DNA of 64,000 bases from Palleronia pontilimi (GTDB lineage Bacteria; Pseudomonadota; Alphaproteobacteria; Rhodobacterales; Rhodobacteraceae). Positions 1 to 64,000 of the stretch are shown here, piece after piece. A model generated the notes under the pieces. That model ran no database searches. It was given only the letters and a program-made list of their open reading frames with translations, and had not been told where the DNA came from. Every line of letters starts with the position of its first letter. Positions within the stretch are counted from its first letter, which is position 1. The position numbers and the translations under genes were made by a program. The DNA is taken from assembly GCF_016412875.1 (NCBI RefSeq), contig NZ_JAEKPD010000015.1:62001-126000 (forward strand), written 5' to 3'.

Positions 1-840
1 CCGAAAGAGGCGCTGCACGAGCGCCTGCCGGGCATCAGCGAATCCGCCCGGATCTTCGCCGGCGTGGACGTAACGAAAGAGCCGATCCCGGTCCTGCCCA
101 CCGTGCACTACAACATGGGCGGCATCCCCACGAACTATATGGGCGAGGTGCTGAACCCGACCGAAAGCGACCCCGACCGCATCGTGCCCGGCCTGATGGC
201 CGTGGGCGAAGCGGGCTGCGCGTCGGTCCACGGCGCCAACCGGCTGGGATCGAACTCGCTGATCGACCTGGTGGTCTTCGGCCGCGCCGCCGCGATCCAG
301 GCGGGCAAGACCGTGGACCGCGAAGGCGCGAACCCCAAGCTGAACCAGTCCAGCGTCGACGCCGCCTTTGACCGGTTCGACGGGCTGCGCCATGCCAAGG
401 GCGACACCTCGACCGCCGAGCTGCGGCTCGAGATGCAGAAGACCATGCAGCAGGACGCCGCCGTGTTCCGCGCCGACGACACCCTGGCCGAGGGCGTGGA
501 GAAGATGGAAAAGGTGGCCGACAAGCTGGACAATATCAGCGTCACCGACCGCAGCCTGATCTGGAACAGCGACCTGATGGAAACGCTGGAGCTGACCAAC
601 CTGATGCCCAACGCGCTGGCCACCATCGTCAGCGCCGAGGCGCGTAAGGAAAGCCGCGGCGCCCACGCCCAGGAAGACCATCCCGACCGCGACGATGAGA
701 ACTGGCGCAAGCACACGCTGGCCTACGTCAATGGCGGCGTGCGGCTGGACTATCGCCCGGTGCACCTGAACCCGCTTCTGGGCCACAACGAAGGCGGCAT
801 CGACCTGGACAAGATCAAGCCCAAGACGCGGGTCTACTGA
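1..840 (+). CDS. sdhA: Succinate dehydrogenase flavoprotein subunit, C-terminal part (5' end outside window)
   Basis: Frame 1 is open from the first base and ends at a TGA at 838-840, giving the last 279 residues of the FAD-bearing subunit of complex II, which oxidises succinate to fumarate and feeds electrons to SdhB. Visible family motifs are the substrate and FAD region [35 protein letters not shown], and the C-terminal helical segment with [10 protein letters not shown]. The end [23 protein letters not shown] is typical of SdhA. Three small exported-protein genes and sdhB follow on the same strand. Only the N-terminal FAD-binding half is missing. Identity is very secure. Confidence 0.97.
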
Positions 841-934
841 GCAGGGGCGCGCATTCGGGTTTGGTGATCCGGGCGCGCCGCGCTACCCTTCGCGGGATCG
901 GTCGCGCGTGAGGGCCGCCAGACAGGAGACTGAA

Positions 935-1273
935 ATGCTTAAATATCTTTCCGCAATGGCGCTATGCGCTGTCGCAGCTCCCGCGCTTGCGGGCGGGTGG
1001 ACCGGCGGCGCAGAGGGCACCGCAAGCTATCCGCTTTGTTCGGACCTGGCAGCGCGGGGCACGCCCGTGGTTGCTGGCCAGTCCTGCATCGACGCCAACG
1101 GCAACCTCGTCGTCACTGCAAACGATGTCGGCTTCATGCAGACCCAGGTCCTGGAAGTGGGTCGCAACGGCATTCTGTGCCCCTATCCCTATCGTCCCTC
1201 GGACAGCGTGTTCGTCAACGGATCGGGCTACCTGATAAAGGACGCCGTCCGCGCCCGCCTGGGATGTCTGTGA
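935..1273 (+). CDS. Small exported protein of unknown function in the sdh operon
   Basis: This 112-residue protein begins at an ATG preceded by an AGGAG Shine-Dalgarno sequence at 924-928. Its first 19 residues (MLKYLSAMALCAVAAPALA) form a Sec signal peptide ending in an AxA cleavage site. The mature part is about 93 residues with four cysteines, which fits disulfide bonding in the periplasm. I recognise no domain. It lies 94 bases after sdhA and overlaps the next lipoprotein gene by 10 bases, so it is probably transcribed with sdhAB. An upstream in-frame GTG at 908 is possible but would extend the protein ahead of the signal peptide. Confidence 0.75.
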   Translation: MLKYLSAMALCAVAAPALAGGWTGGAEGTASYPLCSDLAARGTPVVAGQSCIDANGNLVVTANDVGFMQTQVLEVGRNGILCPYPYRPSDSVFVNGSGYLIKDAVRARLGCL

Positions 1274-1545
1274 TCGCGCGCACCGCCTTCATCGGACTGG
1301 CCGCCCTGGCGGCCTGCGGTCCGCCGTCGCCCGAAGCGATCGCCCGGGCCTGCGCGGACCGGGCCCGCGCTGCTGCCGGGCCGCAAGGCAGCGTCGGCGT
1401 GGGCATCGGCTCGGGCGGCGTTGCGACCGACCTGGAAGTGTCGGTCACCGGCGATTTCCTGCGCGGGCGCGACCCGCAGCAGGTCTATGACGAGTGCATC
1501 GCCGGTCGCACCCAGGTCGGTGCACGCATAGCGGTGTCTCGCTGA
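1264..1545 (+). CDS. Putative lipoprotein, 93 residues
   Basis: The start at 1264 gives a short lipoprotein signal peptide, with lipobox LAAC and the acylated cysteine at residue 18. The mature protein is about 76 residues and has no family I recognise. The start lies inside the end of the preceding gene (10-base overlap). The stop TGA shares its A with the ATG of the next gene (TGATG), which implies translational coupling. Position between sdhA and sdhB suggests a membrane-associated role linked to expression of complex II, but nothing in the sequence shows a direct function. Confidence 0.65.
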   Translation: MSVIARTAFIGLAALAACGPPSPEAIARACADRARAAAGPQGSVGVGIGSGGVATDLEVSVTGDFLRGRDPQQVYDECIAGRTQVGARIAVSR

Positions 1546-1868
1546 TGCGCGCGACGCTCGTTCTTCTTGGCACGCTGGCGATCGTCGCCTGCACGCCCGC
1601 CGCGCGCGATGACGTGACGCGCTCGGCCGCGCGCAGCGTCGTCAGCCGGGTGGTGATCGACCGCTTCCCCAGTGTCCCGGTGCAGCCCGCCATCGACTGC
1701 ATCATCGACAACGCCACCACCAATGAACTCGTCGGGCTGGCGTCCGACGCGGTGCTGGGGCCGACCGCGGCCACGACCGAGACAGTATCGCGCATTGCGC
1801 AGCGCCCGCAAACCCTGCAATGCCTTGCTACCGAAGGGCTTCCCGCCCTGGTGGCCACGACCCTTTGA
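1545..1868 (+). CDS. Putative lipoprotein, 107 residues
   Basis: The ATG at 1545 overlaps the stop of the previous gene (TGATG). The product starts [20 protein letters not shown], with lipobox IVAC. The mature part contains two cysteines (AIDCIIDN and LQCLATEG) and is predicted to be helical. It resembles small conserved Rhodobacterales proteins of unknown function; I cannot name a family. It ends 16 bases before sdhB, so it belongs to the sdh transcript. A longer in-frame start at 1494 would give an unlikely arginine- and histidine-rich extension before the signal peptide. Confidence 0.65.
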
Positions 1869-1884
1869 CCGAAACGAGGACTCC

Positions 1885-2664
1885 ATGGTTCAACTGACCC
1901 TGCCGAAGAATTCCAAGATCCGCACGGGCAAGACCTGGCCGAAGCCCGAAGGCGCCAACAACCTCAAGAAGTTCGAGATCTATCGCTGGTCGCCCGACGA
2001 TGGCGAGAACCCGCGCGTCGACACGTATTTCGTCGATCTCGACAGCTGCGGGCCGATGATGTTGGACGCGCTCATCAAGATCAAGAACGAGATCGACCCG
2101 ACCCTGACCTTCCGCCGCTCGTGCCGGGAAGGGATCTGCGGATCTTGCGCCATGAATATCGGCGGCATCAACACGCTGGCCTGCATCTACGGCATCGACG
2201 AAGTGTCGGGCGACGTGAAGATCTATCCGCTGCCGCACATGCCCGTGGTCAAGGACCTGATCCCGGATCTGACGCATTTCTACGCCCAGCATGCTGCCGT
2301 CATGCCGTGGCTGGAAACCAAGACCCAGCGCCCCCGCAAGGAATGGCGCCAGAGCATCGAGGACCGCAAGAAGCTCGACGGTCTCTATGAATGCGTGATG
2401 TGTGCGTCCTGCTCGACCGCGTGCCCCAGCTACTGGTGGAACGGCGACAAGTTCCTGGGCCCCGCCGCGCTGCTGCACGCCTATCGCTGGATCATCGACA
2501 GCCGCGACGAAGCGACCGGCGAGCGTCTGGACGATCTGGAAGACCCCTTCAAGCTCTATCGCTGCCACACCATCATGAACTGCGCGCGCACCTGCCCGAA
2601 GGGTCTGAACCCGTCGGCCGCGATCGCGGAGATCAAGAAACTCATGGTCGAACGCGCCGTCTGA
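1885..2664 (+). CDS. sdhB: Succinate dehydrogenase iron-sulfur subunit
   Basis: The 259-residue product carries electrons from SdhA to the membrane quinone site. The plant-type [2Fe-2S] ligands are in the stretch [12 protein letters not shown] plus the later TLAC. The [4Fe-4S] and [3Fe-4S] ligands are in [16 protein letters not shown] and [14 protein letters not shown]. The start at 1885 is supported by ACGAGGA eight bases upstream and by the usual SdhB length; an earlier in-frame ATG at 1672 lies inside the preceding gene. A stable hairpin follows the stop codon and probably ends the operon. Confidence 0.97.
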
Positions 2665-2700
2665 GCGCGCGTTAACTTCGTTTTCACGGCAAAGCGGCTA

Positions 2701-2732
2701 GGAAGATCCCCAAAGCATTGCGGGGGTCTTCC
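2701..2732 (+). terminator. Hairpin after sdhB, probable operon terminator
   Basis: The arms GGAAGATCCCC (2701-2711) and GGGGGTCTTCC (2722-2732) pair over 11 positions with one G-U, around a 10-base loop. There is no T tract, so termination may need Rho. It sits 37 bases after the sdhB stop and just before a possible but less likely start (2733) of the next gene. Confidence 0.5.
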
Positions 2733-2774
2733 ATGGTTGGCTTTGGTCGTATTCTAGAAGGGGGGCGGTCCTGG

Positions 2775-3344
2775 ATGCTCGCCCCGCTCATGAGCCTGGC
2801 CCTGATCGCCGCCGCAATTGTCGGATCGGGACGGCTGTTCGCGGTCTGCCTTGCGGCCGCCGCGATCGGGTCGCTCATGGTCCTTTGTGCGCGCACCGGC
2901 CCACTGTTCCTTTCGACATTGGCGGTTCTATGGGCCGCGGGCGTCGGCTGGTCCGGATTTCCCGATGTCAGTTTCGCGATCCTGTCCGCGCTGCCACCGC
3001 TGCTTCTGGCGGCGTGGGCGCTGAATGTGGCGGACCGCAATAGATTGCAGATGTCGGATCAGCGGCAGCACCAGTCCGAGCGCCGGATGCGATTGGCGCA
3101 CGATCTGCGCACACCTTTGAATGGCGTCAACGGCGCATTCGAAATGCTGGCACGACGCGATCTCGACGGCCGCGCGCAGAAATACGTGGACTTGGGCTTG
3201 GCATCCTGCGCTGACCTGGCCGAGCTTATTGCGAAGTCGGAATGCGGCGATGGCACCGCCCCCGCATCCCCGAAAAGGAATCCGGATCAACGCCGGAAGG
3301 CGCGGGCCTTTAATTTGAAACTCGAATCGTCGCAGTCGGTGTGA
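2775..3344 (+). CDS. Membrane protein with a HisKA dimerisation/phosphotransfer helix but no kinase ATPase domain
   Basis: The 189-residue product begins with about four hydrophobic segments (residues 1-85) and continues into a HisKA-type H-box, RLAHDLRTPLNGVNGAFEML, as in hybrid sensor kinases. The sequence then ends after about 80 residues with a polar, basic tail. The HATPase N, G1 and G2 boxes are absent, and I see no remnants of them in the bases after the stop. I chose the ATG at 2775 because GAAGGGGGG lies 8-9 bases upstream; an in-frame ATG at 2733 would add 14 residues. It may be a phosphotransfer or inhibitory partner of another kinase, or a decayed kinase. Confidence 0.7.
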   Translation: MLAPLMSLALIAAAIVGSGRLFAVCLAAAAIGSLMVLCARTGPLFLSTLAVLWAAGVGWSGFPDVSFAILSALPPLLLAAWALNVADRNRLQMSDQRQHQSERRMRLAHDLRTPLNGVNGAFEMLARRDLDGRAQKYVDLGLASCADLAELIAKSECGDGTAPASPKRNPDQRRKARAFNLKLESSQSV

Positions 3345-3436
3345 GTATCGCGGATCACGGGTGGTCCTCACTTTCAGACCGCAATGCTCAGAGCGCGCCG
3401 ATCACGAAGACCAGCGCGGCCGGACGCCCCAACGCA

Positions 3437-3467
3437 AACGGGCAAGGCCACCTGGACCTTGCCCGTT
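3437..3467. terminator. Bidirectional hairpin between convergent genes
   Basis: AACGGGCAAGG and CCTTGCCCGTT form an 11-bp perfect stem with a 9-base loop. It lies between the plus-strand HisKA gene (ends 3344) and the minus-strand hvrA-like gene (ends 3494), so it can serve both transcripts. Short T runs flank the stem on both sides. Confidence 0.65.
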
Positions 3468-3493
3468 CGATGACAGCGCCGCTTCCGACCTGA

Positions 3494-3802
3494 TCAGATC
3501 AGGAAATCTTCCAGCGACTTGCCGCTGGCAAGCGCGTCCTTGATCCATGCGGGCTGACGACCACGACCGGTCCAGGTCTTCCGGGGATCGTCGGGGTTGC
3601 GGTACTTCGGAGGCGATTTGCTGCCCTTCTTTTCGCCCTTCAAAACTTCTTCAAGCGAAAAACCATGGTCGCGCGCGGCCTTTTCGGCAGCGGCACGGGC
3701 TTCGGACCGGCGACGGATCTCGAGCGAGGCAAGTGCCTTGTCGATATCCTTTTTCAACGACTCCAACTCTTCACGGGACATTTTTTCCAGATCTTTTGTC
3801 AT
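3494..3802 (-). CDS. hvrA: H-NS family nucleoid protein, HvrA type
   Basis: The 102-residue product has the two-part H-NS layout. An N-terminal charged coiled-coil (residues 1-50, LEKMSREELESLKKDIDKAL) would oligomerise. A C-terminal DNA-binding part carries the family motif KYRNPDDPRKTWTGRGRQP (about residues 65-83), whose GRGRQP loop enters the minor groove of AT-rich DNA. In Rhodobacter capsulatus HvrA modulates photosynthesis and nitrogen genes; here it is a likely global silencer. The ATG at 3802 follows GAGGAAG at good spacing. The symbol follows family resemblance and other H-NS paralogues may exist in the genome. Confidence 0.88.
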   Translation of the reverse strand: MTKDLEKMSREELESLKKDIDKALASLEIRRRSEARAAAEKAARDHGFSLEEVLKGEKKGSKSPPKYRNPDDPRKTWTGRGRQPAWIKDALASGKSLEDFLI

Positions 3803-3913
3803 TTTTCTTCCTCAGGAAAGTGCCATGTTTCTTCCTGATCCGAATTTCCCTGAAATGGCAAGGGGAATTGGTGGCAATAATCCTTTTGCGCCAATTCGCG
3901 CTGCTGGCCGCAA

Positions 3914-5872
3914 TTACTGGGCTGCAACCGATTGGGGATCCGCGAGCGCCACGATATCCGTCATGATCGTATTCATCCGGAAATCCTTGGGCGTATAGAC
4001 GCGGGCAATTCCCGCGGCGCGCAACGCCTGGGCATCGGGATCGGGAATGATGCCGCCCACGACCACCGGGATATGGCCCAGCTCCCTTTCGCCCATCAGG
4101 CGCAGGATTTCCGTCACCAGCGGGATATGACTGCCCGACAGGATCGAAAGACCCAGCACGTGCGGCCGCTCTTCTTCCAGTCGTGCCACGATTTCAGACG
4201 GGGTCAGCCGGATGCCTTCATAGGAAATCGCCATGCCGCAATCGCGCGCGCGGGCGGCGATTTGCTCGGCGCCGTTGGAATGTCCATCCAGCCCGGGCTT
4301 GCCCATCATGAACTTCAGGCGCGTGCCCAGACGCGCCGACACGGTATCGACGCGCGCACGAATTTCGTCGAGATCCTGTACCCGGTTCGAAGGCGCCGCC
4401 GAGACGCCGGTGGGCCCACGATACTGTCCGAAGGCCGCGCGGATCATGTCGCCCCATTCGCCCGTCGTGGCACCTGCCCGGGCCGCGGCAATGGACGGCG
4501 GCATGATGTTCGCGCCGTCGCGTGCCGCCGCGCGCAGATCCTCCAGCGCCGCTTGCACCGCCGCGTCGTCCCGCGACGCCCGCCACGCGTGAAGGCGGGC
4601 GATCTGGTCGGCCTCGGCGTCCTTGTCGGCCACCATGATGGCGTCGGGACCAGAGGTCAGCGGCGACGGCTCGCCCGTCTCGTAGCGGTTCACGCCGATC
4701 ACTGTCGTCTCGCCGCCTTCGATGCCCGCTATGCGCTCGGCATTGGCTTCGACCAGCCGCGATTTCATGTACTCGATGGCGTCCACGGCGCCGCCCATGG
4801 CGTCGATGGTGGCCAGCTCGGCCCGCGCGCCTTCCTTCAGCTCGGCCACCTTGCGCTCGACGGCGGGGTTGCCGTCGAACAGGTCGTCGTATTCCAGCAG
4901 GTCGGTCTCGTAGGCCATGATCTGCTGCATGCGCAACGACCATTGCTGGTCCCACGGGCGGGGCAGGCCAAGCGCCTCGTTCCAGGCGGGCAGCTGCACG
5001 GCGCGGGCGCGGGCCTTCTTCGACAGGGTCACCGCCAGCATCTCGATCAGGATGCGATAGACGTTGTTCTCGGGCTGCTGCTCGGTCAGGCCGAGCGAGT
5101 TCACCTGCACCCCGTAGCGAAAGCGGCGGTAGCGCTCGTCCTCGACGCCGTAGCGGTCCCGGCAGATCTCGTCCCACAGGTCGGTGAAGGCGCGCATCTT
5201 GCACATCTCGGTGACGAACCGGATGCCCGCGTTCACGAAGAACGAAATCCGGCCCACCATCTTCGGGAAGTCCTCGGGCGCGACCTTGCCCTTCAGGTCG
5301 TCCAGAACCGCCGTCGCCGTGGCCAGCGCGAAGGCCAGTTCCTGCTCGGGCGTGGCCCCGGCTTCCTGCAAATGGTAGGAACACACGTTCATCGGGTTCC
5401 ACTTGGGCAGGTGCTGGCGGGTGTAAGCGGCGACGTCCGTGATCATCCGCAGGCTGGGCTTCGGCGGGCAGATATAGGTGCCGCGCGACAGGTATTCCTT
5501 GATGATGTCGTTCTGCACGGTGCCTTGCAGCTGGCTGACATCCGCGCCCTGTTCCTCGGCCACCGCGATGTAGAGCGCCAGAAGCCAGGGCGCCGTCGCG
5601 TTGATCGTCATCGACGTGTTCATCTGGTCCAGCGGGATGTCGTTGAACAGGGCCCGCATGTCGCCCAGATGCGCCACCGGAACGCCCACCTTGCCCACTT
5701 CGCCCGCGCTCAGCACGTGATCGCTGTCATAGCCCGTCTGCGTGGGCAGATCGAAGGCCACCGACAGGCCGGTCTGCCCCTTCGCCAGGTTGCCGCGATA
5801 AAGCGCGTTCGATGCCTTCGCGGTGGAATGGCCGGCATATGTGCGGAAGAGCCAGGGCTTGTCTTTGGTCAC
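3914..5872 (-). CDS. ecm: Ethylmalonyl-CoA mutase
   Basis: This adenosylcobalamin enzyme converts ethylmalonyl-CoA to methylsuccinyl-CoA in the ethylmalonyl-CoA pathway. The 652-residue product has an N-terminal TIM-barrel substrate domain starting WLFRTYAGHSTAKASN and a C-terminal B12-binding domain with DGHSNGAEQIA, where the histidine ligates cobalt. Single-chain architecture and overall sequence match Ecm (formerly MeaA) rather than methylmalonyl-CoA mutase. I start at the GTG at 5872 because VTKDKPWLFRTYAGH matches family N-termini; the frame stays open upstream to 6244 but that extension is unlike the family. The ccr gene lies nearby on the other strand, beyond the divergent acyltransferase gene. 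Confidence 0.93.
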   Translation of the reverse strand: MTKDKPWLFRTYAGHSTAKASNALYRGNLAKGQTGLSVAFDLPTQTGYDSDHVLSAGEVGKVGVPVAHLGDMRALFNDIPLDQMNTSMTINATAPWLLALYIAVAEEQGADVSQLQGTVQNDIIKEYLSRGTYICPPKPSLRMITDVAAYTRQHLPKWNPMNVCSYHLQEAGATPEQELAFALATATAVLDDLKGKVAPEDFPKMVGRISFFVNAGIRFVTEMCKMRAFTDLWDEICRDRYGVEDERYRRFRYGVQVNSLGLTEQQPENNVYRILIEMLAVTLSKKARARAVQLPAWNEALGLPRPWDQQWSLRMQQIMAYETDLLEYDDLFDGNPAVERKVAELKEGARAELATIDAMGGAVDAIEYMKSRLVEANAERIAGIEGGETTVIGVNRYETGEPSPLTSGPDAIMVADKDAEADQIARLHAWRASRDDAAVQAALEDLRAAARDGANIMPPSIAAARAGATTGEWGDMIRAAFGQYRGPTGVSAAPSNRVQDLDEIRARVDTVSARLGTRLKFMMGKPGLDGHSNGAEQIAARARDCGMAISYEGIRLTPSEIVARLEEERPHVLGLSILSGSHIPLVTEILRLMGERELGHIPVVVGGIIPDPDAQALRAAGIARVYTPKDFRMNTIMTDIVALADPQSVAAQ

Positions 5873-6047
5873 GGTCTCGGCCTCGTCGGTAATAAACGGC
5901 AACGTCGCGGGGGTTAAACGGCAATAATCTATCGCTGTCAATCGCCGCACTGCGGCGTATTCTCCATGCGTCGCAGCAAAATCACCCGGTTCCGACCCTT
6001 GCGCAAGCTCCATTGTCCCGGGCGTCGTCCGCTGGCATGGTCTGCCC

Positions 6048-7448
6048 ATGTTTGGAACCGTCACCCTGCCGATCTGGCTGTTCGTCCTGATCCTGCTCTT
6101 CGCGGCGGTGACCTTCGCCAGCCACTTCTTCATCCCGCCCGTGCGGTGGTTTCTGCGGCGCAGGATGCAGCGCGTCGTGGACGAACTGAACAAGCGGCTC
6201 GAGCGGCCGATCCAGCCCTTCAAGCTGGCGCGCCGCACCGACATGATCCAGCGCCTGATCTACGACCCCCAGGTCATCGCCGCCGTCGCCCAGCACGCCC
6301 GGGAAGAAGGCGTGCGCGAGGACGTGGCGTTCTCGGAAGCCAAGCGCTACGCGCGCGAAATCGTCCCGTCCTTCTCGGCATCGGCCTATTTCGGCTTCGC
6401 GATCCGGGCCGCGCGGTGGCTGTCCACGCGCCTGTTCCACGTGCGGGTGGTCCGCGCGGACGAAAAGGGTCTGGCCGCGATCGACAGCGAAGCGACGGTG
6501 GTGTTCGTCATGAACCACCGCTCGAACATGGATTACGTGCTGGTCACCTATCTGGCCGCCGACCGCTCGGCGCTCAGCTACGCGGTGGGGGAATGGGCGC
6601 AAATCTGGCCGCTCAGCCGCCTGTTTCGGGCGATGGGCGCGTATTTCATCCGCCGCAAGTCGCGCAACCGGCTGTATCGCCGCGTGCTGTCACGTTACGT
6701 GCAGATGGCCATCGAGAACGGCGTGACCCAGGCGATCTTCCCCGAAGGCGGGCTGTCGCTGGACGGTCGCGTGGGCGAGGCCAAGGTGGGGCTACTCAGC
6801 TACATCCTGCAAGGCTCCGAGGCCAGCAGCCGCGAAGTCGTGTTCGTGCCCGTGGCCATCAGCTACGACCGCGTGATCGAGGACCGCATCCTGATCGATG
6901 CCGGGCGCTCGGGCGAACGGCGGTTCAAGGGCTCGTTCCTGACCGGCACGGCTTTCGCCCTGCGCTGGCTGGGACGGCGGGTGACGGGGAGGGCCAAGCG
7001 ATTCGGCTATGCCGCGGTGGTGTTCGGCAGCCCGGTATCCCTGCGCCAGCTGCACGCCGAAACCGACGGCCAGATCACCGGGATCGGGGCCAAGCTGATG
7101 GACGAGGTCCGCCGCCACGTGCCCGTGCTGCCGGTGCCCATGGTCGCCGCGGCCCTGCAGAACGGGGCGTGCAGCCGGGCCGAGGTGAAGACCTGGATCA
7201 CCGCGCGCCTGCCCAGGTGGCTGGCTGCCGACATCCCGGTGCATCTTCGGCTGAAAAGCGTCGACCAGACGGTCGAGCGCGGCTGCAACATGCTGATCCT
7301 GCGCAAGCTGATCGACGAATCGGACGAGGGGCGATTGACGCTTGCGCCCGACGCCGGGGACGTGCTGGCCTTCTACGCGGCGTCGGTGCCGTTCCAGGAT
7401 GCTGCGGTGCACGAAACAAACGAGATTCCGGTCGCGATCGGGACATAA
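6048..7448 (+). CDS. PlsB-like glycerophosphate acyltransferase family protein
   Basis: The 466-residue product has an N-terminal membrane helix (residues 8-26) and the acyltransferase blocks NHRSNMDYV near residue 156 (the catalytic HX4D) and FPEGGLSLDG near residue 230. These belong to the PlsB/DHAPAT branch of glycerol-3-phosphate acyltransferases, which start phospholipid synthesis by acylating the sn-1 position. It is much shorter than enterobacterial PlsB (about 800 residues), so it may instead be a 1-acyl-glycerophosphate acyltransferase. It is divergent to ecm and 111 bases before ccr, a position that suggests conserved clustering with the ethylmalonyl-CoA genes. Confidence 0.8.
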   Translation: MFGTVTLPIWLFVLILLFAAVTFASHFFIPPVRWFLRRRMQRVVDELNKRLERPIQPFKLARRTDMIQRLIYDPQVIAAVAQHAREEGVREDVAFSEAKRYAREIVPSFSASAYFGFAIRAARWLSTRLFHVRVVRADEKGLAAIDSEATVVFVMNHRSNMDYVLVTYLAADRSALSYAVGEWAQIWPLSRLFRAMGAYFIRRKSRNRLYRRVLSRYVQMAIENGVTQAIFPEGGLSLDGRVGEAKVGLLSYILQGSEASSREVVFVPVAISYDRVIEDRILIDAGRSGERRFKGSFLTGTAFALRWLGRRVTGRAKRFGYAAVVFGSPVSLRQLHAETDGQITGIGAKLMDEVRRHVPVLPVPMVAAALQNGACSRAEVKTWITARLPRWLAADIPVHLRLKSVDQTVERGCNMLILRKLIDESDEGRLTLAPDAGDVLAFYAASVPFQDAAVHETNEIPVAIGT

Positions 7449-7559
7449 AATTACAAAATTTGGTTTGCGGCGGTTGCTATATTTCCGAAACCTTCGTAAT
7501 TCCTGTGCAAAGGGCCGCTGCAGCGCGGCACTGAAGGTGTCTCAAAAGGGGTTCAAGAC

Positions 7560-8837
7560 ATGGAAGCCGACACGATGACCAAGCCCGCAGCGGGCAAGGA
7601 CCTGTACGCGATGGGCGAGATCCCCCCGCTGGGTCACATCCCTGCGCAGATGCATTGCTGGGCGATCCGGCGCGATCGCCAGGGCGAGCCCGAGCAGGCG
7701 TTCCAGCTCGAAGTGGTCGACACGCCCAAGCCCGACAGCCATGAGGTCCTGGTGCTCGTCATGGCGGCTGGCGTGAACTACAACGGCATCTGGGCCGGCC
7801 TGGGCATCCCGATCAGCATGTTCGACGTCCACAAGGCCGATTACCACATCGCCGGATCCGACGCGTCGGGCGTGGTCTGGGCCGTGGGCGACAAGGTCAA
7901 GACCTGGAAGGTCGGCGACGAGGTCGTGATCCACTGCAACCAAGACGACGGCGACGACGAGGAATGCAATGGCGGCGATCCCATGTTCTCGCCCAGCCAG
8001 CGCATTTGGGGCTACGAGACGCCGGACGGCAGCTTCGCGCAGTTCACCCGCGTGCAGGCCCAGCAGCTGATGCCCCGCCCGAAGCACCTGACCTGGGAAG
8101 AATCGGCCTGCTACACGCTGACGCTGGCCACGGCCTACCGGATGCTGTTCGGCCACCACCCGCACGAGCTGAAGCCTGGCCAGAACGTCCTGGTCTGGGG
8201 CGCGTCGGGGGGCCTTGGATCCTACGCGATCCAGCTGATCAACACCGCGGGCGCCAACGCCATCGCCGTGATCTCGGACGAGGACAAGCGCGACTTCGTT
8301 ATGGGCCTCGGCGCCAAGGGCGTCATCAACCGCAAGGACTTCAATTGCTGGGGCCAGATGCCCACGGTCAATACCGACGAATACAAGGCCTGGTTCACCG
8401 AGGTTCGCAAGTTCGGCAAGGCGATCTGGGACATCACCGGCAAGGGCGTGAATGTCGACATGGTGTTCGAGCATCCCGGCGAAGCCACGTTCCCCGTCAG
8501 CACCTTCGTGTGCAAGAAGGGCGGCATGGTCGTGATCTGCGCGGGCACCACCGGCTACAACCTGACCATGGACGCGCGCTATGTCTGGATGCACCAGAAG
8601 CGCATCCAGGGCTCGCATTTCGCGCATCTCAAGCAGGCCGCCAGCGCCAACAAGCTGATGGTCGAGCGGCGGCTGGATCCCTGCATGTCCGAGGTCTTCT
8701 CGTGGGACCAGATCCCCGCGGCCCATACCAAGATGCGCCGCAACGAGCACAAGCCGGGCAACATGGCGGTGCTCGTGCAATCGCCAAAGGTGGGGCTGCG
8801 CACCGTGGAAGACGTGATCGAGGCCGGACCGCGGTAG
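7560..8837 (+). CDS. ccr: Crotonyl-CoA carboxylase/reductase
   Basis: This 425-residue medium-chain dehydrogenase/reductase family enzyme reductively carboxylates crotonyl-CoA to ethylmalonyl-CoA with NADPH and CO2, the signature step of the ethylmalonyl-CoA pathway. The GroES-like N-terminal part contains GVNYNGIWAGLG. The nucleotide-binding motif is GASGGLGSYAIQL (about residues 219-231). The insertion HCNQDDGDDEECNGGDPM is characteristic of Ccr and absent from ordinary quinone reductases. AAAAGGGG ends about nine bases before the ATG at 7560; a second in-frame ATG lies at 7575. It works with Ecm encoded at 3914-5872. A hairpin follows the gene. Confidence 0.96.
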   Translation: MEADTMTKPAAGKDLYAMGEIPPLGHIPAQMHCWAIRRDRQGEPEQAFQLEVVDTPKPDSHEVLVLVMAAGVNYNGIWAGLGIPISMFDVHKADYHIAGSDASGVVWAVGDKVKTWKVGDEVVIHCNQDDGDDEECNGGDPMFSPSQRIWGYETPDGSFAQFTRVQAQQLMPRPKHLTWEESACYTLTLATAYRMLFGHHPHELKPGQNVLVWGASGGLGSYAIQLINTAGANAIAVISDEDKRDFVMGLGAKGVINRKDFNCWGQMPTVNTDEYKAWFTEVRKFGKAIWDITGKGVNVDMVFEHPGEATFPVSTFVCKKGGMVVICAGTTGYNLTMDARYVWMHQKRIQGSHFAHLKQAASANKLMVERRLDPCMSEVFSWDQIPAAHTKMRRNEHKPGNMAVLVQSPKVGLRTVEDVIEAGPR

Positions 8838-8866
8838 TCATCGCGGCCACTGCTGTCCACGGTATC

Positions 8867-8897
8867 AAGGCCCGGTGTGAGATCCACGCCGGGCCTT
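8867..8897 (+). terminator. Hairpin after ccr
   Basis: AAGGCCCGG (8867-8875) and CCGGGCCTT (8889-8897) form a perfect 9-bp stem with a 13-base loop, 30 bases after the ccr stop. The downstream T content is modest (CGACCTTTCGG), so it is a probable rather than a textbook terminator. Confidence 0.55.
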
Positions 8898-9007
8898 CGA
8901 CCTTTCGGTTCCCCATTTCTGGGGAATTGTCACAACATTAACTTTTTGCGCACCCTGATCGCGCAATGGTTGCAATTCCTGTTGCCTGCACGCCCAAGGG
9001 GGTTACG

Positions 9008-9202
9008 ATGAAAAACGAATGGTTCCTGGATGTCCTGACTGATCTCAAGTCTTTCGCGGAGGCGAATGATCTGTGCGCCGTGGCTGCGAAGCTCGACGAA
9101 GTTCAAATGACCGCCCTCGCCGAATTGCTGGGCGCGGACGAGGCGCGCGCGAGTGGCAGCCAAGTCAGCTATGAAACAGCGGGTTCTGGGACGATTCATT
9201 GA
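9008..9202 (+). CDS. Small acidic helical protein overlapping luxR
   Basis: The 64-residue product (start MKNEWFLDVLTDLKSFAEAN) is predicted to be mostly helical and acidic and has no signal peptide. It overlaps the start of the luxR gene by 32 bases in another frame, so the two are probably translated together. From memory, small proteins of this type precede luxR genes in many Rhodobacterales; their function is unknown to me. A role in modulating LuxR, by analogy with small anti-activators such as TraM, is only a guess. Upstream, GGGGGTTACG is a weak ribosome-binding site. Confidence 0.65.
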   Translation: MKNEWFLDVLTDLKSFAEANDLCAVAAKLDEVQMTALAELLGADEARASGSQVSYETAGSGTIH

Positions 9203-9887
9203 CCGTATCGAAACGGCCAAGGCCATCGAGGCCGTCGAGCCGATCCTGCACGATGTCCGCGACGCGCTGCAATTGCAGCACCTGCTCTATCACTGGATAA
9301 ACCACGAGGGCGAGCTTCTGGGGGCGGGCACCTATCCAAGCTCGTGGCGCAATCACTACATCGCCATGGATTTCGCGCGGATCGACCCGGTGGTCAAAGC
9401 CGCCTATCAGCGCTTCCACCCGGTCAATTGGGCCGCCCTGGACTGGAGCCACAAGTCCGTGCGCCAATTGACCGAAGACGCCCATGCCGCCGGGATCGGG
9501 CCCCAAGGGCTGACGATCCCGATCCGCGGGCCGAACGGTCAATTCGCCCATATCACCGCGACAATGAATTGCGACGATGCAGCCTGGGCGGCGTTTTCGG
9601 AAGAGAACGGGCGCGGCCTGATCCTGTTGGGCCACGCCATCAATCAAAAGGCGCTGGAATTGACCGGCTTCAATCGCGACGCGCCCGAGGTGTCGTTGTC
9701 GCCGCGTGAAATCGATGCGCTGACATTCCTTGCCATGGGCTACAGCCGCGCGCAGACCGCCGACACCCTGTCGATTTCCGAGCACACGCTGCGGGTCTAT
9801 ATCGAAAGCGCGCGCGCCAAGATGGGCTCGGCCAACGTGACCCACGCGGTGGCCCGCGCGCTGCAGCTCGGCCTGGTCGTCATCTGA
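9171..9887 (+). CDS. LuxR-type acyl-homoserine lactone receptor and transcription factor
   Basis: The 238-residue product has an N-terminal autoinducer-binding domain and a C-terminal LuxR/GerE helix-turn-helix. Ligand-pocket residues of the TraR family are present: SSW and HYIAMDF, RIDP, PVNW and a later glycine. The DNA-binding part reads LSPREIDALTFLAMGYS, then SISEHTLRVYIESARAKMG, and keeps the invariant glutamate, leucine and glycine. This indicates a functional quorum-sensing receptor. The luxI partner starts 98 bases downstream. I prefer the ATG at 9171; a GTG at 9153 in frame would add six residues. Confidence 0.93.
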   Translation: MKQRVLGRFIDRIETAKAIEAVEPILHDVRDALQLQHLLYHWINHEGELLGAGTYPSSWRNHYIAMDFARIDPVVKAAYQRFHPVNWAALDWSHKSVRQLTEDAHAAGIGPQGLTIPIRGPNGQFAHITATMNCDDAAWAAFSEENGRGLILLGHAINQKALELTGFNRDAPEVSLSPREIDALTFLAMGYSRAQTADTLSISEHTLRVYIESARAKMGSANVTHAVARALQLGLVVI

Positions 9888-9956
9888 TATTCAGACTTTG
9901 TTAACCATTCCGTGCGGCGTGATTAACCGTCGTTAAACCAAGCCTGTCCAAATGTT

Positions 9957-9976
9957 CCTATTACGTTTCACATAGG
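9957..9976. promoter_or_regulatory. Weak 20-bp dyad just before luxI, possible lux-box-like site
   Basis: CCTAT and ATAGG are separated by ten bases, giving the 20-bp span usual for lux boxes. It overlaps the ribosome-binding site of luxI (AGGAG at 9974-9978), which is not the usual activating position. Only five bases per arm pair, so this may be chance or a repressing site. Confidence 0.2.
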
Positions 9977-9985
9977 AGCCTTCGG

Positions 9986-10624
9986 ATGATCCGTTTCCTT
10001 TACGCCGACCAATTGCACGCCTTTCCCCGGCTGGCCGATACCATGTTCCGCGATCGCGCGACTCAATTCCACGAGCGCCTCGGCTGGGATGTCAGCGTCG
10101 ACCGCGACGGGTGGGAGCGGGACCAGTACGACGACCTGAACCCGCTCTACGTCATCTGGGAACAACCCGACGGCCGCCACGGCGGCTCGATGCGGTTCCT
10201 GCCCACCACCGGACGCACCATGGTCAACGAGCATTTCCTGTCGTTGACCGGTGGTGTGCGGATTGCCTCGCCGCTGATCTGGGAATGCACCCGGTTCTGC
10301 CTTGCGCCAGACGCCAAACCGGCGGTGTCGGCCGCGCTGATGCTGGCGGGCGGTGAGATCCTGCGCAACTTCCACCTCGAGCATTTCGTCGGCGTGTTCG
10401 ACGCGCGGATGATCCGGGTCTACCAGCTTCTGGGCGGCACGCCGGACGTGCTGGGGATGTCGGGCACGGGCGCCGATGCCATCGGCGTGGGGCTTTGGGA
10501 ATTCTCGCAGGTCGCACAGGACAAGCTGATGCGGCGGTCGGGCGTGACGCAGGACCAGCTGCACGAGTGGTTCGCAGCGGCCTTCCCCACGGGCGTGAAA
10601 GCGGCGCTGGCCTTGGCGGGCTGA
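9986..10624 (+). CDS. LuxI-type acyl-homoserine lactone synthase
   Basis: The 212-residue enzyme makes acyl-homoserine lactone from S-adenosylmethionine and acyl-ACP. All family-invariant residues are visible at family positions: R24, F28, W34, D46 and D49 (in ERDQYDDL), R70, F84, E100 and R103 (WECTRFC). An AGGAG ribosome-binding site precedes the ATG. The gene follows its luxR regulator and is probably controlled by it. The acyl chain length cannot be read from the sequence. The downstream helicase gene begins 42 bases later and may be co-transcribed. Confidence 0.95.
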   Translation: MIRFLYADQLHAFPRLADTMFRDRATQFHERLGWDVSVDRDGWERDQYDDLNPLYVIWEQPDGRHGGSMRFLPTTGRTMVNEHFLSLTGGVRIASPLIWECTRFCLAPDAKPAVSAALMLAGGEILRNFHLEHFVGVFDARMIRVYQLLGGTPDVLGMSGTGADAIGVGLWEFSQVAQDKLMRRSGVTQDQLHEWFAAAFPTGVKAALALAG

Positions 10625-10666
10625 TCGTATCTGGGCAAGGGCCGCGGGTCGGGCTAGGGAAGGGGC

Positions 10667-12196
10667 ATGGCCGTGCCCGCCCCCATCCTGTCCGCCGACC
10701 AGGCTGACGCGCAGACCCGCGTGGCCGAGCTTCTGCGCGGCGCCGGTATCGACATCGAGGCATCGGCCACGACTCCGCTGGCCGACGGGAAATCGGCTGT
10801 CATGGCGATCACCGGCAAGGCAGGCTCGGGCAAGACGCTGCTTTTGGCGCAGATCAGCCAGGCGCTGAAGGACGCGGGCGTCGATTTTGTGTCGGGCGAC
10901 TACGAATCGCGGCGCAAGAAGGACCGTCGCACGCTCGCGATCCTTGCGCCCACCAACAAGGCCGCCAGCGTCCTGCGCACCCGCGGCGTGCCCGCCACGA
11001 CGATCCACCGCATTCTTTACACCCCCGTATACGACCCCGAATACGAAAAGATCGCCGAATGGCTGTCGGGGCAGGGCGACCGGCCCACAATCGAAGGGCT
11101 GTCAGAGTTGGCGCTCGACCGCGCACATGCCTTTTTCCAGCAGAACAACTCGATCCCGGGCGCGCTGGCGGCAGCGGGTCTGCGCGGATCGGACTTCATC
11201 ACCGGCTGGAAACGCCGCGAAGAGCCGCTGGATATCGGGATGGTCGACGAATCGTCGATGCTGGACAAGAAGCAGTTCCAGGATCTGTGCGAGATCTTTC
11301 CGACGCTGATCCTGTTCGGCGACCCGGCCCAGTTGGCCCCGGTGCAGCAATCGGGCAGCATGGTCTTCGACGACCTGCCGAAGGACCGGATCGCGCATCT
11401 GAACCGCGTGCACCGCCAGGACGCCGACAACCCGATCCTGGACCTGGCCCACGCGCTGGCCGATCCCGATCTGACGTTCGAGACGTTCGAGCGCATGGTC
11501 GAGGACGCATCGCGCAAGGACGACCGCGTCGTCATGGCGGGCCGGGTCGAGGCAGCGAAGATGGCCCGCAGCCCGGTGTTGGTCTGGCGCAATGCCACCC
11601 GGATCCGGCTGATCCACGCCTTTCGCGCCGCCTATTCGGCCCCGTCGGACACGCTTCTGCCCGGCGAGCCGCTGATCTGCGACGGGATCGAGCTGCCGCT
11701 CAAGCACCGCAAGAAGCGCATCGACCTGGAAGCGCGCGGCCTGATCAAGGGCGCGCAGGTGATCTATCGCGGCGAAGGCTCGCGTCCCGGTTTCTCGAAG
11801 CTGCACGTGGTCGGCGCGCCAGATCCGCAGGTCAACGTGGCCTCGATCGTCAAGATCGAGATGCCGGACGAGGACGAGCCCTTCATCCCCTTCGCCGCGC
11901 GCATGGGCGCCACCTTCCTGCACGGGGCGGCGGTGACGATTCACAAGGCCCAAGGCTCGCAATGGCCCGAGGTGCAGGTCTTCGCGCCCGACCTTTTCGC
12001 GGCGGCCCGCGTGGGCCGGATGGAAGCGGGCGTGCCGTTGTGGAAGCGGCTCGCCTACGTGGCGATCACCCGGGCCGAGACGCGGCTCTTCTGGGTGATG
12101 CGCAACCGCCTGGCCCGCCCGACCGAGCCCTTGGGGATCGACGACCTGGATACGCCCGCACCGCCCCTGGCGCTGCAGCGCGACGACCCGGCCTAG
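10667..12196 (+). CDS. RecD/Dda-like ATP-dependent DNA helicase
   Basis: The 509-residue product is a superfamily 1B helicase. Walker A is ITGKAGSGKTLLL (about residues 47-59), motif Ia ILAPTNKAASVLRTRG, Walker B IGMVDESSMLD, motif III FGDPAQLAPVQ. The C-terminal UvrD-like part has TIHKAQGSQWPEVQVF and YVAITRAETRLF. It is not RecD of a RecBCD complex, since no recB or recC is near and the N-terminal RecD domain is absent. Similar stand-alone helicases are common in alphaproteobacteria and are annotated AAA family or exoV-like. The ATG at 10667 has a purine-rich GGAAGGGG very close to it. Confidence 0.88.
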   Translation: MAVPAPILSADQADAQTRVAELLRGAGIDIEASATTPLADGKSAVMAITGKAGSGKTLLLAQISQALKDAGVDFVSGDYESRRKKDRRTLAILAPTNKAASVLRTRGVPATTIHRILYTPVYDPEYEKIAEWLSGQGDRPTIEGLSELALDRAHAFFQQNNSIPGALAAAGLRGSDFITGWKRREEPLDIGMVDESSMLDKKQFQDLCEIFPTLILFGDPAQLAPVQQSGSMVFDDLPKDRIAHLNRVHRQDADNPILDLAHALADPDLTFETFERMVEDASRKDDRVVMAGRVEAAKMARSPVLVWRNATRIRLIHAFRAAYSAPSDTLLPGEPLICDGIELPLKHRKKRIDLEARGLIKGAQVIYRGEGSRPGFSKLHVVGAPDPQVNVASIVKIEMPDEDEPFIPFAARMGATFLHGAAVTIHKAQGSQWPEVQVFAPDLFAAARVGRMEAGVPLWKRLAYVAITRAETRLFWVMRNRLARPTEPLGIDDLDTPAPPLALQRDDPA

Positions 12197-12199
12197 TGC

Positions 12200-12242
12200 C
12201 GTTTTCCTGGAGGAAAACGTGACGGAATTCTCGAGAATTCCG
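12200..12242. terminator. Tandem inverted repeats between convergent genes, including a perfect 20-bp palindrome
   Basis: CGTTTTCCT and AGGAAAACG (12200-12219) form a 9-bp stem around GG. Four bases later CGGAATTCTCGAGAATTCCG (12223-12242) is a perfect 20-bp palindrome. They fill the 50-base gap between the convergent helicase and TIGR02186 genes. A bidirectional terminator is the simplest reading, but the second element has no loop and no T tract and could instead be a protein-binding site. Confidence 0.55.
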
Positions 12243-12246
12243 GCCC

Positions 12247-12999
12247 CTAGCCCTGCAGGTACCGGAACACCGCGGACGCGCCCCAGCCCGCGGCGATGGC
12301 GATCGCCAAGGACAGCAGCCCGTAGGCCAGCGGCTGGTCGTGGGCCAGCGTGAACAGGAACCGCTCCAACCCCACCTTCGCCACGTCGATGCTGGACGCG
12401 TATTCCGCGATCACCTGGCCCTCGCGCGTCAGGTAGATGCGCGAGGTGTAGTCGCCCTCGACCAGGTTGGCGGGCAGCGCCACCGAGGTGTTGAACAGGG
12501 TCTGGTCCTCGATCTCGACCGCGCCGACATTCTGCTGGTAGAGGCCCTGCGCCTCGCGGATGCGGATCAGCGCATCCGTGAAATTCGTCGGATCCTGGAT
12601 GTCCATCGGCGCGCCCACCGACCGGATCGCGCGGCGCACGGTGATCGAGTGGCGCATGTCGGATGTCTGCTTCAACACTTGTTCCAGCGGGCCGGAGGTA
12701 TTGACCGCGTAAAAGCTCGGGGCGCGGTCGATCTCGACCGCGGCCGAATTGACCCAGATCAGCGCCTGCTTGTCCTTGCGCCGAACCGTCAACGGCGTCT
12801 TCGGGCCCTCGACGGTGACGATGATCCCCAATTGGCCTTCGGGGATCGGACTGTCGCGCTTCACCGCGCCGAAGATCAGGATTTCCGAGCCGTCGAAATT
12901 GGCCGAGATCGAGATCCGCGATTGCGACAGGCCTGCGACCAGGTCCTCGGCCTTGGCGGGCAGGGCCAGCGCCAGCAGGATGAGCAACGCCCGGATCAA
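12247..12999 (-). CDS. TIGR02186 family membrane-anchored periplasmic protein
   Basis: The 250-residue product has an N-terminal signal peptide (MIRALLILLALALPAKA), a beta-rich periplasmic domain with the conserved LVAGLSQSRISISANFDGSEILIFG, and one C-terminal membrane helix (about residues 225-245). This is the alphaproteobacterial TIGR02186 (Alph_Pro_TM) family, whose function is unknown. Its start overlaps the end of the upstream TauE-like gene by four bases (ATGA), so the pair is translationally coupled. The association with a TauE/SafE carrier suggests a role in export of sulfur oxyanions or organosulfonates, which is inference. Confidence 0.88.
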   Translation of the reverse strand: MIRALLILLALALPAKAEDLVAGLSQSRISISANFDGSEILIFGAVKRDSPIPEGQLGIIVTVEGPKTPLTVRRKDKQALIWVNSAAVEIDRAPSFYAVNTSGPLEQVLKQTSDMRHSITVRRAIRSVGAPMDIQDPTNFTDALIRIREAQGLYQQNVGAVEIEDQTLFNTSVALPANLVEGDYTSRIYLTREGQVIAEYASSIDVAKVGLERFLFTLAHDQPLAYGLLSLAIAIAAGWGASAVFRYLQG

Positions 13000-13907
13000 T
13001 GGCCTGCCGTCCCGATGGAATAGAGCTCGGACGGCTGCAGCAGCAGGTCCAGCGCCAGCTTGCCGCAGACCAGCAGCACCATGATCGCCAGCAGGATGCG
13101 CAATTGCTCGGCCTTCATCAGCACCCCGATCCGCGTGCCCACCTGCGCGCCCACCACGCCGCCGATCAGCAGCAGCACGGCCAGCAGCATGTCGACCGTG
13201 AAGTTCGTGGTGGCGTGCAGCAGCGTGGTGAAGGCGGTGACGAAGATGATCTGGAACAGCGACGTTCCGACCACGACCTTCGTGGGCATCCCCAGCAGGT
13301 AGATCATCGCGGGCACCATGATGAAGCCGCCGCCCACGCCCATGATGGCGGCCAGCACGCCGACGCTGAGCCCCACCAGCAGCGGCGGGATCACCGAGAT
13401 ATACAGCCCCGACGTGCGGAACTTCATCTTGAAGGGCAGGGCATGGATCCAGGTATGGTGCTTGCGCTTGGGCGGCTTGCCCTTGCGGGTGTTGCGGATC
13501 GCGTTCAGCGACTCGATGAACATCAGCCCGCCGATGATGCCCAGGAACAGCACGTAGCAGAGCTTCACCAGCAGATCGACCTGACCCATCGAGCGCAGGA
13601 TGTTGAAGATCCAGACGCCAAGACCCGCGCCGATCAGTCCGCCCACCAGCAGCACCGTGCCCATCCGCAGGTCCACCGTCTTGCGCCGCAGATGCGCCAA
13701 AACGCCCGAAAAGGACGACGCGACGATCTGGTTGGCCTCGGTCGCGACGGCGACGGCGGGGGGGATGCCGATGAAGAACAGCAGCGGCGTCATCAGAAAA
13801 CCGCCGCCCACGCCGAACATGCCCGACAGCACGCCCACCAGCCCGCCCAATCCCAGCAACAGGAACGCGTTGACCGACACTTCGGCAATGGGAAGATAGA
13901 TCTGCAT
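12996..13907 (-). CDS. TauE/SafE family membrane carrier
   Basis: The 303-residue product has about eight hydrophobic helices and two internally similar halves. Each half has a glycine-rich signature: LSGMFGVGGGFLMTPLLFF near the N-terminus and VLAAIMGVGGGFIMVPAMIY in the middle. This pattern defines the TauE/SafE family, proposed exporters of sulfite, sulfoacetate or related anions. A cytoplasmic loop (about residues 140-160) is basic. The coupled downstream TIGR02186 gene is its usual companion. The substrate cannot be determined here. Confidence 0.88.
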   Translation of the reverse strand: MQIYLPIAEVSVNAFLLLGLGGLVGVLSGMFGVGGGFLMTPLLFFIGIPPAVAVATEANQIVASSFSGVLAHLRRKTVDLRMGTVLLVGGLIGAGLGVWIFNILRSMGQVDLLVKLCYVLFLGIIGGLMFIESLNAIRNTRKGKPPKRKHHTWIHALPFKMKFRTSGLYISVIPPLLVGLSVGVLAAIMGVGGGFIMVPAMIYLLGMPTKVVVGTSLFQIIFVTAFTTLLHATTNFTVDMLLAVLLLIGGVVGAQVGTRIGVLMKAEQLRILLAIMVLLVCGKLALDLLLQPSELYSIGTAGH

Positions 13908-13983
13908 GGGGACCCTTACCGCGGGCTTTCCCCTGTCAAATCATCTTCCTGGAAAAAATGCTAGTCTGCCGCGGCCTGTTTCG

Positions 13984-14787
13984 TCACAAGGCCCGCAAGA
14001 AGGCCCTCAGGATCGCTTCCAGCTTGGCGGCGCCCAGCGGTGCCATCTTCTTGGTGTGGTCGTGCCCGATCCGCTCGGAACTCAGGCCCGCGGCCATGTT
14101 GGTGATCGCACTGATGGCGCAGACCCGCAGTCCCAGGAAGCGCGCCAAAATCACCTCGGGGACCGTCGACATGCCGACCGCATCCGCGCCCAGCGTGCGG
14201 ATCGCGCGGATTTCGGCCGGGGTCTCGAACGAGGGGCCGGAATACCAGGCGTAAACGCCGTCATGCAAGGCCGTGTCGCTGCGCGCGGCCGCGTCTTTCA
14301 GCGCCGCGCGCCAATCGGGATCGTAAGCGTCGGTCATGGGCACGAAGCGCGCATCGGTGGGCTCGCCGATCAGCGGGTTCAGTCCGGAAAAGTTGATGTG
14401 ATCGCTCAGCAGCATGGCGCTGCCGGTCGGCATGTCGGGGTCCAGCGACCCGGCCGCGTTGGTGGCGATCAGTCCTTCGGCCCCCAGCGCCTTCAGCACC
14501 TCCAGCGGCAGGCGCATGGCGGCGGGATCGCCTTTTTCGTAGTAATGCGCGCGCCCGCCGAAGACCGCGATGCGCTGGCCCTCCAACTCGCCCACCACCA
14601 GCTTGGGGCTGTGGCCGGACACGCCCGCGTGGGGAAAATCTGGCAACTGGTCGTAGTCGATGGCGACGCCGTCCACCTGCTCGGCCAGGTGCCCCAGGCC
14701 CGAGCCCAGGATCAGGCCCAGACGCACGGGCGCATCGCCCGCGCGGTCGCGGATGAATTTCGCAATGTCGTCCGCGGCGCGCGACAT
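13984..14787 (-). CDS. punA: Purine nucleoside phosphorylase, trimeric type
   Basis: The 267-residue enzyme splits purine nucleosides with phosphate into base and ribose-1-phosphate. Family motifs are LGLILGSGLGHLA (phosphate site), GRAHYYEKGD, LIATNAAGSLDP, and GVYAWYSGPSFETPAEIRAI followed by VGMSTVPEVILARF. These place it in the PNP/MTAP family II. GAAGGAG precedes the ATG. It is the last gene of the nucleoside importer cluster, one base after the second permease gene, which directly links uptake to phosphorolysis. Its substrate range (inosine/guanosine rather than adenosine) is expected from the family. Confidence 0.94.
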   Translation of the reverse strand: MSRAADDIAKFIRDRAGDAPVRLGLILGSGLGHLAEQVDGVAIDYDQLPDFPHAGVSGHSPKLVVGELEGQRIAVFGGRAHYYEKGDPAAMRLPLEVLKALGAEGLIATNAAGSLDPDMPTGSAMLLSDHINFSGLNPLIGEPTDARFVPMTDAYDPDWRAALKDAAARSDTALHDGVYAWYSGPSFETPAEIRAIRTLGADAVGMSTVPEVILARFLGLRVCAISAITNMAAGLSSERIGHDHTKKMAPLGAAKLEAILRAFLRAL

Positions 14788-14788
14788 C

Positions 14789-15754
14789 CTATCGCTCCTT
14801 CACGTAGGGCTCGCCACCCGCCCGCGGCGGGGTGGCCTTGCCGACGAAGCCGGCTAGGATCACGACGGTCAGGATGTAGGGCAGGGCCAGCACGAAGGCG
14901 TTGGGGATCTCGATCACGACAAGGTCGATCGACGAATAGCGGTTGGAAATCGCCTGCAGTAGGCCGAACAGCAGGCAGGCCCCCAGCGCGTACCAGGGTC
15001 GCCACTTGGCGAAGATCAGCGCGGCCAGCGCGATGAAGCCGCGCCCGGCGCTCATGTTCTGGGTGAAGCTCGCCGCGAGACCAGTGGCCAGGTAGCTGCC
15101 CGCCATCCCGCAGAGCACGCCGCAGATGAGCACAGCGGCATAGCGCAGCCGCACCACGCTGACGCCCGCCGTATCCACCGCGCCGGGATTCTCGCCCACC
15201 GCGCGAAGCCGCAGCCCGAAGCGGGTGCGAAAAAGGACATACCAGGTCAGCGGCACGGCCAGCAGCCCCGCGTAAACCAGGATCGTGTGGCCCGACAGCG
15301 CCTCGGCATAAAGCGGGCCCAGTAGCGGCACGTCGCGCAAGGCGTCGGCGAAGGGCAGATCAATGCTGGAAAACCGCGCGCTTCCCGACAGTTGCGGCGT
15401 CCGCCCGCCCTGGGCGAACCAGTCCTGCGCGATCAGCACGGTCATGCCGGCGGCCAGGAAGTTGATCGCCACGCCTGAAATCAGCTGATCGCCCCGGAAG
15501 GTGATCGACGCCAGCCCGTGGATCAGCGCGAACACCACTGACGCCGCGATCCCGGCCCCGAGCCCCAACCAGACCGATCCCGTCAGCGCGGCCACGGCGG
15601 CCGAGAAGAAGGCCGAGATCAGGATCTTGCCCTCGAGCCCGATATCGAACACGCCCGAGCGCTCGGAAAACAGCCCCGCAAGGCACGCGAAAAGCAGCGG
15701 CGTAGATAGCCGGATCGTGCTGTCGAGGATCTGGACCAGGTCGAGGTAATTCAT
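14789..15754 (-). CDS. Nucleoside ABC transporter permease, second subunit
   Basis: The 321-residue integral membrane protein belongs to the BPD_transp_2 family (RbsC/NupQ type). It has about eight to ten helices and the family hallmark LFSERSGVFDIGLEGKILI near residue 28. The ATG at 15754 overlaps the stop of the first permease gene (ATGA), a start that matches family length. The frame is open much further upstream but that part is antisense of the first permease. It forms the membrane pore with the permease at 15751-16857. Confidence 0.92.
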   Translation of the reverse strand: MNYLDLVQILDSTIRLSTPLLFACLAGLFSERSGVFDIGLEGKILISAFFSAAVAALTGSVWLGLGAGIAASVVFALIHGLASITFRGDQLISGVAINFLAAGMTVLIAQDWFAQGGRTPQLSGSARFSSIDLPFADALRDVPLLGPLYAEALSGHTILVYAGLLAVPLTWYVLFRTRFGLRLRAVGENPGAVDTAGVSVVRLRYAAVLICGVLCGMAGSYLATGLAASFTQNMSAGRGFIALAALIFAKWRPWYALGACLLFGLLQAISNRYSSIDLVVIEIPNAFVLALPYILTVVILAGFVGKATPPRAGGEPYVKER

Positions 15755-16857
15755 TCCGCGGCCACCCCCGGGGCGGGCCGTTTGCGGAACCGCAGGAACA
15801 TCTTTTCCAACGGCCCGCGCACCATGCCGTCCAGCGCCCCGGTGAACAGGATCACCAGCGCCTGGATCACGACGATCATCTCGCGCGGGACGGACGTTTC
15901 GAACTCCAGCTCGGCGCCGCCCTGGTAAAGCGCGCCGAACAGGACCGCAGCGATGAAGACGCCCACAGGATGCGATCGGCCCATCAGGGCCACCGCGATG
16001 CCGACGAAGCCCGCGCCCAGCACGTTGTCCTGCAGCAGCCGCTCCTGCTCGCCCATGACCGCGTTGACGGCCATCAGCCCCGCCAGCGCCCCCGAGATCA
16101 GCATGGCGATCATGGTGATCCGCACCGGGCTGATCCCCGCATAGACGGCGGCCCTTTCCGAATGGCCGAAGGCGCGGATCTCGTATCCCAGCCGCGTGCG
16201 CCAGAGCAGCAGCCACAGCCCCCAGCAGGCCAACAGCGCCACCACGAAGCTGACATTCATCGGCGTGCGCGCGAAATCGATGCCGATGAACCCGAAGACC
16301 TCGCGCGCGGTGGGCAGGCGCGCGCCCTCGGGGAAGCGGATCGACTCAGGCGCCATGCCGGGGGCCTTCAGCGCCGAGACCAGCAAATAGACCAGCAGGG
16401 CGGACGCGATGAAATTGAACATGATCGTCGTGATGACGATGTGGCTGCCGCGCTTGGCCTGCAGGTAGGCCGGGATCGCCGCCCAGGCCGCGCCGAACAG
16501 CGCGCCGCCGACGATGGCGGCGGGCAGGGCCAGGGTCCAGTGCGGCCACGGCACGGAAAGGCAGACCAGCGCGACGCCCAGGCTGCCCAGCTGCGCCTGC
16601 CCCTCGCCGCCGATGTTGAACAGCCGCGCGTGAAAGGCGATCGCCACGGCAAGCCCTGTGAAGATGAAATTGGTGGCGTAATACAGCGTATAGCCCCAGC
16701 CATAGGTGGATCCGACCGCGCCCTTGACCATGATCGCCAGCGCCTCGAAAGGGTCCTGGCCGATGAAGGTCACGACGACGCCCGACACGATCAGCGCCAG
16801 CACCAGGTTGATCGCCGGGATCAGCGCCACGTCGGCCCATTTCGGCAGCTTGTCCAT
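15751..16857 (-). CDS. Nucleoside ABC transporter permease, first subunit
   Basis: The 368-residue permease (NupP/YufP type) starts MDKLPKWADVALIPAINL. It has about ten membrane helices and the family motif FHARLFNIGGEGQAQLG near residue 77, which corresponds to the coupling region of BPD_transp_2 permeases. Its ATG overlaps the stop of the ATPase gene by one base. Together with the second permease, the double ATPase and the BMP-type binding protein it forms a complete importer, probably for purine nucleosides. Confidence 0.92.
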   Translation of the reverse strand: MDKLPKWADVALIPAINLVLALIVSGVVVTFIGQDPFEALAIMVKGAVGSTYGWGYTLYYATNFIFTGLAVAIAFHARLFNIGGEGQAQLGSLGVALVCLSVPWPHWTLALPAAIVGGALFGAAWAAIPAYLQAKRGSHIVITTIMFNFIASALLVYLLVSALKAPGMAPESIRFPEGARLPTAREVFGFIGIDFARTPMNVSFVVALLACWGLWLLLWRTRLGYEIRAFGHSERAAVYAGISPVRITMIAMLISGALAGLMAVNAVMGEQERLLQDNVLGAGFVGIAVALMGRSHPVGVFIAAVLFGALYQGGAELEFETSVPREMIVVIQALVILFTGALDGMVRGPLEKMFLRFRKRPAPGVAAE

Positions 16858-18443
16858 CAGCGCGATCCCCCGCCTGCCTTCGCCAGGTTGGCCTCGATGT
16901 CCTTGACCGAATGGTCCTTGTCGGTGTCCGTTATGCCCGCCATCATCAGCCCCAGCTCGCGCTCGTCGGTCTCAGACGGCAACCGCTCGCCCATGATGCG
17001 CCCGTCGAAAATCACGGCGATCCTGTCACTTAGCGACAGGATTTCATCCAGCTCCACCGACACCAGCAGCACCGCCTTGCCCGCGTCGCGCAGGGCGACG
17101 ATCTGTTCGTGGATGAACTCGATGGCGCCGATATCGACGCCGCGGGTGGGCTGGCCGACCAGCAGCAGGTCTGGATTGCGCTCCAATTCGCGGGCGATGA
17201 CGAGCTTCTGCTGGTTGCCCCCCGAGAAATTCTTGGCCGTCAGCCAGCAATTGGCCGGGCGCACGTCGAACTTCTTGATCTTCGCTTCAGCATCCTCGCG
17301 CAAAGCATTGTTATCCATCATCAATCCGTTCTGGTAGCGCGGATCGTCGTGGTATCCGAAGCCGACATTTTCCCAGGCGAAGAAATCCATGATCAGACCT
17401 TCGGTTTGGCGGTCCTCCGGGACATGGGCGATGCCGCGCTTGCGCCGCGTCCGCGCGTCGGACTTGGTGCCGGTCAGGTCAATCTGCTGGCCGTTCACCG
17501 TGACTTTGCCGGTGCCCACCCGCATCCCGCCGAGCACTTCCAGCAGCTCGGACTGGCCGTTCCCGGCGACACCGCAGATGCCCAGGATCTCGCCCGCCCG
17601 CACCTTCAGCGATATCCCCCGCAGACGTTCCACGCCCGAGCCGTCCACGACTTTCAGGTTCTCGACCTCAAGCACCACGTCGCCCGGCGTCGCGGGTTTC
17701 TTTTCGACCCGCAACAACACCTCGCGGCCGACCATCAGCTCGGCCAGTTCCTGCGGGCTGGTCTCGGACGTCTTCACGGTCGCCGTCATCTCGCCCCGCC
17801 GCATGACCGACACGGTGTCGGTCGTCTCCATGATCTCGCGCAGCTTGTGGGTGATCAGGATGATCGTCTTGCCCTCGCGCTTCAGCCCTTCGAGGATGCG
17901 GAACAGGTGGTCGGCCTCGGCGGGGGTCAGCACGCCCGTGGGCTCGTCCAGGATCAGGATATCGGCGCGGCGATAGAGCGCCTTCAGGATCTCGACCCGC
18001 TGCTGCATCCCTACGCCCAGATCCTCGATCTTCGCATCGGGGTCCACGTGCAGCTCGTATTCTTCGGACAGCTCTTTCAGCAGTTTGCGGGCCTTGCCAA
18101 GCGATGTCTTGAGGAACGCGCCTTCCTCGGCGCCCAGCACGATGTTTTCCAGCACGGTGAAGTTCTGCACCAGCTTGAAATGCTGGAACACCATGCCGAT
18201 CCCGGCGGCGATGGCGGCTTGGCTATCGGGGATCTCGGTCTTCTGGCCACGGATGAAGATCTCGCCCTTGTCGGCCTTGTAGAAGCCGTAAAGGATTGAC
18301 ATCAGTGTGGATTTCCCGGCGCCGTTCTCGCCGATGATGCCATGGATGGTGCCGGGCATCACGCGTATGGCGATGTCCTTGTTGGCCTGCACCGGGCCGA
18401 AGGCCTTGGAGATGCCCTTGAGTTCGATGGCCGGTGCCGTCAT
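16857..18443 (-). CDS. Nucleoside ABC transporter ATP-binding protein with two ATPase domains
   Basis: The 528-residue protein holds two ABC domains in one chain, as in RbsA and NupO/YufO. The first domain has Walker A GENGAGKST (about residue 37), signature VGMQQRVEILKAL and Walker B ILILDEPTG. The second has a degenerate Walker A, GVAGNGQSELL, a good signature FSGGNQQKLVIARELE, and LLLVGQPTRGVDIG where glutamine and glycine replace the usual DEP. An asymmetric pair of this kind is normal in the subfamily. It energises the permeases encoded downstream. A 69-base gap with a strong hairpin separates it from the binding-protein gene. Confidence 0.94.
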   Translation of the reverse strand: MTAPAIELKGISKAFGPVQANKDIAIRVMPGTIHGIIGENGAGKSTLMSILYGFYKADKGEIFIRGQKTEIPDSQAAIAAGIGMVFQHFKLVQNFTVLENIVLGAEEGAFLKTSLGKARKLLKELSEEYELHVDPDAKIEDLGVGMQQRVEILKALYRRADILILDEPTGVLTPAEADHLFRILEGLKREGKTIILITHKLREIMETTDTVSVMRRGEMTATVKTSETSPQELAELMVGREVLLRVEKKPATPGDVVLEVENLKVVDGSGVERLRGISLKVRAGEILGICGVAGNGQSELLEVLGGMRVGTGKVTVNGQQIDLTGTKSDARTRRKRGIAHVPEDRQTEGLIMDFFAWENVGFGYHDDPRYQNGLMMDNNALREDAEAKIKKFDVRPANCWLTAKNFSGGNQQKLVIARELERNPDLLLVGQPTRGVDIGAIEFIHEQIVALRDAGKAVLLVSVELDEILSLSDRIAVIFDGRIMGERLPSETDERELGLMMAGITDTDKDHSVKDIEANLAKAGGGSR

Positions 18444-18472
18444 CGCTAAGCTGCCCCCAATCCTTACAGGAA

Positions 18473-18497
18473 GGCCCCCGCGCAGGACGCGGGGGCC
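18473..18497 (-). terminator. Intercistronic hairpin between bmp and the ABC ATPase gene
   Basis: GGCCCCCGCG and CGCGGGGGCC form a perfect 10-bp GC stem around a five-base loop, followed on the minus strand by TTCCTGT. It lies inside the operon, so it likely acts as a partial terminator or mRNA 3'-end protector that gives more binding protein than membrane components. Confidence 0.6.
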
Positions 18498-18512
18498 GGT
18501 CGTTTCAGCCGA

Positions 18513-19514
18513 TCAGAAGTCCAGCACGGGGCAGCTGTCGTCGCTGGTGTAATCGTGCACCTCGAGCTCGCCCGCGACGATGGCGGCTTTCGCCTCTTCC
18601 ACGGCGGCCATCATCTCGTCGCTGACCAGCTCGGCGTTGAACTCGTCCATGGCGACGCCCACGCCGTCATTGCTCAGGTCCTTGACCACGATGCCGGTCT
18701 GCAGTTCACCCGCTTCGGCGTTCTTGAACGCATCGTAGACGGCGTTGTCCACGCGCTTGACCATCGACGTCAGCATGGTGCCCGGATGCAGGTAGTTCTG
18801 GTTGCTGTCCACCCCGATGGCCAGGATGCCTTCGTCCTCGGCGGCCTGCAGCACGCCCACGCCGGTGCCGCCCGCCGCGGCATAGACCACGTCCGAGCCC
18901 TGGCTGATCTGCGATTTCGTCAGCTCGCCGCCCTTCACCGGGTCATTCCAGGCCGACGGCGTCGTGCCGGTCATGTTGGCGATCACGGTCACGTCCGGGT
19001 TGGCGGCCTTGGCGCCCTGGGCATAGCCGCAGGCGAACTTGCGGATCAGCGGCACGTCCATGCCGCCCACGAAGCTGACGGTGCCCGTCTCGGACGCCAT
19101 GGCCGCCATCAGGCCCACCAGATAGCTGCCCTCGTGCTCGGCGAAGACCACCGACTGCACGTTGGGCTGCTCCACGACCATGTCGACGATGACGAAGTTG
19201 GTGTCGGGATAGTCGGGTGCCACCTGCTCCAGCGTCGAGCCGTTGGCGAAGCCCAGCACCACGACCGGGTTGGCGCCCCGGTCGGCCATCCGGCGCATGG
19301 TCTGCTCGCGCTGAGCTTCGGAGGCAAGCTCGGTCTCCATGTAGTCGCCGTCGGTTTCCTCGACCCAGGTTTGCGCGCCGGTATAGGCGGATTCGTTGAA
19401 GGATTTGTCGAACTTGCCGCCCAGATCGATGATCAGGCCGGGCTCGGCCAGTGCGGCGCCCGCGCAAAGCGCGGTGGTGGCGGCGGCGCCGAGAAGGGTT
19501 TTCATGGTGGTCAT
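18513..19514 (-). CDS. BMP family periplasmic nucleoside-binding protein
   Basis: The 333-residue protein has a signal peptide (MTTMKTLLGAAATTALCAGAALA) without a lipobox at the usual place, so it is probably soluble and periplasmic. The mature part is the basic membrane protein fold: LIIDLGGKFDKSFNESAYTGA, VVVLGFANGSTLEQVAPDYP, FVGGMDVPLIRKFACGYAQGA and DVVYAAAGGTGVGVLQAAED. Such proteins (PnrA, NupN) bind purine nucleosides. I chose 19514 because GGGAGA precedes it; the open frame continues upstream without family similarity. It is first in the importer operon that ends with purine nucleoside phosphorylase. Confidence 0.93.
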   Translation of the reverse strand: MTTMKTLLGAAATTALCAGAALAEPGLIIDLGGKFDKSFNESAYTGAQTWVEETDGDYMETELASEAQREQTMRRMADRGANPVVVLGFANGSTLEQVAPDYPDTNFVIVDMVVEQPNVQSVVFAEHEGSYLVGLMAAMASETGTVSFVGGMDVPLIRKFACGYAQGAKAANPDVTVIANMTGTTPSAWNDPVKGGELTKSQISQGSDVVYAAAGGTGVGVLQAAEDEGILAIGVDSNQNYLHPGTMLTSMVKRVDNAVYDAFKNAEAGELQTGIVVKDLSNDGVGVAMDEFNAELVSDEMMAAVEEAKAAIVAGELEVHDYTSDDSCPVLDF

Positions 19515-19605
19515 TGGGGTGTCTCCCTGATGTTGGTGTCCTGCGGCCGTGGCGGTTTGCGCCCTTGCGGCCTCGGGCGACCCTCTGGCCCCCGCGACTG
19601 GCGCG

Positions 19606-19634
19606 ATTAAGGGCCGGGCTTGCCCGAGAATCAA
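19606..19634 (-). promoter_or_regulatory. Candidate promoter of the nucleoside importer operon
   Basis: On the minus strand TTGATT (19634-19629) and CTTAAT (19611-19606) are 17 bases apart and lie about 92 bases before the bmp start codon. The match to the sigma-70 consensus is moderate. Confidence 0.35.
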
Positions 19635-19707
19635 GTCGGGATTGTGGATGAAACGCCGCGCGCGCGGGCAGTTGACCGCGATTCGGGCAGATGACGTGTG
19701 GTCAGGG

Positions 19708-20118
19708 TCAAAGATCGCGCCCCAGCACCAGCGCATCCACCGCGCCGCCATCGGGTTCGCGGTAATAGCCGCGCCGCGTGCCGAGGTGGTCATAGCCCGC
19801 GGCGGCGTAAAGCGCCCGCGCCGCGGCGTTGTTTTCCGCCACCTCCAGGAAGGCGCGCGCAGCGCCACGCGCCCGGGCCGCGTCGTGGAAGGCGTCGAGG
19901 CAGGCGCGCCCCAAGCCGCGGCCGCGATGTTCGGGATGCGTTGCAATGGTCAGAAGCTCGGCCTCGTCCAACACCACCCGGCCCAGCGCGAAGGCGTTCG
20001 GCCGGGTGAGCAGCAGCGCGCCCGGATGGGCCAGCAGGTCGTGAAAGGCAGTCTCGGAAAACGGCGGCGGCATCGCCATGGCGCGGGCGTGAAGCCGGGC
20101 CAGGTCGCGGGGGCTCAT
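19708..20118 (-). CDS. rimI: Ribosomal protein N-acetyltransferase RimI-like
   Basis: The 136-residue protein is a GNAT acetyltransferase. The acetyl-CoA site is TIATHPEHRGRGLGRACLDAF (motif A, with RxxGxG), followed by ARAFLEVAENNAAARALYAAAGY, the typical RimI motif B. Its ATG overlaps the stop of tsaB (ATGA), the common tsaB-rimI arrangement. It would acetylate the N-terminus of ribosomal protein S18, although specificity in this lineage is not proven. The N-terminus is shorter than in E. coli RimI. Confidence 0.88.
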   Translation of the reverse strand: MSPRDLARLHARAMAMPPPFSETAFHDLLAHPGALLLTRPNAFALGRVVLDEAELLTIATHPEHRGRGLGRACLDAFHDAARARGAARAFLEVAENNAAARALYAAAGYDHLGTRRGYYREPDGGAVDALVLGRDL

Positions 20119-20783
20119 ACCACCGGCGGCACGGCGCGCGCGGGGGCCGCGTCGGGCGGGCGCACGTAAAGCGGCGCGGGTCTATCCGGCCTCTCTCCCG
20201 CGCGGTGCCTGTGTTCCGCGATCTCGGCGATGCGCGGGGCAACGGGACCCTCGTCGGATTGATCGACGAAACACTCGAAATGCCGTCCCACGGTTTCGGC
20301 CAGCGGGCCCGTCACCGACATGCCGGACGGCGCCTGCAGATCTTGCGGGGGGCGGGCGGGGTCGATCAGCTGCGCCGGGCCCGAAGCACGCCCCCGGAAG
20401 AACGGCTGGACATAGGCCATGTCGTGCGGCGCGGGCAGGCAGACCAGAACGGCCTCGCCCCGGTTGCCGCCAAGCGCCAGGTCGAAGGTCGACACGCCAT
20501 GGCAGGGCCGCCCGAGCCCCAGCGCCAGCCCCCGCGCGGCGGCGACGCCCACGCGCAGGCCGGTGAAATTGCCCGGACCGATCCCCACCGCCAGCGCGTC
20601 GAGATCGCGCCAGCCGATGGCCGACCGCCGCAGCAGTTCCTCGAGCAGGGGCATCAGCCGCTCGGCCTGTCCGCGGGCCATGTCTTCCTGCATCTCGGCC
20701 ACCAGCGCGCCGCCCGAACGCAAAGCGGCCGCGCAATGCGCGGCCGATGTGTCGAACGCCAGGACGTTGGACCGGTCAGGCAA
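20115..20783 (-). CDS. tsaB: tRNA threonylcarbamoyladenosine biosynthesis protein TsaB
   Basis: The 222-residue protein is the TsaB (YeaZ) pseudo-enzyme partner of TsaD in making t6A37 of tRNA. It shows the ASKHA-fold start NVLAFDTSAAHCAAAL and the dimer motif VGIGPGNFTGLRVGVAAARGLA. The only sensible start is a TTG at 20783, which has GAGG nine bases upstream and lies eight bases inside the end of nfuA; no ATG is available near the conserved beginning. It is coupled to rimI downstream. Confidence 0.9.
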   Translation of the reverse strand: MPDRSNVLAFDTSAAHCAAALRSGGALVAEMQEDMARGQAERLMPLLEELLRRSAIGWRDLDALAVGIGPGNFTGLRVGVAAARGLALGLGRPCHGVSTFDLALGGNRGEAVLVCLPAPHDMAYVQPFFRGRASGPAQLIDPARPPQDLQAPSGMSVTGPLAETVGRHFECFVDQSDEGPVAPRIAEIAEHRHRAGERPDRPAPLYVRPPDAAPARAVPPVV

Positions 20784-21336
20784 CCGGGCGCACCTCGATC
20801 ACCTCGGGGATGTAATGGCGCAGCAGGTTCTCGATTCCCATCTTCAGCGTCAGGGTCGAGGACGGGCAGCCCGCGCAGGCGCCCTGCATGTGCAGATACA
20901 CCACGCCGCGCTCGAAGCCGTGGAAGGTGATGTCGCCACCGTCCTGCGCCACGGCCGGTCGCACGCGGGTGTCCAGCAATTCCTTGATCTGGACCACGAT
21001 TTCCCCGTCGGGACCGTCATGCGCGGCATGCCCGCCCGACTGGTCGGCGCCGCCCGCCATGACGGGCTGGCCGGACTGGAAATGCTCCATGATCGCGCCC
21101 AGGATCGCGGGCTTGATGTGATCCCACTCGGTCGCGTCGTCCTTCGTGACGGTGACGAAATCGTTGCCCAGGAACACGCCCGTCGTGCCGTCCACGGCGA
21201 AGATGCGCGTGGCCAGGGGCGAGGTATCGGCGGTCTCGGGCGTGGGGAAATCGGCGGTGCCCGTTTCCAGCACGGTCTGGCCGGGCAAAAATTTCAGCGT
21301 GGCCGGGTTCGGGGTGGATTCGGTCTGGATGAACAT
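20776..21336 (-). CDS. nfuA: NifU-like iron-sulfur cluster carrier, NfuA type
   Basis: The 186-residue protein has an N-terminal Nfu_N domain (MFIQTESTPNPATLKFLPG) and a C-terminal NifU domain with the cluster-binding motif CAGCPSS (C154 and C157). It delivers [4Fe-4S] clusters to client enzymes. An aspartate/histidine/glycine-rich linker (about residues 92-110) separates the domains, as in alphaproteobacterial homologues. The start at 21336 matches the family; the open frame extends 60 bases upstream without similarity. It overlaps tsaB by eight bases. Confidence 0.92.
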   Translation of the reverse strand: MFIQTESTPNPATLKFLPGQTVLETGTADFPTPETADTSPLATRIFAVDGTTGVFLGNDFVTVTKDDATEWDHIKPAILGAIMEHFQSGQPVMAGGADQSGGHAAHDGPDGEIVVQIKELLDTRVRPAVAQDGGDITFHGFERGVVYLHMQGACAGCPSSTLTLKMGIENLLRHYIPEVIEVRPVA

Positions 21337-21411
21337 GGGCGCGCTCCGGGGTCGGTGTGATCCTTCCGATATGCGGATGCGCCGCCGCGCTGTCAAGGAG
21401 TTGGAACCATT

Positions 21412-22113
21412 CTAAACTGGCGCGATCCGGGTATAGAGCAGCACCAATCCGATCAGGATCGGCTGGTGGACCAGGTAGATCACCAGCGAATGGCGCCCCA
21501 TGCGGGCCAGCAGATCCTGCACCGGCTTCGCGCGGGGCAAGGGCGCCGTGCGGGCCAGGATCAGACCGACGAGCATGGGCGCGAACCAGGGAAAGACCGG
21601 TTCGTAATCCAGCGCGTAGAGCCGCGTGGGCGACAGGCCCAGCGGATAGAACACGGGATGCGAGAAGAGCTCGGAGGTCAGGAACCGCGGCGCGGCAAGG
21701 GTGAAGGCGGCAGCGACGGCGACGAGCCAGGTGGGCGCGAAGACGAAGGGCAGGGCGAGAAGCGAAAACAAGGCGATGGCGTGCAGGATTCCGAACCACA
21801 CCGCGCTGCCCATGGCGAAATGGGTGGCCACGGTCACGGCTGCCGCGGCGGCGACCAGAATGGCCTCGCGCCGCCAGAAGCCGCGCCAGCGGATGCCGCC
21901 TTGATGCGCGATCTGCAACGACACGCCCGCCAGCGCGATGAAACTGGCCGCGATGGCCATGGCGAAAAGCCGCCAGCCGCCCTGGCCGCTGACCTGCCAA
22001 TCCACGAGGCCGAACAGCGACAGATCGAAGCTGAAATGGAACACGATCATCGCCACCAGCGCCGCGCCGCGCGCGCGGTCGATCCAGGCGACCCGTTCAC
22101 CCGATGCGGTCAA
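21412..22113 (-). CDS. DUF1624 (HGSNAT-catalytic-like) membrane protein
   Basis: The 233-residue product has about seven membrane helices. It carries the DUF1624 signature WIDRARGAALVAMIVFHFSFDLSLFG at the N-terminus and MGRHSLVIYLVHQPILIG at the C-terminus. Related eukaryotic proteins transfer acetyl groups across lysosomal membranes; bacterial members are uncharacterised and may acylate cell-envelope components. The start is a TTG at 22113 with GAGG eight bases upstream, since no ATG occurs upstream in frame near the conserved region. No neighbour suggests a pathway. Confidence 0.8.
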   Translation of the reverse strand: MTASGERVAWIDRARGAALVAMIVFHFSFDLSLFGLVDWQVSGQGGWRLFAMAIAASFIALAGVSLQIAHQGGIRWRGFWRREAILVAAAAAVTVATHFAMGSAVWFGILHAIALFSLLALPFVFAPTWLVAVAAAFTLAAPRFLTSELFSHPVFYPLGLSPTRLYALDYEPVFPWFAPMLVGLILARTAPLPRAKPVQDLLARMGRHSLVIYLVHQPILIGLVLLYTRIAPV

Positions 22114-22193
22114 TGGCAGGCCTCGGTCACGATGGCACGCTGCCTGTCATCGGGCAGGCCAGCCTGAACGCTGCGAAAAACCAGAATCGCATG

Positions 22194-22649
22194 TCAGGCA
22201 ATGGATTCGAGCTGCTCTTTCGACAGCTCGCCCGGCACGACGGTGAAGGGGATGGGCAGGGTGCCCGCCATCCGCGACATATGTTGAACCAGCGGGCCGG
22301 GGCCGCCCTTCTCGGCGCTGGCGCCCAGGATCAGCACGCCGATCTCGGGGTCTTCCTTTACCTGCGCCAGAAGCTGCGGCAGCGCCTCGCCCTCGCGGAT
22401 GACCAGCTCGGGGTCGATGCCCTGCCGGTCGCGCATCCACTTGGCGAAAACCTCGTAATGGGCGCGGATGCGCTCGCGGGCCTCTTCGCGCATGATGGTG
22501 CCGACGCCGATCCAGTGGTTGAACTCGTCGGGCGGGATGATCGACAGGATCTGCACACCGCCACCGGTCTTGGCCGCGCGCATGGCCGCGTAGCGCATGG
22601 CGTTCAGGCATTCGCGGCTGTCGTCGAGGATGACCAGGAATTTGCGCAT
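22194..22649 (-). CDS. Universal stress protein, UspA family
   Basis: The 151-residue protein starts MRKFLVILDDSRECLNAMRYA and ends with the Usp pattern VLILGASAEKGGPGPL then FTVVPG. The glycine-rich stretch resembles the ATP-binding G2XG9GS/T motif but is not a perfect match. Members help survival under stress, often by nucleotide-dependent interactions. The start at 22649 coincides with the conserved beta-1 strand; a longer frame exists upstream. It is a single gene downstream of putA on the same strand, with a 124-base gap. Confidence 0.85.
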   Translation of the reverse strand: MRKFLVILDDSRECLNAMRYAAMRAAKTGGGVQILSIIPPDEFNHWIGVGTIMREEARERIRAHYEVFAKWMRDRQGIDPELVIREGEALPQLLAQVKEDPEIGVLILGASAEKGGPGPLVQHMSRMAGTLPIPFTVVPGELSKEQLESIA

Positions 22650-22692
22650 CGGCGGACCCGTAAGGTATCGGACCCGTCGATGATGGCGTGTC

Positions 22693-22718
22693 GCGCGGGG
22701 GCTGTCCACTCCCCGCGC
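22693..22718 (-). terminator. Hairpin after putA
   Basis: GCGCGGGG and CCCCGCGC form an 8-bp stem with a 10-base loop, 55 bases after the putA stop on the minus strand. There is no T tract, so this is only a candidate terminator. Confidence 0.35.
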
Positions 22719-22773
22719 TGGGTCAGATCATCCCGATCGAACGATCAAGGGACCGCTTGCGCCCCGCGACGAC

Positions 22774-25700
22774 CTATTCGGCCGCCATCTTCTCGGTCTC
22801 GTCATTCGCCACTTGCGCCAGCAGCGCCGCGTTGCCGCCCGAGGCGGTCGTGTCGACGCAGAGGTGGCGTTCGTGCATGACGTCGGGCACGGTTATCGAC
22901 CCGGTCACCAGCCGCAACAGCGGCCCGTCGCGCTGCGCCAGCTGCTTGGCGAGCGTCCGCGCGGTGTCTTCGTCGCCCCACCAGACGGCGCTGCCGAACT
23001 CGGGCACCTGGCTCAGATCCGGCAGGTCGGTCACCGGCTTGGCGATGCCGCCCAGCTTCTTCACTGCCGACACCTGTGCCTTGCGGTCCGCGTCCGACGG
23101 CCCAAGGCACAGCACCGGCGGGCGCGGCACCAGGCTCAGACGGTTCGACTCGCCCGTGGGCCCGGGCATCTGGCGCACCATTTCGGGCGCGTCGGGCGTG
23201 GCCGCCTGTGCGAAGCGGGGCAGGTAGAACGGCCCGCCGGCCTTGGGCCCGGTGCCCGACAGCTTTTCACCGCCGAAGGGCTGCGAGCCCACGATGGCGC
23301 CGATCTGGTTGCGGTTCACGTACATGTTGCCCGCCTCGATCCGGTCGGTGACGTGCTGCACCCGGTCGTCGATGCGGGTGTGCAGACCGAAGGTCAGCCC
23401 GTAGCCGGTGTTGTTGATGGCGTCGATCACCTTGTCGATGTTCTTGGCCTTGAAGGTGGCGACGTGCAGAACGGGGCCGAACACCTCGCGCTCCATGTCC
23501 TCGATGCCATTCACGCGGATCAGCGTGGGCGACAGGAAGTGGCCCTGGTCGGGGCTGGCGGTCTGGTGCAGCACGCGGCCTTCCTTGCGGGCCTTGGCCA
23601 CGTAGTCCGAGATCTGGCCATGCGCCTGCGCGTCGATCAGCGGGCCGCTGTCCGAATGCAGCTGCCACGGATCGTCCACCACGAAGGCATCCATCGCGCC
23701 CTTCAGCATCTTCAGGAAATGCTTCGACACGTCTTCCTGGATATACAGGCAGCGCAGCGCCGAGCAGCGCTGGCCCGCCGACTGGAACGACGATTGCAGG
23801 ATGTCGCGGATCGCCTGCTCGGGCAGGGCGGTGCTGTCGACGATCATGGCGTTCAGCCCGCCCGTCTCGGCGATCAGCGGCGCGCCGGGGGCGCAATGCT
23901 CGGCCATGGCCTGCTTGATCTTGCGCGCCGTCGCGGTCGAGCCGGTGAAGGCCACGCCCGCCACGCGGGCATCGCTGGTCACCGCCGCGCCCACGTCGCC
24001 GCCACCCGGCAGCAATTGAAGGGCAGCCTTCGGCACGCCCGCCTCGTGCAGCAACTGCACGGCGTAATGGGCGATGATCGGCGTCTGCTCGGCCGGTTTG
24101 GCGAGCGTGGCGTTGCCCGCCGCCAGCGATGCCGCGACCTGGCCCGTGAAGATCGCCAGAGGGAAGTTCCAGGGCGAGATGCAGACGAAGGTGCCCAGCG
24201 GCGGCTCGGTCAGGTGCTCGATCTGGCCCGCGTAGTAGCGCAGGAAATCCACCGCCTCGCGCAGCTCGGCCACGGCGTCCATGATCGTCTTGCCGGCCTC
24301 GCGCGACACGATGGCGAAGATCTGGCCGAAGTTCTCTTCGTATAGATCCGCGGCCTTCAGCAGCACGCGCGCCCGCTCGGCGCCGTCGGCGTCCCAGGTC
24401 TGCGCGGCGTCGAAGGCGGTCGCCACGTCGGCCTTGCTGGCGTCGGTGATGCGGCCCACGACCTGGTCGGGCACCGCCGGGTTGAACCGCTCGCGCGGCT
24501 CCTGCGGCTCGGCCTCGCCCGCAAGGATCGGACCGGCCTCCCACACCGTTTCGGTGAAGGGTTTGCGCGCCTCCACGATTTCTTCCAGGTGGTCGGCGCA
24601 GCCCAGGTCCCAGCCGCGCGAATTGGCGCGCAGGGGCTGGAAGATCTCGGTGCCGGGCGTCACCGGCGAGGTATAGTCGAGCGCGTCGAACGGGTCCGAC
24701 GCGACCTCTTCGGGCGGGACCGATTCATCGACGATCTGGTTCACGAAGCTCGAATTGGCCCCGTTTTCCAGCAGGCGACGCACCAGGTAGGCCAGCAGAT
24801 CCTCATGCGCGCCCACCGGTGCGTAGATCCGGCACCGCACGTCGTCCTTCTTCATCACGATGTCGTACAGCGCCTCGCCCATTCCGTGCAGACGCTGGAA
24901 TTCGTACTGGTCCGTGGTCGCACCCATCTTCTCGGCCATGTGCAGCACGGCGGCCACGGTGTTGGCGTTGTGGGTGGCGAATTGCGGGTAGAGGTGATCG
25001 CGCTTGCTGAGTAGGACGCGCGCGTTGGCGATGTAGCTCACATCGGTCACCGGCTTGCGGGTGAAGACGGGGAAGCGCTCGAGCCCCGCGACCTGCGCCA
25101 TTTTCACTTCGGTGTCCCAATAGGCGCCCTTGACCAGCCGGATCATGATCTTGCGGCCCAGCTCCTGCGCCTTGGTCGACAGCCATTCGATGGCGTAGTT
25201 GGCGCGCGGCCCGTAGGCTTGGACCACCACGCCGAACCCGTCCCAGTCCTTCAGGCGCTTGTCCTTCAGAACCCGGTCGATGACCTCCAGCGACAGGGTC
25301 AGGCGATTGGCTTCTTCCGCGTCGATGTTGAAACCGATGCCCAGCCGCGCGGCCTTGGCGGCCAGGTCCGACACGATGGGCACGATGTCTTCCAGCAGCA
25401 TGTCGTGGTGGGTCAGCTCGTAGCGCGGATGCAGCGCCGAGAGCTTCACCGAAATTCCGGGATTCTTGGCGATGGAATCGTATTTCGCGGCCTCGGCGAT
25501 CGATTCGATCGCGTCGTCATAGGCCTTGCGGTAGCGGTCGGCGTCGGCATAGGTGCGCGCCGCTTCGCCCAGCATGTCGTAGCTGTAGGTATAGCCCTTG
25601 GCTTCCTGCTTGGCCGCGCGGTCCATGGCCTTGTCCATGGTCTCGCCCAGCACGAACTGGCGGCCCATTTCCTTCATGGCCCGGCCCGTGGCGGTGCGAA

Positions 25701-26166
25701 TCACCGGCTCGCCCAGACGCTTCACCGCGCCGCGCAGCGCGCGCACGGTCGACGGGCGCTTGTCGTCCAGCACCTTGCCGGTCAGCATCAGCGCCCAGGT
25801 CGACGCGTTCACCAGCGGCGACGACGAATGGCCCATATGCGTGCCCCAGTCGCCGGGCGCGATCTTGTCCTCGATCAGGTCGTCGATGGTCTCGGCATCC
25901 GGCACCCGCAGCAGCGCCTCGGCCAGGCACATCAGCGCGATGCCCTCGTCGGTGCTAAGCCCATATTCGGCCAGGAAGACCTCCATCATGCCGGGTCGCG
26001 CGTCGTTGCGGATGCTGCGCACCAGTTCCGTCGCGCGCTTCTGTATCTTGGCGCGGTCTTCTTTAGACAGATCGGCCAATTCGACCAGCCGATCCAGCTC
26101 GGCGGCGGGGTCGGGATAGGGCGTGATCGGCAAAACGGTGGGGGGCAGGTTGGTGTCGCGCGGCAT
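22774..26166 (-). CDS. putA: Bifunctional proline dehydrogenase / 1-pyrroline-5-carboxylate dehydrogenase
   Basis: The 1130-residue enzyme oxidises proline to glutamate. The N-terminal half holds the FAD-dependent proline dehydrogenase barrel ([10 protein letters not shown]-type helices, [35 protein letters not shown]). The C-terminal half is an aldehyde dehydrogenase with [14 protein letters not shown], the glutamate motif [14 protein letters not shown] and the catalytic cysteine in [12 protein letters not shown]. The enterobacterial N-terminal ribbon-helix-helix DNA-binding domain is absent, so the protein does not regulate itself; a divergent Lrp-type gene takes that role. AGGAGG lies eight bases before the ATG at 26166; the open frame upstream of it is spurious. 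Confidence 0.97.
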
Positions 26167-26277
26167 GGCATCCTCCTGTGGTTGTCTATAAGGATAGATT
26201 GAATTTCGTGGTTCGACAGCCCGCAATTCCGGATTTCCGCAGGTCAACCGACTGAAATCGCCGTGGGAGAAGGTGAA

Positions 26278-26742
26278 ATGAAGGACAGCGATCTGGATCG
26301 CTTCGATCTGGCGATCCTGGATATCCTGGGGGTCGACGGGCGAATCAGCGTGACCGAACTTGCGGGCCGCGTGGGCCTGTCGAAAAGCCCGGTGCAGGCA
26401 CGGGTCAAGCGCCTGGAACAGACCGGCGTGATCGCGGGCTACCGTGCGCTCATCGACCCCGTGCGCCTGAACCGCGAGCACGTGGCCTTCGTCGAGGTCA
26501 AGCTCGCCGATACCCGCGAAGCCGCGCTCGAAGCGTTCAACCGCGCCGTGCGGCTGATCCCCGAGGTCGAGCAATGCCACATGATCGCGGGGGATTTCGA
26601 CTACCTGCTGAAAGTGCGCACCTCGGACATGAGCAGTTACCGCGAGCTTCTGGGCAGCCGCATCTCGGTGCTGCCCCACGTGGCGCAAACCTCGACCTTC
26701 GTGGCGATGCAGGCGATCAAGGACGCGGCCCTGGTGGGTTAG
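26278..26742 (+). CDS. putR: Lrp/AsnC family regulator, probable PutR
   Basis: The 154-residue protein has an N-terminal winged helix (LDRFDLAILDILGVDGRISVTELAGRVGLSKSPVQARVKRL) and a C-terminal RAM ligand-binding domain (VEVKLADTREAALEAF, then CHMIAGDFDYLLKVRTSDM). It is divergent to putA with 111 bases between the starts, the standard arrangement in which PutR activates putA in response to proline. GGGAGAAGG precedes the ATG at 26278; an ATG at 26263 would add five residues. The intergenic AATTCCGGATTT is a candidate operator half-symmetry, untested. Confidence 0.9.
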   Translation: MKDSDLDRFDLAILDILGVDGRISVTELAGRVGLSKSPVQARVKRLEQTGVIAGYRALIDPVRLNREHVAFVEVKLADTREAALEAFNRAVRLIPEVEQCHMIAGDFDYLLKVRTSDMSSYRELLGSRISVLPHVAQTSTFVAMQAIKDAALVG

Positions 26743-26797
26743 TCGGGGCACGCGCCGCGCTTGACAGATCGACCTTGGGACGGGCCTGATCCTTCCC

Positions 26798-27343
26798 ATG
26801 AAAAACACGCTGATCGCCCTTGCCCTCGTGCTGCCGGGTTCCCTGGCCGCGCAATCCTGCCCCGAGGTCGAAGACAAGTCGTCCCAGATGGCGACGCTCT
26901 TCACCTTGCTCAACCGGGCCCAGTCGGACCTGCAGGCAAGCCCTGTCGAAGCCGCCTTGTGGGATCTTTGGACAGACGCGCCGGACGCGGCCGCACAGGC
27001 GCTGCTGGACGAGGGGCGCGATCGTCTGGCGGCGCGCGATTTCGCGGGCGCGCGCACCGCGCTGGACGCGCTGGTGGCCTACTGCCCCGCCTACGCCGAA
27101 GGGTATAACCAGCGCGCCTTCGTGGCCTATCTCAGCGGCGATTTCGCGGCGGCACTGGTGGATCTCGACCGTGCGCTGGCGCTTGAACCGCTGCACGTGG
27201 CGGCGCTGTCGGGACGGGCGCTGACGCTGCTCGGGCTGGGCCGCGACGACGAGGGCCAGCGCACACTGCGCCGGGCGCTGAAGCTGAACCCGTGGCTGGA
27301 CGAGCGCGCGCTTCTGAAGCCGATCCGGGGCGATACGTTCTGA
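26798..27343 (+). CDS. Periplasmic tetratricopeptide-repeat protein
   Basis: The 181-residue protein has a signal peptide (MKNTLIALALVLPGSLAAQ). It is followed by two to three TPR-like helical pairs, for example ARTALDALVAYCPAYAEGYNQRAFVAYLSGDFAAALVDLDRAL, which carries the TPR positions. TPR proteins act as scaffolds, so no specific function can be read. It begins 55 bases after the Lrp gene and may share its transcript. The tRNA on the opposite strand follows 41 bases after its stop. Confidence 0.8.
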   Translation: MKNTLIALALVLPGSLAAQSCPEVEDKSSQMATLFTLLNRAQSDLQASPVEAALWDLWTDAPDAAAQALLDEGRDRLAARDFAGARTALDALVAYCPAYAEGYNQRAFVAYLSGDFAAALVDLDRALALEPLHVAALSGRALTLLGLGRDDEGQRTLRRALKLNPWLDERALLKPIRGDTF

Positions 27344-27384
27344 CGGAAGCCGGGCTTTGCGTGGCAGATCATGGGGGGCGCCCT

Positions 27385-27461
27385 TGGTAGGCCCGGAGGG
27401 ACTTGAACCCCCAACCAAAGCGTTATGAGCGCTCTGCTCTAACCAATTGAGCTACAGGCCC
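27385..27461 (-). tRNA. tRNA with CAU anticodon, probably tRNA-Ile2 (lysidine-modified)
   Basis: The minus strand reads GGGCCTGTAGCTCAATTGG at the 5' end. The anticodon loop is CTCATAA, the T arm GGGGGTTCAAGTCCCTC, and the encoded CCA occupies 27387-27385. The acceptor stem pairs over seven positions with a G1-U72 wobble. A CAU anticodon is shared by initiator Met, elongator Met and Ile2. The loop CTCATAA and the body resemble tRNA-Ile2, whose C34 is converted to lysidine by TilS. There is no integrase next to it. Confidence 0.92.
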
Positions 27462-27587
27462 GCCGTGATGTCGGACTATCACGGCCAACGCTTGCGTCAA
27501 GTGGGCGGCCGCTTCGCCGTTGCGAGCGCGCGGGCGATGGTCTATCGCCACTGCCATTCGAAGGCACTTCCCGGGGGGATGCACCGC

Positions 27588-28634
27588 ATGGCCGACAGCA
27601 AGGACAGCCTGACCTATGCCGCCGCCGGGGTGGATATCGACGCGGGCAACGCCCTGGTCGAGCGGATCAAGCCGGCCGCAAAGTCGACCGAGCGGCCCGG
27701 CACCATGGCCGGGCTCGGCGGTTTCGGTGCCCTGTTCGATCTGAAGGCCGCAGGCTATTCCGATCCCGTTCTGGTCGCCGCGACCGATGGTGTCGGCACC
27801 AAGCTGCGGCTGGCCATCGACACCGACCGACTGGACGGCGTGGGCATCGACCTGGTGGCCATGTGCGTGAACGACCTGGTCTGCCAGGGGGCCGAGCCCC
27901 TGTTCTTCCTGGATTACTTCGCCACCGCCAAGCTCGATACCCGCCGCGCGGCCGCCGTGATCGACGGGATCGCCGACGGCTGCCGCCGCGCGGGCTGCGC
28001 GCTGATCGGCGGCGAGACGGCCGAAATGCCCGGCATGTACGAAGGCAGCGATTTCGACCTGGCCGGGTTTGCCGTGGGCGCGATGGAGCGCGGCTCCGCG
28101 CTGCCGGAAAATGTGGGCGAGGGCGACGTGATCCTGGGGTTGGCCTCGGACGGGGTCCATTCGAACGGCTTTTCCCTGGTGCGCAAGATCGCGGCGCGGG
28201 CCGGGATCGGCTGGGACGATCCCGCGCCCTTCGGCGACGGCACGCTGGGCGCGCAGCTTCTGACGCCCACGCGGCTGTACGTGAAGCCGCTTTTGCAGGC
28301 GATCCGGGCGGGCGGCATCCACGGGCTTGCGCATATCACCGGCGGTGGGCTGACCGAGAACCTGCCGCGCATCCTGCCCGACGGGCTTGGTGCCCGCGTG
28401 GCGCTCGATGCGTGGTCCCTGCCGCCGGTCTTCGCCTGGCTGCGCGACGAGGGCCGCATCCTCGACGCCGAGATGCTGAAGACCTTCAACGCGGGCATCG
28501 GCATGGCGGTCATCGTCGCGCAAGACAGGGCCGAAGCGCTCGCGACCCTGCTGCACGAGGCCGGCGAGACGGTGATCCCCCTGGGCATGGTGCTGCCCGG
28601 CGACGGCGTCACCTACGAGGGCGCGCTTTCGTGA
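27588..28634 (+). CDS. purM: Phosphoribosylformylglycinamidine cyclo-ligase (AIR synthetase)
   Basis: The 348-residue enzyme closes the imidazole ring to make AIR in purine synthesis. Family motifs are [71 protein letters not shown] and [15 protein letters not shown]. The ATG at 27588 has GGGGGG eight bases upstream; an ATG at 27579 is possible. It is coupled to purN through a GTGA overlap. The 121 bases between the tRNA and this start hold the promoter but I see no purine riboswitch. Confidence 0.97.
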
Positions 28635-29224
28635 CAGCCCGCGTGGCGATCCTTCTGTCGGGCGGCGGGTCGAACATGGTGGCGCTGGCCGACAGCATGG
28701 TGGGCGACCACCCCGCGCGGCCCTGCCTGGTGCTGTCCAACAACGCGGATGCGGGCGGCTTGGCGCGCGCGGCCGAGCGGGGCATCCCCACCGCGATCGT
28801 CGATCACCGCCCCTTCAAGGGGGACCGCGCGGCCTTCGAGGACGCGCTTCAGGCGAAGCTCGAAACCGCCCGTCCCGACATCGTCTGCCTTGCCGGTTTC
28901 ATGCGCATCCTGACCGCGGGGTTCACCGACCGCTGGCAGGGCCGGATGCTGAACATCCATCCGTCGCTCTTGCCGAAATACCGCGGTCTCGACACCCACG
29001 CGCGGGCCATCGCGGCGGGCGACAGCGTCGCGGGATGCACCGTGCACGAGGTGACGGCGGCGCTGGACGACGGCCCCATCCTGGGCCAGGCCCGCGTGCC
29101 GATCGCGCCGGACGACACGCCCGCGACGCTGGCGGCCCGGGTGCTCACCGCCGAGCACAGGCTGTATCCCGCGGTACTTCGGCGCTTCGCGGGCGGCGAC
29201 AGGACGCCGGTGATGCTCGGGTAA
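28631..29224 (+). CDS. purN: Phosphoribosylglycinamide formyltransferase
   Basis: The 197-residue enzyme transfers a formyl group from 10-formyl-THF to GAR. Motifs are [30 protein letters not shown] and the catalytic [20 protein letters not shown] with asparagine and histidine, then [18 protein letters not shown]. The start is a GTG at 28631 whose last two bases open the purM stop (GTGA), so translation is coupled. The beginning [15 protein letters not shown] fits family N-termini. purM-purN adjacency is common in proteobacteria. Confidence 0.97.
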
Positions 29225-29304
29225 GGGTTTCCCTTGCCCGCAACACGCCCTATCAGGCGAGTGCTGCGGGGACATGATTTGAACCGAAGGATAGATCGCG
29301 CCCG

Positions 29305-30462
29305 ATGATCACGATTACCACGACCGACGCCCTGGCCGCGTTCTGCACGCGCGCCAAGGCCCATGATTACGTCACCGTCGATACCGAGTTCCTGCGCGAA
29401 CGGACCTATTACTCGAAGCTCTGCCTAGTGCAGCTGGCCGTGCCCGGCGACACCGAGGAAGACGCGGTGCTGGTCGATCCGCTGGCCGAGGGCCTGTCGC
29501 TCGACCCGCTCTACGACCTGTTCCGCGACACCAGCATCGTGAAGGTGTTCCACGCCGCGCGCCAGGATCTGGAAATCTTCTGCATCGAGGGCGGCGTCAT
29601 CCCCGAGCCGCTGTTCGACACGCAAGTGGCCGCCATGGTCTGCGGCTTCGGCGAGCAGGCGGGCTACGAGACGCTGGTGCGCAAGATCGCGCGCGACAGC
29701 GTCGACAAGTCGTCGCGCTTCACCGACTGGTCGCGCCGTCCGCTGACCGACGCGCAGAAGGCCTATGCCCTGGCGGACGTGACGCATCTGCGGGTGATCT
29801 ACGAGCACCTGGCGGCCGAGCTTGCGCGCTCGGGCCGCACCGAATGGGTGGAAGAAGAGCTGTCGGTCCTGACCGATCCCGCGACCTACCGCGTGGCGCC
29901 GCGCGACGCGTGGATGCGGGTCAAGACGCGCACCCAGTCGGGCAAGTTCATGGCCATCCTGCGCGAGCTGGCGGCGTTCCGCGAGACCTATGCGCAGGAA
30001 CGCAACGTGCCGCGCAACCGGGTCTTCAAGGACGACGCCATGGTCGAGCTGGCCTCGACCAAGCCGCAAAGCGAAAAGGATCTGGGCCGCTCACGCCTGT
30101 TGTTGCGCGAAGCGCGGCGCGGCGAGATCGCCGAAGGTATCCTGGCCGCAGTGAAGGCAGGGCTTGAGGTCGATCCCAAGGACTTCCCCAAGCCCGACCG
30201 CGCGCGCGACAAGCTGCAGGTCAACCCGGCCCTGGCCGATCTGCTGCGGGTGCTGCTGAAGGCCAAGGCGGAAACCGCGGGCGTGGCGCAGAAACTGATT
30301 GCGACCTCGGCCGACCTGGACCTGATCGCGGCGGGCGAGCGGGACGTGCAGGCGCTGTCGGGCTGGCGCAAGAAGGTGTTCGGACGCGACGCGCTACGCC
30401 TGGTCGAGGGTCGGCTGGGGCTGAAGGCCGAAGGCAGCGACGTGGTGGTGTTCGAGCTCTAG
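29305..30462 (+). CDS. rnd: Ribonuclease D
   Basis: The 385-residue 3'-5' exoribonuclease trims tRNA and other stable RNA precursors. The DEDDy active site is visible: D26 and E28 in VTVDTEFLRER, an aspartate in FHAARQDLEIF, and the YALADVTHL motif near residue 153. One HRDC domain follows (around residues 210-290), and the C-terminal part is less conserved. The stop codon lies in a CTAG that also contains the stop of the convergent lipoprotein gene. Confidence 0.94.
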   Translation: MITITTTDALAAFCTRAKAHDYVTVDTEFLRERTYYSKLCLVQLAVPGDTEEDAVLVDPLAEGLSLDPLYDLFRDTSIVKVFHAARQDLEIFCIEGGVIPEPLFDTQVAAMVCGFGEQAGYETLVRKIARDSVDKSSRFTDWSRRPLTDAQKAYALADVTHLRVIYEHLAAELARSGRTEWVEEELSVLTDPATYRVAPRDAWMRVKTRTQSGKFMAILRELAAFRETYAQERNVPRNRVFKDDAMVELASTKPQSEKDLGRSRLLLREARRGEIAEGILAAVKAGLEVDPKDFPKPDRARDKLQVNPALADLLRVLLKAKAETAGVAQKLIATSADLDLIAAGERDVQALSGWRKKVFGRDALRLVEGRLGLKAEGSDVVVFEL

Positions 30463-30917
30463 CGCCGCACCGCGCGCGCGTTTTGAGCGGCGGACACGCG
30501 CAGCTCGTTGACACCTGTCAACTCGCGCGAGGTCAGGAACCGCGCCACCGTCACTTCGCGCGATCGCGGGGTCGAGACCGGCTTGGGCTCGAGCGGCGGG
30601 AAGGCGCGGAATTCGAACGCCAGGACGCGGGGATCATCGGTGGGCACGGCGACCAGGTCGCCCACGAAGTAGCCTTGGGTGGCCGCGATGCCGGTCGCGC
30701 GCAGGATCGCGCCGCCCTGCGTCGGGCTCGCGGTGAGCGTGTCGATCTGGCCGATCAGCGGGCGCGGGTCGGCGCGCGTGCCTTCCGACAGCATGGCGTC
30801 GGCGTTGGTCGAGCGGCTGCCCCAGTTCAGCGGGTTCAGGCGCGACTCGCCCACCCGGCCGCAGCTTGCAACGATGGCCATTGTGCAGATCGCCGCTACT
30901 ATCGTCTTGAGCATCAT
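30459..30917 (-). CDS. Putative lipoprotein, 152 residues
   Basis: The product begins MMLKTIVAAICTMAIVASCGRVGESRLNPLNWG, with lipobox VASC and the acylated cysteine at residue 19. The rest is a beta-rich soluble domain rich in arginine at the C-terminus (REVTVARFLTSRELTGVNELRVSAAQ). I recall similar uncharacterised lipoproteins in Rhodobacterales but cannot name a family. It is convergent to rnd, sharing CTAG for both stop codons, and divergent to sufE, so it is a single-gene transcript with its promoter in the 132-base gap before sufE. Confidence 0.75.
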   Translation of the reverse strand: MMLKTIVAAICTMAIVASCGRVGESRLNPLNWGSRSTNADAMLSEGTRADPRPLIGQIDTLTASPTQGGAILRATGIAATQGYFVGDLVAVPTDDPRVLAFEFRAFPPLEPKPVSTPRSREVTVARFLTSRELTGVNELRVSAAQNARAVRR

Positions 30918-31049
30918 TCGTCCCCGGCTCCGCCCCCTGCTATCCGAACTATCGCAACCGGGCGCGCTTGAAAAGCGCCGAGGCGCTTGCGGGCCATGGG
31001 TCGAGCGCTTAGGTCAGGCCTGTTGCACCCCCAAGGAAGACTGCATCCC

Positions 31050-31457
31050 ATGGCCCAGGCAGAGTTCGACGAGATCGCCGAGACATTCGAATTCCTCGAC
31101 GACTGGGAAGATCGCTATCGCCACGTGATCGAACTGGGCCGCGACCTGGCGCCCATGGACGATGCCTTGAAGGGTCCCGCCACCAAGGTCGAAGGCTGCG
31201 CGTCGCAGGTGTGGCTGGCACCGAAGGTGGATGACGGGCGGTTCGATTTCGACGGCGACAGCGACGCCATGATCGTCAAGGGCCTGATCGCCGTTCTGCA
31301 TGCGCTCTACGCGGGGCGGCCGGTGGGCGAGGTCGCGTCGGTGGATGCAGGTGCGGCGCTGTCGCGGCTGGGGCTGGACGAGCACCTGTCGTCGCAACGC
31401 TCGAACGGGCTGCGCGCCATGGTCGAGCGGATCAAGCTGGTGACCGCCAACGCGTAA
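31050..31457 (+). CDS. sufE: SufE-like cysteine desulfuration protein
   Basis: The 135-residue protein accepts persulfide sulfur from a cysteine desulfurase such as SufS for Fe-S cluster assembly. It shows EIAETFEFLDDWEDRYRHVIELGR and the active-site loop ATKVEGCASQVWL with the acceptor cysteine at residue 51. It ends with the SufE pattern LGLDEHLSSQRSNGL. AAGGAAGA precedes the ATG at 31050; the frame is open upstream to 30987 without similarity. No other suf gene is present in the window. Confidence 0.94.
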   Translation: MAQAEFDEIAETFEFLDDWEDRYRHVIELGRDLAPMDDALKGPATKVEGCASQVWLAPKVDDGRFDFDGDSDAMIVKGLIAVLHALYAGRPVGEVASVDAGAALSRLGLDEHLSSQRSNGLRAMVERIKLVTANA

Positions 31458-31485
31458 CGCGGACCGTGCGCCAGTGGCCGCTGTC

Positions 31486-31515
31486 GCGCCGGGATATTTG
31501 AAAGAACAAAGATGG
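31486..31515 (+). repeat. 30-bp dispersed repeat, copy 1
   Basis: The segment GCGCCGGGATATTTGAAAGA continuing to ACAAAGATGG recurs at 40236-40265 with one difference (T to C at 31497). It lies 28 bases after the sufE stop. The two copies share orientation and position behind a plus-strand gene, and similarity stops abruptly on both sides. Confidence 0.75.
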
Positions 31516-31540
31516 GGCAGGGGCGCGCGGTGCCGCGGGC

Positions 31541-32200
31541 TCAGCCCTGTGTCGCGAGCGCGCGGGCGAGATCGCCGTAGCCGGTGAACCGCCGCTCGAA
31601 GGCCAGGCCGAGCGTGGCCGCGGCGGCCTTGGCTTTGGCTGTCAGCGCCGGGTCGTCGGTCTGGGCCTGGTAGACCAGCTTGGTGTAATGGCCGAAATAG
31701 GCGTCGCGCAGCTCGGGGTGGCGATCAAGGCCGAGCGGCTTGATGACGAAGGCGTCGAACTGGCGGGTCAGGAAATCGGTCAGGTAGAAGGCGGTGAACT
31801 CGTCCTCGGCGCGGGCGACGAAGGCGTCGGTGCCTTCGAAGAACGCGTAGCAATGCGGGGCCGCGATCATCTCGACGCCCAGCGTGTCGCAGAGCCGGGC
31901 AAGCGCGCCACCGGTGCCGCAATCGGCATAGGCCACGAAGATCCGGTCGTAGTCGCTGCGGTGCTTTTCCACCGCGCCCTGCACCGCGTCCGGGATGCGG
32001 TCGGGATGGTTGTGCAGGATCGCGGGTAGGCAGGCCAGGTCCATGTGGCCCCAGGCGTTCAGGCGGATCAGCGCCAGGATCTCGCGGGCCAGCGCGCCGC
32101 AGGCCAGGACCAGGACGCGACCGTCGCCCCTGGGCGCAAGGCCATCGTGGGTCAGGACGCCCGCGTCGGGCAGATCATCCAAGGCGCACCGCGGTGCCAT
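31541..32200 (-). CDS. DUF1638 domain protein
   Basis: The product (219 residues from the ATG at 32200) contains the DUF1638 core: RVLVLACGALAREILAL, IFVAYADCGTGGALARLCD and HCYAFFEGTDAF. Conserved cysteines and a histidine suggest metal or corrinoid handling. Family members often sit beside corrinoid methyltransferase genes, and here a corrinoid protein gene lies 1.0 kb upstream on the same strand. The function is unproven. The start is uncertain: 32200 overlaps the end of ybjQ by 26 bases, and another ATG at 32221 is in frame. Confidence 0.82.
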   Translation of the reverse strand: MAPRCALDDLPDAGVLTHDGLAPRGDGRVLVLACGALAREILALIRLNAWGHMDLACLPAILHNHPDRIPDAVQGAVEKHRSDYDRIFVAYADCGTGGALARLCDTLGVEMIAAPHCYAFFEGTDAFVARAEDEFTAFYLTDFLTRQFDAFVIKPLGLDRHPELRDAYFGHYTKLVYQAQTDDPALTAKAKAAAATLGLAFERRFTGYGDLARALATQG

Positions 32201-32489
32201 AGGCCAGCACTTCGGACGCATTCTGGGCGATTTGCGACGTCTCGAACCGCAACCCGACCACCGCGTCGGCGTCCAGCGCGCGGGCTTGTTCCATCATCCG
32301 GTCGAAGGCCTGTTCGCGCGCGCCCGCCAGAAGCTGGGCGTATTCGCGCACTTCGCCGCCCACCAGGTTGCGCAGCGACGCGACGATGTCGCTGCCGATA
32401 TGCTTGGCGCGCACCGTTGAGCCGCGCACCAGGCCCAGCGAATGAAGGATATCCTTGCCCGCGATCGTGTCTGTGGTGACGGCGATCAT
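32175..32489 (-). CDS. YbjQ/UPF0145 family protein
   Basis: The 104-residue protein matches the YbjQ family: TTDTIAGKDILHSLGLVRGSTVRAKHIGSD, GGEVREYAQLLAGAREQAFDRM and ADAVVGLRFETSQI. The fold forms pentamers and is sometimes called a heavy-metal-binding domain, but its role is unknown. It lies between a small membrane protein gene (one base upstream) and DUF1638 (overlapping), so the three form an operon. It has no signal peptide and is probably cytoplasmic. Confidence 0.85.
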   Translation of the reverse strand: MIAVTTDTIAGKDILHSLGLVRGSTVRAKHIGSDIVASLRNLVGGEVREYAQLLAGAREQAFDRMMEQARALDADAVVGLRFETSQIAQNASEVLAYGTAVRLG

Positions 32490-32490
32490 G

Positions 32491-32718
32491 TCAGCGCGGC
32501 GTGCTGTCGTAATGATCGTCGTCGCGGCTGGTCAGGCGCTGGGCGACCACGCGCCACAGCACATAGGTCACCAGGACCAGCGGAATGAACAGGGTGAAGC
32601 CCAGCGGATGCGTCAGGCTGGCCGAGATCACGGCCATGAGCCAGATCGTCAGGCCCGCGCCGAGCATGACGACGACCAGGATCAGGACGAACTTGTCGAG
32701 GGGCATCGCGAACCTCAT
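32491..32718 (-). CDS. Small membrane protein, 75 residues
   Basis: The product has two predicted helices (about residues 8-33 and 38-60, with LVLVTYVLWRVVAQRL) and a charged C-terminal tail DDDHYDSTPR. I recognise no family. The ATG at 32706 (MPLDKF) is an alternative start. It is one base upstream of ybjQ, whose product might associate with it at the membrane. Confidence 0.6.
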   Translation of the reverse strand: MRFAMPLDKFVLILVVVMLGAGLTIWLMAVISASLTHPLGFTLFIPLVLVTYVLWRVVAQRLTSRDDDHYDSTPR

Positions 32719-32762
32719 GTTGTTTCTTCCAACATAGGAAGCGCGGGGGCCGGTGTGAAGGC

Positions 32763-32966
32763 TCAGGCGGTGCGCTTACCGCCATGTTCCTTTGCGATCA
32801 GGCGCAGGATCAGGGCGGCCATGGCCAGGAAGGGCAGCAGCAGCCCCAGGCTGGACGGTGCCATGCCGCCGAGCGACGCGGCCATCGCGCCCTTGAAGCT
32901 GACGGCGAAGATGCCGGTCAGGAACACGGAAACGGCGATCAGGGCGGTGCGGATCTTACGGGTCAT
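32763..32966 (-). CDS. Small membrane protein, 67 residues
   Basis: The product starts MTRKIRTALIAVSVFLTGIFAV and has two hydrophobic helices joined by a short loop (GAMAASLGGMAPSS), ending in a basic tail. AAGGAGAACC precedes the ATG. No family is recognised. It lies 44 bases before the next small membrane protein gene on the same strand, and the two may be co-expressed. It is separated from the corrinoid protein gene by 255 bases that include a strong terminator. Confidence 0.6.
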   Translation of the reverse strand: MTRKIRTALIAVSVFLTGIFAVSFKGAMAASLGGMAPSSLGLLLPFLAMAALILRLIAKEHGGKRTA

Positions 32967-33154
32967 GGCAGGGTTCTCCTTGGTTAAGCCTGTTTTGACG
33001 ACCCGGTGGGGCGGCGATGGGGCGCGAACGGGGGCAAAGCTGGATCAATTCGGGCGAAACTTTCACCCGCAGTGGGGAAATGTGACCGAGTTGTGCGGAA
33101 GGACTTGGTTAATGGCCACTTCGCCACAATTGCCACCCGGGCGCGGGCGCGGCC

Positions 33155-33182
33155 AAGGAAAGGGGCGGCCCGAAGGCCGCCC
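33155..33182 (-). terminator. Rho-independent terminator after the corrinoid protein gene
   Basis: On the minus strand GGGCGGCC and GGCCGCCC (33182-33163) enclose a TTCG tetraloop and are followed by CTTTCCTT. This is a strong hairpin with a T-rich tail, 40 bases after the stop codon. The rest of the gap, 32967-33154, shows nothing that I can identify. Confidence 0.75.
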
Positions 33183-33221
33183 TGACGCGGTGTTGAGACT
33201 GACGGCGCCGAATCGCGGGCG

Positions 33222-33920
33222 TCAGGCGCCCACCTGGTTGTGCTTGCGCGCCACCTGGGCCTTGGCCGTTTCGACCGCGACGGCCGCATCGCGGCAATAG
33301 GCATCGGCGCCGATGGCCTTGCTGAATTCTTCGTTGAGGGGGGCACCCCCCACCAGCACGATGTAGTCGTCTCGGATGCCCTTCTCGACCATCGTGTCGA
33401 TCACGACCTTCATGTAGGGCATCGTCGTGGTCAGCAGGGCGGACATGCCCAGGATATCGGGCTGCTCGGTTTCCAGCGCGTCCAGGTATTTCTCGACCGC
33501 GTTGTTGATGCCGAGGTCCACGACCTCGAATCCCGCGCCTTCCATCATCATCGCCACCAGGTTCTTGCCGATGTCGTGGATGTCGCCCTTGACGGTGCCG
33601 ATCACCATCTTGCCCATGCGCGGCGCGCCGGTTTCGACCAGGAGCGGCTTCAGGATCGCCATGCCGCCCTTCATGGCGCCCGCGGCCAGCAGCACTTCGG
33701 GAACGAAAAGGATGCCGTCGCGGAAATCGTGGCCGACGATGGTCATGCCCGCCACCAGCGCCTTGGTCAGGATCTCGTAGGGCTGCCATCCGCGTTCGAG
33801 CAGGATGTTGACGCCTTCCTCGATCTCTTCCTTCAGACCGTCATACAGGTCGTCATGCATCTGCTGCACAAGCTCGTCGTCGTCGAGTTCGGACAGGACA
33901 ATATCGTCTTCATCGGACAT
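33222..33920 (-). CDS. Free-standing corrinoid (B12-binding) protein, MtbC/MetH-module type
   Basis: The 232-residue protein has the B12-binding module pair of methionine synthase. A helical cap domain (about residues 15-95, EIEEGVNILLERGWQPYEILTKALVAGM) is followed by a Rossmann domain with the cobalt-ligating motif GDIHDIGKN (H115), SALLTTTMPYM and LVGGAPLNEEF. It carries a methyl group on cobalamin between partner enzymes. A homocysteine S-methyltransferase is encoded 2 kb away at 36065-37084, so it is a good candidate for the B12 module of a split methionine synthase. AGGAG precedes the ATG; the frame extends 63 bases upstream. Confidence 0.92.
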   Translation of the reverse strand: MSDEDDIVLSELDDDELVQQMHDDLYDGLKEEIEEGVNILLERGWQPYEILTKALVAGMTIVGHDFRDGILFVPEVLLAAGAMKGGMAILKPLLVETGAPRMGKMVIGTVKGDIHDIGKNLVAMMMEGAGFEVVDLGINNAVEKYLDALETEQPDILGMSALLTTTMPYMKVVIDTMVEKGIRDDYIVLVGGAPLNEEFSKAIGADAYCRDAAVAVETAKAQVARKHNQVGA

Positions 33921-34095
33921 GGGGTGCACTCCTATTGGGCGCGCGGGACGTTTTTTCACGTATGGCGCAAGGTCCTGCGACAACTTGGCGATTTACGACC
34001 TGCCGCGACGTTTCCCCGACGCGCGTGGCGCGCGAACCACGGTCGCGGGCCAGTCGGGACTGGTGAATGTTCCTGGTGTGTTCTAATCTTGGGAC

Positions 34096-35181
34096 ATGTC
34101 CGACTCGTCCACATCGCGCCCGCACGTCCGGTTGAGGGCCCGTGCGTCCGTGTCGAACCCCGAAACCCGGTTCGACGCATACACCCGCGTGGCCGAGGAT
34201 GACGGCTGGACGCCCGATGACGACCTGCCGCTGCTGCGCACCGAGGTGCGCGACGAGCGGCCGCGCCGGGTCATCACGCGCAACACGTCGCCCGATATCG
34301 GCTTCGACCGGTCGATTAACCCCTATCGCGGGTGCGAGCATGGCTGCATCTACTGCTTCGCCCGACCGACCCACGGCTATCTGGGCCTGTCGCCGGGCCT
34401 GGATTTCGAGACGAAGCTGATCGCACGGCCCGACGCGCCCGCGGTGCTGGCGCGCGAGCTGGGGCGCAAGGGCTACGACGTGGCGCCCATCGCGCTGGGC
34501 ACCAACACCGACCCCTACCAGCCGATCGAGCGCGAGCGGCGCATCATGCGCGAGATCCTCGAGGTGCTGCAGGCCCATCGTCATCCGCTGAGCATCGCCA
34601 CCAAGGGCGCGCTGGTCGAGCGCGACGTGGACATCCTGGCCGACATGGCGGGGCAGGGGCTGGCGCGCGTGGGCATCTCGGTCACGACGCTGGATGCAGA
34701 TCTTGCCCGCAAGCTCGAACCCCGCGTGCCGTCGCCGAAGCGACGGCTGCAGACCATCGAACGGTTGGCGAAAGCGGGTGTCGAGGTGCGCGTGATGGCG
34801 TCGCCCATGATCCCGGGCCTCACCGATCCCGAGCTCGAATCGATCCTGCAATCGGCCCGCGACGCGGGCGCGGTGGGGGCGGCCTGGATCATGCTGCGCC
34901 TGCCCTACGAGGTGGCGGGGCTGTTCGAAGACTGGCTCGACCGGCACGTTCCCCTGCGCAAGGACAAGGTGCTGGCCCGCCTGCGCGAGATGCACGGCGG
35001 CAGGCTTTACGCCGCGGATTGGGGTCGGCGGATGCGGGGCGAGGGGCTGCATGCCCAGCTGATCGCCAGGCGCTTCGATCTGGCGGTGAAGCGGCTGGGC
35101 CTGCGCGAGCACCTGGCGCCGCTCAGGCGGGATCTTTTCGCCGTGCCGTTGGGCACCGCGGCGCAGCCATCGCTGTTCTGA
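34096..35181 (+). CDS. PA0069 family radical SAM protein (Rv2578c/SplB-like)
   Basis: The 361-residue protein has the radical SAM cluster motif CEHGCIYCF (C80, C84, C87), preceded by NPYRGCEHG. It also has LGTNTDPYQPIERE and VGISVTTLDADLARKLEPRVPSPKRRLQTI, typical of the PA0069 / Rv2578c group, which resembles spore photoproduct lyase but is of unknown function. It is divergent to the corrinoid protein gene (175 bases between starts) and precedes an EEP-fold gene. The position between two methionine-synthase-like genes may be incidental. Confidence 0.88.
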   Translation: MSDSSTSRPHVRLRARASVSNPETRFDAYTRVAEDDGWTPDDDLPLLRTEVRDERPRRVITRNTSPDIGFDRSINPYRGCEHGCIYCFARPTHGYLGLSPGLDFETKLIARPDAPAVLARELGRKGYDVAPIALGTNTDPYQPIERERRIMREILEVLQAHRHPLSIATKGALVERDVDILADMAGQGLARVGISVTTLDADLARKLEPRVPSPKRRLQTIERLAKAGVEVRVMASPMIPGLTDPELESILQSARDAGAVGAAWIMLRLPYEVAGLFEDWLDRHVPLRKDKVLARLREMHGGRLYAADWGRRMRGEGLHAQLIARRFDLAVKRLGLREHLAPLRRDLFAVPLGTAAQPSLF

Positions 35182-35226
35182 GCAGGGGCCGGTCGCGCGG
35201 CTGGCGCGCGCGTGGTAGCCTCGGGC

Positions 35227-36027
35227 ATGGCCAGCTTCACCCACACCATCGCCCGCGTCGCGACCTGGAACCTTGCCGGATACCAGGACATCGACGCAGA
35301 GCGCGCGGCGCACCAGATCGAAGGCCTGGCGCTTCTGGATGCCGAACTGGTGGTGCTGATCGAGGTTCGGCCGGTGTCGCACCTGCAGCGGCTGGTCGAC
35401 GGTCTGGCGGCGCTGGGGCTGGATTACAGCGCGACGCTGATCGAGCAGCCGGTTCGGCTGCATATCGGCGTGCTGGCCAAGGGCGGCGTCGGCATCGAGA
35501 ACCCGCGCCTGCTCGAGGGCAGCCAGGGCGATTATGCCAACGGCCGCCGGGCGCTGGTCTTCGACCTGCGGATCGGGCGCTTCAGCGCCCATGTGCTGGG
35601 CCTGCATCTGAAATCGGGGCGCGGGGCGCCGCAGCAGGCGCTGCGCGACAGCCAGTGTCGGGCCATCGGCAGCTATGTCGACGCCTATCGCGCCGCGCCG
35701 GGACAGTCGCGCCGGACGATCCTGATGATGGGTGATTTCAACATGATCCCCGGCCAGGACGTCAGCAACTTCCACCACCTGGGCGGCCAGGACGTGATGG
35801 ATTTCGTGTCGAGCTGGGATCTTCAGGACAGGTTTTCGCATATTCTCGATCTCGGTCGGGCCAATCTGCTGGACGGCTTCGCGATCAGCCGCACCTATTC
35901 CACGCGCTACGTGCGCGGCTCGCTGCGTCTGTTTCCGATGCATTGGACGATGGAGCTGGGGCGCGAGGCGTTCCGGGACCGCGTCTCGGACCACCTGCCG
36001 TTCACCGCATCCTTCCGCATCGCGTGA
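35227..36027 (+). CDS. Endonuclease/exonuclease/phosphatase family protein
   Basis: The 266-residue protein shows the EEP fold: VATWNLAGYQ at the N-terminus, VLIEVRPV for the metal-binding glutamate, VLGLHLKSGRG, LMMGDFNMIPGQ and the terminal SDHLPF. These carry the catalytic asparagine, glutamate, aspartate and histidine. Substrate could be DNA, phospholipid or phosphoinositide-like esters. No signal peptide is visible, so it is cytoplasmic. The ATG at 35227 is preferred over a GTG at 35212. It starts 45 bases after the radical SAM gene and is convergent to bmt. Confidence 0.85.
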   Translation: MASFTHTIARVATWNLAGYQDIDAERAAHQIEGLALLDAELVVLIEVRPVSHLQRLVDGLAALGLDYSATLIEQPVRLHIGVLAKGGVGIENPRLLEGSQGDYANGRRALVFDLRIGRFSAHVLGLHLKSGRGAPQQALRDSQCRAIGSYVDAYRAAPGQSRRTILMMGDFNMIPGQDVSNFHHLGGQDVMDFVSSWDLQDRFSHILDLGRANLLDGFAISRTYSTRYVRGSLRLFPMHWTMELGREAFRDRVSDHLPFTASFRIA

Positions 36028-36064
36028 GGCGGGGAAAAGAACATCCCGGATGCATCCGCTGGCT

Positions 36065-37084
36065 TCAGCTTTTGCGACCCCGCCTGCGCGCGCGCGGCTT
36101 GGCCACGTCGTCGCCGGTGCCGTCGCCCGCGGACGAAAAGCCGCCAAGCCGCCTTTCGATCTCGGCCAGCGTCGGCGTCTCGCCGCGCGGTGTCTCGTCC
36201 AACGCACGGCGCATGCGGACCAGGTGCTCGGGCGTCGTGCCGCAGCAGCCGCCGATGATCCGTGCACCGCAATCGCGCGCCAGCACCGCGTAATCGGCCA
36301 TCAGCTCGGGCGTGCCGTCGTAGTGGATATGCCCGGCCACGTATTTCGGGATGCCCGCGTTGCCCTTGGCGATGATGGGCCGGTCCGGCGCCTGCGACGC
36401 GAAGCCCAGCACCGTGCGCAGCAGGTCGGACGCGCCCACGCCGCAATTCGCCCCGAAGGCCAGCGGTGCGGAATCCTTCAGCTTGCCCACCAGCGTCACC
36501 ATGTCTTCGGACGTGACGCCCATCATGGTGCGCCCGGCGGTGTCGAAGCTCATGGTGCCGCACCAGGGCATGTCCGCCAGGCGCGCGGCCTCGGCGGCGG
36601 CGCGGTATTCCTCGGGGGCGCTGATCGTCTCGACCCACAGCACGTCGGCGCCGCCTTCCTTCAGGCCTTCGGCCTGTTCATGGAACATCTCGACCGCAAG
36701 CTCGTGGGTCAGGGTGCCCATGGGCACGAAGATGTCCCCCGTCGGGCCGATCGAGCCCGCCACCACGATGTCGCGGCCCGATGCATCCGCCACTTCCCGC
36801 GCCAGCTCGGCGCCCGCGCGGTTCAGCTCGCGCACCCGGGACTGCGCGTCGTGCAGCTTCAGCCGCGACGCGTTTCCGCCGAACGTGTTGGTCAGGAACA
36901 GGTCGCTTCCGGCCTCGACCGGGCCACGGTAGAGCGTGCGGATCTTGTCGGGCTGATCCACGTTCCACAGCTCCGGCGCGTCACCCGATTGCAGGCCCAT
37001 GTTGAACAGGTTCGTCCCCGTGGCGCCGTCGGCCAGCAGCACATCGTGCGCGGCCAGCATGCGGGAGAGAGCATTTTCGGACAT
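36065..37084 (-). CDS. bmt: Homocysteine S-methyltransferase domain protein (Bmt / split methionine synthase subunit)
   Basis: The 339-residue protein is the homocysteine-binding domain of the MetH/BHMT family. It starts LSRMLAAHDVLLADGATGTNLF and has the zinc ligands C214 in GANCGVG and C280-C281 in IIGGCCGTTPEHL. Alone it could be betaine-homocysteine methyltransferase. With the corrinoid protein at 33222-33920 it could instead be the homocysteine module of a split methionine synthase. I chose the ATG at 37084; a GTG at 37123 overlaps the upstream gene's stop (GTGA) but adds a non-conserved leader. The C-terminal tail is basic and disordered. Confidence 0.9.
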   Translation of the reverse strand: MSENALSRMLAAHDVLLADGATGTNLFNMGLQSGDAPELWNVDQPDKIRTLYRGPVEAGSDLFLTNTFGGNASRLKLHDAQSRVRELNRAGAELAREVADASGRDIVVAGSIGPTGDIFVPMGTLTHELAVEMFHEQAEGLKEGGADVLWVETISAPEEYRAAAEAARLADMPWCGTMSFDTAGRTMMGVTSEDMVTLVGKLKDSAPLAFGANCGVGASDLLRTVLGFASQAPDRPIIAKGNAGIPKYVAGHIHYDGTPELMADYAVLARDCGARIIGGCCGTTPEHLVRMRRALDETPRGETPTLAEIERRLGGFSSAGDGTGDDVAKPRARRRGRKS

Positions 37085-37119
37085 GGGATCACCCAGTAAG
37101 GAGCGTTGCCCGGGATGTG

Positions 37120-38949
37120 TCACGAAACCGCGGTGGGCGCAAATTCGGAACCTTCATAAACATCTTGCGGCGCGGCGCGCTTCGGCGGCCGGGCGATATC
37201 GCGGGCCAGGTCCGCAAGCCCCGCCCAAAGACCGATGCGCGTCGGTGCGGCGGCGTAGAGCGGCGCCCAGCGGGGCGCGAACATGGACTTGAACCGGTGC
37301 AATCCGGCCGCGCGCGACGGATCGAACCGGGGCACCGCGGCCAGCGATAGCTGGGCGATGCCCTGCGCGCGCGCCTGGACGATGGCCTCGCTCAGAAGCA
37401 GGTGCATGGTGCCGTCGGGTGCGTCCGGGTGCCAGCGCACCAGGTCCAGCGTCCATTCCGCGGCGCAAACGTGCAGCGAGATGAAGGCGACTGGTTGCCC
37501 ATCGCGGCAGGCGGCCAACACCTTTTGATGCGACAGGTATCGCGGATCGAATCGTCCCATGGACACGCCGCGCGCGGCCCCGTTTTCGGCCTGCCACGCG
37601 GCGTCGATTTCGCCAAGGCCGTCCATGTCGGCGGCGGAAACCTCGCGGATCGTCACCCCGGACGCAGCCGCCTTGCGCAGCTTGCGCCGCAGCTGGCGGC
37701 AGGCGGGTGCGGACCGATCGAACCGGGCGGGGTCGACCAGCGCTTCGCAGCCGACCCGCATCGCCCGCCAACCAGCGCGCCGCGCGGCGGCCGCCTGGCG
37801 GGCGGAGATCTTGTAGAACAGCGCGATCCGTCCCGTGTCCGCGGCGGCGCGCGCCAACGGGTCCAGGGGAAGCGGCCCGGCGAAGGGCGCGCCGAGCGCG
37901 ACCAGCGCGTGGCTTGCGGTCCAGCAGGGCGCGGCGGCCCGGCCGTTCGCGCGAAGAAGACGGGCGCCGGGCTGGTGGATCAGGCCGGCCTCGGCGCGCA
38001 GGGGGGTGGTGTCGAGGCAGGGCGCGGGGCTGGGCAGATCGCGATCGCGCCCGTCGAACAGTCCTGGGGCCCCCAGCAACGCAAGCGCGGCAAGGGCGGC
38101 GGGCAGGGCGATATGGACCAGCCGGAAGCCCCATGTCGCGCCTTCCAGCGCGGGCCAGAGACCGGCGGGCAGCAACGACAGCAGGCACAGATCGAAGCTG
38201 CCCAGCCCGCCGGGCAGCGCGGAGACCAGCCCCGAGCCAAGCGCCGCGAAGAAGGCGGGCGCCAGATCGAAAAGCGGCAGCGCGGGCGCGAAAGCCCAGA
38301 AGGCCAGGCACGCAGCCGCCGCGTCTATCGTGCCCCACAGCGCCAGCGCACCCAGCACCCTTATCGGGGGTAGACCGGGCACGTGGCGCAGGCTCACGCT
38401 GGCGGCGCAGAACAGCGCGACTGCCCCAAGGATCACCATGGCACCCGGGCGAAACGCTGGGCCGCCGGTGCCGCTTGCCAGGACCGCGATGGCGCCGATC
38501 GTGCCCAGGCAGACCAGGAACGACACCGACACCAGCGCGGTGACGCGCGCCGCGCGCGCCAGCCCGCCCGCAAGATCGCAGCGCCAGCGCACCATCATGC
38601 CGACAAGGGGGCCAAGTCCCGTTACCTGGGCGATCGCCAGCGCCGCCATGCCCGTGCGCCGGGCCGCGACCGGATCGCGCCCGGTGGTCAGCCACCGGTG
38701 CACCGCCACCTCGCTGCGCCCATAGGCGGCGAAAGTCAGGGCGGTGGCGGTCAGCGCCGCGATCCACTGCCAGGGCGCGGCCGCGGCGGCGCCCCGCAGC
38801 GCGCGAGCCGGATCGAGCCCGGCCAGCGTGTCGCGCGCCAGCCACAGGGCGCCCAGCGACAGGATCATGGGCGCAAGTGCGCGCAGCGCGGGGCCGCGCG
38901 TCCGCGCCAGTTCGGTTTTCGTGTCAGAGCACTCCCATCCCCGCGACAC
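37120..38949 (-). CDS. MprF-like membrane flippase with C-terminal DUF2156 aminoacyl-transferase domain
   Basis: The product (609 residues from a GTG at 38949) has about eight membrane helices in its N-terminal half, including the UPF0104-type LVSALPGGLGSFDLCLLSLLP. The second half is a soluble GNAT-like DUF2156 domain: RIALFYKISARQAAAARRAG, RFDRSAPACRQLRRKLRKA, then AFISLHVCAAEWTLDLVRW. This is the layout of MprF, which transfers lysine or alanine to phosphatidylglycerol and flips it outward; the amino acid is unknown. Start choice is weak because no good ribosome-binding site is visible; ATG at 38868 is an alternative. Confidence 0.82.
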   Translation of the reverse strand: MSRGWECSDTKTELARTRGPALRALAPMILSLGALWLARDTLAGLDPARALRGAAAAAPWQWIAALTATALTFAAYGRSEVAVHRWLTTGRDPVAARRTGMAALAIAQVTGLGPLVGMMVRWRCDLAGGLARAARVTALVSVSFLVCLGTIGAIAVLASGTGGPAFRPGAMVILGAVALFCAASVSLRHVPGLPPIRVLGALALWGTIDAAAACLAFWAFAPALPLFDLAPAFFAALGSGLVSALPGGLGSFDLCLLSLLPAGLWPALEGATWGFRLVHIALPAALAALALLGAPGLFDGRDRDLPSPAPCLDTTPLRAEAGLIHQPGARLLRANGRAAAPCWTASHALVALGAPFAGPLPLDPLARAAADTGRIALFYKISARQAAAARRAGWRAMRVGCEALVDPARFDRSAPACRQLRRKLRKAAASGVTIREVSAADMDGLGEIDAAWQAENGAARGVSMGRFDPRYLSHQKVLAACRDGQPVAFISLHVCAAEWTLDLVRWHPDAPDGTMHLLLSEAIVQARAQGIAQLSLAAVPRFDPSRAAGLHRFKSMFAPRWAPLYAAAPTRIGLWAGLADLARDIARPPKRAAPQDVYEGSEFAPTAVS

Positions 38950-38992
38950 GAGGATGGAGGGAAGATGCGAAAATTCTGCTAATGGGCGTGGC

Positions 38993-39307
38993 TCAGGCTT
39001 CGTCGGCCAGCTGGGCCTTCGCCTGGGCCAGGAATTCGCTCATCTTGGTGCGCAGGGTCTTTTCGTCGACCTTGTCGCCCAGATCGCCCTTCACCTTGCG
39101 ATAGACGTCTTCATCGCCCGCCTCTTCGAAATCGGCCTTCACCACTTCCTTGGCGTATTCGGCCGCCTCGTCGCCCGACTTGCCGAGATGCTCGGCCGCC
39201 CACAGGCCCAGCAGGCGGTTGCGCCGCGCTTCGGCCTTGAACTGCATCTGTGCATCGTGGGCGTACTTGTTTTCGAACGCCTTCTCGCGGTCGTGCATGT
39301 CGGTCAT
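38993..39307 (-). CDS. DUF1476 protein, zeta inhibitor subunit of F1FO-ATPase
   Basis: The 104-residue protein starts MTDMHDREKAFENKYAHDAQ and continues as a four-helix DUF1476 domain (RNRLLGLWAAEHLGKSGDEA, then KTLRTKMSEFLAQAKAQL). In Paracoccus denitrificans this family is the zeta subunit, whose N-terminus inserts into F1 to block ATP hydrolysis. The inhibitory N-terminal segment is intact here. CAGGAGCCCACC precedes the ATG at 39307. The gene sits alone between the MprF-like gene and the divergent purC, away from any atp genes in the window. Confidence 0.9.
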   Translation of the reverse strand: MTDMHDREKAFENKYAHDAQMQFKAEARRNRLLGLWAAEHLGKSGDEAAEYAKEVVKADFEEAGDEDVYRKVKGDLGDKVDEKTLRTKMSEFLAQAKAQLADEA

Positions 39308-39451
39308 GGTGGGCTCCTGTTGCGGCTGTTCCGGTCTTGCCACCACATATGCGCAGACGCGACCGGCTTGCCAAGAGGGCGTTCTTGCTGGACCGGGCGC
39401 GATGGCCTATAGGCGACCGCGAGCGGGCAGCAGGTCCGGCAGGAGATCCCC

Positions 39452-40213
39452 ATGGCGCGGCGCAAGAAAATCTACGAAGGCAAGGCCAAGATCCTCTACG
39501 AAGGCCCCGAGCCGGGCACCTTCGTGCAGTATTTCAAGGACGACGCCACCGCCTTCAATGCCGAGAAGAAGGCGACGATCGAGGGCAAGGGCGTTCTGAA
39601 CAACCGCCTGTCCGAGTTCTTCATGAAAGGGCTGGGCCAGATTGGCGTGCCCACGCATTTCCTGAAGCGGCTGAACATGCGCGAACAGCTGATCCGCCAG
39701 GTCGAGATCATTCCGCTGGAAGTGGTCGTGCGCAATTTCGCGGCCGGGTCCATGTCGACGCGCCTGGGACTGGCTGAGGGCACGCCGTTGCCGCGGCCGA
39801 TCGTCGAATTCTGTCTCAAGGACGACAAGCTGGGCGATCCGCTGGTCAGCGAAGAACACATCATCGCCTTCGGCTGGGCGTCGCAGCAGGACCTGGACGA
39901 CATGATCGCGCTGGCGCTGCGCGTGAACGATTTCATGTCGGGCATGATGCTGGCGGTCGGCATCAAGCTGGTGGATTTCAAGATCGAGATCGGCCGGGTG
40001 TGGGACAACGATTTCCAGCGCCTGATCGTGGCCGACGAGATTAGCCCCGATTCGTGCCGCCTGTGGGATATCGAGACGGGCCAGAAGCTGGACAAGGACG
40101 TGTTCCGGCGGGACCTGGGTTCGTTGACCGACGCCTACACGGAAGTCGCGCGTCGGCTGGGCGTGCTGCCGTCCAACGTGACCCACGCGACGAAACCCAC
40201 GCCGATCAACTGA
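39452..40213 (+). CDS. purC: Phosphoribosylaminoimidazole-succinocarboxamide synthase (SAICAR synthase)
   Basis: The 253-residue enzyme joins CAIR and aspartate in purine synthesis. It shows [13 protein letters not shown] (ATP lid), [26 protein letters not shown] and the nucleotide-binding [12 protein letters not shown] followed by [20 protein letters not shown] precedes the ATG. It heads the purC, purS, nucleotidase, purQ run on the plus strand. A 66-base gap with a copy of the dispersed repeat separates it from purS. Confidence 0.97.
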
Positions 40214-40235
40214 CGGCGCGTGGCAGGCAGGCGGA

Positions 40236-40265
40236 GCGCCGGGATACTTGAAAGAACAAAGATGG
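40236..40265 (+). repeat. 30-bp dispersed repeat, copy 2
   Basis: The segment reads GCGCCGGGATACTTGAAAGA and continues ACAAAGATGG. It matches 31486-31515 at 29 of 30 positions. It lies 22 bases after the purC stop and ends just before the ribosome-binding site of purS. Confidence 0.75.
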
Positions 40266-40279
40266 AAGGGTGCGGCGCG

Positions 40280-40510
40280 ATGAAGGCACGGGTGCACGTG
40301 ATGCTGAAGGACGGTGTTCTGGATCCGCAGGGCGCCGCGGTGCTGCACGCGCTGGGCGCGCTCGGCTTCGACGAGGCCAAGGGGGTTCGCCAGGGGAAAG
40401 TGATCGAGCTCGAGCTCGAGGACGGCACCAGCGAGGCGCGCATCGGCGAGATGTGCGAAAAGCTGCTGGCCAATACCGTGATCGAATCCTACCGGATCGA
40501 GATCCTGTGA
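40280..40510 (+). CDS. purS: FGAM synthase subunit PurS
   Basis: The 76-residue protein is the small dimerising subunit that links PurL and PurQ in the three-part FGAM synthase. It shows ARVHVMLKDGVLDPQGAAVLHALGALGF and the conserved VRQGKVIELELE, ending VIESYRIEIL. I chose the ATG at 40280, with GGAAGGG about nine bases upstream; an ATG at 40262 in frame is possible. The stop overlaps the next gene's ATG (TGATG). Confidence 0.95.
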   Translation: MKARVHVMLKDGVLDPQGAAVLHALGALGFDEAKGVRQGKVIELELEDGTSEARIGEMCEKLLANTVIESYRIEIL

Positions 40511-41037
40511 TGCGCATCGCCATCGACATGGACGAGGTGATCGCGGACACCCATGCCGCCAAGGCGGCGATGCTCGCCGACATGGGCTACAGCTGGACCG
40601 AGGACGATCTGGCCGGGCGCAAGCTGACCGACCTTGCCCGTCCCGAAGATGCCGCCCGGATCGAGGCCACGCTGCAGGAGGGCACGATCTTCGCCAATCT
40701 CGACGTGATCGACGGGGCGCAGCAGGCGCTCGAGACGCTGGCGCGCGATCACGAGCTCTTCATCGCCACGGCGGCCATGGAATATCCGGCGTCCTGCACC
40801 CACAAGATCGCGTGGATGCAGCGCTATTTCCCGTTCGTCCCGGTGCTCAACATCGTGCTCTGCGGGCACAAATCGATCATCCACGCCGATGCGCTGATCG
40901 ACGACTCGCCCCGCCATTTTCCCGGCTTCCGGGGCATCGGCATCTGTTTCGACGCGCTGCACAACCGCGGCGAGACGGTGGAGCATCGCCTGATGCGCTG
41001 GGCGGACGCGCCCGCCTTGATCGACAGCCTGCAATAG
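40510..41037 (+). CDS. HAD family 5'(3')-deoxyribonucleotidase-like protein
   Basis: The 175-residue protein begins [22 protein letters not shown]. This is HAD motif I with D6 and D8 as nucleophile and acid, the DMDEV/ADT form of the 5'-nucleotidase (NT5C) group. Motif II is LFIATAAM, motif III lies around [18 protein letters not shown]. It would remove phosphate from (deoxy)nucleoside monophosphates. The gene is coupled to purS by TGATG and ends 10 bases before purQ, so it is embedded in the FGAM synthase genes. Confidence 0.85.
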
Positions 41038-41047
41038 GATCCGCGCC

Positions 41048-41716
41048 ATGAAAGCCGCCGTCATCGTCTTCCCCGGATCGAACTGCGACCGCGACCTGGC
41101 CGTGGCGCTGAGGGATGCGGGCTTCGACGTGTCGATGGTCTGGCACAAGGATACGGGCCTGCCGAATGGCGTGGACCTGGTGGGCCTTCCGGGCGGGTTT
41201 TCCTTTGGCGACTACCTGCGCTGCGGCGCCATCGCCGCGCGCTCGCCGATCGTGGGCGCGGTGGCCGAGCACGCGCGCCGGGGCGGCCACGTGCTGGGCA
41301 TCTGCAACGGCTTCCAGATCCTGACCGAAACGGGCCTGCTGCCCGGTGCCCTGATGCGCAACCGCGACCTGAAATACATCTGCCGCACCGTGCCGCTGAT
41401 CGTTCAGAACGCCACCAGCGACTTCACCGCGCGCTACCGCGACCGCCAGCCCATCGACCTTCCGATCGCGCACCACGACGGCAATTATTCGGCCGATCCC
41501 GCCACGCTGGACCGGCTGCGGGGCGAAGGGCGGGTGGCCTTCACCTATGCCGTCAATCCCAACGGCTCGCAGAACGACATCGCGGGCGTGCTCAGCGAAA
41601 ACGGCCGGGTGCTGGGGATGATGCCCCATCCCGAGCGTGCCGCCGACCCCAGCCTGGGCGGCACCGACGGGCGGGCGCTGTTCCGCAGCCTGGCGGGATG
41701 CCTGGCCCACGCCTGA
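41048..41716 (+). CDS. purQ: FGAM synthase glutaminase subunit PurQ
   Basis: The 222-residue class I glutamine amidotransferase supplies ammonia to PurL. It shows [17 protein letters not shown], the oxyanion region [18 protein letters not shown], the nucleophile elbow [19 protein letters not shown] with the catalytic cysteine, and the histidine-glutamate pair in MMPHPERA. It acts with PurS and PurL; purL is not in the window. The dctB gene starts 38 bases after its stop. Confidence 0.97.
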
Positions 41717-41754
41717 GCTTGCCGCGGGCACGCGCAGCGCATAGCCTGATCGCC

Positions 41755-43506
41755 ATGAACGACCCTTTGATCCTTGAGCCACGCGCGACCCGCCGCTGGC
41801 CGTGGCGGCTGGCCGTTTTCCTTGCGATCGCGATTGCGCTGACCATCGTCTGGACCACCAACAAGCTGCTGACCGAGCGCTTCACCGAAAGCACCCGCAA
41901 TCGCGCCGAGGTGCGGCTGGCGCTGTATTCCGGCAACCTTATCAGTGCGCTGCAGCGCGCGAGCGTCGTGCCGCTTCTGCTCAGCCGCGATCCGGCCCTG
42001 ATCGGGGCGCTGACGTCGCTGGACTATTCGCAGACCACGCAACGACTGATCTCGTATCTCGACGAGATCGGCGCGCAGTCGATCATGCTGCTGGACAGCG
42101 AGGGGCGTGCCGTCGCCGCGACCGATCGCAATCGGCTGGGCTCGCAGCACCGCCAGGAGCCCTATTTCATCAACGCCCTCCGGGGCAATGGCACGGTCTT
42201 TTCAACCGCGCGGCGCGACAACGGGGCCTTCGCGTTCTCGTATTCGCGCAAGATCGAGGTGGGCGGCAACCTGACCGGCGTGATCGTCGTGGACGTGGAT
42301 CTGCGCCAGTTCGAAGACAGCTGGGCCGGCTTTTCGGACGCGGTGTTCGTCACCGACAGCGAGGGGCAGATCGTCCTGGCCACCGAGTCGCGCTGGCGCG
42401 GTCTGAACGAAGACCAGGCCCTGCAATTGCGCTCGCCCCGCGGGGCGATCGAGCGCGCCATCCAGGCGACGACCGACTGGACCGCGCTTCCCGCAGACGC
42501 CTATCTGTCCGGCGAGGCCGTGATGCGCCAGTCGACGCGCATCCCGTTCCAGGGTTGGCGGATGACCAGCTTCACCAGCTACGCGTCGGTACGCGAGCGC
42601 GTGAACACGGTCCTCGCCATGGAATGGATGCTGTTTTCCTTCGTGATTGCCCTTGGCGCCATTTGGGCGGGACGCCGCGCCGACAGCCGGTCGCTGTTTT
42701 TCCAGCGCGAGTCGGCGGAGCTTCGCGAATTGAACGTGGCGCTCCAGCGGGAAATCGCCGAGCGCGAGAAGGCCGAGAAGAACTTGGAAGTGGCCGAGCA
42801 GACCGTGGCGCAGACCTCGAAGCTGGCGGTCCTGGGCGAAATGTCGGCCGCCGTCAGCCACGAATTGAACCAGCCCCTGGCCGCCATGAAGACCTATCTG
42901 GCGGGCGCGCGGCTGCTGATGCAGCGCAAGCGCCCGGACGAGGCGCTGGCGTCGTTTCACCGCATCGACGACCTGATCGAGCGGATGGGCGCCATCACCC
43001 GGCAACTGAAAAGCTATGCCAGGAAGGGGGGCGACGCGTTCGAGCCCCTGGATCTGCGCGCGTCGCTGTCTGCCGCGCTGGCCATGATGGAGCCGCAACT
43101 GAAGGCCCGTGACATCGTCATCGACCGCCAGGTGCCCAACACGCCGATCCCGATCCGCGCCGACCGGATCCGCGTCGAGCAGGTCATCGTCAACCTGCTG
43201 CGCAACGCCATCGACGCCACCAAGGACATCGCCAAACCCCGGATCGAGCTGATCCTGGCGGCGGGCGATAGCGCGGTTTTGACCGTTCGCGACAACGGTC
43301 ACGGCATTCACGATCTCGACGCGTTGTTCGAGCCGTTTTACACAACCAAAGCACCTGGCGACGGGACCGGCCTCGGGCTGGCCATATCGTCGGGCATCGT
43401 TGCGGATCTGGGCGGACGCCTGACCGCGCGAAACGGCCGCTCGGGTGGAGCGGTTTTCGAGATGCGATTGCCGATCCTGGAGGACTCCCGGGAAGCGGCG
43501 GAATAA
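41755..43506 (+). CDS. dctB: C4-dicarboxylate-type sensor histidine kinase (DctB family)
   Basis: The 583-residue kinase has an N-terminal membrane helix (about residues 17-36), a periplasmic tandem-PAS (PhoQ/DcuS/DctB-like) domain, and a second membrane helix (about 292-310). A coiled-coil leads to the HisKA box SHELNQPLAAMKTYLAG (H369), followed by ATPase motifs NLLRNAIDA, VRDNGHGI and GTGLGLAISSGI. The periplasmic domain resembles DctB, which senses succinate, fumarate and malate. It phosphorylates the regulator encoded 15 bases downstream. No dctP/Q/M transporter genes are in the window, so the target is unknown. Confidence 0.9.
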   Translation: MNDPLILEPRATRRWPWRLAVFLAIAIALTIVWTTNKLLTERFTESTRNRAEVRLALYSGNLISALQRASVVPLLLSRDPALIGALTSLDYSQTTQRLISYLDEIGAQSIMLLDSEGRAVAATDRNRLGSQHRQEPYFINALRGNGTVFSTARRDNGAFAFSYSRKIEVGGNLTGVIVVDVDLRQFEDSWAGFSDAVFVTDSEGQIVLATESRWRGLNEDQALQLRSPRGAIERAIQATTDWTALPADAYLSGEAVMRQSTRIPFQGWRMTSFTSYASVRERVNTVLAMEWMLFSFVIALGAIWAGRRADSRSLFFQRESAELRELNVALQREIAEREKAEKNLEVAEQTVAQTSKLAVLGEMSAAVSHELNQPLAAMKTYLAGARLLMQRKRPDEALASFHRIDDLIERMGAITRQLKSYARKGGDAFEPLDLRASLSAALAMMEPQLKARDIVIDRQVPNTPIPIRADRIRVEQVIVNLLRNAIDATKDIAKPRIELILAAGDSAVLTVRDNGHGIHDLDALFEPFYTTKAPGDGTGLGLAISSGIVADLGGRLTARNGRSGGAVFEMRLPILEDSREAAE

Positions 43507-43521
43507 GGGAAGGGAAAGCCC

Positions 43522-44853
43522 ATGGCGGCCTCCATGAAGATCGCGATCGTTGACGACGAACAGGACATGCGGCAATCCATCAGCCAGTGGCTGGCGTTGT
43601 CGGGCTTCGACACCGAAACCTACGGCAGCGCCGAGGACGCGCTGAAGGCGCTGGGCAGCGACTATCCCGGCGTGGTGGTCAGCGACATCAAGATGCCGGG
43701 CATGGACGGGATGGCGTTCCTGAAGCGGCTGATGGCCGTGGACAGCGCGCTGCCGGTCATCATGATCACCGGCCACGGCGACGTGCCCATGGCGGTCGAG
43801 GCGATGCGCGTCGGCGCCTTCGATTTCCTGGAAAAACCCTTCAATCCCGAGCGGATGACCGAGCTTGCCAAGCGCGCGGCGGGCAAGCGGCGGCTGACGC
43901 TGGACAACCGCGCCCTGCGCCGCGAGCTCAGCGACGGCACCGGGATCATGAAGAAGCTGATCGGCTCGTCTCCGGTGATGGAGCGGCTGCGCGAGGATAT
44001 CCTGGATCTGGGCCAGGCCGACGGTCATGTTCTGATCGACGGCGAAACCGGCACCGGCAAGACGCTGGTCGCCCACGCGCTGCACGCGGTGGGCGCCAAG
44101 GCAGGCCGCAAGTTCGTGCTGTTTTCCTGCGCGGGCCAGGACGAAGACGTTCTGGCCGACCGGCTGTTCGGCTCGGGCGGCGAGAACGTGCCGCTGCTGG
44201 AGCAGGCGCGGGGCGGCACGCTGGTGCTCGAGGATATCGACGCGCTGCCCATATCACTCCAGGCGCGGCTGCTGACCTGGATCAACGAGCAAGGGACCCC
44301 GGCCGAGACGCGCCTGGTGGCGATCTCGAACCTCAGTGAACAGGGCCGCACGGTCGAAGACGTGCTGCGTCCCGATCTCTATTACCGGCTGGCGGCCATG
44401 AAGATCATGCTGCCCCCCCTGCGCCTGCGGGGCGAGGATATCCTGTCGCTCTTCGCGCGGTTTTCCGAGCAGGCGGCGGACGAATATGGCTGCGCCGCCC
44501 CCGAGGTCAGCGCGCAGGAGGCCGCGCAGCTGTTGCAGGCGCCGTGGCCGGGCAATGTGCGCCAGCTCATCAACGTGGCCGAACGCGCGGTAATGCAGAA
44601 CCGCCGCGGGTCGGGCAAGATCAGCTCGCTTCTGATGGCAGACGAGGACGCGGACGAGCCGGGCATGACCACCGAAGGCAAGCCGCTGAAGGAATACGTG
44701 GAAGCCTTCGAGCGGATGCTCATCGACAACACCATGCGCCGCCACAAGGGCTCGATCGTGGCGGTCATGGACGAGCTGTGCCTGCCACGTCGGACCCTGA
44801 ACGAAAAGATGGCCAAATACGGGCTGAGCCGCTCGGACTACCTGGGCCACTGA
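43522..44853 (+). CDS. dctD: DctD-family response regulator lacking the GAFTGA loop
   Basis: The 443-residue protein has a receiver domain (D11, D12, D55 in VSDIKMPGMDG and a conserved lysine), an AAA+ domain (Walker A GETGTGKT near residues 174-181) and a C-terminal Fis-type helix-turn-helix (MDELCLPRRTLNEKMAKYGL). The stretch that should read ELFGHxxGAFTGA is shortened to RLFGSGGENVPLLEQARGGTL near residue 215, so the sigma-54-contacting loop is missing. Walker B is LVLEDIDALP in place of LFLDEI. It therefore probably does not activate sigma-54 promoters; Rhodobacter capsulatus NtrC, which also lacks the loop, works with sigma-70. Confidence 0.9.
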   Translation: MAASMKIAIVDDEQDMRQSISQWLALSGFDTETYGSAEDALKALGSDYPGVVVSDIKMPGMDGMAFLKRLMAVDSALPVIMITGHGDVPMAVEAMRVGAFDFLEKPFNPERMTELAKRAAGKRRLTLDNRALRRELSDGTGIMKKLIGSSPVMERLREDILDLGQADGHVLIDGETGTGKTLVAHALHAVGAKAGRKFVLFSCAGQDEDVLADRLFGSGGENVPLLEQARGGTLVLEDIDALPISLQARLLTWINEQGTPAETRLVAISNLSEQGRTVEDVLRPDLYYRLAAMKIMLPPLRLRGEDILSLFARFSEQAADEYGCAAPEVSAQEAAQLLQAPWPGNVRQLINVAERAVMQNRRGSGKISSLLMADEDADEPGMTTEGKPLKEYVEAFERMLIDNTMRRHKGSIVAVMDELCLPRRTLNEKMAKYGLSRSDYLGH

Positions 44854-44866
44854 CCCGCGGTTCGGC

Positions 44867-44888
44867 CCGGTGCCACGCGCGGCACCGG
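44867..44888 (+). terminator. Hairpin after dctD
   Basis: CCGGTGCC and GGCACCGG form a perfect 8-bp stem with a six-base loop, 13 bases after the stop. The following TCCATCC is not a T tract, so termination efficiency is uncertain. Confidence 0.5.
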
Positions 44889-44954
44889 TCCATCCGAAGA
44901 TGCGCGGATTTGGCCGATTGCGCGTTCCGCTCGGGAACTGGTCGCGAATTGCCA

Positions 44955-44984
44955 TTGTAAAGGGGCGGCGACCTCGCCTATGTA
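44955..44984 (+). promoter_or_regulatory. Candidate rne promoter
   Basis: TTGTAA (44955-44960) and TATGTA (44979-44984) are 18 bases apart in a locally AT-rich stretch. A start near 44992 would give a leader of about 355 bases before rne. The consensus match is partial. Confidence 0.35.
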
Positions 44985-44989
44985 TTATG

Positions 44990-45346
44990 ACAGGTTCGTT
45001 GCCCCTTCCCCAAGGGGTGTGGAACCTGAATGATTTCGCTGAATGACCGGTCTGTGTTACGCAGAATTGCAGTCATTTCAGATAGATCGGGGCCCTCGCG
45101 CCCCTTTGAAACCTCCGGTGGGCCGCCTGGCGTGTCCGGAACTCAGTCGACGGTTGGGCGACCGATTGTCGGAAATGGAACAGCGATGCACCGCGCACCT
45201 GCGACAGACTTGCCGATGACGGGGCCCCTCGGGCGCCTCCGCAAGGCTGATCGGGCGCGCGCAGTCGCTTCAGTCAGACACAACCGTGCAGATCCTGCAG
45301 CGCCCCTGGGGCGCGACGGGCCGCCCGGCGTGCAGAAATTGGATAC
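44990..45346 (+). promoter_or_regulatory. Long structured leader upstream of RNase E
   Basis: No convincing gene lies between dctD and rne (44854-45346). The stretch holds three compact hairpins: CCCCTT-CCCC-AAGGGG (45002-45017), GGGGC-CCTCGC-GCCCC (45089-45104) and GCGCCCC-T-GGGGCGC (45300-45314). In E. coli RNase E binds stem-loops in its own long leader to control mRNA decay. A similar autoregulatory leader is plausible here but is inferred from position and structure only. Confidence 0.45.
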
Positions 45347-47995
45347 ATGGCAAAGAAGATGCTTATCGATGCCACCCACGCGGAAGAGACCCGCGTTGTG
45401 GTGGTGGACGGCAACAAGGTCGAAGAGTTCGACTTTGAATCCGAAAACAAGCGCCAGCTCGCTGGCAACATCTACCTCGCGAAAGTAACGCGGGTCGAGC
45501 CGTCGCTGCAGGCGGCGTTCATCGACTATGGCGGCAATCGGCACGGGTTTCTGGCGTTCTCGGAAATCCATCCCGATTACTACCAGATCCCCATCGCCGA
45601 CCGCGAAGCGCTGCTGGCCGAAGAGGCCGCCGACGCCGAGGAAGAGGCGCGCGAAGAGGAACGGCCCAAGCGCCGCTCGCGCTCGCGCAGCCGGACGAAG
45701 GCCGCCGACACGCAGGCCGACGATGCCGTCGCCACGGCAGAGCCCGACACCAGCAGCGAAGTGGCGGACGCCGCCGACGACGTCGACGCAAGCGAAGCCG
45801 AGGTCGACGCCGCGGCGCGCACCATGGCCGTGGTCGACACCATCCCCGGCATGGACGTGATCGACACCGCCGAAGGCGACGAAGAAGAAACGCCCTACGT
45901 CGCCGCCGACGACGCGTCCGAGCGGGACGAAAACATCGAATCTGTCGCCGATGACGACGTCACCGACGAGGTGCGTCCGCGCCGCAAGCCGCGCGCCAAG
46001 AAGTACAAGATCCAGGAAGTCATCAAAGTCCGCCAGATCCTGCTGGTCCAGGTCGTCAAGGAAGAGCGCGGCAACAAGGGCGCGGCGCTGACCACCTACC
46101 TGTCGCTGGCCGGTCGCTACTGCGTGCTGATGCCCAACACGGCACGCGGCGGCGGCATCAGCCGCAAGATCACCAACGCGGCCGATCGCAAGAAGCTGAA
46201 GGAAATCGCCACCTCCATCGAGGTGCCGAAGGGCGCGGGTCTGATCGTCCGCACCGCTGGCGCCAAGCGCACCAAAACCGAGATCAAGCGCGATTACGAA
46301 TACCTGCAGCGCATGTGGGAGCAGATCCGCGAGCTGACGCTGAAATCCATCGCGCCCGCGCCGATCTACGAGGAAGGCAACCTGATCAAGCGGTCGATCC
46401 GCGACCTCTACAACCGCGAGATCGACGAGGTTCTGGTCGAAGGCGAGGCAGGCTACCGCGTGGCCAAGGACTTCATGAAGATGATCATGCCGTCCCACGC
46501 CAAGAACGTGAAGAACTACCACGACCAGATGCCGCTCTTCGCGCGCCACCAGGTCGAATCGTACCTGGGCGGCATGTTCAATCCCACGGTGCAGCTGCCG
46601 TCGGGCGGCTACATCGTGATCGGCGTGACCGAAGCGCTGGTGGCCATCGACGTGAACTCGGGGCGGGCCACCAAGGAAGGCTCGATCGAGGAAACGGCCT
46701 ACAAGACCAACATGGAAGCCGCCGAAGAGGTGGCGCGCCAGCTGCGTCTGCGCGACCTGGCGGGTCTGATCGTGATCGACTTCATCGACATGGAAGACCG
46801 CAAGCACAACGCGAACGTCGAAAAGCACTTCAAGGACAAGCTGAAGACCGATCGCGCCCGCATCCAGGTGGGCAAGATCAGCGGCTTCGGCCTGCTCGAG
46901 ATGTCGCGCCAACGCCTGCGTCCCGGCATGATCGAGGCAACCACCCAGCCGTGCCCCCATTGCCATGGCACCGGGCTGCTGCGCTCGGACGACAACGTGG
47001 CCCTGGCCATCCTGCGGCAGCTGGAAGAAGAGGGCACGCGCAAGCGCACCCGCGAAATCTGCGTGACCGCGCCGGTGCAGATCGCCAATTACCTGATGAA
47101 CAACAAGCGCGACCACATCGCCCAGATCGAAGCGCGCTACGGCATGGTCGTCCGGATCGAGGGCGACGCCGCGCTGGTCAGCCCCGATTACAAGGTCGAG
47201 AAGTTCAAGACCCAGATCACCCGCCAGGTCGAGCAGACCGCGGCGATCGTGTCGTCGGCGTCCATGATGGACGAGCTGGACGAGCCCGCCGAGGTCGATG
47301 AAAGCGAAGCGCCCGAGGCCCCCGAGACGCCGGAAGCGCCCCCCGCACGGGCCGAGCAATCGGACGACGACAAGCCCAAGAAGCGCCGCCGCCGTCGCCG
47401 CCGCCGCAAGTCCGGTGGCAATGGCGACGACGCCCAGCAGGACGACGCGCAGCAGGATGACGCGCAACAAGCGCAGACGGACGAGGCCGACGAAAAGTCC
47501 GATGCGGGCGCGCAGAAGGATGCGCCGTCCGACGAGCCGAAATCCGACGGCGATGACAAGTCAAAGCGCAAACGGTCCCGTTCGCGCGGTCGCAAGAAGA
47601 CCGACGAGGCGCCGAAAGCCGATCCCGTCGCCTCCGAAGCCGCGGCCGACGAAAGCCAGCCCGCGCCCGAAACCGATGCGGAGGTGGCCGAGCGCGCCCA
47701 GGCTCCGGCGGCGGTGGAAGATACCGGCCAGGTCGATCAGCCCGTGGACGACAAGGTCGCCGCGCAGATCACCGAGGATGCGCCAGTCGCGCCGCCCGTC
47801 CCCGAAGACCGCGCCGAGCGGTCCGACGCCAAGCCCGAGGTCGCCCAGCCCGTCCCGGACGCGGTGGCCGAGCAGATCACCGAGGACGCGCCCATCGTGC
47901 CCCCCGCGCAGACCGATGACGCCGACGACGGCGACACCGTGGTCGAGGACAAGCCCAAGACCAAGAAGCGCGGCTGGTGGTCCCTGAGAAGCTGA
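45347..47995 (+). CDS. rne: Ribonuclease E
   Basis: The 882-residue endoribonuclease starts mRNA decay and processes stable RNAs. The S1 domain (from about residue 35) is split by a long acidic insertion (about residues 88-220, rich in E, D and A with an SRSRSR patch), as in alphaproteobacterial RNase E. Catalytic-core motifs follow: VAIDVNSGRATKEGSIEETA, LAGLIVIDFIDMED and the zinc-link CPHCHGTG. The C-terminal third is disordered, alternating basic (KKRRRRRRRR) and acidic blocks with TEDAP repeats, and would assemble the degradosome. The start has no clear Shine-Dalgarno sequence. Confidence 0.96.
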   Translation: MAKKMLIDATHAEETRVVVVDGNKVEEFDFESENKRQLAGNIYLAKVTRVEPSLQAAFIDYGGNRHGFLAFSEIHPDYYQIPIADREALLAEEAADAEEEAREEERPKRRSRSRSRTKAADTQADDAVATAEPDTSSEVADAADDVDASEAEVDAAARTMAVVDTIPGMDVIDTAEGDEEETPYVAADDASERDENIESVADDDVTDEVRPRRKPRAKKYKIQEVIKVRQILLVQVVKEERGNKGAALTTYLSLAGRYCVLMPNTARGGGISRKITNAADRKKLKEIATSIEVPKGAGLIVRTAGAKRTKTEIKRDYEYLQRMWEQIRELTLKSIAPAPIYEEGNLIKRSIRDLYNREIDEVLVEGEAGYRVAKDFMKMIMPSHAKNVKNYHDQMPLFARHQVESYLGGMFNPTVQLPSGGYIVIGVTEALVAIDVNSGRATKEGSIEETAYKTNMEAAEEVARQLRLRDLAGLIVIDFIDMEDRKHNANVEKHFKDKLKTDRARIQVGKISGFGLLEMSRQRLRPGMIEATTQPCPHCHGTGLLRSDDNVALAILRQLEEEGTRKRTREICVTAPVQIANYLMNNKRDHIAQIEARYGMVVRIEGDAALVSPDYKVEKFKTQITRQVEQTAAIVSSASMMDELDEPAEVDESEAPEAPETPEAPPARAEQSDDDKPKKRRRRRRRRKSGGNGDDAQQDDAQQDDAQQAQTDEADEKSDAGAQKDAPSDEPKSDGDDKSKRKRSRSRGRKKTDEAPKADPVASEAAADESQPAPETDAEVAERAQAPAAVEDTGQVDQPVDDKVAAQITEDAPVAPPVPEDRAERSDAKPEVAQPVPDAVAEQITEDAPIVPPAQTDDADDGDTVVEDKPKTKKRGWWSLRS

Positions 47996-48002
47996 ACGAA
48001 GC

Positions 48003-48030
48003 ACGCGCCCGGCCAGAGCGCCGGGCGCGT
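48003..48030 (+). terminator. Hairpin after rne
   Basis: ACGCGCCCGGC and GCCGGGCGCGT form a perfect 11-bp stem around CAGAGC, eight bases after the rne stop. There is no T tract, and the next gene starts 12 bases later, so read-through is likely. Confidence 0.6.
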
Positions 48031-48041
48031 CGCCGCACCGC

Positions 48042-49238
48042 GTGAGCCCCGACGCCGCCGCGCGCAACGTGGCGCTTTATCCCTGGTTCCGGTTCTGCCA
48101 GAGCCTGCTGTTCTGGCAGGCGATCTGGTTTCTTTATTTCCAATCCGAACTCTCCGCCGCCGAAGCCATTGTCCTCTACGCGATCTACGACGTGGCGACC
48201 TTCACGCTGGAAGTGCCGTCGGGCTACGCGTCGGACCGGCTGGGCCGCAAGCCGACCCTGCTGCTTGCCGCGCTGAGCGGGGCGGTGGGCAGCGCGGCCA
48301 TCGCCTTCGGGGGCGATTTCGCCTGGTTCGCCCTGGGGCAGGCGGCCCTGGGCACGGCGGCGGCGCTGGCCTCGGGCGCGGACAGCGCCTTTCTCTACGA
48401 ATCGCTGAAGGCGAAGGGCGACGGTCACCGGATCGAGGACGAAGAACTGCGCGCTTGGCGGTTTTCGTTCAGCGCCTTCGCCCTGTCGGCGGTCGCGGGC
48501 GGCGCGCTGGCGCTTTTGTCCTTCGCGCTGCCCTTCGGGCTGACCGCCCTGGCCTTCGCGGGCGCGGCCTGTATCGCTCTGGCCTTCACCGAGCCGCCCC
48601 ACGACCTGACCGAAGCGGGCGGCACCCTGGAAGGGCTGCGGGCGTCGGTGTCGCACCCGGTGCTGGCCTGGCTCTTCGTCCTGGCGATGCTGATGTATGG
48701 CTACAGCCACATCCCCTTCGTCTTCGGCCAGCCCTTCATCCGCTCCGCACTGGAAACGATCGGCATCGCCGAAAGCACGGCGCTGGTCAGCGGATTGGTT
48801 ACGGCCGCGATGATGGCGCTTTCGGTGGCCACCTCATGGGGCGCGCCGCGGGTCAAGCGCGCGCTCGGGCTGGCCGGGCTTCTGCTGATGGCCTTCGCCA
48901 TGCAGATCGTGTTGACCGGCGTGCTGGCACTGACGGCCAATGCGCTGGCCATCGGTCTGCTGTTTCTGCGGATGGTGCCGGATTCGCTGTCGAAACCGTT
49001 CATCCTGGCGCGCGTCCAGCCGCTTCTGCGCGATGGCACCCGTGCCACCTACCTGTCGCTGCAAAGCATGGCAGGCCGGGCGCTGTTCTCGGGCAGCCTG
49101 TTCCTGGCGGCCGGTGCCAGCAGCCGGGTGGGCGAGATGAGCCATGACCAGATGCAGCCGATCCTGACCGCATACGCCCTGGTGGGCCTGCTGGCGCTGA
49201 TCGGGCTGGCGCTGTGGTCGCGGCGCGTGGCGCTTTAG
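48042..49238 (+). CDS. Major facilitator superfamily transporter
   Basis: The 398-residue protein has about twelve helices. The MFS loop 2-3 motif is present as GYASDRLGRKPTLLLAALSG (about residues 62-81). A long charged central loop (around GDGHRIEDEELRAW) separates helices. The substrate is unknown; drug-efflux or metabolite-export roles are typical for this group. The start is a GTG at 48042. The stop codon overlaps that of the convergent TusA-like gene. Confidence 0.85.
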   Translation: MSPDAAARNVALYPWFRFCQSLLFWQAIWFLYFQSELSAAEAIVLYAIYDVATFTLEVPSGYASDRLGRKPTLLLAALSGAVGSAAIAFGGDFAWFALGQAALGTAAALASGADSAFLYESLKAKGDGHRIEDEELRAWRFSFSAFALSAVAGGALALLSFALPFGLTALAFAGAACIALAFTEPPHDLTEAGGTLEGLRASVSHPVLAWLFVLAMLMYGYSHIPFVFGQPFIRSALETIGIAESTALVSGLVTAAMMALSVATSWGAPRVKRALGLAGLLLMAFAMQIVLTGVLALTANALAIGLLFLRMVPDSLSKPFILARVQPLLRDGTRATYLSLQSMAGRALFSGSLFLAAGASSRVGEMSHDQMQPILTAYALVGLLALIGLALWSRRVAL

Positions 49239-49465
49239 CCGGACTTGCGCACGAAATAGTGCTGCGCCCCGTCCGCGTCGCTGAGCCCCAGGAACTCGTG
49301 CCCGGATTCATTGCAGAAATGCGGGATGTCGACGATCGCCGCGGGATCATCCGCCTGCACCCGCAACACGGCGCCATCCGCGACGCCCTGCAACCGCTTG
49401 CGCAGTTTCAGGACGGGCAGGGGGCAGAGCAGCCCACGGGCATCCAGATCGTCATCGTAATCCAT
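49235..49465 (-). CDS. TusA-family sulfurtransferase
   Basis: The 76-residue protein has the SirA/TusA/YeeD motif LDARGLLCPLPVLKLRKRL, with the sulfur-accepting cysteine at residue 14 and the CPxP loop intact. Such proteins carry persulfide sulfur for tRNA thiolation, molybdenum cofactor or sulfur oxidation. Which pathway it serves is not evident. GGCAGG precedes the ATG at 49465; the frame extends 21 bases further. It is divergent to ccdA (94 bases between starts), which also deals with thiol chemistry. Confidence 0.9.
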   Translation of the reverse strand: MDYDDDLDARGLLCPLPVLKLRKRLQGVADGAVLRVQADDPAAIVDIPHFCNESGHEFLGLSDADGAQHYFVRKSG

Positions 49466-49559
49466 GACGCGCAACCTGCCCGCCACGTTTCAGATTGTCC
49501 ACGCGCTTGTGACGCCATGCCGGGTGACGCGGACGGCGTGCTGGGCTAGGTCTGCGGGC

Positions 49560-50312
49560 ATGCACGGATTCGACATCATCGACGCCAGCCTGCTGCCGGC
49601 CATGCTGATCGCGCTGACGGCGGGATTGCTGTCGTTCCTCAGCCCATGCGTGCTGCCCATCGTGCCGCCGTACCTGGCCTATATGGGCGGGATATCGGTG
49701 ACCGAGATGCAGGGCCAGACCAGCGCCCGGCGCCGCGCCATCGTGTCGGCCGTGTTCTTCGTGCTGGGCCTGTCCACGGTGTTCCTGATCCTTGGCTTCA
49801 CGGCCTCGGCATTCGGTGCCTTTTTCCTGCAATATCAAACGGCTTTCGCCCGTATTTCAGGCGTCGTCGTGGTGGTGTTCGGGCTGCATTTCCTGGGCCT
49901 GTTCCGCATCCCGCTCCTGGACCGTGAGGCGCGTCTGGACGCGGGCGACCGCGGCGGCTCGTCGCTGGGCGCCTATATCCTGGGCCTCGCCTTCGCCTTC
50001 GGCTGGACCCCCTGCATCGGCCCGCAACTGGGCGCGATCCTGTCCATGGCCGCGTCCGAGGCGAACGTCGCCCGCGGCACGACCCTGCTGGCGGTCTATG
50101 CCGCCGGGCTGGGGATCCCCTTCCTGCTGGCCGCCATCTTCATCCAGCGTTCGATGGGCGTGATGAACAGGCTGAAACGGCACATGAAGCTGATCGAGCG
50201 CATCATGGGCGCGCTTCTGGTCGTGGTCGGCCTGGCGCTCATCACGGGGGCCTTCACCAACTTCGCCTTCTGGCTGCTCGAAACCTTCCCCGGGCTCGCC
50301 CTTCTGGGCTAA
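49560..50312 (+). CDS. ccdA: CcdA-type thiol-disulfide transporter for cytochrome c biogenesis
   Basis: The 250-residue protein has six to seven membrane helices. The two DsbD-like redox cysteines lie in symmetric motifs: LSFLSPCVLPIVPPYLAYM near residue 26 and FGWTPCIGPQLGAIL near residue 150. It passes reducing power from cytoplasmic thioredoxin to periplasmic factors that keep apocytochrome c cysteines reduced. The ATG at 49560 gives the usual family length. The next gene starts 68 bases downstream and is probably a separate unit. Confidence 0.93.
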   Translation: MHGFDIIDASLLPAMLIALTAGLLSFLSPCVLPIVPPYLAYMGGISVTEMQGQTSARRRAIVSAVFFVLGLSTVFLILGFTASAFGAFFLQYQTAFARISGVVVVVFGLHFLGLFRIPLLDREARLDAGDRGGSSLGAYILGLAFAFGWTPCIGPQLGAILSMAASEANVARGTTLLAVYAAGLGIPFLLAAIFIQRSMGVMNRLKRHMKLIERIMGALLVVVGLALITGAFTNFAFWLLETFPGLALLG

Positions 50313-50380
50313 TCCTGCGCTAAGGCGGCTTATTGTTGCCAAAATCCGGTGCTACCTTCCCCCTCGAAGGAGCTGCCCCC

Positions 50381-51643
50381 ATGTCCGAGTCGCGCAAGGT
50401 CAAAACCCGCCGTGTGTTCTACCTGCCGGGCTACGATCCGATCCACCCCCGCCGCTACCGCGAGCTCTACCGCAAGGAAGGGCGCGCGCAGGCAGCACTT
50501 CGCGGCTACGAGATCGGGATAAAGCCGCGGCCGGGCAAGCATTCCGGTTGGGACGTGGGCGCCCGGATCGAGGGCGAGACGACGCTGTCCAGCGTCGAGG
50601 TGATGGTGTGGTCCGACATCGTGCGCAGCTCCATGTCCGGTGGCATCGCGGCGACCTATGGCCAGCTGGTCAGGACGGCTTGGGTCTATATCACGTCGGG
50701 CGCGCTGCGGCGGCTGATGTGGCTGCGTAAGGGTCCGGTCATCGCGGCGCTTTACCCGGTGGGGATGCTGCTCGCGCAATTGCTGATCGCGCTTCTGCTC
50801 GGCCGCTTGCTGGCAGTCGCGGTGGCGGGGCTGCTGGACGCCGCCCTTGGGCTGGCGGGCCTTGCCCTTGGTCCGGTGAACGCGCCGCTGCAGATCCTGG
50901 TGGGTGCGCTCGTGATGGTCGGGGTGTTGAGGTTCTTCCGCCGGATCGACAACCGGCTATACGCCTATTACCTGATGCACGACTACGCCTATTCCGCCCA
51001 GTCGAAAGGGGCCAACCCGCCGCAGCTGGAAGCGCGGATGTCCGAATTCGGCCAAACCATCGCCGCTGCGTTGGCGACGGACGTGGACGAGGTCCTGGTC
51101 GTCGGCCATTCTTCCGGCGCGCATCTGGGCGTGTCGATCCTTGCCGACCTGATCCGCAACGGCCAGGTGCCTGCCAACGGGCCCGAGCTGTCGTTCCTGT
51201 CGCTCGGCCAGGTGATCCCCATGGTCAGCTTCCTGCCGAAGGCCGATCGCCTGCGCGCCGATCTGCACCTGCTGGCGCAGACCGATCGGCTGGCCTGGGT
51301 GGATGTGACCGCGCCCGGGGACGGCTGCGCGTTCGCGCTTTGCGACCCGGTGGCCGTGTCGGGCGTCGCACCCGAGCGGGGCGGGCGCTGGCCGCTGATC
51401 CTGTCGGCGGCCTTCACCAAGACGCTGAAGCCCGAGACGTTCGAAGCCCTGCGCTGGCGCTTCTTCCGGCTGCATTTCCAGTATCTTTGCGCCTTCGACA
51501 ACCTGCCGGACGACCCCGGCGCCTATGATTATTTCGCCGTCACGGCGGGGCCCAGGACGCTGGCCGCGCGGTTCGGGCGCCGCGCGCCGTCGAAATCGCG
51601 CATCGACGTCGCGGCGTCGCGGCACACCTCCATGGCGGCATGA
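50381..51643 (+). CDS. Alpha/beta-hydrolase-like membrane protein coupled to a cytochrome P450
   Basis: The 420-residue protein starts MSESRKVKTRRVFYLPGYDP. It has two to three central hydrophobic helices (about residues 123-188) and a possible nucleophile elbow VLVVGHSSGAHLGVS near residue 240, which suggests an alpha/beta-hydrolase fold. The catalytic acid and histidine are not clear to me. GAAGGAG precedes the ATG. The stop overlaps the P450 start (ATGA), so the two products are likely made in step and may act on the same hydrophobic substrate at the membrane. Confidence 0.75.
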   Translation: MSESRKVKTRRVFYLPGYDPIHPRRYRELYRKEGRAQAALRGYEIGIKPRPGKHSGWDVGARIEGETTLSSVEVMVWSDIVRSSMSGGIAATYGQLVRTAWVYITSGALRRLMWLRKGPVIAALYPVGMLLAQLLIALLLGRLLAVAVAGLLDAALGLAGLALGPVNAPLQILVGALVMVGVLRFFRRIDNRLYAYYLMHDYAYSAQSKGANPPQLEARMSEFGQTIAAALATDVDEVLVVGHSSGAHLGVSILADLIRNGQVPANGPELSFLSLGQVIPMVSFLPKADRLRADLHLLAQTDRLAWVDVTAPGDGCAFALCDPVAVSGVAPERGGRWPLILSAAFTKTLKPETFEALRWRFFRLHFQYLCAFDNLPDDPGAYDYFAVTAGPRTLAARFGRRAPSKSRIDVAASRHTSMAA

Positions 51644-53001
51644 CGCTGCCACCCAAGCCGCCCGCGCGGCCCGACCGGGTGTCGCTGTGGCGCTACGCCA
51701 AGCTCTTCCGCGCCGATATCCTGTCGGCCCAGCCCGCGCGGCTCTATCGCGCCTGGATGGCCGAGTTCCGCACCCCCTTCTTTCGATCCTTCCTGGTCAA
51801 CGACCCGGCCCTGGTGCGGCTGGTCCTGAAAGAGCGGCCGGCCGATTTCCCCAAGGCCGACCGCGTGAGCGAAGGGCTGCGCCCGCTGCTGGGCCGCTCG
51901 ATGTTCGTGACCAACGGCGCCGAATGGCAGCGCCAGCGCCGCATCGTGGACCCGGCCTTCGAAGGCGGGCGCCTGCGCGACACCTTTCCCGCCATGCTGG
52001 ACGCGGCGCGGGCGGCCAGCGCCCGCCTCGCGCCGGGGCGCAGGGATATCGAGCCCGAGACCAGCCATGCCGCCGCCGACGTGATCTTCCGCACGCTGTT
52101 CTCGATCCCCATCGAGCACGAAACCGCGCGCGCGGTCTTCGACGAATTCCGCGCCTTCCAGCGCGAACAGCCGCTGATGAACCTGGGGGCCTTCGTCAGG
52201 CTGCCTGCCTGGATGCCGCGCTTCCATCGTCGCCGCACCCGCGCCGCGGCCGAGCGCATCCGCGCGCTGATCGCGGCCCTGGTCGACGCGCGGATGCAGC
52301 GCATCGCCGACGGCGCGGCTCCGGACGACCTGGCGACGAAGATCATGACCACGCCCGATCCCGCGACGGGGGCGCGCTTCGACCAGGGCGAGATGGTGGA
52401 TCAGGTGGCGATCTTCTTCCTGGCGGGGCACGAAACCAGCGCGTCGGCGCTGGCCTGGACGCTCTATCTTCTGGCCAGCCACCCGGACTGGCAGGATCGC
52501 GTCGCGGACGAGGCGCGGGATTTCATGGCCGACCCGGTTTTCGCCAACCTGTCACGCATGCGCGTCACCCGCGACGTGTTCCGCGAGGCGCTGCGCCTCT
52601 ATCCTCCGGTGCCGATGATGGTGCGCGAAACCGTGCAGCCCGAGCCATTGCGCGACCGCTGGGCGCGGACCGGCGATCTGGTCGTCCTGAGCCCGTGGCA
52701 CCTGCATCGCCAGTCCCGGCTCTGGGACGATCCCGACGCGTTCGACCCGGGCCGTTGGCAGACGGAAAACGGCAAAAGCTGCGCGCGCGACGCCTATATC
52801 CCCTTCAGCGCGGGTCCCCGGGCCTGCACCGGCGCGGGGTTCGCCATGGCCGAAGGGGTCGTGCTGCTGGCCGCGATCCTGGCCGACTGGCGCGTCGCGC
52901 CTGTGGAGGCTCGCGTCCCGCAGCCGCAGGCGCAATTGACGGTCCGATCGCGTAACGGGATCTGGCTCGAGCTCCAGCGCAGATCGTCCGACGCGACCTG
53001 A
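51640..53001 (+). CDS. Cytochrome P450
   Basis: The 453-residue protein has all P450 hallmarks: the I-helix motif AGHETSAS (about residue 262), the K-helix EALRLYPPVPMM with ExxR, and the heme loop FSAGPRACTGAGFAMAE with the thiolate ligand C396. No membrane anchor is present, which suggests a soluble bacterial enzyme; its helices resemble the fatty-acid/alkane-type CYP group, but the substrate is unknown. It is translationally coupled to the hydrolase-like gene. No ferredoxin or reductase gene is adjacent. Confidence 0.93.
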   Translation: MTLPPKPPARPDRVSLWRYAKLFRADILSAQPARLYRAWMAEFRTPFFRSFLVNDPALVRLVLKERPADFPKADRVSEGLRPLLGRSMFVTNGAEWQRQRRIVDPAFEGGRLRDTFPAMLDAARAASARLAPGRRDIEPETSHAAADVIFRTLFSIPIEHETARAVFDEFRAFQREQPLMNLGAFVRLPAWMPRFHRRRTRAAAERIRALIAALVDARMQRIADGAAPDDLATKIMTTPDPATGARFDQGEMVDQVAIFFLAGHETSASALAWTLYLLASHPDWQDRVADEARDFMADPVFANLSRMRVTRDVFREALRLYPPVPMMVRETVQPEPLRDRWARTGDLVVLSPWHLHRQSRLWDDPDAFDPGRWQTENGKSCARDAYIPFSAGPRACTGAGFAMAEGVVLLAAILADWRVAPVEARVPQPQAQLTVRSRNGIWLELQRRSSDAT

Positions 53002-53036
53002 TTTCGCCCTTGCCGCACACCGAAGCGCGCTGGCGG

Positions 53037-53261
53037 CTAGCTTCTTCTGTCCGTGATGCGCTGCAGCACGAACACCCGGATCGCCGAGGCAAGGCCCGTC
53101 CCGACCTCGCGCCCGGCGTCGATCTCGGCGGCCAGGTCGTTGATCGGACGCCCCTCGTCGCGGGCGATGTCGCGGAAGGCCATCCAGAAGGCGTCTTCAA
53201 GCGACACCGATGTCCGGTGCCCCTTCAGCGTCAGCGAATGTTTCCGCGGCCGTCCGCTCAC
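53037..53261 (-). CDS. Ribbon-helix-helix domain protein
   Basis: The 74-residue protein starts [25 protein letters not shown], a ribbon-helix-helix pattern (RHH_4 type) in which the SLTLKGHRTSVSLE strand would pair in a dimer and contact DNA. The helices continue to the end, IRVFVLQRI. It begins with a GTG overlapping the DUF4169 stop (GTGA). As last gene of the fumC operon it could be a small regulator, but no target is evident. Confidence 0.82.
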   Translation of the reverse strand: MSGRPRKHSLTLKGHRTSVSLEDAFWMAFRDIARDEGRPINDLAAEIDAGREVGTGLASAIRVFVLQRITDRRS

Positions 53262-53443
53262 GTCTCGTCGGTGAACTTGTGTGCGTCCAGAATGCGCCGC
53301 GCCTTTTCACAGCGCGCGGCCTGCGCGATGCGCTCGGCCTTGCTGCGCCCGTGTTTCACGGCATTCTCGTCGGCCTGCGCCTTCGCCTTGGCGCGCTCGG
53401 CATCCTTGCGCGCGTGGTTCAGGTTGATGGGCGTGTCGCTCAT
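53258..53443 (-). CDS. DUF4169 family small protein
   Basis: The 61-residue protein [20 protein letters not shown] is highly charged and helical, with the DUF4169 pattern [34 protein letters not shown]. Function is unknown. Its ATG overlaps the fumC stop (ATGA) and its stop overlaps the next start (GTGA), so it lies between two coupled genes. The same fumC, DUF4169, RHH order is one I recall from other Rhodobacterales. Confidence 0.85.
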
Positions 53444-54831
53444 TTCGGGCCGATCATCTGCTCGGGACGCACGACCCGTTCGAACGTCTCTTCGTCCACG
53501 AAGCCCAGGGCGATGGCCTCTTGCTTCAGCGTCGTGCCGTTCTTGTGCGCGGTCTTGGCGACCTTGGTGGCGTTGTCGTAGCCGATTTCGGGCGCCAGTG
53601 CTGTGACCAGCATCAGCGACTCGCGCATCAGCTTGCCGATCCGGTCCTCGTCGGCGCGGATCCCGGCCACGCAATTGTCGGTGAAGGCCATGCAGGCATC
53701 GCCCAGAAGCTGCATGGATTGCAGCACGTTATAGGCCATCATCGGCTTCATCACGTTCAGCTCGAAATGGCCCTGGCTGCCCGCGAAGCCCACGGCGGCG
53801 TCGTTGCCCATCACATGCGCACAGACCTGGGTGATCGCCTCGACCTGGGTGGGGTTCACCTTGCCCGGCATGATCGAGCTTCCCGGTTCGTTCTCGGGCA
53901 ACATCAGCTCACCCAAGCCGCAGCGTGGGCCCGAGCCCAGGAAGCGGATGTCGCAGGCGATCTTGTAGATCGACGCGGCCACGGTCTTCAGCGCGCCGGA
54001 CAGCTCGACCAGCGTATCGTGGGCGGCCAGAGCCTCGAACTTGTTGGGCGCCGTGACGAAGGGCAGGCCGGTGATCTCGGCCATCCGCGCCGCCACGTCC
54101 TCGCCCCAGCCTTTTGGCGTGTTCAGACCCGTGCCCACCGCGGTGCCGCCTTGGGCCAGCTGATAAAGCCGGGGCAGGGTGGCCTTCACCCGCTCAATCC
54201 CCATGGCCAGCTGGTGCGCGTAGCCGGAAAACTCCTGGCCCAGCGTTAGGGGCGTCGCGTCCATCGTGTGCGTGCGGCCGATCTTGATGATGCCGTCCCA
54301 GTCGCGCGCCTTGGTCTCCAGCGCCGCGTGCAGGTGCTCGAGTCCGGGCAGCAAGACGTCCCGCACGGTCGTGGCGCAGGCGATGTGCATGGCCGTGGGG
54401 AAGGTGTCGTTGGACGACTGGCCCATGTTGCAATGGTCGTTCGGGTGCACGGGATCCTTCGAGCCGATCCGGCCGCCCAGGATCTCGATCGCGCGGTTGG
54501 CGATGACCTCGTTGGCGTTCATGTTGGACTGGGTGCCCGATCCGGTCTGCCAGACCACCAGCGGAAAGTGATCATCCAACTTGCCTTGCGCCACTTCCGA
54601 CGCCGCCTGGATGATCGCGTCGGCCTTGGCGGGGTCGAGCTTGCCACGCTCCTTGTTGGCGCCCGCGCAGGCCTGCTTGATGACGCCCAGTGCGCGCACG
54701 ATGGCGATCGGCTGGCGCTCCCAGCCGATGGGAAAGTTCATCAGCGAACGCTGCGTCTGCGCGCCCCAGTACTTGTCGGCGGGCACTTCGAGCGGGCCGA
54801 AGCTGTCGGTTTCGGTTCGGGTCTGGGTCAT
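53440..54831 (-). CDS. fumC: Class II fumarase
   Basis: The 463-residue iron-independent fumarase hydrates fumarate to malate. It shows [35 protein letters not shown], the active-site [34 protein letters not shown] and the signature loop [13 protein letters not shown] with the catalytic serine. CAGGAGCTTTC precedes the ATG. It heads the coupled fumC-DUF4169-RHH unit. It complements the sdh genes at the start of the window in the TCA cycle. Confidence 0.97.
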
Positions 54832-54912
54832 CGAAAGCTCCTGTCGGGACGGCGTGGCGCAGAGCTACGCGGGAGCGGCGGGCCAGACAAGGGCGAGCAT
54901 CGGACCCAAGCG

Positions 54913-55392
54913 CTATTTTCTGAAGGCGTCCAGGCTGACGACATCGGCCTTGGGCTTGCTGTCGGGCTTCGGGTCCGGCTGCGCGTCGTCGTCCAGCGTG
55001 ATCATCTGGGCGGGCGGCGCGTCGCTGTCATCTTCGCTGTCCTGGGTCTCGAAGCGCAGGCCGAATTCGACCGATGGATCCACGAAGGTGCGGATCGCGT
55101 CGTAGGGAATGTACAGCGGCTCGGGACTGTCGCCGAAATTCAGCGTGACCGAAAAACCTTCCTCCGTCACGTCGAGCCCGTCGAACCAGTGCTGCATGAC
55201 CACGGTCATCTCGCCCGGATAGCGGTCGGACAACCAGTCCGCGATTTCCACGTCCGGGTGCATCGTGTCGAAGGTGATGAAGAAGTGGTGATCGCCCGGC
55301 AGGCCGTTGTCTTTCACGTCCTCCAGGACGCGGCGGATCAGGCCGCGCATGGCGGTGTGCATAAGATTGCCGTAATCGATACTGCGCGTCAT
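54913..55392 (-). CDS. sspB: SspB-alpha, ClpXP adaptor for ssrA-tagged proteins
   Basis: The 159-residue protein matches the alphaproteobacterial SspB group: MRGLIRRVLEDVKDNGLPGDHHFFITFDTM, then ADWLSDRYPGEMTVVMQHWFDGL. A disordered acidic linker leads to the C-terminal ClpX-binding tail VVSLDAFRK, the XB motif. It tethers tmRNA-tagged proteins to the ClpX N-domain for degradation. Notably, the tmRNA gene lies about 0.6 kb upstream on the same strand. Confidence 0.93.
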   Translation of the reverse strand: MTRSIDYGNLMHTAMRGLIRRVLEDVKDNGLPGDHHFFITFDTMHPDVEIADWLSDRYPGEMTVVMQHWFDGLDVTEEGFSVTLNFGDSPEPLYIPYDAIRTFVDPSVEFGLRFETQDSEDDSDAPPAQMITLDDDAQPDPKPDSKPKADVVSLDAFRK

Positions 55393-55485
55393 CTTCGCGT
55401 CCCCCGGATCACCTCAACCATAAGGGATTCGCCTCCGATGAAAAGGGGGCGGGCGGCCGGGATCGGCGGGATCTGTCGCGGTCGC

Positions 55486-55911
55486 CTAGTCGAGCGTCTC
55501 GTCGGACAGAATGCGCAGCAGCGCGTCTTCGGGCAAGTGGCCGAGTTGGGTGAAGAATCCGAAAAGATCGAACTGGTTGTGCGCTTCGGCGATCTTGCCG
55601 TCGCGAAAGCGCAGCATCGCCTGGCCGGTCAGTGTCAGGGGCTCACCCGTGTCGCGGGCACGGCACTTTGCCCGCACCAGGGCCGACAGCCAATCGTCCT
55701 GCTCGACGGTCTTCAGGATCTCCACGTGGATATCTTCGACCAAGCGCGACATGGCCAGCACCATGGCCTGAAAATCCTCGGGTCGGATGGCCATGTCAGG
55801 GAAAAGACCGTCCGCTTCCGAATCCGCCAGGAAGAAGTCGCCGATCCGGTCGGTCTCGCCCCGCACCCAGATGGTGGCGTAGAAATCCTTCAGTAAATCC
55901 GAATATCCCAT
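55486..55911 (-). CDS. NTF2/SnoaL-like fold protein
   Basis: The 141-residue protein (start MGYSDLLKDFYATIWVRGETDRIGDFF) fits the cone-shaped NTF2/SnoaL fold: an initial helix pair, a beta sheet with MLRFRDGKIAEAHNQFDLFGFFTQLG, and the usual length. Members act as isomerases, cyclases or binding modules and function cannot be assigned. It is a single gene between sspB and the tmRNA, with 93 bases to sspB. The ATG is preceded by GCGGGGACTCCC, a weak ribosome-binding site. Confidence 0.8.
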   Translation of the reverse strand: MGYSDLLKDFYATIWVRGETDRIGDFFLADSEADGLFPDMAIRPEDFQAMVLAMSRLVEDIHVEILKTVEQDDWLSALVRAKCRARDTGEPLTLTGQAMLRFRDGKIAEAHNQFDLFGFFTQLGHLPEDALLRILSDETLD

Positions 55912-55984
55912 GGGAGTCCCCGCCGATCCAGCCGGTCCGCTCCTACGGCAGTCAGCTTGCAGGACCGTTAACGCCGGGGAGAAT

Positions 55985-56310
55985 TCGGAAAAGGGAAAGT
56001 GCAGGCTTCTGTTGCCAGGTGCCTGCGAACCCCGCCTTACGCTGCTAGGCGCAAGGACTTAGATTTCGATTCCTCGAACTGCTTACGCAGCCAGAGCAAC
56101 CGGAGCACGATTGTTGTTGGCAATTGTACTTTTCTGCACCGATATCGGTGGTAGCTCACCGAGACAAAGCAACCCCTTTAGACGTCCGTCGATCCTATTT
56201 CGACCCCATGATCCGCCAACACCGGATGTTTGGTGGAGTCGCCGGGTACCGCCCCCGGGTCCGATCCGCTTATTACGAGCGCGTTTATGTCCATAGTCCC
56301 TTGCGAGACA
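55985..56310 (-). ncRNA. ssrA: Two-piece (circularly permuted) tmRNA; tag ANNNRAPVALAA
   Basis: On the minus strand the acceptor piece comes first. It has a T-arm-like hairpin and ends ...CGACTCCACCA with the encoded CCA at 56233-56231. A 23-base spacer follows, and the coding piece begins at 56207 with GGGGTCGAAATAGGATCGAC. GGGGTCG and CGACTCC pair as a seven-base acceptor stem with one G-U. The tag frame (56121-56086) reads ANNNRAPVALAA and ends with TAA at 56085-56083. A GCAGGC/GCCTGC hairpin (56026-56001) followed by a T-rich run marks the 3' end. The precursor must be cut twice to give the mature two-piece RNA. The exact 5' and 3' ends are estimates. Confidence 0.95.
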
Positions 56311-56315
56311 TTCCG

Positions 56316-56344
56316 TATATGGCGTGAAACGCGGCGTTTTTCAA
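56316..56344 (-). promoter_or_regulatory. Sigma-70-type promoter of the tmRNA
   Basis: On the minus strand TTGAAA (56344-56339) and CATATA (56321-56316) are exactly 17 bases apart and just upstream of the acceptor piece. A start near 56309 would give a short leader. The match is good and the position is as expected for a stable RNA gene. Confidence 0.7.
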
Positions 56345-56351
56345 GGTCCGA

Positions 56352-56702
56352 TCAGGCCAGGTTGACCCAAAGTCCGACGACGCAGACCACCGCTTCGACC
56401 GCGAAGAAGATCACCTTGGACCGCGTCACCCCGTCCAGCACCAGCGACGTGGCGCGACCCACGGCACCGCCGCCCCAGGCAAAGGCGATCATGGCGTAGG
56501 CGGCGGGCGTGCCCAGCAGGAACGCGCCCACGCCCAGGCCCACGAACAGCGCCCCCGAAGCCGCGCGCACTTCGCTGATGCCCATGGTCGAGCCCAGGTC
56601 CTTGGTGTCCAGCACCTCCATCGTGTAGCGCGGGGCCAGCCAGCCGATGGCGCCGAAGCCGATGCTGAGCAGGACAAGCAGGATATTGATGATGTCGGTC
56701 AT
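56352..56702 (-). CDS. DUF4345-like small membrane protein
   Basis: The 116-residue protein has four predicted membrane helices. It shows the DUF4345-like pattern LSIGFGAIGWLAPRYTMEVL, then SEVRAASGALFVGLGVGAFLLG and YAMIAFAWGGGAVGRATSLVLDG. Function is unknown. Its stop lies eight bases from the -35 element of the tmRNA promoter. It is divergent to DUF2182, with 136 bases between the two starts. Confidence 0.8.
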   Translation of the reverse strand: MTDIINILLVLLSIGFGAIGWLAPRYTMEVLDTKDLGSTMGISEVRAASGALFVGLGVGAFLLGTPAAYAMIAFAWGGGAVGRATSLVLDGVTRSKVIFFAVEAVVCVVGLWVNLA

Positions 56703-56838
56703 GGAAAGCCCTCGGGTTGTTCGGGATCAATGGCGGGGCGCGGGATTGGTTGCATCGGGGCGCAGCGTTTGCCGAGATTGCGTTTGACAGCGACGCCTTG
56801 GCCGAAGAACGGTGGGCGGGACTGCAAGGGGCCTGCCG

Positions 56839-57597
56839 ATGATCCTACGCCAGCCTTCGGGACTTCTGCGCTCTGGCCTGTGGCTGGGGTTCTTCGGCGT
56901 GATCCTTCTGGCCTGGCTGGCGATGTTCGCCATGGCGCGCATGTCGGGACTGGACCTGCTCGGCCGTTCCATCGCGCCCAACGGAATGCCCATGGAGAGC
57001 TACGGCGCGCTGGCCGCCATGTGGGGCTTGATGATGGCCGCCATGATGGGGCCGACTCTGGTGCCCACGCTGCGTGCCTATGACGACCTGATCTTGTCGG
57101 CGGGCGCGACGCGCGGCGGCTGGCTGGGGGTGCTCGCGGGCTATTTCGCGGTGTGGCTGGTCTTCGCCATGGGGATCGCCGGGGTGCAGACAGCCCTGTT
57201 GCGCGCGGGCCTGATCGACGGTCTGGGGATGGCCACGTCCGCCACATTCACGGGCGCGCTGCTGCTCGCCGTCGGCTTGTTCCAGTTCACCCGCACCAAG
57301 GAAATCTGCCACGGCGTGTGCCACGCGCCCACGATCCACTTCATCGGCCATTGGCGTCCCGGCGCGCGCGGCGGCCTGCGCATGGGGGCCACGCTGGGGG
57401 CCTATTGCGCCGCCTGCTGCTGGGGCATGATGGCGCTGGGCTTCGTGGGCGGCACCATGAGCCTTTTGTGGATGGGCGCCGCGACCCTGTTCATGGTGCT
57501 GGAAAAACTGCCGCAGATCGGCCACCGCGTCATCCGCCCCCTGGGCGCCATCCTCATCCTGGCGGGACTGGTCGTCCTGTCCGGCATCCTATTCTGA
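56839..57597 (+). CDS. DUF2182 predicted metal-binding membrane protein
   Basis: The 252-residue protein has six to seven helices rich in methionine (AAMWGLMMAAMMGPTLVPT). The DUF2182 motifs are FTRTKEICHGVCHAP and YCAACCWGMMALGFVGGTMSLLWMG. Clustered cysteines and methionines near the membrane suggest binding of soft metals such as copper, which is inference. AAGGGG precedes the ATG at 56839; an in-frame ATG at 56812 is less likely. It is the first gene of the cluster ending in dmdA and acuI, and DUF1326 follows 14 bases later. Confidence 0.87.
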   Translation: MILRQPSGLLRSGLWLGFFGVILLAWLAMFAMARMSGLDLLGRSIAPNGMPMESYGALAAMWGLMMAAMMGPTLVPTLRAYDDLILSAGATRGGWLGVLAGYFAVWLVFAMGIAGVQTALLRAGLIDGLGMATSATFTGALLLAVGLFQFTRTKEICHGVCHAPTIHFIGHWRPGARGGLRMGATLGAYCAACCWGMMALGFVGGTMSLLWMGAATLFMVLEKLPQIGHRVIRPLGAILILAGLVVLSGILF

Positions 57598-57611
57598 GAC
57601 AAGGAGCTTCC

Positions 57612-58319
57612 ATGTCCGACACCCCCGACCGCCCCTCCGACCGGATCCGCGTGCGCGACCGGATCGTGCAGCAGATGGCCAACCCGCTGCGCCGCAAGTC
57701 CCAGCCCACCGACTGGCGCATGAAGGGCGAGCTGTTCCTGAACTGCTCGTGCGAGATGTTCTGCCCTTGCGTCATCTCGCTGGGCGCGCACCCGCCCACC
57801 GAAGGCCATTGCCACGCCTGGATGGCCATCGCCGTGGACGAGGGCCATTTCGAAGGCGAAAGCCTGGACGGCATCAATATCGGCCTGCTGGTCGACATCC
57901 CCGGCCGCATGGCCGAGGGCAACTGGAAGGTCGCCGCCTATATCGACGACCGCGCGTCGCAGAAGGCTTATAACGGGCTGCTGAAGATCCTGTCGGGCGC
58001 GGCGGGCGGCACCACGGGCCTGTTCACGCTGCTGGTCTCCGAGATCATCGGCGCCGAGCGCGAAAAGGTCGAGATCACGCGCCAGGGCAACCGCCGGTCG
58101 ATCACCGTGGGCCGCAAGATCCAAGGCGAGATCGAGATGATCGCGGGCCTGACGCCCGACCACCCGGTGATGGTGTCGAACTCGAAATACTGGATGGGCC
58201 CCGACATCATCGCCGCGCGCGGCGTCAAGTCCAAGCTGCGCGATTACGGCCGGGTCTGGGATTTCTCGGGCAAGTCGGCCGAGATCTGCCCCATCGACTG
58301 GTCGGGTCCCGGCCGGTGA
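57612..58319 (+). CDS. DUF1326 domain protein
   Basis: The 235-residue protein has a charged N-terminus and then the DUF1326 core. This core starts ELFLNCSCEMFCPCVISLGAHPPTEGHCHAWM, with a CSCEMFCPC cysteine cluster and HCH suited to metal binding. It ends GRVWDFSGKSAEICPIDWSG. DUF1326 commonly neighbours DUF2182, and the two may form one metal- or thiol-handling unit. AAGGAGCTTCC precedes the ATG. The stop overlaps the GTG start of the DinB gene. Function is unknown. Confidence 0.88.
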   Translation: MSDTPDRPSDRIRVRDRIVQQMANPLRRKSQPTDWRMKGELFLNCSCEMFCPCVISLGAHPPTEGHCHAWMAIAVDEGHFEGESLDGINIGLLVDIPGRMAEGNWKVAAYIDDRASQKAYNGLLKILSGAAGGTTGLFTLLVSEIIGAEREKVEITRQGNRRSITVGRKIQGEIEMIAGLTPDHPVMVSNSKYWMGPDIIAARGVKSKLRDYGRVWDFSGKSAEICPIDWSGPGR

Positions 58320-58819
58320 TCACCCCCGCCTATGTCGCGATGATGGCGCGCTACAACGCGTGGCAGAACGGCTGGGTGTTCGCCGCCTGCGACGGGCTGC
58401 CCGACGCGGCGCGCAGGCAGGACCGGGGACTGTTCTTCCGCACGATCCACGCCACCCTGTCGCACGTGCTGTGGGGCGACCACATGTGGCTGGCCCGGTT
58501 TACCGGCGGCGACATCCCGGCAGTCCCGCAGCGGCAATCCGGCAGCTACGTGGACGACTGGGACTGCCTGAAAGCAGCGCGCTCCGACACCGACGCGGCC
58601 CTGTCCACCTGGGCGGCCACGGTCGGGCAGGACTTTCTTGACGCCGATTACAGCTGGTACTCGGGCAGCGCGCAGGCCCGGATCTCGCGCCCCATGGCAC
58701 AGGTGGTCGCGCATCTCTTCAACCACCAGACCCACCACCGCGGCCAGGTCCACGCCGCACTGACGCAAGCGGGCCATGCCACCCAAGACACCGATCTTTT
58801 CTACATGGAGCCCGCCTGA
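58316..58819 (+). CDS. DinB family four-helix protein
   Basis: The 167-residue protein matches the DinB/YfiT-like fold. It has a first helix motif YNAWQNGWVFAACDGL, a middle LSHVLWGDHMWLARF histidine and the terminal VVAHLFNHQTHHRGQVHAALTQAG. These three histidine sites bind a metal in thiol transferases of this fold. It may use glutathione or another thiol, a role that would fit a neighbour handling methylthio compounds, but this is inference. The GTG start overlaps the DUF1326 stop, and the stop overlaps the dmdA ATG. Confidence 0.88.
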   Translation: MITPAYVAMMARYNAWQNGWVFAACDGLPDAARRQDRGLFFRTIHATLSHVLWGDHMWLARFTGGDIPAVPQRQSGSYVDDWDCLKAARSDTDAALSTWAATVGQDFLDADYSWYSGSAQARISRPMAQVVAHLFNHQTHHRGQVHAALTQAGHATQDTDLFYMEPA

Positions 58820-59925
58820 TGGCCCAGATCTCCCCCTCGCGCCGCCTGCGCCGCACACCCTTCTCGGACGGGGTCGAGGCCGCGGGTATCAAGGCTTACA
58901 CCGTTTATAACCACATGCTGCTGCCCACTGTCTTTCGCAGCGTGGTCGAGGATTATCATCACCTGAAACAGGCCGTTCAGGTTTGGGATGTGGCCTGCGA
59001 ACGCCAGATCGAGATCCGCGGCCCGGACGCGGGACGGCTGATGCAGATGCTCACGCCGCGCGACCTGCGCTCGATGCTGCCCGGCCAATGCGCCTACGTG
59101 CCGCTGGTGGACGAAACCGGCGGCATGCTGAACGATCCCGTCGCCCTGAAACTGGCCGAGGATCGCTGGTGGATCTCCATCGCCGACAGCGACCTGCTGT
59201 TCTGGGTCAAGGGCATCGTCTATGGCTTCCGGCTGGACGTGCTGGTGGACGAGCCCGACGTGCATCCGCTGGCCGTGCAGGGCCCGAAGGCGGACGAGCT
59301 GATGGGCCGCGTCTTCGGCGACCGGGTCAAGGACATCCGTTTCTTCCGCTTCGGCTGGTTCCAGTTCAACGACACCTGGATGGTCGTGGCGCGCTCGGGC
59401 TATTCCAAGCAGGGCGGCTTTGAGATCTACGTGGACGGCTGGGACAACGGCATGCCGCTGTGGGACGCCCTGTTCGAGGCCGGGCGCGATCTGGATGTGT
59501 ACGCGGGCTGTCCTAACTTAATCGAAAGGATCGAGGGCGGATTGCTGAGCTACGGAAACGACATGACGCGCGAGAACACGCCCCACGAATGCGGGCTGGG
59601 CCGGTTCTGCAACACGCAGACCGCCATCGGCTGCGTCGGCCGCGACGCGCTGCTGCGCGTGTCGCTGGAAGGCCCGGTGCGCCAGATCCGACCCATCGAG
59701 ATCGACGCCGACAGCCTGCCGGGCTGCGACCGGATCTGGCGCGTCACGGATCCGCGCGGAAAGCCCGTGGGCGCCGTGACCTCGGCGGCGGTGTCGCCCG
59801 ATCACGGCTGCGGCGTGGCCATCGGCATGGTGCGCATGACCCATTGGGATCCCGGCACCCAGCTCTTGGTCGAAACACCCGACGGCTCGTTCGACGCGCG
59901 CGTGCGCGACACATTCTGGAATTGA
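58819..59925 (+). CDS. dmdA: Dimethylsulfoniopropionate demethylase
   Basis: The 368-residue protein is a GcvT-fold enzyme that moves one methyl group from DMSP to tetrahydrofolate, giving methylmercaptopropionate. The N-terminus SRRLRRTPFSDGVEAAGIKAYTVYNHMLLP, the internal DVACERQIEIRGPDAGRLMQMLTPRDL and the NDPVALKL region match DmdA rather than glycine cleavage GcvT. No gcvH or gcvP is near, while acuI and BCCT carrier genes follow directly. The ATG is coupled to the DinB stop (TGATG). Alternative: another GcvT-like demethylase, much less likely in this context. Confidence 0.92.
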   Translation: MAQISPSRRLRRTPFSDGVEAAGIKAYTVYNHMLLPTVFRSVVEDYHHLKQAVQVWDVACERQIEIRGPDAGRLMQMLTPRDLRSMLPGQCAYVPLVDETGGMLNDPVALKLAEDRWWISIADSDLLFWVKGIVYGFRLDVLVDEPDVHPLAVQGPKADELMGRVFGDRVKDIRFFRFGWFQFNDTWMVVARSGYSKQGGFEIYVDGWDNGMPLWDALFEAGRDLDVYAGCPNLIERIEGGLLSYGNDMTRENTPHECGLGRFCNTQTAIGCVGRDALLRVSLEGPVRQIRPIEIDADSLPGCDRIWRVTDPRGKPVGAVTSAAVSPDHGCGVAIGMVRMTHWDPGTQLLVETPDGSFDARVRDTFWN

Positions 59926-59936
59926 GGGAGAGACCC

Positions 59937-60932
59937 ATGTTCAAGGCGCTGCTGGTAGAAAAGGACGACGAGGGCAAGACGCATGCAAGCGTTAAGGAGC
60001 TGGAAGACGACCGCCTGCCCGAGGGCGACGTCACGGTGGCGGTCGAGTATTCGACGCTGAACTACAAGGACGGCCTCTGCATCGGGCCGGGCGGCGGGCT
60101 GGTGCGCAATTATCCCCACGTGCCCGGTATCGATTTCGCGGGCACGGTCGAAAGCAGCGAGCACGAATGCTACAAGCCCGGCGACAAGGTCGTCCTGACC
60201 GGCTGGCGCGTGGGCGAAGCCCATTGGGGCGGCTATGCCCAGAAGGCGCGGGTCAAGGCCGAATGGCTTGTGCCGCTGCCCGAAGGCCTGACCACGAAAC
60301 AGGCCATGTCGGTGGGCACGGCGGGCTTCACGGCGATGCTGGCCGTGATGGCGCTGGAAGATCACGGGATCGACCCCGACGACGAGCATCCGGTGCTGGT
60401 CACCGGCGCGTCGGGGGGCGTGGGCTCGGTCGCCACCGCGATCCTGGCCAATCTCGGCTACGACGTGGCTTGCGTGACCGGGCGGCCGGACAACGCGGAT
60501 TATCTGATGGGACTGGGCGCAAGCCAGATCGTCGCCCGCGAAGAAGTGGCCGAGACCGTCAAGCGCCCGCTCGAGACCGAGCAATGGCAAGGCTGCGTCG
60601 ATGCGGTGGGCGGGCCGATGCTGGCGCGGGTGCTGGGCCAGATGGCCTATGGCGGATCGGTCGCCTCGGTGGGGCTTGCCGGTGGCGCGGACCTGCCCGC
60701 CAAGGTGATCCCGTTCCTGCTGCGCGGCGTGAACCTGCTGGGCATCGACAGCGTCATGCAGCCCTACGACAACCGGCTGCGCGCCTGGCAGCGCATCGCG
60801 TCGGACCTGCCCATGGACAAGCTCGAAGCCATGGTTCACCCCGCCAAGCTGCAGGACCTGCCGCAACTGGGCGCCGATATCCTGAAAGGCCAGGTCAAGG
60901 GACGGGTGCTGGTGGACGTCGCGGGCTCGTAA
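59937..60932 (+). CDS. acuI: Acryloyl-CoA reductase
   Basis: The 331-residue NADPH-dependent MDR enzyme reduces toxic acryloyl-CoA, formed in DMSP and acrylate breakdown, to propionyl-CoA. It shows STLNYKDGLCIGPGGGLVRNYPHVPGIDFAGTV, the nucleotide fold VTGASGGVGSVATAIL and VNLLGIDSVMQPYDNR, all typical of AcuI (YhdH group). GGGAGAG precedes the ATG, 11 bases after dmdA. A strong terminator follows, so it is the last gene of the five-gene unit. Confidence 0.94.
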   Translation: MFKALLVEKDDEGKTHASVKELEDDRLPEGDVTVAVEYSTLNYKDGLCIGPGGGLVRNYPHVPGIDFAGTVESSEHECYKPGDKVVLTGWRVGEAHWGGYAQKARVKAEWLVPLPEGLTTKQAMSVGTAGFTAMLAVMALEDHGIDPDDEHPVLVTGASGGVGSVATAILANLGYDVACVTGRPDNADYLMGLGASQIVAREEVAETVKRPLETEQWQGCVDAVGGPMLARVLGQMAYGGSVASVGLAGGADLPAKVIPFLLRGVNLLGIDSVMQPYDNRLRAWQRIASDLPMDKLEAMVHPAKLQDLPQLGADILKGQVKGRVLVDVAGS

Positions 60933-60959
60933 TCCGCGGGCCTGTTTTCTGACCATTCC

Positions 60960-60990
60960 AACGCGGCGGTTTGCGAACTGCCGCGTTTTT
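60960..60990 (+). terminator. Rho-independent terminator after acuI
   Basis: AACGCGGCGGTT and AACTGCCGCGTT form a 12-bp stem with one G-U around TGCG, followed by TTT. It ends the DUF2182 to acuI transcript, so the BCCT gene downstream has its own promoter in the remaining 112 bases. Confidence 0.85.
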
Positions 60991-61102
60991 GGTATCTTGG
61001 CGCGATCTGCTGTTCATCTGGTGCACAATCACCTATGTCGCGGCCTACCCGCGGGGCAGCCAACCCGCGAAGCAAATAAGAATAACGGGAAGGGACACCC
61101 AC

Positions 61103-62767
61103 ATGAAACCACCATTGACCGAACTTGACATCAAGACTTCCGACAGTGGCTTCTACGAAGGCTTCACCAAGCACGTCACGATCACCGCCAAGGTTCTGAT
61201 CGGCGCGCTGATCGTCTGGGCCGTGGCCTTCCCCGAGCAGGCGGGCGCGTTCCTGTCCAATATCAACAGCTTCATCCTGGCGTTCTTCAACGTCTGGTAC
61301 ATCTACGCCATCGCCCTGTTCCTGCTGACCTGCCTGATCCTTGCGGCGATCCCGTCCTCGGGCAAGCTGAAGCTGGGGCTCGAGCACGAAAAGCCGGAAT
61401 TCGGCAATTTCTCTTGGTTTTCCATGATGTTCGGCGCGGGCATCGGCATCGGGATGCTGACCTTCGCCACCGCCGAGCCGCTCTATCACTTCGCCTCGAA
61501 CCCCTCGACCATCCAGGGGATGACCGACGAAAGCGCGGCCAACAACGTGCGCTCGGCGTATCAGTATTCCTTCCTGCACTGGGGTCTGGGCGCCTGGGGC
61601 GCCTATGCGCTGGCGGGCCTGGGACTGGCCTTCTTCAGCTACCGGCGCGGCCTGCCGCTGACCATCCGCTCGTCGCTGACCCCGCTCTTCGGGTCCAGCA
61701 TGGAAGGCAAGTGGGGCCATGTCGTCGACGTGGTTGCCGTGGTCGCCACCGTGCTGGGCGTGGCCCAGACACTGGGCTTCGGGGTCGAGCAGTTCATCGC
61801 CGGGCTCGAACGGATCGGCTTCGGCGGCTGGCTGACCCGCCCCGATGGCGAGGGCGGAACGACCTCGACCACGCTGGGCATCATGTTCGCGCTGATGATC
61901 ATCATGGGCGCGTCGACCCTGTCGGCCCTGTCGGGCGTCGGCAAGGGCATCAAGTGGCTGTCGAACATCAACATGGGCCTGTCCTTCTTCCTGCTGACCT
62001 TCTTCGTCATCTTCGGCTCGACCTTCTTCGGCCTGTCGGCGCTTTTCGTCGGCATCTGGGACTACCTCGTGTCGCTGCCGGCCATGATGTTCACCGTCTG
62101 GGACGCCGAGGCCCCCGGAACCGAGGGTGAGCTTGGTGCGTGGCAATCCTCGTGGTCGGTCTTCTACTGGGCCTGGTGGATCGCGTTCGCGCCCTTCGTG
62201 GGCCTGTTCCTGGCGCGCATCTCGAAGGGACGCACCATCCGCGAATACGTGCTGGGCGCGCTGATCGTCCCCTCGCTCATGTGCTTCGTGTGGTTCGCGC
62301 TGGTCGGCGGCACCGCCATCGACCTGGAGCTGAACGGCAATGCCGGGGGCGCCATCACCGGCGCGGGGCAGGAGGACCAGCTGTTCGCCATGCTGGCCGT
62401 CATGCTGCAACCGACGCTGGCGTGGATCTTCTCGGTGATCGTGGTGGTGCTGCTGCTGACCTACCTGGTCACGTCGGCGGACTCGGCCGTGCTGATCATC
62501 AACACGATCAACGCGGCGGGCGACGAAGGCCCGAAAGCGCGTCCCCACATCATCTTCTGGGGGGCCGCGCTGGCGCTTGTCGTGGGCTCGCTGCTGATCG
62601 GCGGCGGCCTGTCGGCGGTGCAGACCGCGATGGTCATCGGCGCGCTGCCGTTCTCGGCGGTGATGGTGCTGATGTGCTTTGCGCTCTTCAAGGCGATCTG
62701 GCGCGACCACCGGCGCCAGAAGCAGGGCATCCCCGTGGTCTACGAGACCGCGACGCCCGCCGAATAG
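61103..62767 (+). CDS. BCCT family transporter (betaine/choline/DMSP type), first copy
   Basis: The 554-residue carrier has twelve helices. The BCCT hallmarks are MFGAGIGIGMLTFATAEPLYH (about residues 110-130), GFGVEQFIAGLERIG and the aromatic substrate segment WSVFYWAWWIAFAPFVG followed by ISKGRTIREYVLG. The MFGAGIGIGM form suggests Na+ coupling. Directly downstream of dmdA-acuI, DMSP is a likely substrate, but glycine betaine or carnitine are alternatives. GGGAAGGGA precedes the ATG at 61103; the open frame reaches 60971 without similarity. Confidence 0.9.
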   Translation: MKPPLTELDIKTSDSGFYEGFTKHVTITAKVLIGALIVWAVAFPEQAGAFLSNINSFILAFFNVWYIYAIALFLLTCLILAAIPSSGKLKLGLEHEKPEFGNFSWFSMMFGAGIGIGMLTFATAEPLYHFASNPSTIQGMTDESAANNVRSAYQYSFLHWGLGAWGAYALAGLGLAFFSYRRGLPLTIRSSLTPLFGSSMEGKWGHVVDVVAVVATVLGVAQTLGFGVEQFIAGLERIGFGGWLTRPDGEGGTTSTTLGIMFALMIIMGASTLSALSGVGKGIKWLSNINMGLSFFLLTFFVIFGSTFFGLSALFVGIWDYLVSLPAMMFTVWDAEAPGTEGELGAWQSSWSVFYWAWWIAFAPFVGLFLARISKGRTIREYVLGALIVPSLMCFVWFALVGGTAIDLELNGNAGGAITGAGQEDQLFAMLAVMLQPTLAWIFSVIVVVLLLTYLVTSADSAVLIINTINAAGDEGPKARPHIIFWGAALALVVGSLLIGGGLSAVQTAMVIGALPFSAVMVLMCFALFKAIWRDHRRQKQGIPVVYETATPAE

Positions 62768-62792
62768 GCCACCCAGCCATACTGCAAACCGT

Positions 62793-62821
62793 CCATCGCG
62801 ACCCCAGCCGGGTCGCGATGG
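62793..62821 (+). terminator. Rho-independent-like terminator after the first BCCT gene
   Basis: CCATCGCGACCC and GGGTCGCGATGG form a perfect 12-bp stem with loop CAGCC, followed by CATTTCATTGT. It separates the two BCCT genes. The remaining 169 bases before the second gene hold its presumed promoter, but I see no strong consensus. Confidence 0.8.
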
Positions 62822-62990
62822 CATTTCATTGTGACTTGTCCCGGTCTCGACCAAGGGTCTAGGCTGGGGGCACGCGCAAGGAACAAGGAACAAGGTGGCG
62901 CGCGATCCGGTTGCGTTGCCATATCCCGCCCGCGCCGATTGGCTGTCCGTGACCGACAGGCGCGCGCAAACCTGCAAGGGAGCAGACGCC

Positions 62991-64000
62991 ATGACAGACA
63001 CTTCCCACGATTCCCCGGAAGGGATCCCGACCCCGGAAGGTCAGGTCAACCAGATCGAGACCGATTACGAGATCGGTCAGGACAACATCACGACGCAGAT
63101 CGGACCGTTCGGCCTGGACATCCACAACCCGGTCTTCGCGATCTCGGGCCTGTCGGTCGTCATTTTCGTGATCTACGCGCTGCTGCTGCCCGAGCAGGCG
63201 TCGACCTTCTTCACCTGGCTGCGACCGGCGATCACCGACACGTTCGACTGGTTCTTCCTGTCCGCGGCCAACGTCCTGGTGATCTTCTGCCTCGTGCTGA
63301 TCTGCACGCCCTACGGCAAGGTCCGCCTTGGCGGCAGCGAAGCGACACCCGATTTCACCTACCTGGGCTGGTTCGCGATGCTCTTCGCCGCCGGCATGGG
63401 CATCGGGCTGATGTTCTTCGGCGTGCTCGAGCCGGTCTATCACATGGCGGTGTCGCAACCGCTGGGCACCGCGGTTCCGTTCGACGAGAACGGCAATGTC
63501 ATCCCCGGCGCGGTCGACGAGGCCCGCAACATGGGCATGGCCGCGACGATCCTGCACTGGGGCCTGCATCCGTGGGCCATGTACGCGGTCATGGCGCTGG
63601 CGCTGGCGCTCTTCAGCTATAACAAGGGCCTGCCCCTGACCGTCCGCTCGGCTTTCTACCCGCTGCTGGGCGACCGGGTCTGGGGTTGGTGGGGCCACGT
63701 CATCGACATCCTGGCCGTCTTCGCCACGCTGTTCGGCCTGGCCACCAGCCTTGGCTTCGGCGCCGAGCAGGCGGCATCGGGGCTGGAATACGTCTACGGC
63801 GTTCCCAACACCTCGACCACGCAGGTCCTGCTGATCACAGCGATCACCGCGGTGGCGCTCTACTCGGTGATGCGCGGCCTCGACGGGGGCGTGAAAGTCC
63901 TGTCCGAGATCAACATGGGCCTAGCGACGCTGCTGCTGATCTTCGTCTTCATCGTGGGGCCGAGCCTGGCGATCCTGGCCACCTTCCTGTCGGGCATGGT
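62991..64000 (+). CDS. BCCT family transporter, second copy (3' end outside window)
   Basis: The frame is open from an ATG at 62991, with AAGGGAG upstream, to the window end, giving 336 residues. A long acidic N-terminal tail (about 35 residues) precedes the first helix. BCCT motifs are MLFAAGMGIGLMFFGVLEPVYH, ILHWGLHPWAMYAVMALALALFSY and SLGFGAEQAASGLEY. The MGIGLMFFGVLEP form and the linker with NGNVIPGAVDEARN distinguish it from the first copy, so the two are diverged paralogues rather than a recent duplication. The substrate is probably a betaine or DMSP. Confidence 0.92.
   Translation, partial: MTDTSHDSPEGIPTPEGQVNQIETDYEIGQDNITTQIGPFGLDIHNPVFAISGLSVVIFVIYALLLPEQASTFFTWLRPAITDTFDWFFLSAANVLVIFCLVLICTPYGKVRLGGSEATPDFTYLGWFAMLFAAGMGIGLMFFGVLEPVYHMAVSQPLGTAVPFDENGNVIPGAVDEARNMGMAATILHWGLHPWAMYAVMALALALFSYNKGLPLTVRSAFYPLLGDRVWGWWGHVIDILAVFATLFGLATSLGFGAEQAASGLEYVYGVPNTSTTQVLLITAITAVALYSVMRGLDGGVKVLSEINMGLATLLLIFVFIVGPSLAILATFLSGM

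Follow-up and report, generated by a model that had tools for sequence, protein, structure and literature searches.

A permuted two-piece tmRNA gene of Palleronia pontilimi with a recurring asparagine variant of the tag

The window analyzed here is the whole stretch of 64,000 nucleotides from Palleronia pontilimi contig NZ_JAEKPD010000015.1. On its minus strand, at approximately 55992-56348, lies ssrA, a tmRNA gene of the circularly permuted, two-piece type, which was detected by both Rfam and ARAGORN. The alpha_tmRNA model RF01849 matches at 56348-55998 (minus) over its full length (model positions 1-355 of 355) with a score of 300.6 bits (gathering score 50; E 1e-86). RF04321, the general model for permuted tmRNA, covers 56292-56083 with 148.6 bits (E 2.1e-29); the two E-values put a chance match far out of question. 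ARAGORN calls a tmRNA* at 55992-56323 and reads the tag as ANNNRAPVALAA. A first-pass annotation of this DNA had proposed a permuted tmRNA of the alphaproteobacterial type with the same tag and suggested a covariance search with the Rfam alpha-tmRNA model; the full-length match and the ARAGORN call confirm the proposal. Its extent of 55985-56310 identified the right locus with slightly misplaced ends (55992-56323 by ARAGORN, 55998-56348 by Rfam) and gave no strand, which is minus.

Each named element of the gene occurs a single time on the two strands of the window, and all are on the minus strand. The 3' end of the acceptor piece, CGACTCCACCA, consists of CGACTCC and ACCA (56241 to 56231, within the RF01849 alignment), and it is followed by a 23-base spacer (56230 to 56208) that runs from the acceptor CCA to the 5' end of the coding piece, which starts with GGGGTCGAAATAGG (56207 to 56194). 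The 5' strand of the acceptor stem is GGGGTCG (56201-56207), and CGACUCC and GGGGUCG form seven pairs (GC, GC, GU, GC, UA, CG, and GC). The third pair, G-U, is the alanine identity element. Co-folding of the acceptor and coding pieces gives the acceptor stem and the T-arm stem. The tag reading frame (56121 to 56083, from ARAGORN and the sequence itself) encodes ANNNRAPVALAA and ends in a TAA stop. Thus the earlier description of an acceptor end upstream of the coding piece with a seven-base stem holds, with one pair being G-U, as does that of a complete tag frame ending in ALAA. The gene shares with the RF01849 family the permuted order with the spacer in between, the seven-pair stem with the G-U third pair, the encoded CCA, and a tag with a hydrophobic end and final Ala-Ala (ANNNRAPVALAA*) before the stop. 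It differs from the RF01849 consensus in the third tag codon, which is GAC (Asp) in the consensus and AAC (Asn) in the window; the remaining differences are ordinary sequence divergence.

A scan limited to the sigma-70 consensus found no promoter-like site, and the same scan found no terminator-like site on the strand of the gene, the sole such site being on the opposite strand. Permuted two-piece tmRNA of alphaproteobacteria, which the first-pass annotation had called known, is indeed described in passages of reviews and tmRNA database papers (PMC3985003, PMC3968760, PMC4131195, PMC11915505), and the 2025 database paper gives 11,946 unique permuted sequences in one such passage (PMC11915505). 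A two-molecule mature tmRNA is reported for Caulobacter in part of PMC3985003, and Northern bands of 204 and 82 nt for the S. meliloti tmRNA in part of PMC2245857. From the family, as covered in sections of PMC3985003 and PMC11915505, we infer that the RNA at this locus is likewise cut in two. The two pieces would be transcribed together, with the acceptor piece ahead of the coding piece, tRNA-processing enzymes would presumably cut out the 23-base spacer, and base pairing in the acceptor stem and elsewhere would keep the two resulting RNAs together.

Downstream of ssrA on the same strand the gene order is a SnoaL-like protein gene, sspB, and fumC. The SnoaL-like gene (55486-55911, minus; PF07366, E 1.4e-14) lies between ssrA and sspB, and we know of no part for its product in the tmRNA system. 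The sspB gene (54913-55392, minus), 0.6 kb downstream of ssrA, encodes a predicted adaptor that would deliver tagged proteins to ClpXP; it scores 153.6 bits against the PF04386 cut-off of 27 (E 5.5e-45). In a phmmer search of the PDB, the predicted SspB matches 2nys (E 1.1e-35), 2qas (E 1.2e-23), and 2qaz (E 4e-22, named SspB Protein), presumably Agrobacterium and Caulobacter chains. Tag binding by the Palleronia protein is predicted. None of the NCBIfam models matches it, and its assignment as a predicted SspB is based on the Pfam and PDB matches. Elsewhere in the window, a cytochrome P450-like protein (51640-53001, plus) and a BCCT-family transporter (60971-62767, plus) have NCBIfam matches below the curated cut-offs.

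The same genome encodes ClpX and, on contig G000:C1, SmpB (PF01668, 179.4 bits against a cut-off of 27); in the assembly, smpB is not on the contig of ssrA. By analogy with the family, alanine-charged tmRNA together with SmpB would rescue ribosomes stalled on broken messages, and the stalled proteins would gain the tag ANNNRAPVALAA, whose ALAA end would be read by ClpX, probably with the assistance of the SspB encoded just downstream.

The first-pass annotation had noted that the tag lacks acidic residues, which is correct, and had singled it out as worth recording for that reason. We therefore looked at how common the tag is. The RF01849 consensus tag starts with GCA AAC GAC AAC (ANDN), and ANDN becomes ANNN by one base change; residue 3, Asp in most relatives, would have become Asn here by this change, which recurs in the family. 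When 394 genomes of the family, drawn from 393 genera, were searched by pattern, ANDN was found in 244 and ANNN in 30 (window included), so that ANNN is the minority among the 274 genomes matching either pattern. The remaining 120 of 394 matched neither, possibly owing to other tag forms, stop codons, or incomplete assemblies, and the D:N ratio therefore omits other tag forms and missing genes. ARAGORN was applied to 30 loci (the window's and 29 from the other 39 relatives) and read tags in 28 of them (19 ANDN, 7 ANNN, 1 GNDN, and 1 AKDS), with no tag for L003 and L028. Among 14 genomes of the genus, window included, 10 carry ANDN and 4 carry ANNN. A public scan with the pattern ANNN[RHQ]AP[VIM]A[LVF]AA followed by TAA, using one genome per species for 84,980 species, yielded 83 stretches with ANNN tags, 31 of which encode exactly ANNNRAPVALAA. 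The genera in the listed titles (80 of the 83 stretches) are, as we take it, mainly Rhodobacteraceae or members of the Roseobacter group; Neomegalonema and Enemella are among the exceptions. The two best of the 83 ANNN loci by ssrA identity are Palleronia rufa MOLA 401 (93.2% over 309 bases, tag identical to that of the window) and Pseudodonghicola flavimaris IC7 (93.8% over 308 bases, tag ANNNRAPMALAA). Because the variant recurs in relatives, family genomes, and public stretches, we concluded that it is a recurring variant; the genus, family, and public surveys rule out a rare tag, and the case for singling it out falls. In a text search of a paper collection, neither ANNNRAPVALAA nor ANDNRAPVALAA, nor the first ten residues of either, returned a paper, a result that is silent on tag databases, supplements, and papers outside that collection.

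Next, we examined whether the charge at tag position 3 matters. The set consisted of 81 family loci, namely all 30 Asn loci (the window's and 29 others) and 51 of the 244 Asp loci, the latter hand-picked among the matches listed, mainly near the top, and hence non-random. A FumC tree was made by a quick method from this one gene for the 61 of the 81 loci that had an SspB match as well as over 300 FumC residues (the window's locus is absent), and 10 of its 58 inner branches are well supported. The Asp/Asn state requires 15 changes on this tree, at least 5 of them forced by well-supported branches, while shuffles gave means of 17.0 and 17.1 changes, with 78 and 90 of 500 as low as 15. The state is thus nearly unclustered across the FumC tree. 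In a column test of 68 SspB sequences (69 minus the divergent L226; ancestry uncorrected), none of the 319 tests clearly tracked Asp/Asn, and 3 of 40 label shuffles reached as low a minimum. Since Asp/Asn is nearly unclustered on the FumC tree and no SspB column clearly follows it, the simplest reading of these weak tests is near-neutrality of the charge at position 3. Such frequent switching leads one to predict that SspB and ClpXP in this group can do without the charge, and Asn at residue 3 seems tolerated.

The loss of the acidic residue might instead be adaptive, Asn 3 altering the delivery by SspB or a protease and SspB compensating for it. The adjoining tag and SspB genes fit this idea, as does the best SspB column (residue 66, Met; uncorrected p 0.00094), but that value comes from 319 tests with an equally low minimum in 3 of 40 label shuffles and shared ancestry uncontrolled, and the D/N interchange is near random on the FumC tree; we consider adaptation improbable. 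That the gene is instead a degraded copy or a fragment of a tmRNA gene, for example an island attachment-site remnant, is suggested by the frequent use of tmRNA genes as integration sites (mentioned in a passage of PMC11915505), but is dismissed with hardly any doubt because this is the one full-length copy in an assembly rated 98.98% complete, with a full-length model match and both stem and tag intact. A search of the 3.7 Mb assembly gave, besides this single full copy, two other matches of 24 and 17 bases (E 0.309), and alpha_tmRNA is present in all 40 relatives searched. We are thus nearly certain that the locus is an ordinary alphaproteobacterial ssrA gene with the tag ANNNRAPVALAA and a seemingly tolerated Asn at tag position 3. 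It belongs to an RNA family that has been known for a long time and carries a tag variant that recurs; knowledge of tmRNA is unchanged by it, and its use lies in a clean annotation and a natural Asp/Asn series.

The neighborhood of ssrA and sspB is itself widespread. In 69 of 81 family loci (L129 and L175-L254), ssrA is followed on its own strand by sspB, 145 to 5621 bases from the end of the tag frame; for the other 12, the stretch examined, mostly about 7 kb on that side, contains no SspB match. Of 40 relatives, 30 carry sspB no more than 10 kb downstream of ssrA and in the same orientation (7 of 14 in the genus, 10 of 10 in the family, and 13 of 16 that represent sixteen other families in the class); in 22 the distance is no more than 1 kb. 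In the other 10 relatives the two genes are on different contigs (6), more than 500 kb apart (2), or 17.6 kb apart (1), or there is no SspB match (1). These are raw counts. A section of PMC2245857 describes both genes flanking the tmRNA gene as conserved in alphaproteobacteria, with an uncertain functional association, and does not name sspB. Among the literature matches listed (titles and beginnings of abstracts) none was about the ssrA-sspB linkage, which may have been published before. Lessner et al. reportedly studied the alphaproteobacterial adaptor in 2007. Tentatively, and with somewhat more doubt than belief, we suggest that tag and adaptor may form a conserved genetic unit (ssrA then sspB on one strand in many alphaproteobacterial families) in which Asp/Asn is free to switch and the alphaproteobacterial SspB does not read the charge. 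The conserved neighborhood provides a small lead on what keeps the adaptor suited to the tag.

Some tmRNA-like sequences were also observed elsewhere. In a record titled Enemella evansiae TN21-6 (L068) there is a stretch resembling tmRNA that has an ANNN tag, together with a DUF4345 match; E. evansiae is, we assume, an actinobacterium, and the record is perhaps mislabelled or a contaminated assembly. Plasmid matches (H3-H7, H10-H13, H17-H20) include large secondary replicons of Paracoccus and Sinorhizobium that cover 67-69% of the tmRNA query, with no gene listed there in a gene table that omits RNA genes. Four Methylobacterium plasmids match over only about 48 bases, perhaps as attachment-site remnants. 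MT836065.1, an unverified 'Bacteriophage sp.' scaffold from a human faecal sample, has an alpha_tmRNA match of 186.8 bits (1914-2265, minus), a region in which ARAGORN calls nothing; the match may stem from a tmRNA carried by a phage or from bacterial sequence binned in error. Phage DSS3_MAL1 (MN602268.1; 1500-1963 and 2021-2455) carries a permuted tmRNA, annotated in its record, with the tag ANTNAAPMEMAIAA; a GOLLD RNA match (160.5 bits against a gathering score of 150) lies a short way ahead of it, and 33 bases are identical to the tmRNA of the window.
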